A stretch of 37,220 nt of DNA from a virus: positions 1 to 37,220 of IMG/VR virus record IMGVR_UViG_3300040770_000473. The stretch is one strand, 5' to 3'. Below, in pieces: positions 1 through 37,220 of this stretch. The notes beneath the pieces are model-generated. The model was not told where the DNA came from and ran no database searches. It saw nothing but the letters and a program-made list of their open reading frames with translations. The position numbers and the translations under genes were made by a program. Numbering within the stretch: the stretch's first letter is position 1; every line of letters starts with the position of its first letter.

Positions 1-74
1 CAGGATTTCCAAATGTCAATTTAACAACACTCGACAAAAACCCAAACGGTCAAGTTGAAATAATGAACGGATAA
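1..74 (+). CDS. C-terminal end of head-tail region protein (continues from right end)
   Basis: This is the 3' end of a gene whose start is cut off. Only the frame with codons from position 3 stays open, giving 23 residues (GFPNVNLTTLD... to EIMNG) before TAA at 72-74. The next ATG follows after one base, as in a tight operon. The gene truncated at the right end of the window (start 36722) ends with one spare base, c. That c plus the first two bases, ca, forms a CCA codon and continues in this same frame. Joined, the protein would be 190 residues. The joining is inference; the frame match is seen directly. Confidence 0.75.
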   Translation, partial: GFPNVNLTTLDKNPNGQVEIMNG

Positions 75-75
75 T

Positions 76-1029
76 ATGGCTAGATTAATCAATGATATAG
101 CTGACCTAAAACGTCACATAATAGTATCAGCAACATTCGATTTCGCAAAGGTTTTGCCTTTTGCCAAACGTGCCGAACGCAAAATAACACTTGACCTAAT
201 CGGTCAGGAACAATACAACTCTTTTGTAGATTACACACAAGACCCTCAAAGTACTGCTCCAATTAATCAAGTGAAAGAACTTCTAGAGGAAGCCGTGGCT
301 AATTACGCTTTGTTTTTAGCGATGCCAACAATCAATGTTTTGGTAACTAATTCTGGTACCAAAACTTCCGAAAATAAAGAAGCTTCAAATGCCGACTGGA
401 AGGACAAACGCGACTTGAACCGTTCGCTTTTGAAAACTTACAACGAGGCTCTCGATGATGCTTTTCAATTGATGGAAGAAAACGTATCCGACTTTCCAGA
501 GTGGCGAGACTCAAAATACTACACGATTTTCAAAGATTTAATTGTGCAACATACTGCACAATTCAATAATCACTTTTCGATACAAAAAAACCGCCAGACG
601 TTTTGCGCTTTGAAACCATATATGCGGGAAGTTGAAGACCAATATTTAAAAGCAATGTTGGGGGAAGCAACCCTTTCTCTATTAAAAGCTAAACCAACTA
701 ATGCAGTGCTATCACAAGCACAGGACAATGCCCAAAAAGCAATTGTCGCTTTCACGGTTGCTAAAGCTGCTATAACAGGAACGTTCACTTTTACGGATAG
801 TTCATTTACTGTAGCGTCTGACCAAATGCCATGGGAAAAACAAAGCGAACTTTCAAAAGAAGATCGAAATGATTTGAAGAAAGATCGCCAAAAATCTGGT
901 GAAGAATATCTCAAGGAACTAAAAAGGGTGATCGTTGCTAATCCAACTGATTTTCCTGCATACCAGGACAAAGCCGAAAAAGGAATTACCGATAAAATTA
1001 TTCGTAAAAAATCAGGATTGTTTCTGTAA
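76..1029 (+). CDS. virion structural protein, DUF6712-like (head-tail region)
   Basis: 317 residues, soluble, no signal peptide and no membrane segment. The N-terminus (INDIADLKRHI, then FAKRAERKITLDLIGQEQYNS) resembles the DUF6712 family found in the structural operons of Bacteroidota phages. There it is usually placed near head-completion or connector genes; its exact role is not established. The C-terminus is Lys-rich. It starts one base after the preceding stop, so it is probably translationally coupled. The position between capsid genes and tail-tip or fibre genes supports a virion role. Family membership is from memory of motif style, not from a search. Confidence 0.5.
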   Translation: MARLINDIADLKRHIIVSATFDFAKVLPFAKRAERKITLDLIGQEQYNSFVDYTQDPQSTAPINQVKELLEEAVANYALFLAMPTINVLVTNSGTKTSENKEASNADWKDKRDLNRSLLKTYNEALDDAFQLMEENVSDFPEWRDSKYYTIFKDLIVQHTAQFNNHFSIQKNRQTFCALKPYMREVEDQYLKAMLGEATLSLLKAKPTNAVLSQAQDNAQKAIVAFTVAKAAITGTFTFTDSSFTVASDQMPWEKQSELSKEDRNDLKKDRQKSGEEYLKELKRVIVANPTDFPAYQDKAEKGITDKIIRKKSGLFL

Positions 1030-1086
1030 AAACATGTCCTTTTCAAAATTGGATCATCACACTATTTTTGATAAAAACAATAAGAA

Positions 1087-1629
1087 ATGCAAGTAGAAAA
1101 AGTACCCACAGCCAATGGCATCGACGACATCAAACTCATTGGAAAAAATGATTTGGAGCGTCAGTTTATAAAGCAACTAGCCGAGGCAGGTACTTTGTCT
1201 TGCATCAGTAGAGAGGTTGCTGATTCTGTAATGTTTCGACCTATCTCCGTTACGCCAGAACTCAGCTCTTATGTTTCCACAAAAAACAGCATAGGTAAAT
1301 ATGACTTCATTGTAAGACAAAACGAAAATCACAATGTCGATTTAAAATTTAGTTCTGATACTTCTCCTTTGAATTTAACCCAATATTCAGCAATTAAACT
1401 CCAAATAAAACACAGCAAGTCCGCTCCTCCAATTATCGAGTTGGCTATTGGTTCAGGACTGGAAATCTCAGGAGTAGATTCTAATGTTTTGAAAGTTTCT
1501 ATGACGGCAGCACAAACGAAATTATTGACATGCGAAAGCTACTATTATGATGTGCTTACCGCTACACTAACATCGAATTTGTATTACTTAGAAGGAAAAA
1601 TAACCGTTAAAAACACGGGGACACGATGA
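1087..1629 (+). CDS. baseplate/tail-tip protein with BppU-N-like domain
   Basis: 180 residues. From about residue 78 the protein runs YDFIVRQNENHNVDLKFSSD, then an L-T-x-Y-x-x-I-K-L-Q-I-K stretch, an AAQTKLL stretch with YYYDV, and a closing LEGKITV. That order (a 'not defined / LTg' start, a 'sa.T..l....Y.YDV' centre, a 'l.G.v.V' end) is typical of the BppU-N-like beta-sandwich modules that carry receptor-binding proteins in phage tails. The gene overlaps the next by four bases (ATGA). It lies just upstream of the tail fibre, which supports a tail-tip adaptor role. Function is inferred from motif and position. Confidence 0.45.
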   Translation: MQVEKVPTANGIDDIKLIGKNDLERQFIKQLAEAGTLSCISREVADSVMFRPISVTPELSSYVSTKNSIGKYDFIVRQNENHNVDLKFSSDTSPLNLTQYSAIKLQIKHSKSAPPIIELAIGSGLEISGVDSNVLKVSMTAAQTKLLTCESYYYDVLTATLTSNLYYLEGKITVKNTGTR

Positions 1630-1964
1630 GCGAAATATTTATAAATGTAGATCCCGAAGATGTTCCAATTGTGAATATTACTGTAGATGAAAATTCAGCG
1701 CAATCTGCTATCGATGCCGCTGCAGCTGCACAAGAAATTTTGGAAAATATTTTAATTACAGCATCTGGAGGAAGGCACCCATACAACCAATTCAAATTTA
1801 TTCAAAAAGGTTTCGGCAATACCGATTTGCAAAACGAACAAATAGGCGACATCTATTGCGGTTGGAGTGATGATGGAACCATACGTTACACAGAAGCAAA
1901 ATGGCTAGGCGGATTAAAAAACAACGCTGATAATTTCACACCATTAGTACAAACACAAATTTAA
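1626..1964 (+). CDS. small tail-fibre-region protein
   Basis: 112 residues, acidic. An N-terminal short beta-rich piece (EIFINVDPEDVPIVNITVDE) is followed by an Ala-rich helix (SAQSAIDAAAAAQEILENI). This build is common in phage fibre N-termini and fibre adaptors. The C-terminal half carries aromatic residues (YCGWSDDGTIRY) without a motif I recognise. It overlaps the upstream gene by ATGA and precedes the fibre genes in the same operon. A role in attaching or presenting the fibre is inferred from context only. Confidence 0.4.
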   Translation: MSEIFINVDPEDVPIVNITVDENSAQSAIDAAAAAQEILENILITASGGRHPYNQFKFIQKGFGNTDLQNEQIGDIYCGWSDDGTIRYTEAKWLGGLKNNADNFTPLVQTQI

Positions 1965-1968
1965 AATT

Positions 1969-2250
1969 ATGTGTAAATATATTATCACTTGGATTGTAGT
2001 TTCAATACAATCAGCTTCTTGTCCTAACGTTTCAAAAGTTTCTGAATTTGGAACAATAAATAGATCAAGAATGTCTTGCGCTGTTTATCATTTAGAAACA
2101 GTAAAAGAAACAAAGCAAAAACAATTTTATTCAAAAGATTCTGCTAGTTATTTTTTAAAAAACATAAACCAATATAAACCATCTGGATTTAACTTTTCTA
2201 TGGAAGATAAAATAGAAAAAATAAAAATTGACTCAATTAAAATTAAATAA
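1969..2250 (+). CDS. hypothetical small protein upstream of tail fibre
   Basis: 93 residues, not recognised. The N-terminus is hydrophobic (CKYIITWIVVSIQSASC) and could be an uncleaved anchor or a weak Sec signal. The rest is Lys-rich and polar, with three cysteines in the first half. It lies five bases after the preceding stop and four bases before the fibre ATG, so it is probably co-translated with the fibre. It might be a fibre-associated or host-envelope protein; no function can be assigned. Confidence 0.45.
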   Translation: MCKYIITWIVVSIQSASCPNVSKVSEFGTINRSRMSCAVYHLETVKETKQKQFYSKDSASYFLKNINQYKPSGFNFSMEDKIEKIKIDSIKIK

Positions 2251-2253
2251 ATC

Positions 2254-5031
2254 ATGAAAAAAACAATCTTTTTATTATTGCTTTTTATAGCATCATTGCA
2301 ATTAGAAGCGCAAACAACATTAGCAAATAAGCTAAAAATAACAGGAAACACAACTTCTGTAGATGCTTTAAAAGTAAATGTACAAGAAACTGATGGTACT
2401 GTAAACACAATTTCAAAATCCGATCTTGTAGATGCTATCATAGTTAATACTACGGCAGAATTAACCGCAGGTATTGGAAACATCAACAAGCTATACGCAA
2501 CGCGTGATAACAATATATTGTATCGATTCAATGGTACTATTTATGTGCCATTAAGCGCTGATGTATCGGGCAAAGAAGACATAGTAAATAAATCTAGTTC
2601 ATTTACAGTTTCAAGTATAGCAACATACCCAAATACTAAAGCGTTAGTTGACGGATTAGCAACTAAAGCAACAGGAACAGGAACGGTAAGTGGGGCAAAT
2701 ACGGGTGATGAAACAACTGCTACAATACAATCTAAAAGACCTTTAAAAACTATTGAAGGACAATCTTTAGAAGGGAGTGGTAATATTGATTTAGCTAAAT
2801 CAGATGTAGGTTTGGCAAATGTAGATAATACAACAGATTTGCTAAAACCTATTTCTACAGCTACACAAAATGCTTTAAATGCAAAGCAAAACACATTAGT
2901 ATCAGGAACAAATATTAGAACCATAAATGGTAATTCATTACTAGGCTCTACTGATTTAGTTATATCCGCAGGAACGGGTACGGTAACAAGTGTTACAGGA
3001 GCAAATGGAGTTACAGTAGCTACGGGAACAACTACACCCGTTATAGGATTAGGAGCTATTACACCAACTTCTATAGTAGCATCTGGAGCAATAAGCGGAA
3101 GCAATTTAAGCGGAACAAATACAGGAGACAATGCTACTAATACACAATACAGTGGCTTAGTTACAAACGCTACACACTCAGGAGATGCTACAGGAGCTAC
3201 TGTACTAACATTAGCGACTGTAAATGCAAACGTAGGGAATTTCGGTACTGCTTCAAGTGTACCACAATATACGGTCAACGCAAAAGGACTTACTACAGCA
3301 GCGGCAAACGTGCCTATACAGATTACTCAAAGTCAAGTAACTTCATTAGGTACTGATTTAGGATTAAAAGCGAATTTAGCTAGTCCTACATTTACGGGAA
3401 CGCCAAATTTACCAACTGGTACTATTGCCGTAACACAAACGGCAGGGAATAGTACAACAGCTCCAGCGACTACGGCTTTTGTAGGTAGTGCAATATCTAC
3501 AGCAGACGCGGGTAATGTAAAGTTGACAGGAAATCAAACAATAGCTGGTCAAAAAACATTTTCATCAACACCACTTTTTAATACTGCTATTCTTCTTAAG
3601 CAAAACGGAATAAACGCATACAATGTTATTGAAGCCAGAGATGGAGAAATTTCATTAGGTGTTAATAGTGGAACTGCTTTAAATTTTAAACTAAGAAATA
3701 ATGGTGTTGAATTTGGTTCTGCGGGGTTAATAGCTAAAATATCAAACAATTTAATAACAGGAAATAAAAGCTATGAATTACCAGATTATTTCGGAGTTAG
3801 TCCTATGACTATTGCTCTTGTAAATAATCCAACACCTATTACAGCCACATCTTTCATCAAATCCTCAGCACCCGCAACAAACATACTTTTAGCAAACGGA
3901 ACGGATATAACACAAGCTAGTTTGCCTTTTTTACCTTTGAGTGGTGGTACTTTAACAGGTGCTTTAAATGGAACAAGTGCTAGTTTTTCAGGAGCGTCTA
4001 ATTTTGCAACTACTTCTGGAAACGTAGGTATAGGGACAACAACAGCAACTAGAAAATTATCAATTGGTGGTAATGCTAACGCGTATCAATCCTTTGAAAA
4101 AACAGGTCGGGTAGTTACTATTGGATCAGATAGCGAAGGTGCATTTATAATAGCGGATGATACAGACGGAGCGTATAGATTTGTAATAAAACCAACAAAC
4201 GGCAATGTATTAATAGGAACTCAAACAGACAACGGGGCTAAACTTCAAGTTGCAGGAGCAGCCACATTCTCTTCAAACATAACTGCAGGGGGTAATCTAA
4301 ATTTATCGGGTGGGGGTTTTTTTACTGAAGGATTAGAGCTTAGAGGTAGAACACTAATTAGATCAGAAGTTACAAATGGAGATTTAAAAGTATTTCAGTA
4401 TAATAGTAGTGGTTCATACCTAAGGGACGCTCTTAATATCAGTAATGCTACAGGAGCTGCTACCTTCTCTTCAAGTGTAACGGCTTCAGCTTTAAACATA
4501 AACGATTCTAACAGTTATACTTTTGGATCGGGTTCGGTTAAAGTGCTAGGAAATTCAGCAGCTAATGTAATGGATATTCAAACCAATAACACAAGTGCTT
4601 TGTTTATAGGCTCAACTCAAATACCTAGATTTTCAGCATTAGCAGGAACAGGAACAAGATCAGTAGTCACAGATGCTAGTGGTAATTTAAGTGCAGTTGC
4701 ATCTGTAGATTCAAGACCTTATAAAGTTTACACAGCTTTATTATCTCAAACAGGAACAAATGCACCTGTAGCAACTGTTTTAGAAAATAATTTAGGGGGC
4801 ACAGTTGTTTGGACTAGGTATGGACCTGGTGGATATTCTGGAACACTTACAGGGGTATTTACAAGTTTAAAAACATGGTCAACAATAAGTGGTAATTACA
4901 ATACTCCTAATTCATTTTTAAGATTAAACCGTACAGATTTAAATAGCATGTCTATTGTGACAGAATCTGGCACATCTACTTCTGATAACATTTTGGAGTT
5001 AACATCAATTGAAATAAGAGTCTATAATTAA
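2254..5031 (+). CDS. tail fibre / receptor-binding protein with N-terminal signal peptide
   Basis: 925 residues, very rich in Thr, Ser, Gly, Asn and Ala, with repeated phage-tail-repeat style segments (for example ASPTFTGTPNLPTG, TTAPATTAFVGSAI, GNQTIAGQKTFSS, LSGGTLTGALNGTSA). Later segments of the type GNVLIGTQTDNGAKLQVAG are common in flavobacterial fibre and adhesin stalks. The C-terminal 100 residues differ (VVWTRYGPGGYSGT) and may be the receptor-binding head. Unusually, the N-terminus is a textbook Sec signal peptide: KK, then a LLLLFIASLQLEAQ core with likely cleavage after AQ. It lies in the late operon just before the lysis genes. A domesticated host adhesin is the main alternative. 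Confidence 0.7.
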   Translation: MKKTIFLLLLFIASLQLEAQTTLANKLKITGNTTSVDALKVNVQETDGTVNTISKSDLVDAIIVNTTAELTAGIGNINKLYATRDNNILYRFNGTIYVPLSADVSGKEDIVNKSSSFTVSSIATYPNTKALVDGLATKATGTGTVSGANTGDETTATIQSKRPLKTIEGQSLEGSGNIDLAKSDVGLANVDNTTDLLKPISTATQNALNAKQNTLVSGTNIRTINGNSLLGSTDLVISAGTGTVTSVTGANGVTVATGTTTPVIGLGAITPTSIVASGAISGSNLSGTNTGDNATNTQYSGLVTNATHSGDATGATVLTLATVNANVGNFGTASSVPQYTVNAKGLTTAAANVPIQITQSQVTSLGTDLGLKANLASPTFTGTPNLPTGTIAVTQTAGNSTTAPATTAFVGSAISTADAGNVKLTGNQTIAGQKTFSSTPLFNTAILLKQNGINAYNVIEARDGEISLGVNSGTALNFKLRNNGVEFGSAGLIAKISNNLITGNKSYELPDYFGVSPMTIALVNNPTPITATSFIKSSAPATNILLANGTDITQASLPFLPLSGGTLTGALNGTSASFSGASNFATTSGNVGIGTTTATRKLSIGGNANAYQSFEKTGRVVTIGSDSEGAFIIADDTDGAYRFVIKPTNGNVLIGTQTDNGAKLQVAGAATFSSNITAGGNLNLSGGGFFTEGLELRGRTLIRSEVTNGDLKVFQYNSSGSYLRDALNISNATGAATFSSSVTASALNINDSNSYTFGSGSVKVLGNSAANVMDIQTNNTSALFIGSTQIPRFSALAGTGTRSVVTDASGNLSAVASVDSRPYKVYTALLSQTGTNAPVATVLENNLGGTVVWTRYGPGGYSGTLTGVFTSLKTWSTISGNYNTPNSFLRLNRTDLNSMSIVTESGTSTSDNILELTSIEIRVYN

Positions 5032-5054
5032 TCAACAAATATAACTGAACAATC

Positions 5055-5396
5055 ATGCAAAAATTTTTACAACAATTACTCGGAACAATAGATTTTCCAA
5101 CTTACGCAGCTTGGTTTGTTTTAGCTTTTATTGGGGCATTTACTGCTATTCTAATTAGAGCAAAAGTAAAGTATAAGTCTAGCGAAGAAACTCCAGATAG
5201 CTGGTCTTGGAAATTCTTAATTCAGGATAATCTAATTAATTTATTGGTTGGTTTTTTTATCACTTTTATTTTTTTAAGATTCTCAAATGAAACTTTAAAA
5301 ATGGAACCAACAGCTTTTGGAGCATTGATCATTGGAGCAACTAATAACGAACTCGCTTTGCTTTTTATGAAGTTCAGCATGAACGCCCGAAAATAA
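5055..5396 (+). CDS. holin-like membrane protein
   Basis: 113 residues. Two clear hydrophobic segments are visible, at about residues 17-35 (AAWFVLAFIGAFTAILI) and 60-75 (NLLVGFFITFIFL), with a weaker one near 88-104. The short loops are charged and the C-terminus is NARK. Size, topology and position immediately before a second small membrane protein and the endolysin fit a holin. The assignment rests on context and topology; no family motif is claimed. The start lies 23 bases after the fibre stop. Confidence 0.5.
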   Translation: MQKFLQQLLGTIDFPTYAAWFVLAFIGAFTAILIRAKVKYKSSEETPDSWSWKFLIQDNLINLLVGFFITFIFLRFSNETLKMEPTAFGALIIGATNNELALLFMKFSMNARK

Positions 5397-5711
5397 ATGG
5401 AAGCTATGACACCAGAAGAAAAAATAAAATTTGAAAAAATGGAAACCACCGTGGAGAATATACAAAGGGATGTCATGGAAATTAAAGCGGCATTGTTAGG
5501 TAATAGCATGTCTGGTGATCGCGGGTTAGTTGGTAGGATTGAAGTATTAAATGCTTCTCACGAAATTTTAGAAAGTCAAGTAAAAACATTAATCGAAGAA
5601 AAAATAAAAAACGCGCTTTACATCCGACTAATAAACTGGCTTTTAATAGTAATCGGAACAGCAGTAATAGGCGGTCTTGTGACCTTGTTTTTTAATTTAT
5701 TAAATAAATAA
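5397..5711 (+). CDS. coiled-coil membrane protein of the lysis cassette (XhlA-like)
   Basis: 104 residues. An N-terminal coiled coil (EKIKFEKMETTVENIQRDVM and following) is followed by a second helical stretch and one C-terminal membrane segment (LINWLLIVIGTAVIGGLVTLFF). This resembles XhlA/hemolysin-type holin partners, which have a cytosolic coiled coil and one tail anchor. The ATG comes directly after the stop of the upstream holin-like gene (TAA then ATG), and the endolysin follows two bases after its stop. It likely helps holin function or endolysin release. Confidence 0.5.
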   Translation: MEAMTPEEKIKFEKMETTVENIQRDVMEIKAALLGNSMSGDRGLVGRIEVLNASHEILESQVKTLIEEKIKNALYIRLINWLLIVIGTAVIGGLVTLFFNLLNK

Positions 5712-5713
5712 TC

Positions 5714-6304
5714 ATGAAATCACTTGCTAAAAAATACAAATCACTTTTCGAAAATTACGCTTTAAACACCGTTTTAAGAATATCCCATTTCTTGGCACAA
5801 ATAGGCCACGAAAGCGGTTTTATCCTAAAAAGAGAAGATTTGTACTATACAACTATTGGTGGTTTGCGTAAAACTTTCAAAACTCCATTTAAAGGTAAAT
5901 CAGATGCTTTTGTTTCTCAGTATTTACGCAACCCCGAAAAATGTGCAAATTACGTCTACGCAAATAGAATGGGTAACGGAAACGAAGCTTCTGGCGATGG
6001 ATGGCGTTTTCGTGGCGGTGGATACCTTCAAAATACTGGTAGAAATCAGTTTACATGGCTTACTAATGTTACAGGAATTGATTTTATAGGTCAACCAAAT
6101 CTAATACTTATTGAAGCCAATGCAATGACTGCTGCTCTCGAATACTGGAAAGCTAACGATTTAAACTCTTACGCAGACAAAGATGATATTGATGCCCTTA
6201 GTGACATTATTAATATAGGAAGAAAAACAGTGGCGTACGGCGATTCAAATGGATTCGCGCACCGCAAAATATTATTGACACATTTTAAAAATGAAGCCGC
6301 ATGA
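5714..6304 (+). CDS. endolysin, glycoside hydrolase family 19 type
   Basis: 196 residues, no signal peptide, so it would need the holin to reach the murein. The GH19 pattern is clear: an early helix with AQIGHESGF (the Glu near residue 33 is the expected catalytic acid), a second acidic stretch around the NRMGNGNEASGDGWRFRGGGY region, then LQNTGRNQF and a closing helix with AALEYWKANDLN. Family members degrade peptidoglycan or chitin beta-1,4 links. It overlaps the spanin gene by ATGA. Length matches compact phage GH19 lysozymes. Confidence 0.85.
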   Translation: MKSLAKKYKSLFENYALNTVLRISHFLAQIGHESGFILKREDLYYTTIGGLRKTFKTPFKGKSDAFVSQYLRNPEKCANYVYANRMGNGNEASGDGWRFRGGGYLQNTGRNQFTWLTNVTGIDFIGQPNLILIEANAMTAALEYWKANDLNSYADKDDIDALSDIINIGRKTVAYGDSNGFAHRKILLTHFKNEAA

Positions 6305-6855
6305 AAAATCAAAAAATAAGACTATTTATATTGTTCACAATTGCAATTGCATTGTCTCTTGCATTGAACTCTTGTAGGTCAGTAAAAAAAGACAAAAGCA
6401 GTTTGACAGAAAGTGCCAAAAATGAGGAAGTTAAAACGGAAACCGAAACCGAAAAGGAAGAATCCAACGTGCAAAAAACCGAGGAAATAAAAATCAATTC
6501 TCAAACCGGAACCGTTACCAAAAAAACAACTAAACGACCTGCAGACAACACAAAGCCTGCAACCGTAATTGATAAACATGGCAATAAAACTACACTCGAA
6601 AATGCTGTTTTAGAGGAAGAAGAAACCACAACCAATAATATCACTACAGCCGATCAAAAAACCGCTCTTGACATAAAATACAAAAAAGAAAAAGAGCGCA
6701 TAATGGCTCAACGAAAAAAAGAAGACCTAAAAATAAAGCAAGAACAACTTGCACTTCAAAAAACTGGCTTTAATTTTTGGCAATTACTCTGGTTGATCAT
6801 TCCTGCAGGCATATTGGTGATTTATAAATTCAAGGATAAAATATGGTGGATCTAA
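6301..6855 (+). CDS. unimolecular spanin (u-spanin) candidate
   Basis: 184 residues. A lipoprotein signal ends in a lipobox L-N-S-C with Cys at residue 25. A long charged, Glu/Lys/Thr-rich rod follows. The C-terminus has one membrane segment (about 158-176, WQLLWLIIPAGILVIYKF) with a short Lys-rich tail. A lipoprotein at the outer membrane plus a C-terminal inner-membrane anchor in the same chain is the defining layout of a u-spanin, which fuses the two membranes at lysis. It directly follows the endolysin with a four-base overlap, as expected for a lysis cassette. No two-gene Rz/Rz1 pair is seen nearby. Confidence 0.7.
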   Translation: MKNQKIRLFILFTIAIALSLALNSCRSVKKDKSSLTESAKNEEVKTETETEKEESNVQKTEEIKINSQTGTVTKKTTKRPADNTKPATVIDKHGNKTTLENAVLEEEETTTNNITTADQKTALDIKYKKEKERIMAQRKKEDLKIKQEQLALQKTGFNFWQLLWLIIPAGILVIYKFKDKIWWI

Positions 6856-7031
6856 TGCAGGAAAAACTAAGAGTACTCAAACTAAAAAAAGCCAGACTTT
6901 GGTCAGATATCGAATCACTCGCAGAAGTTAGTGATTCGACTTATTTAGCTTTTGGAAAAATACAAGCCGAAATAATGAAGCTCGAAAAAGATATAGTTCG
7001 CGAAACCGAAAATCCACTTCATGAGAATTAA
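6855..7031 (+). CDS. small coiled-coil protein
   Basis: 58 residues from the ATG at 6855, which overlaps the spanin stop (TAATG). An in-frame ATG at 6843 would add four residues. The sequence is highly charged and helical (KLRVLKLKKARLWSDIESLA and EIMKLEKDIVRETE), with no cysteine and no membrane segment. It overlaps the next gene by 11 bases. Not recognised. Its place between lysis and tail-chaperone genes suggests a small virion-assembly helper, but this is only context. Confidence 0.45.
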   Translation: MQEKLRVLKLKKARLWSDIESLAEVSDSTYLAFGKIQAEIMKLEKDIVRETENPLHEN

Positions 7032-7569
7032 CTTCAAAATAGCACAACACTGGAACGATCTCACGGAATGGCAAATCAAAGCCATTGGGCGGTTTATGTT
7101 TACGTCCAGAAACGAGCAAACCGAAACCAGGCTTTTCAAGAAAGTTGTGCTTTCTATTCTAATTGTACCAAAACCAACATTCAAGAATATCATAAAATCA
7201 GTGATTTTGTTGTTGCAAGTGCCATTTTCAGAACTAGAACAATACACGAATTTCGTCTTTGATAAAAAAGAATTACTCACCCGTTTTCCTGATAAAATAA
7301 AAATTGGGAGATGGCCGTTCCGCAAAACCGTTTATGGTCCTGCGCCACGTTTGGCAAATACCACAATCGAAGAGCTATCCTATGCAGATACTTTTTATTA
7401 CAAATGGATGACCGAAAATAACCCAGATGATTTGCACCGGCTTACGGCCATCTTGTATCGACCATCCGCAGAACCAACTCAAGAAGACAAACGAATTCCG
7501 TTCTCTAGTTTGATGCTCGAGAACAATTCCCGCATAACAGATGCAATCCCGTTGCCTGTGAGTTTATGA
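7021..7569 (+). CDS. tail assembly chaperone, first member of pair (lambda G-like position)
   Basis: 182 residues, mostly helical and soluble. I recognise no motif, but a 182-residue protein followed by a short partner that starts inside its stop codon (ATGA at 7566-7569) is the usual layout of tape-measure chaperones in siphophages. In lambda the pair G/GT is made by a frameshift. Here the second protein has its own ATG, and I see no obvious slippery heptamer. The tape measure gene lies 4 kb downstream, separated by an inserted accessory island. Function is inferred from order and size. Confidence 0.4.
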   Translation: MRINFKIAQHWNDLTEWQIKAIGRFMFTSRNEQTETRLFKKVVLSILIVPKPTFKNIIKSVILLLQVPFSELEQYTNFVFDKKELLTRFPDKIKIGRWPFRKTVYGPAPRLANTTIEELSYADTFYYKWMTENNPDDLHRLTAILYRPSAEPTQEDKRIPFSSLMLENNSRITDAIPLPVSL

Positions 7570-7844
7570 TTGCACACGCTTATTACGGCTGTCGCCAAAA
7601 CTTTATAAACCGACACCCAAACGTATTTCCTCAAAAAAAAGTACTAGAAGGCGAAGAAGAAAAAACACCCAAAAAGCCAAAACCATATCAGCCGTTTTCT
7701 AAAATAATAGATGCGTTTGCAATGGATGAAGTGCAAATTTTCGGGAATCATCAGCAAGTTGAAAAAGTTTTTTCACCAAAATTCCTCTCCATCTATGAGG
7801 AATCCATCAAAAGAGAACGAGAAAAAGAACGTAACCGAAAATAA
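7566..7844 (+). CDS. tail assembly chaperone, second member of pair (lambda T-like position)
   Basis: 92 residues. It starts inside the stop of the upstream gene (ATGA), so translation is probably coupled. The sequence opens with AHAYYGCRQNF, has a Lys/Pro-rich central linker (EKTPKKPKPYQPF) and ends in a charged helix (SIKREREKERNRK). No family is recognised. The overlapping two-gene arrangement upstream of the tape measure gene is the reason for the call. Confidence 0.35.
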   Translation: MIAHAYYGCRQNFINRHPNVFPQKKVLEGEEEKTPKKPKPYQPFSKIIDAFAMDEVQIFGNHQQVEKVFSPKFLSIYEESIKREREKERNRK

Positions 7845-7850
7845 AAACAC

Positions 7851-8366
7851 ATGGCACGAGTATTATCATTCAGTAAAGTAGACGATTTTTTTAAAGATTT
7901 AGCAAATAAGCATGTAGATATCAATGATTATTGCAGCACATCAGTAGAAGAATTAGCGGGCAAAATAGGATCTGTAGCAGGAATACAATCTCCTATTTTA
8001 GTTTTTTTCGACTATTTTGGGAAGCTTTCGGGTACTGAGCAGCGCACGTTCAACAATAGATCGCTCGCTTTTTCTATATTATTTAATAAGGTACAAGCAG
8101 ATGATTTCCCTGCGCAAAGAACCGCCGTTAATACTGCAGAGGAAATAGGTTTAGAAGTTTTATCCAGAATAAATGTGCAAAGTAAAATGCCCGACATTGG
8201 TTGGCTTTACAATAATTTCGATAAAAACACTGCAACATGGGAAGAAGTTATTGCCGAAGGTCAAGACGGGTTTTACGGTATGGAATTTCACTTTGATTTA
8301 AAAACACTAGAGCCACTTGTGGTAACTCCTGAAAAATGGAGTGATGGAAATATATTTTGTACATAA
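7851..8366 (+). CDS. putative tail-module protein
   Basis: 171 residues, soluble, no signal peptide. The first half is helical (DDFFKDLANKHVDIND, then FFDYFGKLSGTEQRTFNNRS). The second half mixes beta strands and acidic loops (DGFYGMEFHFDLKTLEPLVV). I do not recognise a named family. It starts six bases after the chaperone-like gene and is the last gene before the accessory island, so a tail or virion assembly function is inferred from position. Confidence 0.35.
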   Translation: MARVLSFSKVDDFFKDLANKHVDINDYCSTSVEELAGKIGSVAGIQSPILVFFDYFGKLSGTEQRTFNNRSLAFSILFNKVQADDFPAQRTAVNTAEEIGLEVLSRINVQSKMPDIGWLYNNFDKNTATWEEVIAEGQDGFYGMEFHFDLKTLEPLVVTPEKWSDGNIFCT

Positions 8367-8439
8367 ATGAGGTTTCCCGTAAAGCACAAATCATTTTTTG
8401 TTTTTATGTTTAGCGATTGACCAATTAACACGAAAAATT

Positions 8440-8646
8440 ATGAGTACAGATTTAGAAAAAACAATCAGACCGCTGATTGAGATTGAGATGTCTTTAAGCC
8501 AGCAACGAATGGCATTGCACGAAATGTTTACTTTGGCAGTGGCCAATGCCCCAGAAAATGAAACCGACAATTTTACTGCAAAAAAACTAACACCGGTATA
8601 TCTTGCCTTTTGTCAGTTACTAGAGAATATTGCTGAAGTAAGTTAA
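8440..8646 (+). CDS. small conserved protein, paralogue of the gene at 10601
   Basis: 68 residues from the ATG at 8440; an in-frame ATG at 8398 would add a non-conserved 14-residue leader, so the internal start is preferred. The core (LHEMFT, VANAPENE, DNFTA, LTPVYLAFCQLLEN) is closely repeated in the protein starting at 10601, so the two are clear paralogues. No known domain is recognised. It is helical, acidic and probably cytosolic. A perfect intrinsic terminator follows at 8693. The two copies bracket the antirepressor/RNA island. Confidence 0.6.
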   Translation: MSTDLEKTIRPLIEIEMSLSQQRMALHEMFTLAVANAPENETDNFTAKKLTPVYLAFCQLLENIAEVS

Positions 8647-8692
8647 TCTGTCACCGCAAAAACAAATAATTAATCCCCCAAAAATACCACAG

Positions 8693-8715
8693 CCTACATT
8701 CGTGTAGGTTTTTTT
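8693..8715 (+). terminator. intrinsic terminator after the first tail block
   Basis: Perfect 6-bp stem CCTACA / TGTAGG with a TTCG tetraloop, followed by seven T. This should stop most transcription from the lysis/chaperone block, so genes downstream need their own promoters or antitermination. Confidence 0.85.
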
Positions 8716-8747
8716 ATATATTTACAGTTCATTAAAAAAATAAAACT

Positions 8748-8927
8748 ATGTTCTCAAAAAAACCATTTGCTGATTTAAGTAACAAAACAGAAAAAGAATT
8801 GCTAATACTTCAAACACAGGCTATTCTAGAAAGTGAAAAACACATCAATAGAATAAAAGACAATGTTCTTTTTTATTTTTATGTAGGTCTGATTGGAATT
8901 ATAGTTTTTTTATTGTCAACAGTATAA
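8748..8927 (+). CDS. micro membrane protein 1 of the island
   Basis: 59 residues starting MFSKKPFADLSNKTEKELL. A helical charged N-terminal half (residues 12-38) is followed by one membrane segment (YFYVGLIGIIVFLLSTV) that ends the protein. The tail-anchored layout suggests an inner-membrane protein with a cytosolic helix. A TATATTTA box at 8717-8724, close to the -7 consensus, may drive it. It is bracketed with the next tiny gene by two strong terminators, so the two form an autonomous unit. Function unknown. Confidence 0.5.
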   Translation: MFSKKPFADLSNKTEKELLILQTQAILESEKHINRIKDNVLFYFYVGLIGIIVFLLSTV

Positions 8928-8929
8928 AA

Positions 8930-9034
8930 ATGAGTTACAATAACCCATACTATAATAAAGACAAGTACAATTGGCTTTTTAGAATCCTTATTGTAATTAT
9001 CCTGCTTGCTATCATAAAAAAACTCCTATCGTAA
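8930..9034 (+). CDS. micro membrane protein 2 of the island
   Basis: 34 residues. A Tyr/Asn-rich start (SYNNPYYNKDKYNW) is followed by a single membrane helix (LFRILIVIILLAIIKKLL). It begins two bases after the stop of the preceding micro-gene, and its stop codon lies inside the loop of the terminator at 9018-9049. It is short, so coding status is not certain, but the tight spacing and membrane helix argue for a real gene. Function unknown. Confidence 0.4.
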   Translation: MSYNNPYYNKDKYNWLFRILIVIILLAIIKKLLS

Positions 9035-9049
9035 TGATAGGAGTTTTTT
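9018..9049 (+). terminator. strong intrinsic terminator closing the micro-gene unit
   Basis: A 13-bp perfect stem AAAAACTCCTATC / GATAGGAGTTTTT with a five-base loop (GTAAT). The A-rich and T-rich ends make it usable in both directions. The stop codon of the 34-residue gene lies within the loop. Confidence 0.85.
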
Positions 9050-9051
9050 GT

Positions 9052-9174
9052 TATTGCTCTTTTTTGCATTTTAAATTGAGCAATAGTAATTTTTCGTCCT
9101 CAATTTTTAATGTTTTTTTGAGGTTTAAACTTTTCCTTATTGCGCAAAAAACACCTCGAAATTGTGCAATAAGG
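9052..9174. repeat. cluster of three inverted repeats between convergent genes
   Basis: Three stems lie in a row: TATTGCTC at 9052-9059 with GAGCAATA at 9078-9085; CCTCAA at 9098-9103 with TTGAGG at 9118-9123; and CCTTATTGCGCA at 9135-9146 with TGTGCAATAAGG at 9163-9174 (11 of 12 pairs). The last probably ends the minus-strand antirepressor transcript, though its U-tract is poor. Confidence 0.5.
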
Positions 9175-9176
9175 AT

Positions 9177-9713
9177 TTACAAATCCATTTTTGTTTGATT
9201 ATTAATAGCTTTCCATTCTTCGAAAGTCGTTTTTCTAAAAACGTCTCGTTCTGTTCTAATATCTCTTAAAAGTTTTTCAGCATTTTTGAAATGGCTTCGA
9301 GCTTCTGATTCTTTATCAACAAAATTGTTTAGTTTTCTTTCCTTTTCTTCAATAAAAACAGCATGTTCTGTAAAATAATTGTAAAGAGCATCATAACACA
9401 AGTTTTTATAAACTTTTAGGGATTCTCTAATTTCCTCTTTTACACTTTTAGATGAAATTCCAAATAGCCATCCTAAAACATATTTTAATGGAATGCAAGA
9501 CATATCTCTATCTTTTCCGTCGGCTCCAACTGTGGTGCTCTGCACCACAGTTGAACACAAAATATCATCATCTTTCATTTTCTTTAATTGACTAGAATAA
9601 TCAATTCCAAGTGCTTCACAAATTGGTTTTACAGGAACTAATTTTTGTCCTGATTCATCGATTACAATTACAATTCCTTGATTGTTGATTGTCGAAATTA
9701 ATTCTGTACTCAT
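9177..9713 (-). CDS. phage antirepressor, P22_AR_N type
   Basis: 178 residues. The N-terminal 110 residues match the P22_AR_N antirepressor pattern in order: VPVKPICEALGIDYSSQLKK, then a D-D-D-I-L-x-S-T-V-V stretch, VGADGKDRDMSCIPLKYVLG, WLFGISSK, and a final EEIRESLKVYKNLCYDALYNYF. Family members bind and inactivate the prophage repressor. The C-terminal part is a charged coiled coil (residues 125-165). It is downstream of the KilA-N gene on the same strand. I see no separate -7 box, so both are probably transcribed from the promoter near 10330. An antirepressor inside the tail operon is an odd place. Confidence 0.8.
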   Translation of the reverse strand: MSTELISTINNQGIVIVIDESGQKLVPVKPICEALGIDYSSQLKKMKDDDILCSTVVQSTTVGADGKDRDMSCIPLKYVLGWLFGISSKSVKEEIRESLKVYKNLCYDALYNYFTEHAVFIEEKERKLNNFVDKESEARSHFKNAEKLLRDIRTERDVFRKTTFEEWKAINNQTKMDL

Positions 9714-9738
9714 AATTTTTTGTTTTTTAGGTTATTTC

Positions 9739-9758
9739 ACCTGCGAATATTCGCAGGT
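9739..9758. promoter_or_regulatory. perfect 20-bp palindrome upstream of the antirepressor
   Basis: ACCTGCGAATATTCGCAGGT is a perfect palindrome lying 26-45 bases upstream of the antirepressor ATG (minus strand). A second, related palindrome is at 9797-9826, 58 bases away. The pair could be operators for a dimeric regulator or RNA hairpins that set expression between the two minus-strand genes. Confidence 0.55.
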
Positions 9759-9796
9759 TAGTTTGTTTTTTTTGTCTTTTTAACTCTGTTTTTTGT

Positions 9797-9826
9797 AATT
9801 GACCTGCGAATATTAGCAGGTCAATT
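9797..9826. promoter_or_regulatory. 30-bp imperfect palindrome sharing the CCTGCGAATATT core
   Basis: Arms AATTGACCTGC and GCAGGTCAATT (11 bp, perfect) flank GAATATTA. The core differs from the palindrome at 9739 by one base and the flanking arms are longer. It begins just after the stop of the KilA-N gene on the minus strand, so it could also act as a hairpin at that transcript's 3' end. Confidence 0.55.
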
Positions 9827-9831
9827 CGTGC

Positions 9832-10206
9832 TTAAATAAAAATTCCGTTTGCGTGTTCTGGCATTTTACTATATAATATTTGGTCAAACCACCAATAGAA
9901 CTTAAAGTCTAATTCATTCGTCATTTTATAAATCAAAAATTTATGCACATAATAGTTGCCGTTTTCAACTAATAAAACATCTTCAAATTTGTAAGAGTCG
10001 TCTATAAGTTTGGACTTATCATCAATTAAGTGGCTAATCCATAGTTTCGCCGGTTCACTTTCTAAAAATTCACTTAGATTAATATTTAATAATTCTGCAA
10101 TGTCAGAAGCATTAATCATGTAATTTCCGTTTTCATTCAAATGCCAGTGAATTGTTTTTTCTTGGTAAACTCCAAAAATTCTTTTGTTCTCAATTGTTGT
10201 TTTCAT
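9832..10206 (-). CDS. KilA-N domain protein
   Basis: 124 residues from the ATG at 10206; an upstream in-frame ATG at 10236 would begin inside the U-tract of the leader terminator and is less likely. The domain pattern is visible: IHWHLNENGNYMINASDIAE (the YxINAT-like start of KilA-N), then a helix with FLESEPAKLWISHLI, and later YYVHKFLIYKMTNELDFKFY before WWFDQIL. KilA-N is a phage DNA-binding domain often paired with antirepressor genes. It is the first gene of a two-gene minus-strand unit and is preceded by a structured leader with an intrinsic terminator. Confidence 0.65.
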   Translation of the reverse strand: MKTTIENKRIFGVYQEKTIHWHLNENGNYMINASDIAELLNINLSEFLESEPAKLWISHLIDDKSKLIDDSYKFEDVLLVENGNYYVHKFLIYKMTNELDFKFYWWFDQILYSKMPEHANGIFI

Positions 10207-10219
10207 AGTATTTATTTTT

Positions 10220-10324
10220 AAAAAAAAGAAAACCACCTTAAATCAGTAGGTACGAGCTACGTCATCAAGGCGGATTCTTTTAATATTTTCAGTGTTGTTT
10301 GTTACGCTCGTACCTGTAACTGAT
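10220..10324 (-). ncRNA. structured 5' leader with terminator/antiterminator-like pairings
   Basis: The minus-strand transcript from the promoter near 10330 would start with a leader of about 110 bases. One long-range stem pairs 10306-10314 with 10249-10257 (GGTACGAGC / GCTCGTACC), extended by ATCAG/CTGAT (10320-10324 with 10242-10246). A second stem pairs CCGCCTT (10273-10267) with AAGGTGG (10239-10233) and is followed directly by a T-tract (10232-10220), a classic intrinsic terminator. The two stems are interleaved, so they would form a pseudoknot or compete. This looks like a transcription attenuator ahead of the KilA-N/antirepressor genes. Sequence-only inference. Confidence 0.5.
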
Positions 10325-10325
10325 G

Positions 10326-10355
10326 CAAATATACATATATCTATACATAAAACAA
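10326..10355 (-). promoter_or_regulatory. minus-strand promoter for KilA-N/antirepressor unit
   Basis: On the minus strand, TTG (10355-10353) is followed after 19 bases by TATATTTG (10333-10326), a perfect Bacteroidota -7 box. Operator-like copy O-a (10330-10349, TATACATATATCTATACATA) overlaps the -7 box, so binding there would block this promoter. Confidence 0.7.
10330..10349. promoter_or_regulatory. operator copy O-a
   Basis: TATACATATATCTATACATA, one of six related sites (core TAYACATWWATYTAT). It overlaps the -7 box of the minus-strand promoter. Confidence 0.6.
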
Positions 10356-10361
10356 CATATT

Positions 10362-10381
10362 TATACATTAATCTATTGATA
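10362..10381. promoter_or_regulatory. operator copy O-b
   Basis: TATACATTAATCTATTGATA, starting 32 bases (three helical turns) after O-a. It is nearly identical to the copy at 31871 (19 of 20). It lies upstream of the plus-strand -7 box at 10439, so the pair O-a/O-b could control both divergent promoters. Confidence 0.65.
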
Positions 10382-10420
10382 TAGTGCGAATTATGTAAAA
10401 TAATTGGGGTAAATGCACCA

Positions 10421-10446
10421 TTGTATTAATAAAAAAAATACATTTG
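10421..10446 (+). promoter_or_regulatory. plus-strand promoter for the structured leader and gene at 10601
   Basis: TACATTTG at 10439-10446 is a perfect TAnnTTTG -7 box. TTG at 10421-10423 is a possible -33 element but the spacer (15) is shorter than the usual 19 or so. A start near 10453 would give a leader of about 150 bases holding the structure at 10507-10579. Confidence 0.5.
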
Positions 10447-10506
10447 CTTTGCTGAATATAAATTACCAGAAACATTATGTTTCAATCAAAAAAACTAAAT
10501 AGTCCA

Positions 10507-10579
10507 CCCACAACATTGAAGCTCGGAGTAAGACCGAGTATCTTCGAGGTAACTTGTGTTCAGCAGTCTTTGTTGTGGG
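10507..10579 (+). ncRNA. structured RNA candidate B, leader of the gene at 10601
   Basis: An outer stem CCCACAACA (10507-10515) / TGTTGTGGG (10571-10579) is perfect over nine pairs. Inside it, CTCGG-AGTAAGA-CCGAG (10522-10538) is a 5-bp hairpin with a 7-base loop, extended by GAAG (10518-10521) / CTTC (10542-10545). The remaining 25 bases are unpaired or form a weak third arm. It lies 21 bases upstream of the ATG at 10601 and downstream of a -7 box. It could be a cis-acting leader or a separate small RNA. No known RNA family is recognised. Confidence 0.5.
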
Positions 10580-10600
10580 CTTATTTAAAAACCTCTTATC

Positions 10601-10882
10601 ATGCTGAACACAGAGAAAAACACCCAAGTACTTACTATTGACGAAGCCATTGCTCCAATAGTACAAGCAGGAATTAACTTTCGCGAACAAAGAAGGTTAT
10701 TACACGAAATGTTTACCATGTCAGTCGCTAATGCGCCAGACAATGAACTCGACAACTTTACGGCGCAACGCCTATCTCCTTTTTATCTGGCAATGTGTGA
10801 ACTACTCGAAAATCTCGATTCTATTCACGATATTCACGCAGATAATATTATTTTTTGCATGGATAATTCAACCAAAAATTAA
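10601..10882 (+). CDS. small conserved protein, paralogue of the gene at 8440
   Basis: 93 residues. Residues 10-64 align with the protein at 8440 without gaps: LHEMFTMSVANAPDNE, DNFTAQRLSPFYLAMC and ELLENL match it at most positions. The N-terminus (LNTEKNTQVLTIDEA) and a 25-residue C-terminal tail are its own. The gene has a structured leader and its own promoter, unlike the 8440 copy. Function unknown; the duplication around the antirepressor island suggests the island arrived together with, or by recombination in, this gene family. Confidence 0.65.
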   Translation: MLNTEKNTQVLTIDEAIAPIVQAGINFREQRRLLHEMFTMSVANAPDNELDNFTAQRLSPFYLAMCELLENLDSIHDIHADNIIFCMDNSTKN

Positions 10883-10936
10883 TAATTTAACCCATTCAGT
10901 ACAGGAAATTGTGACGTGAAAGTCTCAATAATATCC

Positions 10937-10944
10937 TATATTTG
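10937..10944 (+). promoter_or_regulatory. -7 box for structured RNA candidate C
   Basis: TATATTTG is a perfect Bacteroidota -7 element. No good -33 TTTG is seen at the usual distance (the nearest TTG, at 10909-10911, leaves a 25-base spacer). The first long stem of the RNA starts five bases downstream, about where transcription would begin. Confidence 0.5.
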
Positions 10945-10948
10945 CCCT

Positions 10949-11100
10949 GACCAATCATTTTATACACGAAGAGTGCTCCTTGTTAAGATACTTAACACGG
11001 GAGTTCTCAGGTTTCGGGTAGCGGGAAAAAAAACCGTCCGGCTTCATTCTTCGTGATGATTGGTCAAGCGGTAAAGGGGACTCCCCTGTTCTGGATCTAA
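10949..11100 (+). ncRNA. structured RNA candidate C (18-bp bipartite outer stem)
   Basis: GACCAATCAT (10949-10958) pairs perfectly with ATGATTGGTC (11056-11065). CACGAAGA (10965-10972) pairs with TCTTCGTG (11048-11055), leaving one six-base bulge. Inside, GCTCC/GGAGT encloses a GTTAA-GATAC-TTAAC hairpin, and a further C/G-rich arm surrounds a run of eight A. After the outer stem comes AGGGG-ACT-CCCCT, then TGTT/AACA ending just before the ATG at 11112. The structure begins right after a perfect -7 box. It may be a free small RNA or a leader for the 11112 gene. No named family is recognised. Confidence 0.6.
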
Positions 11101-11111
11101 CATCAATTAGT

Positions 11112-11366
11112 ATGGAAATGTTTATTTTAGATTACAAAAACGAAGTCAAACGACTGATTTCAGAAAACTACGAGCCAGCTGATTCGTTGTCTAAAGAGTT
11201 TAAAAAAACGACACAAGAACTTACCTATGAGTTCATGAATGTTATTCCTAACAATGCAATAGATGAACATCTTGTTTATGAAGCACTCAGGGAATTAGGC
11301 TTTGAACCAAAAGAAGAAAAGCCATTAGTATATTTCTGGTACTTCAAACGAAAAAACAATATATAA
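11112..11366 (+). CDS. hypothetical small protein downstream of structured RNA C
   Basis: 84 residues, acidic and helical (FILDYKNEVKRLISENYE, SKEFKKTTQELTYEFMNVIP), ending in an aromatic/basic tail (YFWYFKRKNNI). Not recognised. It starts 12 bases after the last paired segment of structured RNA C and is closed by a clean terminator at 11387-11411. RNA C plus this gene therefore form an isolated transcription unit between tail genes. An RNA-regulated small protein is possible but not shown. Confidence 0.5.
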   Translation: MEMFILDYKNEVKRLISENYEPADSLSKEFKKTTQELTYEFMNVIPNNAIDEHLVYEALRELGFEPKEEKPLVYFWYFKRKNNI

Positions 11367-11386
11367 TCAACCTATAAGTTGATTTT

Positions 11387-11411
11387 AACCATCCACTCGG
11401 ATGGTTTTTTT
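11387..11411 (+). terminator. intrinsic terminator before the tape measure block
   Basis: Perfect 8-bp stem AACCATCC / GGATGGTT with a 4-base loop (ACTC), then a T-run. A weaker hairpin (AATCAAC/GTTGATT) lies just upstream. Confidence 0.85.
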
Positions 11412-11464
11412 ATGTCCTTTTGCCACTGCTTAAAAACTTGGAAATTGCTTCAAAATTCAAGGGT

Positions 11465-11941
11465 ATGGAGATAGTAAATATAGAAGCTGAGGAAAGAAAA
11501 GCAGGAAGCATCGCGAGAGTTGCGCTGAAAGCATCGCTGATCAATCAAATAAAAACAACCTTTAATAGGCGTAGTGGTGCCTTAGAGAAATCAACAGTAA
11601 ATGCTAAGTACAAGAATGGTAGTTTAGATCGTTTGACTATTTCTTCTCCTAAATATTCTTTTACACAACACTTTGGCTCTACTCTTACCGGAACTCAAAA
11701 AGCTACGGAACGAAAAGCTACTTCCGTAAAATCCTTTCAAAGACATCTGGAAGGAAAGGTTAGTGAAGTAAAAACCCATGAAAGAAGAGGTGGTTCTGTT
11801 CGTTCAATGAGGAAAAACGAACCTTACAAAGCTACCAGCCATATAAGCAAAGCATTGCAACAAACTAATGCCTTAGAAAATTTGGCAACTGCTTTAGGGA
11901 ACAATAGAGTTGTATTAATCACTTCACAAATAGATTTCTAA
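11465..11941 (+). CDS. putative tail completion / virion morphogenesis protein
   Basis: 158 residues from the ATG at 11465; a TTG at 11420 would add 15 residues but lies almost on the terminator. The protein is basic, with long helices and a Lys/Arg-rich middle (RKAGSIARVALKASLINQIK, ERKATSVKSFQRHLE). It overlaps the tape measure gene by one base (TAATG), so it is co-translated with it. Small basic proteins directly upstream of the tape measure are usually tail-assembly or tail-completion proteins. No specific family is recognised. Confidence 0.4.
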   Translation: MEIVNIEAEERKAGSIARVALKASLINQIKTTFNRRSGALEKSTVNAKYKNGSLDRLTISSPKYSFTQHFGSTLTGTQKATERKATSVKSFQRHLEGKVSEVKTHERRGGSVRSMRKNEPYKATSHISKALQQTNALENLATALGNNRVVLITSQIDF

Positions 11942-14900
11942 TGGCTGAAAATATAAATAGGAAACTCAATATCTATATAAATGACAAGGAAGTTGTCAAT
12001 TCAATGAGCGGAGTTACTCGTGCAATGGCTGCAACGCGCAATGAAATCCGCACTTTAAATAAAGGGGCTGATGATTATAATGAGCGATTAGCAGAATTAA
12101 AAGACACTTATAACAAACTTGCTCAAGAACAGGATAATTTTAAAAAACAAATAGCAGGTGTTCCATCACTACTTAACAAAATTAAATCAGAATTGGGTCC
12201 TGTGGCATCTGGAATGATTGCTGCGTTTTCAGTAGGTGCGCTTATTGCAGGATTTAGGAGTGCATTTAGTGGAGCTAGTAAAACTATTATAGATTTTGAA
12301 CAAAAAATTGCTGACTTAAAAGCAATAACTGGTGTAACTGGTAAAGATTTGGAGTACTTAGAAAATAGAGCTATTGAACTAGGCAAGCAAACAAAAGGTG
12401 GTGCTGAAATGGTTGTAGAAGCCTATAAATTGATAGCTTCTGCAAAGCCTGAATTACTGGAAAACGTAAAAGATTTGAATGCTGTAACTGAGGCGGTTTT
12501 AACGCTTTCACAAGCTTCAGGTATGGAATTGCCAGAGGCAGCTACAAAACTGACGGATGCAATGAACCAGTTTAATGCTCCAGCTAGTGAAGCTGCATTA
12601 TTTGTTGATGCATTGGCTAATGGTGCGAAATACGGTGCCGCTGAAATTCCTGAAATTACAGAATCCTTATTACAATTTGGTGCTGTAGCCAGAAGTACTA
12701 ATGTTAATATTCAAGAAAGTACTGCTTTAATAGAGTTGTTGGCCGAAAATGGATTAAAGGGTGCCGAGTCTGGAACCGCTTTAAGAAACGTGCTTTTGAA
12801 ATTGTCGGCTCCAGATGCATTGCCTAAGGAGGCAGTAAAAGAGTTTGAAAAATTAGGAATTTCAATGGAGTTTTTGAAAGATCAGTCTATTCCAATTCAC
12901 GAGAAGATGCAAGCCTTGAAGCCTTTGCTTGCAGATAACGCTTCAATTGTCAAAATTTTTGGAACCGAAAATGCCACAGCTGCAATCAACATAATCAGCC
13001 ACACTGATAGATTGGGTGAACTTATCGGTAAGATGAACGAATACGGAACCGCTCAAGAGCAAGCCGATATCAAAACGAATACATTACAAGGCGATTTAGA
13101 TAAATTAGCTTCTCGATATGATTCATTAGTTCTTTCTATCAATAAAGGAACTAGTTCTGTGGCAAACTTTGCTAGAACGGCAATTCAATCACTAAGCAAT
13201 TTACTAGACTTTACAGCATTGCTTTTTAAAGATGAAAATCAATTGACCACCTATTTCAAAAACCTTGGTAAGGATAAGGGATCAAAAGAATTCGAGGCTG
13301 TGATGCGAAATATAACAAGTGCTACTAAGGAACAGCAAGAAGCAACTAAAAAAGAATTGTTGTTTAGAGAACGTGAAAATATCAGGGTGAACAATGCAAT
13401 TGTTAAGGCTGAAAAAGAAAAAAGAGCTTCTGTACTTGGAGGTGATAGGGCATTGTTTCATTTACAAACAAAACTGGAAGAGGATGCTTTGGTGCAAATT
13501 GGAAAGTCAGCTCAAAAAATCAAGTTAATAAAAGAATCTACTCAAAAAAACACTACAAAAATACCTACAGGCAATAGTCAAACGGGTCAAAGTGTAGGTA
13601 ATGATGATGCTGAAAAAGCAAAAAAAGACAGAGAAAAGGAATTAGCTGATGCCAAAAGACATTCAGAGGATTTATTGAAACAATTAGAAGCTTCTAAAAA
13701 AGAATTATTGGCTACGGAGCGCAGTTTTGATGATTTAAAACTTGCCAATCAAAAAGAGGGCTATGATAAAGAGTTGGCTTTGCTTAATGAAGAGTCCAGC
13801 CGTAAAATTGAAGACACCAAAAGCAAAGTATCTCAACTTCAGGAGGAAATAAATAAGCTTAATGCTGATGCAAAAGACCCTAAAAATTCTAAAGATGACA
13901 TTGCGGTTATCAAAGCCACGATTGCCAATAAAATAGCGGCGCAAATTGATTATTCTGCTAGTTTAATTGATATCGAGCAATATAGAGTATCAAAAGTAGC
14001 AACGCTTCAAGAAAAGTATCTTCAAAAAGATATTCAAGATCAAGAAGATGCCAATGCCCGTGCGCTTCAAAATTTACAAACGAAGCACAACAACGAACTG
14101 TCATCGATTACCACGCTTCAAGATGCTAAAACAGTTCTTTCTAGTTATTTATCTGAGGATGAATTAAAGAAAGTAACTACTCTTGAAGACGCAAAAAAGA
14201 AAGTAAAACAACAGTTCCAAGAGGAGGAATTAACGCTTCAACAGAAACATCTTGTTGAAATGATGGCTCAAATACAAGCTGTATTCGAGCAAGAAAATAT
14301 ACAAGGAATTGAGTTGATTACTCCTGAACAAAGGGAATTATTACTTAAATTTTTAGATGAAGCAGCTGCTAAACTTTCAGGATTAGGAGTTTCAAAAGCT
14401 GAAAATAACACTGAAGAAACTGATCCATCGGCAGGTATTAAATCATTGTCTGGGATTGACATTCTTGGCTTTACTGCTGAACAGTGGCAGGGGGCATTTG
14501 ATAATTTAGACAGTTTCGAGGGTAAAATGCAAGCTCTTGAAGTCGCTGTTGGAGCCGTAAAAAATGCCTTCGGAATGTATTTTCAATTTTTGGAAGCAGG
14601 CGAAAAAAGAAATTTACAGAAATTTGAAGCCAATAACCGCAAAAAACAAGCTGACTTAGCTGATCAGTTAGAAAAAGGATACATCACGCAGGAAGTTTAT
14701 AATGCAAGAAAGGCAAAACTAGAGGCGGAACTTGCCAAGAAAAAAGCGGAGATTGAATTCAAGCAGGCCAAGCGTGAAAAAATAATGAAAGCTAGTAGTA
14801 TTATCGCTAATACTGCTATGGGTATAATGCAAATTTGGGGACATTCTCCAGATCCTACAGGAATAAGTCAAGGATTGTTAACTGCAATAATTTCGGGAAT

Positions 14901-15345
14901 AGGAGCTGTTAATTTAGGTTTAGTTTTGGCTCAGCCATTACCGGATAAAAATGGTTTTTATGATGGAGGTTATACTGGTTCTGGTCCTGAACGTAATTCT
15001 CCTGGACCCGTACATTATGATGAATATGTAGTACCAAAAAAAGTATTGTTTTCTAATGATCCCGTAATGCCAAACATTATGAGTTATCTCGAAGCAAAAC
15101 GCCAAGGCAAAACGCCACAGATGTTGCAGGATCAAAACATAGTACAAGACAATATGCAAAGTGGTTCTACGCCTACTCAGGAAAATTTTGCTACTATTAA
15201 ATTATTGGATAGAGCTGTAGATGTATTAGAAAAACTAGAAGAAAACGGCTTTCAAGGATACCTTGTAAATGACATTAAAACCGCAAAAAAAATGAGAGAC
15301 AAAATCAAAGAGGTAAACAAACTAGAATCTAACGCAAAACTATAA
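11941..15345 (+). CDS. tail tape measure protein (TP901 core)
   Basis: 1134 residues. The N-terminal 80 residues form a coiled coil. A hydrophobic helix follows (about 85-105, VASGMIAAFSVGALIAGF). The TP901-type core spans about residues 115-290, recognisable by FEQKIADLKAITGVTGKDLE, AEMVVEAYKLIASAKPE, an A-x-E-I-P-E-I-T-E-S pattern and ENGLKGAESGTALRNVLLKL. Long coiled coils fill 540-800 and 880-960. A further hydrophobic stretch (SIIANTAMGIMQIW) and a GGYTGSGPE motif near 1020 occur close to the C-terminus. It sets tail length and helps DNA ejection. The length implies a long siphovirus tail. Confidence 0.9.
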   Translation: MAENINRKLNIYINDKEVVNSMSGVTRAMAATRNEIRTLNKGADDYNERLAELKDTYNKLAQEQDNFKKQIAGVPSLLNKIKSELGPVASGMIAAFSVGALIAGFRSAFSGASKTIIDFEQKIADLKAITGVTGKDLEYLENRAIELGKQTKGGAEMVVEAYKLIASAKPELLENVKDLNAVTEAVLTLSQASGMELPEAATKLTDAMNQFNAPASEAALFVDALANGAKYGAAEIPEITESLLQFGAVARSTNVNIQESTALIELLAENGLKGAESGTALRNVLLKLSAPDALPKEAVKEFEKLGISMEFLKDQSIPIHEKMQALKPLLADNASIVKIFGTENATAAINIISHTDRLGELIGKMNEYGTAQEQADIKTNTLQGDLDKLASRYDSLVLSINKGTSSVANFARTAIQSLSNLLDFTALLFKDENQLTTYFKNLGKDKGSKEFEAVMRNITSATKEQQEATKKELLFRERENIRVNNAIVKAEKEKRASVLGGDRALFHLQTKLEEDALVQIGKSAQKIKLIKESTQKNTTKIPTGNSQTGQSVGNDDAEKAKKDREKELADAKRHSEDLLKQLEASKKELLATERSFDDLKLANQKEGYDKELALLNEESSRKIEDTKSKVSQLQEEINKLNADAKDPKNSKDDIAVIKATIANKIAAQIDYSASLIDIEQYRVSKVATLQEKYLQKDIQDQEDANARALQNLQTKHNNELSSITTLQDAKTVLSSYLSEDELKKVTTLEDAKKKVKQQFQEEELTLQQKHLVEMMAQIQAVFEQENIQGIELITPEQRELLLKFLDEAAAKLSGLGVSKAENNTEETDPSAGIKSLSGIDILGFTAEQWQGAFDNLDSFEGKMQALEVAVGAVKNAFGMYFQFLEAGEKRNLQKFEANNRKKQADLADQLEKGYITQEVYNARKAKLEAELAKKKAEIEFKQAKREKIMKASSIIANTAMGIMQIWGHSPDPTGISQGLLTAIISGIGAVNLGLVLAQPLPDKNGFYDGGYTGSGPERNSPGPVHYDEYVVPKKVLFSNDPVMPNIMSYLEAKRQGKTPQMLQDQNIVQDNMQSGSTPTQENFATIKLLDRAVDVLEKLEENGFQGYLVNDIKTAKKMRDKIKEVNKLESNAKL

Positions 15346-15347
15346 TT

Positions 15348-17207
15348 ATGGCTAATACAAGCGCAACAATTACTTTTAATCAAGATTTGGCAGCTGGCGC
15401 CAATTTAGGTTTAAGCATATCCTTGAGTGGCAATCCTTTTTCTATACCTATAACTTATGATTATATATTTACATGGGTTAATGGAAGCCCTGGAGATCGT
15501 CAAGTTGAAATTGGAGTACCAACTGCAATCGCTGGTGAAGTTTCGGCTATTAATTTTGTTACAGCCTTTAATTTAGCCGCATCAGGGTACACAGCAAGTA
15601 GATCTAATAATATAGTTACAATTACTGCAGGTGCAAACTCTATTGCTTTTGGAACAACTGAATTTTACTCCCCAGTAACTTATTTTGACATATTTACGGG
15701 TCAACTAGTTACTGTTGATAATGATCCTAGCATAGGAATGGTTATATACAATGCACCCCCAGCATCATTGTTTAGTTTTTCACCTGAAAACATGAGTTTT
15801 GTACATGTAAAAAATGACCCTTTACCCTCTAAAGTAATAACGATTTCAGGGAGTTTATGGAAAATTATTGCGAAGCCTAATTTTGTATTAAGCAGTATGA
15901 ATACTGAGGTGGTTATTACGTCTGTTACTGATGTTTCAGGAACATATATGATAGCTTCTGGTTCAGGTGCCGCAGAGGTTTACGTTACTTTGAGTAACTA
16001 TTATAATGGAGACGTTGTTTTTTCTGGTTCTGATTTAACGGGTAGTTTTTCTATACTTGAAAATGATATTGTAAAAGGAAACATCAATTATGTCATAAGT
16101 GTAATTAGACTATCAGACTTTTTGAAAAATCCTTTTACTCCTGGTAAGTTATATTTTTCTCAAGAATTGGATTATCTGTCGTTTGAATCTAAAACACCCA
16201 ATACTTACATTGATTTAAGTCTTGAAATAAAAGTATTCAAAATCAATACCTATGAACCAATAGTTTACAGTAGACCTTATAAATTCCCTTTGTTCAAAGG
16301 AAAAGGGGATTTTCATATTGGCAGTATCGTTCATGAATTATTTGAAGAAGTTCAAGAGCTTTCAGATTTTGTACCTAATTTAAAAAATAATTATTCTAAG
16401 ACGCAATATCGCCCTGCTGAAATCACGTTTACTTTTGAAGAGAAATCATTTGGAGTGCCAGTTCCTGGACTGGTGACAGGTAATATACCAATGTTTAAAA
16501 TGGTAAAAGGGCACAAGCCATTTACTACTGAAAATCAATTGGCATTATTAACCGTATCACAGCAAGAAGTAACCAGAATAACGCCTAATTCATTCGTAGG
16601 AACTTCATTTGTGTATTTTGGAACACCTAGAATTATTGTAAAGCATAATAATGCTGTTATAGATGATTTTGAAATTGAAGAAGCTGACGAAAATAAAGTA
16701 ATTTTCTCTTATTTCCGATTTGTGGACAATTTAAAGCCCGGAGATAGCTTGGACTTAATCATCGTAAATGGCCTTGAAACCCGCACACAACGTTTTGTTG
16801 TTTTTCAGCAAGGAAGACGCAGTACTTACTTCTTTTTTGAAAACAATAATAGTATTCTGGAACCTTTTGAATTCTCTGGTAGAAGAAGAATTTCAACCCC
16901 ATTAAAACATATTACTACCCAAAAATTTAAAAACTTACACAGTTATACATCAAAGGTTAAATCTGAAATTACGCAAACCATGATTGTAAATACGGGTCCA
17001 TTGACTAAAAACGATCACCGAATTATTACCGCACTTGTAGCGAGTGAAAAAGTTTGGTGTTCACTGGATACTCCAGACGGGCCTTATTTTAGAGTTGATT
17101 CAACTACTAATAAAATAGAAAATCAGGATACTTCTGGTAGTGAAGAAGATTTTAATATTGAATTTAACATTTTAGAAAACGCCAATGCTTGTATTTATCC
17201 ACGCTAA
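15348..17207 (+). CDS. distal tail protein with BACON-like segment
   Basis: 619 residues, beta-rich throughout, no signal peptide. Around residues 140-245 the sequence (FSPENMSFVHVKN, then ITISGSLWKIIAKPNFVLSS) resembles a BACON domain, a beta-sandwich common in Bacteroidota surface and phage tail proteins. The C-terminal 150 residues (RRRISTPLKHITTQKF, DTPDGPYFRVDSTTNK) look like a tail-hub-type element. It begins two bases after the tape measure stop, a position usually held by distal tail proteins. It overlaps the next gene by 23 bases. The domain call is tentative. Confidence 0.5.
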   Translation: MANTSATITFNQDLAAGANLGLSISLSGNPFSIPITYDYIFTWVNGSPGDRQVEIGVPTAIAGEVSAINFVTAFNLAASGYTASRSNNIVTITAGANSIAFGTTEFYSPVTYFDIFTGQLVTVDNDPSIGMVIYNAPPASLFSFSPENMSFVHVKNDPLPSKVITISGSLWKIIAKPNFVLSSMNTEVVITSVTDVSGTYMIASGSGAAEVYVTLSNYYNGDVVFSGSDLTGSFSILENDIVKGNINYVISVIRLSDFLKNPFTPGKLYFSQELDYLSFESKTPNTYIDLSLEIKVFKINTYEPIVYSRPYKFPLFKGKGDFHIGSIVHELFEEVQELSDFVPNLKNNYSKTQYRPAEITFTFEEKSFGVPVPGLVTGNIPMFKMVKGHKPFTTENQLALLTVSQQEVTRITPNSFVGTSFVYFGTPRIIVKHNNAVIDDFEIEEADENKVIFSYFRFVDNLKPGDSLDLIIVNGLETRTQRFVVFQQGRRSTYFFFENNNSILEPFEFSGRRRISTPLKHITTQKFKNLHSYTSKVKSEITQTMIVNTGPLTKNDHRIITALVASEKVWCSLDTPDGPYFRVDSTTNKIENQDTSGSEEDFNIEFNILENANACIYPR

Positions 17208-19071
17208 TTTTAAATTAGATCTAACGTATCTCAATGTTACTTTTACTGAAATAAACCAATGGTTTAAAGATGATTTTTCAACGGAGAACTCGATCCCTTT
17301 TGACTTATATCTTGACTCTGAACTTTCAAAAGATAGTGGCTTTCAATCACATTACAATGCCAATAAAAACCAAACTCTTTTCAGTGGTTACTTGGATAAT
17401 GACGGTGAACTTAAAGCGGCTGTTTTGCAGTTTTTGAGTATCAAGGGTAGTTTTATAAGTGCTGTTATTAAATCGGGAACTGAAAATTTTCCTAATTTCG
17501 ACAAAAAACTATCTGAATTAAATTTAGAATTTAAAACAGTTGATAACATCGTTACTGATGCGGTTTCTGTTATTTCTAAAGGATATCCTGAAACGAACTA
17601 TAACTACCCGATGGTGCATACTGATAAGTACGACCCTACAAACGATGAATGGCACGGATTCGAAAAAACCATAAATAAGTTTGTGGCTGGACAATTTTTG
17701 ACCAATACACTTGATTTAAATACTAATATTGATTCTATTCGAAATATCATGCAGCCGCTTCCTTATTTGATGCATGTTATACAAACTGGTATTGCTGATG
17801 CTGGTTTTACTTTGGCAGGTGATATATTGCAGGATAGAGATCTTCAGCAAGCTTTACCTTTTCGTGACGGAGAATACTATCTACAGCAATTAAAAAACGA
17901 AATTCCAATTGTTGTCAAGAACAAAGAGTGGAGTTCAATTTTTGGTACAATAAATAATCGATCTCATGTAAATTTCAATAAACAGCTGGCCATAGAAAAA
18001 AAAGGCGACTATATCCTTTTTGGGACTATCCCGAGTATTTATTTTTCTCAAGGAGGATCCCGAACTTCAAGACTCTATATTTCAATTGAAACGATTACCT
18101 CTTCAGGAACGTCACAGGTTTTTAGTGTTGATTATCTTTCTTATCGACGAATTCGTCCTGACCATCCAGTTGAATTGAGTTTTAATATTGACATACCCTT
18201 GTCATTTAATGTAGGAGATAGTATTGTTATAAAAAAAACAGAGGTTCGTAGAGATGAAACTCCATCTATTACGCCTGATTACCCAGAAGCTGTTTCTTTA
18301 AAACTAATTCCAGTCCGTTTCAGGAACCCCGACGGGTCTCCCATTATTTCTACTTTAAACTTAAATGAAATCAATCTTCAAAAAGTTGTTCCAGACATGA
18401 CCTTTAGAGATTTAATTATGATCATTAAAAATTGGAAGAACTATGAGTTCATTCCTGTTGATAATGTAATTTACATGAATAGAATTTCTTTGAAACTTAA
18501 TAGAGATGCTGCAGTAGACTTAAGTGAGTTTGAGATTGAAGAGCCGGAAAGACTATTTCATGAAGACCGTCAGTTTGAACTTTCATTTACTGATGGGAAA
18601 GCACATGAAACCTACATGTACGATTCACTATTAGTATCAAAAGATAATACGGTCGTGAATAATTATATTTTAAAAGACACTGTGAATCCTATTAAAATTG
18701 ATGCCTTGCCGCTTCCTGTAATTACAAGAAATGGCGTGACAACTGCATTAAGTTATGAGGATCAATCCTCAAAGCTTCGCTTAGTATTTATGAGGCCAAT
18801 GATAGAAGGAGGGTCTCCTATAACGTACTGGAACGAAAATGTATTAATACCTACCGTTTATGAAAATGATTTTAAGGAATGGCTAAAATTCAGAATCAAT
18901 TCTCTCGCTTGGAACTGGGATTTTATCATGTCCGTAGAGAAGTTTAGGGAAATAACAATACAGACATTAGTTTACGCCTATGGGAATTATCATATTTTCT
19001 CTGAAATTGAAAAAGAGCGTATCAATAGTATGTTTTGGCGGATCACGGCAAAAACCGAAAGTTTGTTGTAA
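17185..19071 (+). CDS. tail hub/tail-tip structural protein
   Basis: 628 residues, mixed alpha/beta, no membrane segment. The N-terminus (TYLNVTFTEINQWFKDDFST) and the region TVDNIVTDAVSVISKGYPET do not match a motif I can name. The gene starts inside the upstream gene and ends at a bidirectional terminator, so it is the last gene of the tail operon. Size and position after the tape measure and distal tail genes fit a tail hub or tail-associated protein. No lysozyme or peptidase motif is visible. Confidence 0.5.
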   Translation: MLVFIHANFKLDLTYLNVTFTEINQWFKDDFSTENSIPFDLYLDSELSKDSGFQSHYNANKNQTLFSGYLDNDGELKAAVLQFLSIKGSFISAVIKSGTENFPNFDKKLSELNLEFKTVDNIVTDAVSVISKGYPETNYNYPMVHTDKYDPTNDEWHGFEKTINKFVAGQFLTNTLDLNTNIDSIRNIMQPLPYLMHVIQTGIADAGFTLAGDILQDRDLQQALPFRDGEYYLQQLKNEIPIVVKNKEWSSIFGTINNRSHVNFNKQLAIEKKGDYILFGTIPSIYFSQGGSRTSRLYISIETITSSGTSQVFSVDYLSYRRIRPDHPVELSFNIDIPLSFNVGDSIVIKKTEVRRDETPSITPDYPEAVSLKLIPVRFRNPDGSPIISTLNLNEINLQKVVPDMTFRDLIMIIKNWKNYEFIPVDNVIYMNRISLKLNRDAAVDLSEFEIEEPERLFHEDRQFELSFTDGKAHETYMYDSLLVSKDNTVVNNYILKDTVNPIKIDALPLPVITRNGVTTALSYEDQSSKLRLVFMRPMIEGGSPITYWNENVLIPTVYENDFKEWLKFRINSLAWNWDFIMSVEKFREITIQTLVYAYGNYHIFSEIEKERINSMFWRITAKTESLL

Positions 19072-19074
19072 AAG

Positions 19075-19100
19075 AAAACCGCTATAATAGCGGTTTTTTT
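19075..19100. terminator. bidirectional terminator between tail operon and integrase
   Basis: AAAACCGCTA / TAGCGGTTTT (10-bp arms, 3-base loop) with T-runs on both strands. It serves the convergent tail operon (plus) and integrase gene (minus). The integrase TAG stop lies inside the hairpin. Confidence 0.85.
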
Positions 19101-20305
19101 GTTATTAGGTTGTCTAAATTAAATATCTGGGTATCAACTATGCTGTCTACTATGTGAACGTAAACCATAGTTTCTCGAATACTAGAATGTCCTAGTAGTT
19201 TTTGCAGGACTTCAACTCTTCCCCCGCAAATTAGAAAATTAGTAGCAAATGAGTGTCGTGCAACGTGAAAAGTGACGTGTTTCCGAATTCCACACGCTTT
19301 AGCAATATTTTTTAACTCTGCGTTGATATGTTTCTCTGAATATTTAGTAGCAAAAACTTCTTTTTCGCCAATAAAAGTAAGTGCAGTTTCGTTGAGTTGA
19401 ATTCTTTGAAACTTTCCAGTTTTAACCGCTGTAAAAGCTAAAACATTACCAATGATGTTATCGGTAGTTATAGCTTGACTGTCCGAAATTCGCAATCCGG
19501 TAAAACATGAAAATAAAAACTGACCTAAAATTGATTTAAGATTTTCATTTATAAAATTTGAATTATAAAACTCATTCATTTTTGTGATTTCTTCACCGTC
19601 TAAAAATGTCCTCTTACTAATTGGACTGGGTGTTTTGATATCTTTATATGACAAAGCCGTTTTGATTCCTTTGTCATTCGCAATGTGTAGGTATTTTTTA
19701 AAATTCTTTTTTAATGTAAAAATAGTTTGAACACCATTCTTATCAACCTTCTCAAAATGGCCAATCATTTTTTCAAAAAAGATTTTATCCAGTTCATAAA
19801 AAAAAATGCTTTCCTTATATTTTTTTACTTTTCGAAGAGTCCCCATTTGTTGGTTGTAAGTAGCTAAATCCTTAGTTAGTTTTTGATGCTCCATTTCAAC
19901 CTCCCAAAATTTCAAAAAATCAATGCGGGAAGAAGGATTTGTGTATTCGCTCAATAATTTCTCCATTGTCAAAACTTCATTTGACAATCTATAATTCACT
20001 TCTATAGTGTTGATATCCCCCAGAGCTTTCTCAATTATCAAATTAAAATCTCTCGACAATGGTGCTTTGCTTTTTACTCTCTGTTTTACTTTATCAAAAT
20101 CAGATGGTTTGACTGCCAGATGCATTGGTATTTTTTTTCTGACCTTATTTAAAAACATCTGTAAATAGACCGCACAGGTTCCATCTGTGCGAATATGATC
20201 TTCTTTGATCACAATTTTGGTGGTCAATTTACCACTAAACTCCCCACTCATAATCTGTGGGTAGTTTAGTGGGACGTAAGTACTGTTTTTTTGAGATATC
20301 AACAT
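19082..20305 (-). CDS. int: phage integrase, tyrosine recombinase (Bacteroidota type)
   Basis: 407 residues. An N-terminal arm-binding/SAM-like region (about 25-230) is followed by a catalytic domain with the expected residues: Arg in CFTGLRISDSQ (about 272), Lys in KTGKFQRIQL, HxxR in TFHVARHSFA (about 349-352), His in LLGHSS and the Tyr nucleophile in ETMVYVHI (about 382). It carries out site-specific integration and excision. An alternative ATG at 20251 gives 389 residues and would free the repeats at 20230-20275 as non-coding; the 20305 start has the A-rich leader usual in this phylum. It is upstream of nothing else on its strand, so int may end the lysogenic transcript. Confidence 0.9.
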   Translation of the reverse strand: MLISQKNSTYVPLNYPQIMSGEFSGKLTTKIVIKEDHIRTDGTCAVYLQMFLNKVRKKIPMHLAVKPSDFDKVKQRVKSKAPLSRDFNLIIEKALGDINTIEVNYRLSNEVLTMEKLLSEYTNPSSRIDFLKFWEVEMEHQKLTKDLATYNQQMGTLRKVKKYKESIFFYELDKIFFEKMIGHFEKVDKNGVQTIFTLKKNFKKYLHIANDKGIKTALSYKDIKTPSPISKRTFLDGEEITKMNEFYNSNFINENLKSILGQFLFSCFTGLRISDSQAITTDNIIGNVLAFTAVKTGKFQRIQLNETALTFIGEKEVFATKYSEKHINAELKNIAKACGIRKHVTFHVARHSFATNFLICGGRVEVLQKLLGHSSIRETMVYVHIVDSIVDTQIFNLDNLITKKPLL

Positions 20306-20480
20306 ACGTGAATTTTTTTATAGTTACCCGCAAACTGCTAAAGGCGTGATTATTACACTCTTTTAGTGTAATAATCACGCCTTTAATAATACGGTATTGT
20401 GGCCGCGACAGGGTTTTTATAAATCTCGTTAGATACTGCAAAATCAGCCTTTGTTTGTTTTATTGGGTAGTTTGTGGGTA
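20230..20480. other. candidate attP region with arm-type repeats
   Basis: TGGGTAGTTT-(A)-GTGGG occurs at 20258-20273 and 20464-20478, 206 bases apart. GTTTAGTGG (20264-20272) also has an inverted copy CCACTAAAC (20232-20240). Such spaced short repeats around the 5' end of an integrase gene are typical of integrase arm sites. The core would lie between them, where the 21-bp hairpin is. The tail operon end and the integrase stop leave no room for attP on the other side (10 bases), which also favours this stretch. No tRNA 3' end is recognised. Confidence 0.35.
20339..20385. repeat. perfect 21-bp inverted repeat upstream of integrase
   Basis: Arms 20339-20359 and 20365-20385 are perfect reverse complements (core GGCGTGATTATTACACT) around a five-base loop CTTTT. 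There is no T-run on either side, so it is not a standard intrinsic terminator. It lies between repressor and integrase and could control integrase read-through, or be part of the attachment site. Confidence 0.75.
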
Positions 20481-20503
20481 TTGATTTATTTAAAAATCAA
20501 TTT

Positions 20504-20863
20504 TCACAATACTTTCTTTATATGATCATGCATCTCTTCCAACTTATGCATCAATTCTAGATTACTTACTATTTTACCATATTTAGGTTTAGGTTCTGCT
20601 AATATCATTTCTTCTTTAGCTCCTAAAAACATGTTAGGTTCGTCTTTCAATAACCAGTTTAAATTTAGATTTGGAAAAATCTCCATTAATCTCTGTATAA
20701 TTTTAGTTCCCACAACCTGAGTGCCTTTTGTATAGGCATGCCATTGGTTATAACTAAGATCAAAATCTTTGCAAAACATTGGTAAATAGGACTTTTCAGG
20801 ATACTCCTTATCCTTGCAATATGTCGATACTAGACTGACAAACTTCTCTCCATCTACATACAT
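20504..20863 (-). CDS. lysogeny repressor, small helix-turn-helix type
   Basis: 119 residues. The helix-turn-helix region covers about residues 28-70 (FCKDFDLSYNQWHAYTKGTQ, then KIIQRLMEIFPNLNLNWLLK). The pattern P-N-L-N-L-N-W-L-L-x-D-E-P-N-M-F is the characteristic end of the DNA-binding domain in Bacteroidota phage repressors. A short C-terminal helix (LELMHKLEEMHDHIKK) probably dimerises it. No peptidase domain is present, so it is not LexA/CI-type self-cleaving; inactivation by the antirepressor at 9177 would fit. It is divergent from the early operon and about 20 bases from the operator pair. Confidence 0.75.
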   Translation of the reverse strand: MYVDGEKFVSLVSTYCKDKEYPEKSYLPMFCKDFDLSYNQWHAYTKGTQVVGTKIIQRLMEIFPNLNLNWLLKDEPNMFLGAKEEMILAEPKPKYGKIVSNLELMHKLEEMHDHIKKVL

Positions 20864-20883
20864 AAATTGGGTTTTTTAGAAAA

Positions 20884-20903
20884 TATACATAAATCTATTT
20901 GGT
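20884..20903. promoter_or_regulatory. operator copy O-c
   Basis: TATACATAAATCTATTTGGT lies upstream of and overlaps the -33 element of the early promoter. It also covers the best -7-like box of the repressor gene (TATATTTT on the minus strand, 20887-20880), so it may mediate autoregulation. Confidence 0.6.
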
Positions 20904-20928
20904 TTACACATTAATCTATGTATATTTG
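20898..20928 (+). promoter_or_regulatory. early lytic promoter
   Basis: TTTG (20898-20901), a 19-base spacer and TATATTTG (20921-20928) form a full-consensus Bacteroidota promoter. Transcription would start near 20935 and reach the ATG at 20962. Operator copies O-c and O-d overlap its two elements. Confidence 0.85.
20905..20924. promoter_or_regulatory. operator copy O-d
   Basis: TACACATTAATCTATGTATA, 21 bases (two helical turns) after O-c, overlaps the -7 box of the early promoter. It shares the ACATTAATCTAT core with O-b. Confidence 0.65.
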
Positions 20929-20961
20929 TAGAACTAAAAACGAATAAACATAGAAATAACG

Positions 20962-21267
20962 ATGAACAAAGATAACATTATTCTAGTAGAAAAAAACAGT
21001 GGAATCACCCCAGAGGCCATCTCTGAGGCTTTGGAGAGTCTCCCTCAAAACTACATCGTTCAGGCTTTAAAGGTTCTGGACAACTGGAAAGACAAAGGCA
21101 TAATTGAAAAAACGTACACCAAAAGATATATTTCTAAGGTGAAGCTTGCTGAAGACGGTGCTTTCAATGAAGACATTATGAACGCGCTTGTAGAAGTGGG
21201 TGTGAAAAATAAAGAAACTCAAGAAAAGTTCGGACGTATAACAAAAAAAGCCTCTACATCTAATTAA
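20962..21267 (+). CDS. first early gene (cro position), hypothetical
   Basis: 101 residues, first gene right of the repressor on the divergent early promoter. Helices are visible (TPEAISEALESLPQNYIVQA, EDIMNALVEVGVKN) but no clear helix-turn-helix motif. By position it could be a Cro-like or host-takeover protein; this is inference. A hairpin (AAGCCTC at 21248 with GAGGCTT at 21275) overlaps its stop codon; it lacks a good T-run and may act as a weak attenuator in front of the rest of the early operon. Confidence 0.6.
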   Translation: MNKDNIILVEKNSGITPEAISEALESLPQNYIVQALKVLDNWKDKGIIEKTYTKRYISKVKLAEDGAFNEDIMNALVEVGVKNKETQEKFGRITKKASTSN

Positions 21268-21296
21268 AGATCTCGAGGCTTCTTAAACATTTAGCG

Positions 21297-21872
21297 ATGA
21301 CAAATATACAAATTCCCTCCGGTATTATTGACGAAAACATTGAGTTGTTTTCTACGACAGGTAAAATGATGGCCCTACACAATGGTGCTGTCAAAAACCT
21401 ATTTGACCTTCCAGTTGCATTTCTGGATATTCTTGAAAAAGAAATGTACAAAAACCCATCAACATTAATTGCTCTTGAATTAGCAGGTTTTAAAACAAAA
21501 ACCGATCAGATGGAAAAATTCTCTGAGTGTCGTTTAGGAGGTTTTGACATGACTGCCGACTTCAAGGACGGCAAACTTTCGGATGCTGAGTATCACGAGT
21601 GTGGTTTTCGTGGTGAATGCCCAATGGAAGGCATTGTGTGTGGTTTTTTCAGGGTAAAAGGGCAAATAATAACGCCTTTCGACATTCACATGATTAAGCT
21701 ATTGGCTACTGAAGATACACTTCCTGTTATTGCCGAAAAACTACAAGTGTGCATGAACACATTTGAAACTAAAAAACAAAAGCTTTTTGAAAAACTAGCT
21801 GTTTTATCCCGCGCCAGATTAGTGGCCGTAAGCTATGATTTACAAATCTTAATGCTAAAGCCATGTTCTTAA
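21297..21872 (+). CDS. early regulatory protein with Cys-rich centre and LuxR-type HTH
   Basis: 191 residues. The middle carries a Cys/His cluster (SECRLGG, YHECGFRGECPMEGIVC), a possible metal site. The C-terminal 65 residues (ITPFDIHMIKLLATEDTLPV, IAEKLQVCMNTFETKKQKLF) have the spacing of a LuxR/GerE helix-turn-helix: an initial 'T..E...i.lla' turn, 'IA..L.vs..Tve.h...i..KL'. It is common in early regions of Bacteroidota prophages. It probably regulates transcription of early or late genes. Confidence 0.55.
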   Translation: MTNIQIPSGIIDENIELFSTTGKMMALHNGAVKNLFDLPVAFLDILEKEMYKNPSTLIALELAGFKTKTDQMEKFSECRLGGFDMTADFKDGKLSDAEYHECGFRGECPMEGIVCGFFRVKGQIITPFDIHMIKLLATEDTLPVIAEKLQVCMNTFETKKQKLFEKLAVLSRARLVAVSYDLQILMLKPCS

Positions 21873-22021
21873 ATATTCCAAAAAATAAGCAAGCTGCTAT
21901 TCTTTGTATCAAAATCAATGAGATTGGTATTTCAACAGAATATAGCGACTCCGACAAAGCCCAATTGATGGCGTTTTATCGAAAAAAATTAAAAAAAGTA
22001 CAACCAAAACGCAATTTCTAA
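21863..22021 (+). CDS. small basic early protein
   Basis: 52 residues starting MFLNIPKNKQAAILCIKINE and ending in a Lys-rich tail (FYRKKLKKVQPKRNF). It overlaps the end of the upstream gene by ten bases and is followed after 15 bases by the next ATG, so it fits the operon rhythm. No domain is recognised. It could be a small nucleic-acid-binding protein given the basic tail. Confidence 0.5.
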   Translation: MFLNIPKNKQAAILCIKINEIGISTEYSDSDKAQLMAFYRKKLKKVQPKRNF

Positions 22022-22036
22022 CTTAAACGAAATCAC

Positions 22037-22414
22037 ATGTCAACCGAAAATATAATTACCAGAATCGCTCTTCTTCAGGAGCAAGTAGATAACCTCGAAA
22101 AATCAGGTCATTTTACAGAGAAAGAAATGGATTCCAAAACATTTTCACTGAGGGAAGAAATAAAATCTTTGCAAAATATAGCCTTCCCATTAGATACAGT
22201 TCTTGGGGTCTCCCAAACCGAACTCTCTACTCTTGTAGAAACTTTGAAAGAATGTTTTTTTACTAAAAAAACTATTGCTGAAACTTACGGGATGACTCCT
22301 GAAAGTTACAGTGAAGGCGCACGGAAACACAGCCACTATTTTTCACAAATGACTTCTCCGGCATTGATGAATACTTGGACTAATTTAAGTATGAATCAAA
22401 TAAATAGAGGATAA
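22037..22414 (+). CDS. hypothetical early protein upstream of primase-helicase
   Basis: 125 residues. An N-terminal coiled coil (TRIALLQEQVDNLEKSGHFT and following) is followed by a helical domain with TKKTIAETYGMTPESYSEGA, which could be a small helix-turn-helix. It ends two bases before the primase-helicase ATG region (stop overlapping TAATATG), so it may be a helicase loader or accessory protein. Function not established. Confidence 0.5.
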   Translation: MSTENIITRIALLQEQVDNLEKSGHFTEKEMDSKTFSLREEIKSLQNIAFPLDTVLGVSQTELSTLVETLKECFFTKKTIAETYGMTPESYSEGARKHSHYFSQMTSPALMNTWTNLSMNQINRG

Positions 22415-22415
22415 T

Positions 22416-25400
22416 ATGAAGTTTATAAAACAATCCTCTATTGATAATTTGATTGACGAAGCCCGTATTGATGTCGTTATTGGAGCCACTGAAGAGTTGA
22501 AAAAGAAAGGTGTTCACTATTTCTGCTTTTCTCCTTTTACTGGCGAAAAAGGGACTCCCTCATTATGTGTGCATGTGGTAAAAAACTTCTTTTATGATAA
22601 TTCAGCTGGATTTGGTGGGAACACGGTTCAGTTTATAATGAAGAAATATCCAACAATGAATTTCTTTGAAGCGGTGGAGAAAGTCGCTGAAATCACAGGC
22701 ATTATTTTGGAATATGAAGAGCAATCAGAAGACGCTAAGAAAATTCATGACGAAATTTTCTCTATGAAAAACGTGGTGCAGTTTTGCTCGGATTTGTACC
22801 AAAAGAAATTTTCTTCGCTTAAAGCTGATGATTGGGCTAAACAAATGATGATCATTGACAGAGGATTCTCTGAAGAGATACTTCAGCAGTTTATGATTGG
22901 GTTTGCACCAAATGAAAGAAGCTTCGTTTCTACTCCATTAATCAACAACGCACATTTTGAACTTTCAAAAACATTGGGTTTTACCAATACAAAAGATGGT
23001 GCGAGTTATGATTTTTTTAGAAACCGAATTATGTTTCCCATTCATAATGACAAAGGGGATATTATTGGTTTTGGGGGGAGAAGAAGCAATCTAGAAGAAG
23101 AAGCTTCCTTTGCAAAATACCTGAATTCTAAAGAAAGCAAACTTTATCTGAAAGAGAAAGTATTGTACGGACTTTGGCAAGCCAAAAAGAAAATTGCATC
23201 CTCCGGGAAAGCTATTTTATTGGAAGGATATACGGATGTTATGGCTTTACACCAAGCCGATGCCGGTAATGCGATTGCAACCTGCGGAACTTCGTTGACT
23301 GAAGGCCACGCACGATTATTAGTGCGCTATTGCAAACACGTGATTTTGTTTCGTGATGGTGACAAAGCGGGATTGAGAGCTGTACACCGTGACATTGATA
23401 TTTGCCTGAAACACGGTTTTAAAGTTGAAGTGGTGATTTGCCCAGATGGCGAAGATCCAGACAGTTTATCTAAAAAAACAGACATCAATGCTTTTATCGA
23501 AAAAAACCGTGAAGATGCGATTCTTTGGAAAGCCAAATTTTTACAAATCGAAGCCAAAAACCCGGAACTTATTACCATTGAGAAAACACTGCGTGAAGAA
23601 TTAGACAAAAACATCGAAAACTTAAAGTATCAGTTGGCTACCGAGGAAGAACTTAAAGCACTTTCGGTTCATGATCGTAAATTCAAGAAAAAAGAAAATG
23701 ATGAGATTTTTAAAGCCATTGCAGAACAGGAAAAAGAGTTAAAACAGGAATTGGCAGATTTGCCAAAATACGAACCTTCTCTGGTGGCTAATGCTGTCGA
23801 AAGCATGGCGAACACGCTTCATTCTATTCCAAACAAGATTGAGCAAGATGCTTATGTGAAAATGGTGGCGAAAATACTCGGGCAAAAACCCGCAGTAATA
23901 AGCGGAATTATTACATCTACAGAAGAAGCGGAAGCCCGAGCCAAAAAAGGAAAAACACAAGAAGCAGATAAAAAAGAGTTTCAGGTTCTTGGACTTCCAG
24001 AAGGTGCTGACAAAGATCAATATTTAAAAGATCGGTTTTGCGAAATAGGAAATGTGTACTGGTTTCGCCGCGAAAACTCTTTTATAATGGGAACAAATTT
24101 TAGAATCACTCCACTATTTCACGTGGAAGGGCGTGCGGATAACAAACGACTTTGTGAGGTTGTGAATCATCTTGGACACAAAAGATTAATAGATTTTGAA
24201 AGTACGGATCTGATCAATTTTACAAAAGTAAAGGAACGTTTGTTTATGGAAGGATATTTCCTTTTTGAAGCAGGTGCGAGAAGCGAAGATTTTCAATTAG
24301 TGGTAAAGAAACTGTCTGATGAATTTATAACCGCTTCAGAACTTAAAATTCTAGGATATCAGCGCCATGGGTTTTTTGCTTTTGCGGACGGAATTTATAA
24401 CGACAATAATTTTCACAAAGTCAACAAATACGGTATTGTAAACGTGGAAGGATTGGAGAAAACTGATAGCGAATACAGATCAGATATTACACACTTTTAT
24501 TCTCCATCACACTCAGAGATTTATAAAGCAGCCAATGAAGGTGATGATCCATTTGAAAATGACAGACATTTTATTCATAAAATCGCACCAGTTTCATTAG
24601 ACCAATGGGCATCCCAAATGGTAACGGTTTTTGGTGATAAAGGAAAACTAGGCGTTGCATTTTGTTTGGCTGCAAACTTTAGAGACTTATTTATTCAGCA
24701 TTATAATTTCTTTCCATTATTTGGAGGATTCGGGCAAAAAGATAGCGGTAAATCGGGATTTGGTTCTTGCCTTCAGGCGTTCTTTTATCACAATTTAAAT
24801 CCATTGGAACTAAACACTTCTACACTTGTAGGTTTGTCCAGAAGACTAACACGGGTTAAGAACTCGATTGTTTTTTGTGATGAAATGCGAGACGATATTG
24901 ACGAAGCCATGCACCAGACACTAAAAGGAACTTGGAACGGAATAGGCCGTGAAAAAGGAAAAGGATTTGAAAGCAATAGAACCACAGTCGATAAGATAAA
25001 TAGTGCGGTGTATTATTCCGGGCAATACTTACCTACTCGCGATGATGGTGCATTGCCTTCGCGATCGATCATTACCAATTTTGAAAACAAGGAATTCACC
25101 TCCAATGAAAAAGAGCAATACAATAAGCTGATTTCTTGGAACAAAGAGGGAATTTCCTCTTTTATCCTGGACACGATCAAACACCGTGATTATTTCGCTA
25201 AAAATATGACACGGGTGTATGCTGAAACGGGCAAGGAAATGAAAGCCGCACTGAAAGAACAGGAATACCAAAACAGGGTTTTTGATAACTACATCGTGCT
25301 ATTGGTAACCGTAAAAATGCTTCAGGACAAATTCAACTTTCCTTTTACGTACGATCAGTATTTTCAACTTACGAAAGAAGCCATTGTCGAAAACTCCGAA

Positions 25401-25901
25401 ACAATTGCAGACAGTGATGGTTTGGCCGCTTTCTGGCGTATTGTGGAATATTTGGCTGACCCTGCACAACATTCGATAAAACAAGGTTCTGATTTCCTTA
25501 TCGAGCGAGCATCTTCGTTTGAATATATACCGAAGAAAAATGAAAAAGCGACCTACATGAATGTCAATAGAGACAAAATCATTTTTATAAACTTCTCTAA
25601 AGTACATCAAGATTACCACAAAGAAGTTTCAAAACGTCAAGGCGAAGAAGTGATAGGAGCCACAACGATTAGAAATTATTTAAAATCAAAGAAATACTTC
25701 ATTGGGCTTTTTGGAAGCAAAAGAATGGGCGATAAATGCCCGAGCGGATACGCTTTTAATTACTCGATGATGCAACGCCTTGGGATCTTGAATTTGGATG
25801 ATGAAAATGACAATCAAACGGAAATGACGCTTGATGAAGTTTTTACAAAAGCCAAAAAAAACAAAGTGATTACTAACCCTGCACAATTAGAAATTCAATA
25901 A
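22416..25901 (+). CDS. DnaG-type primase fused to a P-loop helicase, zinc ligands missing
   Basis: 1161 residues. Residues about 30-85 follow the DnaG zinc-binding fold (FSPFTGEKGTPSL, NFFYDNSAGFGGNTVQFIM) but the Cys/His ligands are replaced: C-P-F-H is S-P-F-T and C-x-x-C is D-N-S-A. The TOPRIM primase core follows at about 265-350 (LLEGYTDVMAL, CGTSLTEGHA, ILFRDGDKAGLRAV, PDGEDPDSL). The C-terminal half has a Walker A motif GQKDSGKS (about 772-779) and a Walker B stretch SIVFCDEM (about 817), so an ATPase/helicase domain. It should prime and unwind phage DNA. I see no separate replicative helicase in the window. Confidence 0.85.
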   Translation: MKFIKQSSIDNLIDEARIDVVIGATEELKKKGVHYFCFSPFTGEKGTPSLCVHVVKNFFYDNSAGFGGNTVQFIMKKYPTMNFFEAVEKVAEITGIILEYEEQSEDAKKIHDEIFSMKNVVQFCSDLYQKKFSSLKADDWAKQMMIIDRGFSEEILQQFMIGFAPNERSFVSTPLINNAHFELSKTLGFTNTKDGASYDFFRNRIMFPIHNDKGDIIGFGGRRSNLEEEASFAKYLNSKESKLYLKEKVLYGLWQAKKKIASSGKAILLEGYTDVMALHQADAGNAIATCGTSLTEGHARLLVRYCKHVILFRDGDKAGLRAVHRDIDICLKHGFKVEVVICPDGEDPDSLSKKTDINAFIEKNREDAILWKAKFLQIEAKNPELITIEKTLREELDKNIENLKYQLATEEELKALSVHDRKFKKKENDEIFKAIAEQEKELKQELADLPKYEPSLVANAVESMANTLHSIPNKIEQDAYVKMVAKILGQKPAVISGIITSTEEAEARAKKGKTQEADKKEFQVLGLPEGADKDQYLKDRFCEIGNVYWFRRENSFIMGTNFRITPLFHVEGRADNKRLCEVVNHLGHKRLIDFESTDLINFTKVKERLFMEGYFLFEAGARSEDFQLVVKKLSDEFITASELKILGYQRHGFFAFADGIYNDNNFHKVNKYGIVNVEGLEKTDSEYRSDITHFYSPSHSEIYKAANEGDDPFENDRHFIHKIAPVSLDQWASQMVTVFGDKGKLGVAFCLAANFRDLFIQHYNFFPLFGGFGQKDSGKSGFGSCLQAFFYHNLNPLELNTSTLVGLSRRLTRVKNSIVFCDEMRDDIDEAMHQTLKGTWNGIGREKGKGFESNRTTVDKINSAVYYSGQYLPTRDDGALPSRSIITNFENKEFTSNEKEQYNKLISWNKEGISSFILDTIKHRDYFAKNMTRVYAETGKEMKAALKEQEYQNRVFDNYIVLLVTVKMLQDKFNFPFTYDQYFQLTKEAIVENSETIADSDGLAAFWRIVEYLADPAQHSIKQGSDFLIERASSFEYIPKKNEKATYMNVNRDKIIFINFSKVHQDYHKEVSKRQGEEVIGATTIRNYLKSKKYFIGLFGSKRMGDKCPSGYAFNYSMMQRLGILNLDDENDNQTEMTLDEVFTKAKKNKVITNPAQLEIQ

Positions 25902-25903
25902 TC

Positions 25904-26362
25904 ATGACATACATCCAAATCCCCGCCGTAATTCGTCCCGCATTAAGTTCTGAGCTTTTTGGAGCCAATGACACCCCGTACCGGAATGCGTTGTTTTTCT
26001 CCAAGAAAAAGGACGAAACCTTGTTTCATGGACCGTACCACGTAGTCGAGGGTGTAAACGAATCGAATTTCATTCACCGCTACATTTTCAGGGAATTGTA
26101 TGTGATTGTTACGGAAGGCGAAGGATTTAGTTTCTTGATTAATTTGAGAGTTGCCGATAAAGATGATATGCTTGACGGGGTTTATTTGAGGGTCAATTAT
26201 CTCTATTACATTAAGGAAAGTGAGGATGTGATTGACGGGCCTTATTTCTTGAAACACGATACTGACCCGTACCAAATTGCTGCTTTAATCAACAAAAATA
26301 TGATTTATGTAGTAGCCGAAAAGCAGAGTTTTACCCCTTTTAGTTTAGAAAAATCAGCATAA
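25904..26362 (+). CDS. hypothetical early protein
   Basis: 152 residues, beta-rich, acidic, rich in aromatic residues (GPYHVVEGVNESNFIHRYIF, VIVTEGEGFSFLINLR). It starts two bases after the primase-helicase stop and is probably coupled to it. No family recognised and no membrane segment. Base use is slightly more GC-rich than its downstream neighbours, like the primase-helicase gene, suggesting a shared origin. Confidence 0.5.
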   Translation: MTYIQIPAVIRPALSSELFGANDTPYRNALFFSKKKDETLFHGPYHVVEGVNESNFIHRYIFRELYVIVTEGEGFSFLINLRVADKDDMLDGVYLRVNYLYYIKESEDVIDGPYFLKHDTDPYQIAALINKNMIYVVAEKQSFTPFSLEKSA

Positions 26363-26394
26363 AAACAATTAATAATTAAAAAACATTTAGCAAA

Positions 26395-26649
26395 ATGAAA
26401 ACAAAAAAAGAGATTATCAAGAGTAGAAGAATTCGGGCGAGAGTTCGAGAAACACAAGCTTTCCAGAGCTTGAGCAAAATACAGCAGCGGGTTGTGAATA
26501 CTGGCCAAAACATTACTGCTATTTACAAAGGATTTCAAGTGGTCAAGCAAAACGGGATTCAGCACTGGGAAACGTTCTCCCAAAATAGCCGGAACAATGC
26601 GGAGATTATCAGGGAGTTGTACGGGAATAGTTTAGAAGTAAAATTTTAG
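26395..26649 (+). CDS. hypothetical basic early protein
   Basis: 84 residues, strongly basic N-terminus (KTKKEIIKSRRIRARVRETQ) followed by a helical segment (IQQRVVNTGQNITAIYKGFQ). Unknown family. The basic start suggests nucleic acid binding. It sits five bases before the next gene in the early operon. Confidence 0.45.
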   Translation: MKTKKEIIKSRRIRARVRETQAFQSLSKIQQRVVNTGQNITAIYKGFQVVKQNGIQHWETFSQNSRNNAEIIRELYGNSLEVKF

Positions 26650-26654
26650 AAAAT

Positions 26655-26969
26655 ATGTATTACATCATTTCACTAACACACACCATGAAAGGGGAAAAAT
26701 ACCTGACATTATGGAGAGCGAATAATCAAGGATATTGTTATTCAAAAGAGAATGCCGGACTTTATGAAAATCCAAAAGAAGGCTATCACGATTCTGAAGA
26801 TAATATGCCAATTACAACGAAACAGGCTGAAAAGCTTTTTCAAAAACTTCCTTACGATCATGTTTTGAAAGATATGATTCCCAATAAAAAATCGACATGG
26901 AATATTTTAAACGTGAGAATGGGGAGAAAAAATTTAAAAAAAGCAATTAAGAAAACATCAAAAATTTAG
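26655..26969 (+). CDS. hypothetical early protein
   Basis: 104 residues. The first half is a mixed sheet (YYIISLTHTMKGEKYLTLWR, YCYSKENAGLYENPKEGYH) and the C-terminus is Lys-rich (GRKNLKKAIKKTSKI). No motif recognised. It lies five bases from its upstream and downstream neighbours in the early operon. Confidence 0.45.
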   Translation: MYYIISLTHTMKGEKYLTLWRANNQGYCYSKENAGLYENPKEGYHDSEDNMPITTKQAEKLFQKLPYDHVLKDMIPNKKSTWNILNVRMGRKNLKKAIKKTSKI

Positions 26970-26974
26970 ATAAT

Positions 26975-27253
26975 ATGCAAGTTACAGGAACAGTAGTAAG
27001 AGTTTTAGAAACAAAAGTAGTAGGATCTGCAGGATTTGAAACCAGAGAAATTCATGTAAAAACGGATGAGCAATACGCACAAACTTTGAGTATTCAATTT
27101 ACTCAAGGTAAGGTTGTAGAACTGGATAAGTTTAGTCCAGGACAAAAAGTGAAAATTGACATTAATCTCAAAGGTCGCGAGTGGACCAATGAAAAAAATG
27201 AAGTTGTAGTTTTTAATACTATTCAAGGATGGAAAATTGAAGAATTAAAATAG
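26975..27253 (+). CDS. DUF3127-type OB-fold protein (SSB-like)
   Basis: 92 residues. The layout VTGTVVRVLETKVV, a F-E-T-R-E-I-H-V-K stretch, SIQFTQGKVVELDKFSPGQK and ENLKGREW-type end (DINLKGREWTNEKNEVV, then FNTIQGWKI) matches DUF3127, small OB-fold proteins of Bacteroidota thought to bind single-stranded DNA. Placement close to the primase-helicase fits a replication role. It ends immediately before the next ATG. Confidence 0.7.
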   Translation: MQVTGTVVRVLETKVVGSAGFETREIHVKTDEQYAQTLSIQFTQGKVVELDKFSPGQKVKIDINLKGREWTNEKNEVVVFNTIQGWKIEELK

Positions 27254-27454
27254 ATGTATTCATTTATAGAAATCGAACGGCTGTTTCAGGACTGCCGTTC
27301 CTTTCAAGAAGTACGGCAAGCAAGACAAGCCTTTGCAACAATTCATCAAGACGGAGATCTATCCAGTACGAAACTTTTTTTCGTAAGGAAACAACAAAGA
27401 ATTCGATTACAACAATTAGAAAAATCAATCAACAAAATAAATAAACATGAGTAA
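27254..27454 (+). CDS. hypothetical small early protein
   Basis: 66 residues, helical and basic (FQEVRQARQAFATIHQDGDL, FFVRKQQRIRLQQLEKSINK). The ATG directly follows the stop of the DUF3127 gene. It overlaps the next small gene by eight bases. Unknown function. Confidence 0.45.
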   Translation: MYSFIEIERLFQDCRSFQEVRQARQAFATIHQDGDLSSTKLFFVRKQQRIRLQQLEKSINKINKHE

Positions 27455-27614
27455 AAAACACTGTACAGTTTGCGGACTTAACGAAAAAGCCTGCTTACAT
27501 AGTTTGCAATTGAGAGAAGAAAAAACCGATTTAAGAGTGACTCGAATATTTTGGTTTTCATTAGGGTTTATATTGGCTTTAGGAGTAGTGTTTATTAATA
27601 TTTATTTGAAATGA
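27447..27614 (+). CDS. small zinc-motif membrane protein
   Basis: 55 residues: an N-terminal CTVCGLNEKACLH cluster (CxxC...CxxH, a likely metal knuckle), a charged linker, then one membrane helix (VTRIFWFSLGFILALGVVFI). It overlaps its neighbours on both sides (the downstream gene by ATGA), which supports a real coding sequence. Function unknown. Confidence 0.5.
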   Translation: MSKKHCTVCGLNEKACLHSLQLREEKTDLRVTRIFWFSLGFILALGVVFINIYLK

Positions 27615-28201
27615 AAAATAACACTACCAAATTCCACCCAATACTGTTTTCTACGCCAATGGTTCAGGCTATACTGGAAGGAAGAAAAACCCAGACTAGG
27701 AGGATAATAAAAGATGAACTTTTACAAAATTCAACTCCAGATGATGATCTTGAATTTTTACTGCTGACTATCATCTATAAATATAAAGTGGGCGATGTGC
27801 TTTGGGTTAGGGAAACTTTTAGAGCGATTGATCAAGAAGTAGGTTCTCCCAGATTTGAGTACAAGGCAACTGAAGTTATTAATTTAATTGATAAATGGAA
27901 ACCTTCTCTTTTCATGCCAAAACAAGCCTGCAGAATATTCCTTAAAATGAAATCTATTAGAGTAGAGCGATTGCAGGACATCAGCGAAGAAGATGCCAAA
28001 GCCGAAGGAGTCGATTTTGTCGAAGGAATTAACGGGAATTTATATTTTAATTATTTAAAGAAGGAGTATGGCGGTAACGAACGTTTTTCTTTTATGACCC
28101 TCTGGGAATCAATAAATGGTGATGGATCTTGGAACAAAAACCCATTTGTATGGGTGTATGAGTTTGAGCGAATTGAGAAACCTTTAGATTTTATTGTATG
28201 A
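27611..28201 (+). CDS. ASCH-domain phage protein
   Basis: 196 residues. The ASCH pattern is visible in order: PILFSTPMVQAILEGRKTQT with RRI, YKVGDVLWVRETF, then KSIRVERLQDISEEDAKAEG and the final TLWESINGDGSWNKNPFVWV. ASCH folds are PUA-related and bind RNA or modified nucleosides; phage copies are frequent in early accessory regions. It overlaps both neighbours by four bases. Confidence 0.75.
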   Translation: MKNNTTKFHPILFSTPMVQAILEGRKTQTRRIIKDELLQNSTPDDDLEFLLLTIIYKYKVGDVLWVRETFRAIDQEVGSPRFEYKATEVINLIDKWKPSLFMPKQACRIFLKMKSIRVERLQDISEEDAKAEGVDFVEGINGNLYFNYLKKEYGGNERFSFMTLWESINGDGSWNKNPFVWVYEFERIEKPLDFIV

Positions 28202-28455
28202 GCAAAACTGAAATATACGGCTATGGTATTGTTGCCATTTTATTGCCGAACCTAATTTTCTTGATTTTTATATTGTGGCAAATGCACTATAATGGGTTTT
28301 CGTACGGTAGAAAAATACCAATGCCTCCAGAACATTTAAGACCGAAAGTAGATCTTTATCTCCATTGTTTTGAATGCGAAATTGAAACAGTAATTAAACA
28401 AGAAAAAGGAGTTTTAAGCTGCAAAAACTGCGGTTTAATTCATCAAAATAGTTAA
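28198..28455 (+). CDS. membrane protein with C-terminal zinc ribbon
   Basis: 85 residues. A membrane helix at about 8-28 (YGIVAILLPNLIFLIFILWQ) is followed by a proline-containing linker (MPPEHLRPKVD) and a zinc-ribbon-like end with two cysteine pairs (HCFECEI, SCKNCGLIH). It starts with an ATGA overlap. The first cassette boundary (GTTAACGG at 28451) falls on its stop codon. Function unknown. Confidence 0.5.
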   Translation: MSKTEIYGYGIVAILLPNLIFLIFILWQMHYNGFSYGRKIPMPPEHLRPKVDLYLHCFECEIETVIKQEKGVLSCKNCGLIHQNS

Positions 28456-28527
28456 CGGCACTCGGCTTGCTCGTCGTTGTGGCGAATTCAACACAAATAT
28501 TAACAAATAATCACTAAATTTTAAATT

Positions 28528-28761
28528 ATGCCAAATACTTCCAAAGAAACCGAAATGCCACAATGCGTGCAAACCGATGTTAGCAGTAGCGCTCATCCTT
28601 TAATGGTATTGATGAAAAAATATCATAATTGTGGTATGGAATTAAGAGAAAGAAAAAAAGTAATTACAGATACACAAGATATTACTGTTATTGATTTACA
28701 AATACTAACCAATGAAAGATTTTTAACAGACCTTACAGCTTTGGCAGTTGCTATTCTTTAG
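28528..28761 (+). CDS. cassette gene 1, hypothetical
   Basis: 77 residues (ETEMPQCVQTDVSSSAHPLM, VLMKKYHNCGMELRERKKVI, ending LTDLTALAVAIL). Not recognised. It has a 70-base leader after the boundary at 28451 and its stop is followed within five bases by the next boundary, a spacing typical of one-gene cassettes. Confidence 0.5.
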   Translation: MPNTSKETEMPQCVQTDVSSSAHPLMVLMKKYHNCGMELRERKKVITDTQDITVIDLQILTNERFLTDLTALAVAIL

Positions 28762-28766
28762 TTACT

Positions 28767-28800
28767 GCTAACGGTTGTGGCTTGGGTTTCGGCTTGGTGC
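28767..28800 (+). repeat. cassette boundary half-site
   Basis: GCTAACGGTTGTGGCTTGGG and following G/T-rich text resembles the 5' side of the attC-like site at 29300 (CTAACG) and its leader (GGATTGTGGCTT). No partner GTTAG is found downstream, so this is a half or decayed site. Confidence 0.35.
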
Positions 28801-28852
28801 TGACAAAAAAACCATCTTTCGGATAAACACTAATCTTAACAAATACAAGACA

Positions 28853-29293
28853 ATGGATAAATTAAAAAACAATAAAAAAGCTGAAACCAAACCACTGTTA
28901 GTGGCTGGGCTTTCTCTTGAAGAATGGATTGCCAAAGAAACCGCCCCAAGAGTACCAAGTTTATGGTCTGAAAAATATCCTGAATACTCTCCATATTTAT
29001 GTGAAACGATTATTGGAGATGGATTGCAATTAGTTTATTTAGGCACAATAGATAACAGACCTTATCATTGGCTTATTTTAATTGACAGCAGAACAGATGT
29101 AAGTTCAGATGATTTTGATTTTGAAGATATTTTACAACCAATTGAAGAAGAATGTGGAAGTTGTGAAGGTGTTGACGAATGCGAAAGTTGTCAAGAAAAT
29201 GAAGAAGAATGCGAATATCCAAGCAATATATCTTGGGGTGGTGGACATTGGGGAATGGTAGTTAATTTTGGTACTGGTGAGGTCGGTTCGTAG
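28853..29293 (+). CDS. cassette gene 2, acidic Cys-rich protein
   Basis: 146 residues from the ATG at 28853; the in-frame ATG at 28775 lies inside the boundary repeat and is unlikely. The N-terminal half is ordinary (SLEEWIAKETAPRVPSLWSE, IDNRPYHWLILIDS). Residues about 85-130 are very acidic, with a C-x-x-C series (EEECGSCEGVDECESCQENE) that may bind metal. The end is Gly/Trp-rich (SWGGGHWGMVVNFG). Unknown family. The acidic patch might mimic DNA, as in some phage anti-defence proteins, but this is speculation. Confidence 0.5.
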   Translation: MDKLKNNKKAETKPLLVAGLSLEEWIAKETAPRVPSLWSEKYPEYSPYLCETIIGDGLQLVYLGTIDNRPYHWLILIDSRTDVSSDDFDFEDILQPIEEECGSCEGVDECESCQENEEECEYPSNISWGGGHWGMVVNFGTGEVGS

Positions 29294-29301
29294 CCTTGCC
29301 A

Positions 29302-29375
29302 CTAACGCTCCAGCGATAGGGGCTGTTTGCCTAAGTGGCGCGTAGATTCGGCAAATAGACCTTATCGTGTGTTAG
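29302..29375 (+). repeat. attC-like recombination site
   Basis: CTAAC (29302-29306) pairs with GTTAG (29371-29375); CGATA (29314-29318) pairs with TATCG (29363-29367); TTTGCC (29326-29331) pairs with GGCAAA (29350-29355). The arms between match imperfectly (about 11 of 14) with unpaired bases, and the loop is 18 bases. This 74-base imperfect inverted repeat with short perfect end cores is the layout of integron attC sites. Confidence 0.55.
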
Positions 29376-29781
29376 CGGATTGTGGCTTTTTAAAGATAAA
29401 CTTCTGGGCGGAGTTATAAAACCCAAAACAAATATTATGAATGATAATTTAAGTAGAGCCTACGAAGTGAATCACATCGAGGACATCAAAAGAAACCAAA
29501 AAGAAAATAATTCGTTACTGAAAAATTTAGTAACCAATTACGATGAAAAACAAGGCGAAGTGCTTATGGGTAAAATTCAAAGTAATGAAAATCCTGAATT
29601 TCCTATTTATTATTGCTTGTCTGAAAGCTTAACCGCTTGCGAAAATGCTATAAAAGCAAAACCAAGCAGAGAATTAGCATTAGTAAAAACCAAACTTCAA
29701 GAAGCTTTGTTTTGGCTTAATGAAGCGTAAATCTGTTTTTATTGGCGGTGGTTCTTGATTACTACCGCCATATCCGCTAAC
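29371..29781. repeat. 10-bp perfect inverted pair flanking cassette gene 3
   Basis: GTTAGCGGAT (29371-29380) and ATCCGCTAAC (29772-29781) are perfect reverse complements bounding a 411-base unit that holds only the Acb2-like gene. Just inside the right copy is a hairpin TGGCGGTGGT / ACTACCGCCA (29743-29752, 29761-29770; 9 of 10 pairs). Confidence 0.6.
29437..29730 (+). CDS. cassette gene 3, Acb2-like (anti-CBASS nucleotide sponge) candidate
   Basis: 97 residues from the ATG at 29437. The C-terminal helix SRELALVKTKLQEALFWLNE matches the conserved end of the Acb2/DUF7681 family (pattern R-E-x-x-L-x-x-T-K-L-x-E-A-x-x-W). The preceding helices (NHIEDIKRNQKENNSLLKNL, SLTACENAIKAKPS) fit the small all-helical fold. 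Acb2 proteins bind cyclic oligonucleotide signals and block CBASS defence. The family call is from motif memory, without a search. It is the only gene in a unit flanked by inverted repeats and is adjacent to a recombinase. Confidence 0.5.
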   Translation: MNDNLSRAYEVNHIEDIKRNQKENNSLLKNLVTNYDEKQGEVLMGKIQSNENPEFPIYYCLSESLTACENAIKAKPSRELALVKTKLQEALFWLNEA

Positions 29782-29832
29782 TACTATATATAAAAAACAT
29801 CTGTAACACTAATAAACTTAATACCTAAGACT

Positions 29833-30636
29833 ATGAATATCGGAAAGTATGTGGAATTGTATTCCGAAGATTTAAAGCTTAAAAATTATGCTGAAAATAC
29901 TATTTCAAACTATTGCAGTCAGGTGAAATTGTTTTTAGAGTATTTTAATAAAGTAGCTACTAAGCCTTCTGAAATATCAGAGAAACAAATAAAAGAATGG
30001 TTATTGCTAGCTAATTCAATAAACGGCAGGAAGCATAGAATTTCTGCCGTGAAATTGTTTTACAAGTACACAGGCAAGCAACCATTAAAATTTAAGCACA
30101 TTGAATACCCAAGAGGAGAAAAGAAACTTCCTAAAATTATTGAAAAGGATTTTTTAATAAGTCAATTGGATAAAATAACCAACAGCAAGCACAGGGCGTT
30201 GCTCACAATGACTTATTCTACAGGAATGAGAGTATCTGAGGTAATTAATCTTTTAATCTCGGATATAGACAGTAAACGGATGATAATTTTTATACGCAAC
30301 TCCAAAGGGAGTAAAGACAGAATTGTTCCTTTGAGTCAGAAAGTTTTAGAGCTGTTGCGTGTTTATTTTACAGAGTACAAACCAAAAAAGTATTTATTCA
30401 ATGGTCAGTTTGATCTGCAGTATTCCTCTACGAGTTGTAACCAATTGGTAAAAAAATACATTGGAAAAGATTTTCACATGCACTTGCTGAGACATTCCAA
30501 CGCCACTGCATTATTGGAGGCTGGAACCGACTTGAGATACATTCAAAAACACTTAGGCCACGCCAATGTAAAAACTACAGAAATATATTGCCATGTTTCG
30601 ACTGCAGCATTATCAAAACTTAATTTACCAATTTAA
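29833..30636 (+). CDS. second tyrosine recombinase, XerC/D- or integron-integrase-like
   Basis: 267 residues: a SAM-like core-binding domain (1-85, ENTISNYCSQVKLFLEYFNK) and a full catalytic domain with Arg in STGMRVSEV (about 133), Lys in SKGSKDRIVPL (about 158), HxxR in HMHLLRHSNAT (about 216-219), His in LGHANV and Tyr in EIYCHV (about 250). No arm-binding domain is present, unlike the lysogenic integrase at 19082. It lacks the extra helix segment expected of canonical IntI and is shorter (267 against about 320-340). It follows the cassette array and might act on those sites, on the phage's own multimers, or at a host dif-type site. Confidence 0.85.
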   Translation: MNIGKYVELYSEDLKLKNYAENTISNYCSQVKLFLEYFNKVATKPSEISEKQIKEWLLLANSINGRKHRISAVKLFYKYTGKQPLKFKHIEYPRGEKKLPKIIEKDFLISQLDKITNSKHRALLTMTYSTGMRVSEVINLLISDIDSKRMIIFIRNSKGSKDRIVPLSQKVLELLRVYFTEYKPKKYLFNGQFDLQYSSTSCNQLVKKYIGKDFHMHLLRHSNATALLEAGTDLRYIQKHLGHANVKTTEIYCHVSTAALSKLNLPI

Positions 30637-30667
30637 ACCACAACACATGAAATAGTCAATAACACTC

Positions 30668-30715
30668 AAGCGATCGTATAAATAACTTTTATGCTTTCTG
30701 GGGAGAAAATCGCTT
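30668..30715 (+). repeat. inverted repeat downstream of the recombinase
   Basis: AAGCGAT (30668-30674) and ATCGCTT (30709-30715) enclose 34 bases that contain a weaker ATAA/TTAT pair. It lies 30 bases past the recombinase stop and could be a recombinase site or part of the 3' end structure. Confidence 0.4.
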
Positions 30716-30717
30716 AC

Positions 30718-30755
30718 AAGCAACCAGTGAAAAATAGTATCTGGTTGCTTTTTTT
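30718..30755 (+). terminator. intrinsic terminator closing the early operon
   Basis: AAGCAACCAG / CTGGTTGCTT (10-bp stem, 13-base loop) followed by a run of seven T. It probably ends the early/cassette/recombinase transcript. Confidence 0.85.
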
Positions 30756-31112
30756 ATGCAATAAATTCTAATACTACATGCAATCATGGGACTGTAATTA
30801 AATTATGTGTCATCAGGATACAACTATATGCCGCTCCGGGACGGTAATTAAAATTACCCACTAACAGATGTAAAATCAAAAACAATCCCGCAGTGGTTCT
30901 CCCTGCCCTCCCCCGCACCCCCGCAATGGCAAAATGTACCCAAAATGTGGAGTAGTGGAGTTGTGGAGCGAGACACTGGCCAAGAATTGGCCAGAACACA
31001 ACTAAAGACACAAAAACAAATCTCAAAAAAAATTTTTTTTGGACTTTCCCCCGAACCCCCTAATTTAAAAAGCTATTGAAAGGAGTAAGGCCGAAAAACT
31101 CGGAATAAAAAG
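30756..31112. other. non-coding stretch with G/C-rich block and small repeats
   Basis: No gene is supported here (a minus-strand open frame at 30784-31026 has no support). It holds a degenerate direct repeat (GGGACTGTAATTAAA at 30789, GGGACGGTAATTAAA at 30838), the palindrome GGTAATTAAAATTACC (30843-30858), a C-rich run at 30898-30923, three TGTGGAG-type copies (30946, 30954, 30962), and the hairpin CTGGCCAA/TTGGCCAG (30976-30994). Its GC content is well above its surroundings. Confidence 0.5.
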
Positions 31113-31310
31113 GTTCCACAGTTCCACAGTTCCACAAATTTTTTTTAATAACATCTAATCTTATAAATATCAAATACTTACATTAAAATTTCAATATTTA
31201 CAAAGTGTGGAACTTGTGGAACTGTTTTTTATGGTTCCTACAGATTATGTGTTTTTTATTAATGGTTTTTGTTATAAGTATTTGATTATCAATGCGTGGA
31301 ACTGTGGAAC
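31113..31310. repeat. iteron array around an AT-rich core: candidate replication origin
   Basis: Seven exact or one-mismatch copies of TGTGGAAC. Three are in the reverse direction and tandem (GTTCCACA at 31113, 31121, 31129). Four are direct: 31206 and 31215 (period 9), and 31295 and 31303 (period 8; the 31295 copy starts with C). Between the inverted sets lies about 70 bases of almost pure A/T (31137-31203). Opposed iterons flanking an AT-rich stretch are typical of initiator-bound origins. A packaging (pac) site is the alternative, because capsid genes start just downstream. Confidence 0.55.
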
Positions 31311-31326
31311 CAAAAAAACCAAAAAA

Positions 31327-31346
31327 TATACATAAATCTATGTATA
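31327..31346. promoter_or_regulatory. operator copy O-e
   Basis: TATACATAAATCTATGTATA is the most symmetrical copy (9-bp arms ATATACATA/TATGTATAT). It overlaps a perfect -7 box, TATATTTG, at 31343-31350, so binding would block transcription of the gene at 31382. No -33 TTTG is seen. Confidence 0.7.
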
Positions 31347-31381
31347 TTTGTTTTTTAAAAAAGAACCAAAAATATTTTTGT

Positions 31382-31816
31382 ATGAGTGAAAGAACAGCCG
31401 TAACCATAAATTTTCCCGTAAAACCACACGTTTACAAGTATTTACAAAATAAAGTAGGTGAAAAACTCGTGGTTACAAAGAGTGATTTCTTTGGCAGCAT
31501 GGTTCTAGACATACTTTCTAAAAATTACAGTGATCTGCAGGCCGTGAAAGACGACATTACTTTCCCAGTAGAGATATCGCTGCGCTACATGGAAAAAATG
31601 GGAGTTTACATTGATAGCAAGATCATACGCAAGTTTAACACTCGTGTTGACGATGTTTTTCGAGAAGAAATGCGAACGTATGTGGGGCTAAATTACACCG
31701 CAAATAAAATTCCTAAAGAAACCAGTTTGAAGCAATTTTGTTTCAATTATAACCTTTCTGAAGACGATATTAAATTTGAAACGTTGCTTAAAGATTTACG
31801 CCGTAACATCAAGTAA
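31382..31816 (+). CDS. putative replication/regulatory protein beside the iterons
   Basis: 144 residues from the ATG at 31382, chosen over the in-frame ATG at 31292 because that start lies inside an iteron and upstream of the promoter. The N-terminus TAVTINFPVKPHVYKYLQNK and the segment KSDFFGSMVLDILSKNYSDL recall a small, widespread Bacteroidota prophage family of unknown role. The rest is helical and basic. Position next to the iteron array and under operator O-e suggests an initiator, or alternatively a small-terminase-like DNA-binding protein. Function inferred from context. Confidence 0.5.
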   Translation: MSERTAVTINFPVKPHVYKYLQNKVGEKLVVTKSDFFGSMVLDILSKNYSDLQAVKDDITFPVEISLRYMEKMGVYIDSKIIRKFNTRVDDVFREEMRTYVGLNYTANKIPKETSLKQFCFNYNLSEDDIKFETLLKDLRRNIK

Positions 31817-31870
31817 ATCAAGGGTACAAAAAAAACTTTTCCGATTTTGTCCCCCGATTTTTAGAAAATT

Positions 31871-31890
31871 TATACATTAATTTATTGATA
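31871..31890. promoter_or_regulatory. operator copy O-f
   Basis: TATACATTAATTTATTGATA, ten bases upstream of the ATG at 31901 and 19 of 20 identical to O-b. TAATTTAG at 31889-31896 is one base off the -7 consensus. Confidence 0.6.
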
Positions 31891-31900
31891 ATTTAGAATT

Positions 31901-32350
31901 ATGATACAAGCACTCACTTCTGAGAATTACAAAAACATAACGAAGGTTTCTATTGTAGATGCCAAAGACGTTTTTTACCCAATAAAATACGTTCTACAAA
32001 AGCGCGATATCACATTTGATGAAGATTTGGCTCTTGTTATATACCCAATGCCGGAAGATATTAAGTATCCAGCAAGTAGTAAAATGACTGATGCGGGTGT
32101 TTTACGTGATTATAAGATTGATATTTCGATAAATAACCAATTACTAGAAACCGAGGTGCAACTGGAACGCCACATTAATAGACCGGTGATTGTGGTCCTG
32201 CATCACAATTATGGAAAAATAATTTTAGGTTGTAACGAAATGCCACTCGAATATAATTACACGGATGACAATACAACAAACCCACAAGGAGACAATGGTT
32301 TTAACGTGAGTTGCCGTGGAAATGCTTACTTTACTAAGGTTTCTCTTTAA
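31901..32350 (+). CDS. hypothetical protein opening the structural region
   Basis: 149 residues, beta-rich and soluble, with a strongly patterned C-terminal half (RPVIVVLHHNYGKIILGCNE, then MPLEYNYTDDNTTNPQGDNG). Unknown family; the fold could be a small virion or tail-tube-like sandwich. It lies directly after operator O-f and before the capsid protease gene, where terminase and portal genes would usually be. It is far too short to be either. Confidence 0.5.
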   Translation: MIQALTSENYKNITKVSIVDAKDVFYPIKYVLQKRDITFDEDLALVIYPMPEDIKYPASSKMTDAGVLRDYKIDISINNQLLETEVQLERHINRPVIVVLHHNYGKIILGCNEMPLEYNYTDDNTTNPQGDNGFNVSCRGNAYFTKVSL

Positions 32351-32382
32351 ATTACTGTCCTTTTCAAAGGGTTAATACAGGC

Positions 32383-32423
32383 GTAAAATTGTATCGTTAA
32401 TAATAGTAACGAAACAATTTTAC
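32383..32423 (+). promoter_or_regulatory. 17-bp stem-loop just before the protease start
   Basis: GTAAAATTGTATCGTTA (32383-32399) pairs with TAACGAAACAATTTTAC (32407-32423) at 16 of 17 positions around a seven-base loop. It ends three bases before the TTG start of the protease gene, so folding would affect ribosome access. Confidence 0.7.
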
Positions 32424-32426
32424 ATT

Positions 32427-33767
32427 TTGAGCGTAAAAAATCTACATTCTTTAATCAACGGCCGATGGTTTATTGACAAACCATACGGTCATTCCCTTTT
32501 GCCTTCCTTATTTTCTATACTGGAAGGCAAAGATATTTCTGTTAAGTCTGGGGAGCGGGAGCCAGATATTTTTATTTCATTAAAAAAATCGAATTCAGCA
32601 CTAATAGCTGCTTCAAAATTTGACTCTGGAAATAATGAAAGCGAGTATGTTGCTGTCATTAATTTGAAAGATCCTATCTACAAGTATAGTCAAGAATGTG
32701 GACCCAGTGGCACAAAATCAAAAATGCAGGGAATGAAATCCTATGCTCAAGATCCAAACTGCATTGGTGTGGTTCTGGACATTGATTCAGGAGGCGGTCA
32801 GGTTTCTGGAACTCCAGAGTTATATGATTACATCGCATCATTCAAAAAACCTGTTGTTGCTTATACCGATGGTTTAATGTGTTCTGCTGCTTACTATATA
32901 GGAAGTGCTGCTTCTCACATCATTGCAAATAAACGTGCTGATGCTATTGGTAGCATTGGTGTGATGGTTTCATTTATTGACTTTTCAGGTATTTACGAAA
33001 AACAAGGTGCAAAGCTGATCACTGAATATGCTACACAATCAACAGAAAAGAACAAAGCTTTTGAGGAATTGTTGAAAGGCAATCCAGAACTCTACATCAA
33101 AACAGAATTAGATCCAATTGCTGAAGATTTTATAAATGACATCAAAGCGGTTCGTCCTGGTGTTGATCCATCCGTTTTTAAAGGTGGAACCTGGAACGCT
33201 CAAGAGTCATTGGATAAAAAACTAATTGACTCCATTGGCACGCTTCAAGATGCCGTGAATAAAGTTTTCGAACTTTCAACTACAGGAAATTCAAATTCAA
33301 ATAATAATTCAAATTCAAAAAAGGGAACTATGTCAAAAAAGACTAAAAGCTTTCCTGCAATCCAAAAACTGATTGGAGTTGAAGGATCTGGTATCGCTAC
33401 CATTTCTACAATTACAGGAAATAAAGGAGTGCAGCTTTCGGAAGCGCAACTCGAAGTATTAGAAAATACTTTAGTTGCAAATGAAGCGGCTATTACTGCT
33501 GCAACTGGTAAAGTAGCTACAGCCGAAGGCGTTGTGACTGCATTAGAAGGATCTGTTGATGCAGTTCTTACAACTGCGAAAGTAGCTGTAGCAGCTGAAG
33601 CAACAATTGAAACTAAAATCACTTCACTTGGAGCTGAAATTGCAAGACTGGGAGCTATTCCTGGTGCAAAAGCAACTAAGCCAAAAGCGGAAGGTGATTC
33701 TTTTGAGGATAAAGATAGCATTGTGAATGCTAAAGACGGACACAATGAATTGTATAACAAAGCTTAA
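32427..33767 (+). CDS. capsid maturation protease (S49/SppA-type) with C-terminal scaffold
   Basis: 446 residues. The S49 core covers about 70-290: VVLDIDSGGGQVSGTPELYD, then VAYTDGLMCSAAYYIGSAAS (catalytic Ser in C-S-A-A-Y-Y near 153) and RADAIGSIGVMVSFIDFSGI. A Ser/Asn linker (292-300) leads to an Ala/Glu/Thr-rich helical C-terminus typical of scaffold. The start is taken as TTG (32427): no ATG exists between the upstream in-frame stop (32373) and the conserved N-terminus (LHSLINGRWFID). It should process the scaffold and capsid during head maturation. Lambda C/Nu3 is the model. Confidence 0.85.
   Translation: MSVKNLHSLINGRWFIDKPYGHSLLPSLFSILEGKDISVKSGEREPDIFISLKKSNSALIAASKFDSGNNESEYVAVINLKDPIYKYSQECGPSGTKSKMQGMKSYAQDPNCIGVVLDIDSGGGQVSGTPELYDYIASFKKPVVAYTDGLMCSAAYYIGSAASHIIANKRADAIGSIGVMVSFIDFSGIYEKQGAKLITEYATQSTEKNKAFEELLKGNPELYIKTELDPIAEDFINDIKAVRPGVDPSVFKGGTWNAQESLDKKLIDSIGTLQDAVNKVFELSTTGNSNSNNNSNSKKGTMSKKTKSFPAIQKLIGVEGSGIATISTITGNKGVQLSEAQLEVLENTLVANEAAITAATGKVATAEGVVTALEGSVDAVLTTAKVAVAAEATIETKITSLGAEIARLGAIPGAKATKPKAEGDSFEDKDSIVNAKDGHNELYNKA
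33330..33767 (+). CDS. nested scaffold protein from internal start (Nu3-like)
   Basis: An in-frame ATG at 33330 (residue 302 of the protease) follows GGGA with a five-base gap, a rare good Shine-Dalgarno-like site here, and would make a 145-residue protein (SKKTKSFPAIQKLIGVEGSG, then an Ala-rich helical part). It begins immediately after the low-complexity N/S linker. This mirrors lambda, where scaffold Nu3 is the in-frame 3' end of protease gene C. Inference from layout. Confidence 0.5.
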   Translation: MSKKTKSFPAIQKLIGVEGSGIATISTITGNKGVQLSEAQLEVLENTLVANEAAITAATGKVATAEGVVTALEGSVDAVLTTAKVAVAAEATIETKITSLGAEIARLGAIPGAKATKPKAEGDSFEDKDSIVNAKDGHNELYNKA

Positions 33768-33777
33768 TTTTTAGATC

Positions 33778-34773
33778 ATGTCAGTAAACATCGACCAGAT
33801 TTTAGAGGAAACGAAACGTTTCAAGGATCAGAATCCTACTATTTTGAACGGGATGATTATGTCTAGCGAAATTCTTTTGAATAAGATCGCGAGATTAGTT
33901 CCAAAAATCCGTGGAGAGTTCGCTACGGTCAATTCCTTAATGGGTCACGTAGTGCAACAATTTAGCACCACATGGACAGAAACTGCGGATGTGCAATTTC
34001 GTGGAAAGCAATTGAAAAACTACCACCAAAAAGTAAATTTTGCTTTTACTCCTGCCGAAGTTATCGGTTCATGGATTGAGCAAAAGTACGATGAAGGTGT
34101 TGAGTTGAAAGACAAAAGCATTTCTAAACACGTAATGACAATGCTTGCCAGTAAGGTAATTAGCGATGTAAACTTATTGTCAGTTACTGGTGTTTATGAT
34201 GCAGCGCAGCCTACAGTTTTCGGAAAATCAATGGATGGTTTGAATGAGATTCACCGAAAATTATTATTGAACACGGATAATCCTTGTTTCGTAATTCCTA
34301 CTGATGCTATTGATGATAACAACATCTTGGATGTAGTTTTGGATTTTGAGAAATCAATACCAAAACAGTACAAATCTTTGATCAAAAACATCAAGATGAG
34401 TGATACCAATGCAGAGAACTACTCTTTGAAATATGAGGATTTGTATGGTAAAAATACAAACTTCACGGATGCAAAAGGATTGATGACTCGTTTAGGAAAA
34501 CGTTCTATCATCTCAGTTCCTAATATGAGTGATGCTCGTATTGAAGCTACGCTAGAAGGAAACTTGGTGCGTATGATTGATGTGATTGAGAACCCAGGTA
34601 CTATTACTGATGTTCAAAAATTAGATTATAAAATCAAAGTTTTTGGAGAATTCACACTTGGGTATGACTATGCTGTGAATGAGTTGGTAATCCTTAATTC
34701 TCCAACAATACTATTAAGAGGGTTGAGAAATGCAACACTGAATGGATTGTACTATCCAGAAGAAAATTTTTAA
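33778..34773 (+). CDS. major capsid protein (HK97-fold, Bacteroidota type)
   Basis: 331 residues following the protease/scaffold gene by ten bases. Recognisable style: LNGMIMSSEILLNKIARLVP, QLKNYHQKVNFAFTPAEVIG, then YKIKVFGEFTLGYDYAVNEL near the end, as in Bacteroidota phage capsid proteins. Predicted mixed alpha/beta with no signal peptide. The location, length and preceding protease and scaffold all fit. It forms the icosahedral shell. Confidence 0.8.
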   Translation: MSVNIDQILEETKRFKDQNPTILNGMIMSSEILLNKIARLVPKIRGEFATVNSLMGHVVQQFSTTWTETADVQFRGKQLKNYHQKVNFAFTPAEVIGSWIEQKYDEGVELKDKSISKHVMTMLASKVISDVNLLSVTGVYDAAQPTVFGKSMDGLNEIHRKLLLNTDNPCFVIPTDAIDDNNILDVVLDFEKSIPKQYKSLIKNIKMSDTNAENYSLKYEDLYGKNTNFTDAKGLMTRLGKRSIISVPNMSDARIEATLEGNLVRMIDVIENPGTITDVQKLDYKIKVFGEFTLGYDYAVNELVILNSPTILLRGLRNATLNGLYYPEENF

Positions 34774-34787
34774 TCCTTTAGGAAATT

Positions 34788-35354
34788 ATGAGTATAGAAT
34801 TAATAAAAAAAGCAACAGAGCTCGGCATTGATAATGCCGGGGCTCTTACTGCTTATCAATTGAAAATAGCAATTAAGAATGCAGAAAATAAAACAGATCA
34901 AGATGCTGCGATTATTTCTCAAGCAACAACGCTTGGTCTAGAGGTGGAAGGAAAAACGGTTGACCAATTAACTGCTGAAATTGCAGAATTACAAGAGTTG
35001 TCAGCTCAAGTAAATCAAGCATCACGTGATGCGGAATTGCTTTCTATATTATCAGAATACTTAGGTATTGCTGATATTGACAGCTTAAGTAAAGAAGAAG
35101 TTGTTGCTTTACTTGAAGCCAAAAAAGCGGATGAAGCTGCAGGAATTGAAGTAGTCGCAGAAGTTGTTGCAGAAGGCAGAACTGACGAAGCTGCAAAAAG
35201 CTCCAATGGTTTAGAATATGTGTTTGCAGATGATGCTCCGGCAGCGTTCAGATACTTAGGAGTTCACCGTACTCAAAAAGAATGGATAGCTGACACTGAC
35301 GCTATTGATTTGATGGCTGCGGGTAAATTATCATTTTTAACCTTAAAAAAGTAA
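34788..35354 (+). CDS. head-associated protein with repeated helix-hairpin (HeH/Rho-N-like) segments
   Basis: 188 residues. The N-terminus holds repeated short helix pairs of the type ELIKKATELGIDNAGALTAY and ISQATTLGLEVEGKTVDQLT, similar to HeH/SAP or Rho-N modules that appear in phage head proteins. A long Ala/Glu-rich helix follows and the last 45 residues form a small domain (FADDAPAAFRYLGVHRTQKE). Next to the capsid gene it is likely a decoration, head-fibre or head-completion protein. Confidence 0.5.
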   Translation: MSIELIKKATELGIDNAGALTAYQLKIAIKNAENKTDQDAAIISQATTLGLEVEGKTVDQLTAEIAELQELSAQVNQASRDAELLSILSEYLGIADIDSLSKEEVVALLEAKKADEAAGIEVVAEVVAEGRTDEAAKSSNGLEYVFADDAPAAFRYLGVHRTQKEWIADTDAIDLMAAGKLSFLTLKK

Positions 35355-35358
35355 AGCT

Positions 35359-35922
35359 ATGGCGTGTTTTGAAAATATTGCAATAGAGGATTTAGATGCT
35401 TGCATCAACAGTGAAGTACAAGCTGGAGTATCTGAGGTAGGAGTTTATTATGGTATTCATGATCAAATAATCACTTTTCCAATGCCTTTGAATGTAGGTG
35501 ATGTGGGATATGATTATGAGAAGGCTGTTGCTGTAACTACTCCAATAGCATTTACAGCAGGAAAAGGATTTGGAAAGATTACAGTACAATCTGATTCAGG
35601 AGAAGTAATGGTTGATGTTGTTGGGAATAAAGGTAACAAGAAAACCAAGGTTTCCTTTGGTTTCTATGTTCCTAGCAATAGTAAAAAACTGTTAGGAATG
35701 GTTCGTACGTTGAAAAATGTTCCATTGATATTTTGTGTGTCTGAAAGAGACGGTCAAAAGCGTTTGATTGGAGATAAATTCAATCCTGCATACATGACTG
35801 AAGTAAAAGGAACTACTGGAAAAGGTGGTGAAGATGACAAAGGAGTTCAATTTATGATTGAGTCTTATTGTGTTCCGATCGTATACGAAAGTACTCTTCA
35901 GTTCCCGGCTGTAACACCTTAA
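35359..35922 (+). CDS. putative tail tube or head-tail structural protein
   Basis: 187 residues, beta-rich, soluble. Segments such as VGVYYGIHDQIITFPMPLNV, SFGFYVPSNSKKLLGMVRTL and KRLIGDKFNPAYMTEVKGTT followed by a short C-terminal strand pair suggest a beta-sandwich of the tail tube kind. It lies four bases after the head-associated gene. Structural role is likely; which one is not certain. Confidence 0.45.
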   Translation: MACFENIAIEDLDACINSEVQAGVSEVGVYYGIHDQIITFPMPLNVGDVGYDYEKAVAVTTPIAFTAGKGFGKITVQSDSGEVMVDVVGNKGNKKTKVSFGFYVPSNSKKLLGMVRTLKNVPLIFCVSERDGQKRLIGDKFNPAYMTEVKGTTGKGGEDDKGVQFMIESYCVPIVYESTLQFPAVTP

Positions 35923-35923
35923 G

Positions 35924-36229
35924 ATGAATAAGTATTTTGAAATAGTAAATCTAATTATTCCTTGTGCTTTCCTGTTAAAGGATGGTGCAAGGTTTGATTT
36001 ACGAACCGGGATCCCAAACAACTCCCTTGAAGTTTTCAAGACTGGATTTGCACATTTGGGATTAAAGCCTGGTGCGGAAGAGCTTTTCAAGAAAGAGAAA
36101 ATCACTGATTTAATCCTGTTGATTCAAAAAGCAAACCGCATCGAAGACGTTGAAATTTTGGCTTTGGCAAAACCTGACAGTGAGAAAGTTCAGGAGGAGG
36201 CAAAAAAGAAATTAGAAGAATTTAAGTAA
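35924..36229 (+). CDS. hypothetical protein of the structural operon
   Basis: 101 residues, helical (NKYFEIVNLIIPCAFLLKDG, then a Lys/Glu-rich C-terminus EKVQEEAKKKLEEFK). It starts one base after the stop of the previous gene. Not recognised. Small helical proteins at this point may be head-tail joining or assembly proteins. Confidence 0.4.
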   Translation: MNKYFEIVNLIIPCAFLLKDGARFDLRTGIPNNSLEVFKTGFAHLGLKPGAEELFKKEKITDLILLIQKANRIEDVEILALAKPDSEKVQEEAKKKLEEFK

Positions 36230-36249
36230 CCAATTTAACCTTCATATTT

Positions 36250-36645
36250 ATGAAAAAGTTTTTAATTATCGCATTTGGGCTCATGGCCTCGTGCGTTTCG
36301 GCAATGACCTTGCCAGACAACGTTCCGGTTGTCAGTTATGAAAAAATGACTATTGAACCTATTTCGCTTTTTGCTGATGTGGTTTTGTTAGTCGACAATT
36401 ATGTTGTTTCGGATTTTGTTGTAGAACTTCGAAACCCCTTGCAACTGCAAACATTTAATTATGTAGCAACTTTGAATGTCAGTGACTCAAAAGGTTTTTA
36501 TAAACCTATTGATTACGAAAGTTTCATTAAAATTAATCCTAATGTCAATTATGATATTTATAAAGCAAGGGATAGATTTAAGAATGAATTGTATGTCGAT
36601 GATCCGTTTCGAATACAAAATATACCTAGAAAGTTGGTGTTTTAG
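36250..36645 (+). CDS. exported small protein (possible moron) in the structural region
   Basis: 131 residues with a clean Sec signal peptide (KKFLIIAFGLMASCVSA, cleavage before MTLP likely). The mature part is beta-rich (FADVVLLVDNYVVSDFVVEL, DSKGFYKPIDYESFIKINPN) with no further membrane segment. It is followed by a strong terminator. A secreted protein among head-tail genes suggests a lysogenic-conversion or superinfection-exclusion gene, though late expression with virion genes is also possible. Unknown family. Confidence 0.5.
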   Translation: MKKFLIIAFGLMASCVSAMTLPDNVPVVSYEKMTIEPISLFADVVLLVDNYVVSDFVVELRNPLQLQTFNYVATLNVSDSKGFYKPIDYESFIKINPNVNYDIYKARDRFKNELYVDDPFRIQNIPRKLVF

Positions 36646-36674
36646 TTTAATATTTTTTTGGTTTAGTTAATTTG

Positions 36675-36708
36675 AAAAGCTCCGGATATAATGTTCGGAG
36701 CTTTTTTT
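36675..36708 (+). terminator. intrinsic terminator inside the structural region
   Basis: AAAAGCTCCG / CGGAGCTTTT (10-bp stem, 11-base loop) followed by T-run (36702-36708). It separates the exported-protein gene from the next structural gene, which starts 14 bases later. Confidence 0.85.
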
Positions 36709-36721
36709 AAAAGTTGGTTTT

Positions 36722-37220
36722 ATGGATATTCAATCGTGGTTTGCTTCTCAAGGTTCTTATGCTGATGGCGTGATGCTTTACAGCAAATTACCTACTTGTA
36801 ATGGAAATATTCTAAGAAGCTTCGCTAGAGAAAACACTGCCAATTTTTTGAAACTGAAATACGAGCTTAAGAAGGCTTCTTTATCACTGACCGACACGAA
36901 TGTCGCTCAGTTGGTAAAAGTTGCAACTGAGCAGATTGCTTCGATTCCTCGCAATGACAAATCAAAGGAATCTGAGCCTTTACTTCAGGAAATCATAAAA
37001 CAATCGGTGGCTGTTTCTTTTGAAAAGGAAACAATGGCGATGTATCCAATGGAATTGCACTCCACCTACCGTCAGAGGGTGAGTGATTTTTATTTAGCAT
37101 GTGAGCTCAAATTCCAATTGAACTCTATTGCTGATGATGACGAAACGAATGCGCTTAACATTATTGTTCAACTCGATGATCTGTGGACCAGGATTGATCG
37201 TGCGTGGATGATTCTAGGTC
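36722..37220 (+). CDS. head-tail region protein, 5' part (continues at window start)
   Basis: 166 complete codons are visible before the window ends. The protein opens IQSWFASQGSYADGVMLYSK, then has a helical body with KYELKKASLSL, ending RIDRAWMILG. This style (tryptophan-aromatic start, alternating helices) recurs in Bacteroidota prophage structural operons; I do not know its function. The open frame carries on, after circular joining, into positions 1-74 for a total of 190 residues. It begins 14 bases after a terminator, so it may have its own promoter or need antitermination. Confidence 0.65.
   Translation, partial: MDIQSWFASQGSYADGVMLYSKLPTCNGNILRSFARENTANFLKLKYELKKASLSLTDTNVAQLVKVATEQIASIPRNDKSKESEPLLQEIIKQSVAVSFEKETMAMYPMELHSTYRQRVSDFYLACELKFQLNSIADDDETNALNIIVQLDDLWTRIDRAWMILG

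What the first reader, a model, noticed from the sequence alone, without database searches (positions are those of the whole stretch)
28451..30636. Integron-like cassette array with an attC-like site next to a tyrosine recombinase in a phage
Small, single-gene units with long leaders are bounded by related CTAAC/GTTAG sites, one of which folds as a 74-base attC-like imperfect stem. A complete, short tyrosine recombinase follows. This could be a phage-borne cassette capture system outside classical integrons.
Basis: partly seen in the sequence, partly recalled or inferred. Interest (0 to 1): 0.75.

Follow-up and report, generated by a model that had tools for sequence, protein, structure and literature searches.

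The report
Phage-borne gene-swapping cassette platform
This phage carries a row of small interchangeable genes, each packaged with its own recombination hairpin, next to a dedicated recombinase and docking site; related phages have visibly swapped such genes, some of which counter bacterial defences, much as bacteria swap resistance genes with integrons.

Summary
Window 28453-29800 holds three complete cassettes (28457-28772, 28773-29306, 29307-29781), not one attC-like site. Each is [G-hairpin-R'-gene-R''TAAC], and each cassette's own ends are reverse complements over 9-10 of 10 bases. The last cassette abuts a conserved attI-like site (TAACTACTATATATAA) before a 267-aa tyrosine recombinase. 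The same architecture occurs in 49 of 68 inspected phage recombinase loci (155 cassettes); controls gave none. Cassettes demonstrably move: window cassette 1 is identical (316/316 nt) to one in another phage with unrelated flanks; in isolates lillamy9-1 and 9-3 one 439-nt cassette has moved from mid-array to attI, to the base; Freya isolates differ by blocks inserted exactly at attI. Recognisable cargo is mostly counter-defence: DNA methyltransferases, Mom, an Acb2/Tad1-like protein. It works like an integron but is not one by definition: the recombinase lacks the IntI additional domain, R' is not GTTRRRY, and cassette genes point toward attI (142/144). A sister chromosomal system in Bacteroidota has the opposite gene polarity. 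Phage-borne attC sites were known (Qi 2023); this recombinase/attI platform was not described in papers I could search. Catalysis by the recombinase is inferred.

The parts
28447..28456 (+). R''-like left boundary of the array (AATAGTTAAC); no matching R' was found upstream, so probably the backbone/array junction
   Evidence: coordinates; parse stops here
28457..28578 (+). attC-like stem 1 (L''/L' arms), duplex -19.9 kcal/mol
28579..28588 (+). R' of cassette 1, GTTAGCAGTA; reverse complement of its own R'' at 28763-28772 (10/10)
28457..28772 (+). cassette 1; 316/316 nt identical to L087 with unrelated flanks (31% and 26%)
28528..28761 (+). cassette 1 ORF, 77 aa, start codon inside the stem; no family found
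28773..28896 (+). attC-like stem 2, duplex -15.7 kcal/mol
28897..28906 (+). R' of cassette 2; pairs with its own R'' at 29297-29306 (9/10)
28773..29306 (+). cassette 2
28853..29293 (+). cassette 2 ORF, 146 aa, start codon inside the stem; 54-80% identical in two other viral contigs; no family found
29371..29380 (+). R' of cassette 3, GTTAGCGGAT; pairs with its own R'' at 29772-29781 (10/10)
29307..29781 (+). cassette 3; R' to R'' part 88% identical in L085 but with a different stem
29437..29730 (+). cassette 3 ORF, 97 aa, Acb2/Tad1 hairpin domain (PF24729, E 2.8e-7, 31 bits against a cut-off of 27): probable signal-nucleotide sponge
29778..29800 (+). attI-like site TAAC|TACTATATATAAAAAACAT; conserved profile TAACTATTATATGTAAAA in 46 distinct arrays
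29833..30636 (+). tyrosine recombinase, 267 aa, catalytic R133, H217, R220, H243, Y252 invariant; no IntI additional domain
19082..20305 (-). second, conventional tyrosine integrase (407 aa), the likely lysogeny integrase; context only

Best explanation
It is an integron-like gene-capture platform of Bacteroidota phages. A cassette is [G-stem-R'-gene-R''TAAC]. Its own R' and R'' are complementary, so the excised circle would carry a full attC-like hairpin (R''-L''...L'-R'). The 267-aa tyrosine recombinase joins this hairpin to attI (TAAC|TAYTATATGTAA) beside its own start codon, or to another hairpin, exchanging at the shared TAAC. New cassettes enter at attI; cassettes can leave from any position. 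Because genes point toward attI, the hairpin forms the 5' leader of its gene, and about a third of ORFs start inside it. SHOWN: anatomy, site rules, base-exact relocation and insertion at attI between natural isolates, cassette sharing between unrelated phages, linkage of recombinase, attI and array. INFERRED: that this enzyme catalyses the reaction, that a folded single strand is the substrate, and that the selective benefit is exchange of counter-defence genes.
For: R' found only by complementarity to the last R'' has a stem of -12 kcal/mol or better in 45/45 arrays versus 12% of other GTT sites; R' matches its own R'' at 9.75/10 but the R'' across the stem at 5.92/10, of which 4 are fixed. 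Permuted R'' give typical matches of 5-6 against 10 for own. 155 cassettes in 49 loci; controls 0/150 and 0/25. Grammar: G after AAC 139/144, T before GTT 143/144. lillamy9-1 to 9-3: cassette c7 439/439 identical, moved to attI; the rest 2 mismatches in 6660 (junctions). Freya_1, 6, 10: 1,879-1,915 nt left flank 100% identical, right flank 201-218 nt 98-100%, with 0, about 2.2 and about 4.9 kb inserted at AAC|ACCCC. Window cassette 1 identical in L087, whose recombinase is 51% identical. L012/L031 share a 1009-nt cassette at 93%, borders exact. Recombinases 76-91% identical sit in unrelated phage backbones. The window has another integrase. Of the two Polaribacter P12002L attC sites others tested, one (attC2) was recombined into attI1 by IntI1.
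Against: No enzymatic activity was measured. Lillamyviruses move cassettes but encode no PF00589 recombinase, so there the enzyme must act in trans or be another one. Stems can be replaced independently of genes (L085, L088 versus window; L089-L091), so exchange also happens at or near R', by this or another mechanism. 19 of 68 recombinase loci gave no array under the strict rules, partly because contigs end there.
Confidence: 0.88

Rival explanations
1. Modular shuffling by homologous recombination at conserved intergenic stem-loops, as proposed for promoter/stem-loop cassettes of T4-type phages (from own knowledge); the recombinase is a bystander.
For: Stems are shared with different genes (L089-L091) and genes with different stems (L085, L088), as homologous exchange at short repeats would give. 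Lillamyviruses shuffle without a Tyr recombinase.
Against: Window cassette 1 and L087 are 100% identical inside and unrelated outside, with only TAACG plus a few bases shared. Cassette c7 moved to attI, where the only homology is TAAC. Arms differ in sequence between cassettes and are conserved as pairing. Own R'/R'' complementarity has no role in this model.
Confidence: 0.07
2. The 267-aa protein is an ordinary lysogeny integrase or Xer-type dimer resolvase, and the stems are terminators or leader structures.
For: Closest profile is XerA-like (NF040815, 180 bits) and the fold is generic. Hairpins lie between genes.
Against: The phage has a second, larger integrase. The AAC|TAYTATATGTAA block abuts variable cassette ends in 46 arrays. 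Own-end complementarity and array turnover at this point are not expected of terminators.
Confidence: 0.04
3. A classical integron or CALIN moved into a phage and mobilised by a host IntI.
For: Phage CALINs, including one in Bacteroidota phage P12002L, are reported, and one of its attC sites is used by IntI1. P12002L shows the same kind of sites here.
Against: TIGR02249 138 bits against a cut-off of 265. Patch III segment 44 aa against 92 in IntI. R'=GTTRRRY in 6/142. Genes point toward attI. Six Bacteroidota genomes with related arrays have no IntI over the cut-off.
Confidence: 0.05

Closest known systems
Integrons (class 1 and sedentary chromosomal integrons; IntI, attI, attC)
   Same: Tandem single-gene cassettes; palindromic site split so that cassette ends are mutually complementary; variable loop; attI next to the recombinase; insertion at attI; one strand folds better (151/155).
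   Different: Recombinase lacks the IntI additional domain; R' tag about 10 bp and not GTTRRRY; genes point toward attI, so the hairpin is a 5' leader; carried by phages of unrelated backbones.
Integrons/CALINs in phages, Qi et al. 2023 (PMC9892861), incl. Polaribacter phage P12002L
   Same: attC clusters in a Bacteroidota phage with methyltransferase cargo; one P12002L site recombined by IntI1.
   Different: They report no dedicated recombinase or attI for P12002L and ascribe attC sites of divergent direction in P12002L to phage mosaicism. Whether their two cloned sites coincide with mine was not checked (supplement not readable here).
Chromosomal arrays of Bacteroidota found here (35 loci, e.g. 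L300, L262, L275)
   Same: Same site grammar in the attI frame (AAC|G 90/97, T|GTT 95/97); related recombinases without the IntI domain.
   Different: attI at the 3' end of the recombinase gene; genes point away from attI (85/93); recombinases 36-46% identical, longer N-terminus, separate tree groups.
T4-type promoter/stem-loop mobile cassettes (own knowledge)
   Same: Intergenic stem-loops associated with gene turnover in phages.
   Different: No dedicated recombinase, attI or own-end complementarity.

Membership tests
Integron (IntI-based) | Integrase with the IntI-specific additional domain near patch III | tested here: not met
   TIGR02249 138 bits, cut-off 265; IntI4 aligns only 9-175 and 207-255; segment 44 aa versus 92 in an IntI and 55-57 in XerC/D
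Integron (IntI-based) | attI site beside the integrase gene | tested here: met
   TAAC|TAYTATATGTAA at the array end, about 50 nt before the start codon
Integron (IntI-based) | attC architecture R''-L''-loop-L'-R' with unpaired spacer | tested here: met
Integron (IntI-based) | Core site GTTRRRY | tested here: not met
   6/142 phage, 10/97 chromosomal
Integron (IntI-based) | Start and end of a cassette complementary (core and inverse core) | tested here: met
   mean 9.75/10, neighbours 5.92/10
Integron (IntI-based) | Cassette excision and insertion at attI | tested here: met
   natural isolates only: lillamy9-1/9-3/9-7, Freya_1/6/10
Integron (IntI-based) | Recombination of a folded single strand by the cognate integrase | not testable with these tools
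   One strand folds better in 151/155; enzymology needed
Integron (IntI-based) | Cassette genes read away from attI | tested here: not met
   phage 142/144 toward attI; chromosomal relatives 85/93 away
Ordinary phage integrase | Sole integrase, used for lysogeny at attP | tested here: inconclusive
   A second integrase exists at 19082-20305; no attP/attB was mapped
XerC/XerD | Membership of the XerC or XerD clade | tested here: not met
   Tree: XerC/D separated at 100/99; below both family cut-offs
Acb2/Tad1 (cassette 3 gene) | Match over the curated Pfam cut-off | tested here: met
   PF24729, 31 bits, cut-off 27, residues 67-97 only; function not tested

The most novel reading that the evidence does not exclude
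Bacteroidota and their phages run a separate integron lineage whose recombinases group near IntI but never had its additional domain. Phages use a gene-reversed version as a shared exchange pool of counter-defence genes, and virulent phages lacking the recombinase have their cassettes moved in trans.
Probability: 0.6. Interest if true: 0.92.

Novelty: new variant of a known kind. Interest (0 to 1): 0.86.

Why it matters
It gives phages a dedicated means of swapping single small genes, including counter-defence genes, between unrelated lineages, which bears on how phages keep pace with bacterial defences. Most cassette genes are unknown small proteins (phage cassette ORFs: median 101 aa), so arrays are a ready catalogue of candidate counter-defence genes. 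A Lillamyvirus methyltransferase cassette (c17) is absent from lillamy9-1 and morran9-1, the two phages named in the regrowth test of reduced plating on LMO6. Integron-like recombinases without the IntI additional domain make the origin of integrons testable. IntegronFinder 2.0 reports only In0 elements and a single complete integron within Bacteroidetes proper, so this class has largely been overlooked.

Tried and rejected
Rfam scan of the window: no match. The attI pattern scan of viral contigs is AT-rich and mostly chance, but gave 15 array hits, some already known. My first attI regex missed common forms and was replaced. PADLOC added only methyltransferases among the families shown. Laban6-1, the temperate phage of the Lillamyvirus host, carries a conventional integrase of about 412 aa; it is not shown to be the trans-acting enzyme. 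P12002L's sites fit the rules only loosely under the strict parser. An own covariance model was not built, since arms vary freely and a pairing test was more direct. The recombinase model (pLDDT 87.8) matches XerA and IntI4 about equally and does not settle function. Structure of the Acb2-like protein was not predicted.

Full report
WHAT THE WINDOW IS. The 37,220-base window is itself a whole virus record. It encodes a tape-measure protein, endolysin, DNA primase, SSB and head maturation protease. A conventional 407-aa tyrosine integrase lies at 19082-20305 on the minus strand, so this is probably a temperate Caudoviricetes phage; the nearest similarity in isolated phages is to phages of Flavobacteriia.

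THE OBSERVATION. Three units lie between the zinc-ribbon-like gene (28198-28455) and the 267-aa tyrosine recombinase (29833-30636). Reading 5' to 3', each unit is: G, a stem of 64-124 nt, R' (GTTA + 6 nt), gene, R'' (6 nt + TAAC). Coordinates are 28457-28772, 28773-29306 and 29307-29781. In each unit R' is the reverse complement of that unit's own R'' (10, 9 and 10 of 10 bases). The arms after R'' and before R' pair at -19.9, -15.7 and -16.2 kcal/mol.

STATISTICAL CHECK. In other phages with a related recombinase (82 viral loci found; 68 including the window were inspected), a strict parser found 155 cassettes (144 distinct by their arms) in 49 loci, up to nine in a row. It found none from 150 random AAC starts in the window or in 25 shuffled arrays. 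An unbiased version located R' only by complementarity to the last R'' before the recombinase: all 45 R' had a stem of -12 kcal/mol or better, against 12% of other GTT positions. R' matches its own R'' at 9.75 of 10 bases but the R'' on the other side of the stem at only 5.92, four of which are the fixed GTTA/TAAC. The palindrome is therefore complete only in an excised circle, as in integron cassettes. Site grammar is tight: G after AAC in 139/144, T before GTT in 143/144.

attI. Immediately after the last R'' and before the recombinase start codon lies a conserved block, TAAC|TAYTATATGTAA (profile over 46 distinct arrays; raw sequences). Everything upstream of TAAC is variable.

CASSETTES MOVE. 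(i) Window cassette 1 is identical over 316/316 nt to a cassette in contig IMGVR_UViG_3300040770_000507; the flanks are 31% and 26% identical, i.e. unrelated, and the two recombinases are 51% identical. (ii) Two other phage contigs, L012 and L031, share a 1009-nt cassette at 93% with borders exact to the base. (iii) In the sequenced Lillamyvirus isolates, lillamy9-1 and lillamy9-3 have equal genome length (38,268). A 439-nt cassette, identical in all 439 positions, lies mid-array in one and at attI in the other; with it removed the two arrays differ at 2 of 6,660 positions. The junctions, read in lillamy9-7, are TTTACATAAC|GTTAAAGC (empty) and CTTGCTTATAAC|cassette|TACAATATTACATG. Eleven arrays of the genus differ by whole cassettes, several at the attI end. 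(iv) Polaribacter phages Freya_1, Freya_6 and Freya_10, isolated on one host, are 100% identical over 1.9 kb to the left and 98-100% identical over about 0.2 kb to the right. They carry 0, about 2.2 and about 4.9 kb of extra units exactly at AAC|ACCCCTATAACAAC next to their own recombinase.

EXCHANGE AT R'. Genes can also keep R' to R'' while the stem is replaced (L085, L088), and stems with R' can be joined to different genes (L089-L091). Either the enzyme can cut on that side as well or homologous exchange contributes. In 49 of 142 cassettes the longest ORF begins inside the stem, so such exchanges swap an N-terminal peptide.

ORIENTATION. 142 of 144 phage cassette genes point toward attI. 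Related chromosomal arrays were found in 35 of 80 bacterial loci, nearly all Bacteroidota. Their sites have the same orientation relative to attI (AAC|G 90/97), but attI is at the 3' end of the recombinase gene and 85 of 93 genes point away from attI. The phage system is thus gene-reversed.

THE RECOMBINASE. It has the catalytic residues of tyrosine recombinases (invariant R133, H217, R220, H243, Y252). It scores below the cut-offs for IntI, XerC, XerD and archaeal XerA. The segment holding the IntI additional domain is 43-49 residues in the phage enzymes and 49-54 in the chromosomal ones, against 55-57 in XerC/D and 92 in an IntI. That domain is described as a defining feature of IntI (PMC9668308). 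In a tree the phage enzymes form one clade apart from one long branch (97/93), the chromosomal ones fall in two groups, and XerC/D are separate at 100/99. IntI falls beside the array recombinases, but it is represented by one complete and one partial row from one genome and the root is only a midpoint, so its exact place is open. Recombinases 76-91% identical lie in phages whose neighbouring genes are unrelated, so the platform as a whole travels.

CARGO. Of 138 cassette proteins, Pfam recognises 16 families: eight proteins match DNA methyltransferases, two match Mom, two match PAPS reductase-like and one Acb2/Tad1-like (the window's cassette 3), with other families once each. Most proteins are unknown. 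Nilsson et al. 2020 (PMC7077304) reported that LMO9 phages with poor plating on LMO6 lacked one methyltransferase. In the arrays read here, methyltransferase cassette c17 is absent from lillamy9-1 and morran9-1, two of the affected phages, and present in sniff, snork and hemulen. Their supplementary table could not be read, so identity with their gene is a suggestion.

WHAT WAS KNOWN. Qi et al. 2023 (PMC9892861) found integrons and CALINs in phages and showed that one of two tested attC sites of Polaribacter phage P12002L is recombined into attI1 by IntI1, with only the bottom strand giving recombinants. P12002L has sites of the present kind and two array ends with the same attI-like sequence, but no relative of the recombinase. 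Ten full-text searches found no description of this recombinase/attI platform; preprints and most subscription journals were not searchable.

LIMITS. No enzyme activity was measured. Lillamyviruses have no PF00589 recombinase, so an enzyme in trans is assumed there. IMG/VR contigs are metagenomic. The chromosomal sample is the 80 best matches only.

Noticed in passing
L225-L304 (Bacteroidota genomes): Chromosomal arrays with the same site grammar lie at the 3' end of related, longer recombinases; genes point away from attI. They seem largely unreported.
   Followed up: partly
L092-L096, L306-L311 (Lillamyvirus): Arrays of 11-14 cassettes and an attI-like TAAC|TACAATATTACATG, but no Tyr recombinase in the phages tested: movement in trans. 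Methyltransferase cassette c17 tracks reported plating differences on host LMO6.
   Followed up: partly
window 28528-28588 and 28853-28906; L089-L091: Start codons inside the stem: L' arm and R' are translated, giving shared N-terminal peptides (M..QCVQTDVSS) on different protein bodies; 49 of 142 phage cassettes.
   Followed up: partly
L342 (P12002L) 29237 and 37263: Two array ends share the attI-like sequence TAAC|AACGGATAAAACAAGT in one virulent phage without the recombinase.
   Followed up: partly
stem lengths across loci: Stem lengths fall in classes near 40, 53-54, 62-66, 77-83 and 108-124 nt, with a few near 180; reason unknown.
   Followed up: no
window 31104-31311: Repeated inverted copies of GTTCCACAGTTCCAC, including a 16-bp perfect inverted repeat, upstream of gene 31382; possible regulatory or replication site.
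   Followed up: no
window 30773-30852: Two 30-nt direct repeats 50 nt apart (ACTAYATGC...GGGACNGTAATTAAA) downstream of the recombinase.
   Followed up: no
window 19082-20305: Second, conventional tyrosine integrase on the minus strand.
   Followed up: partly
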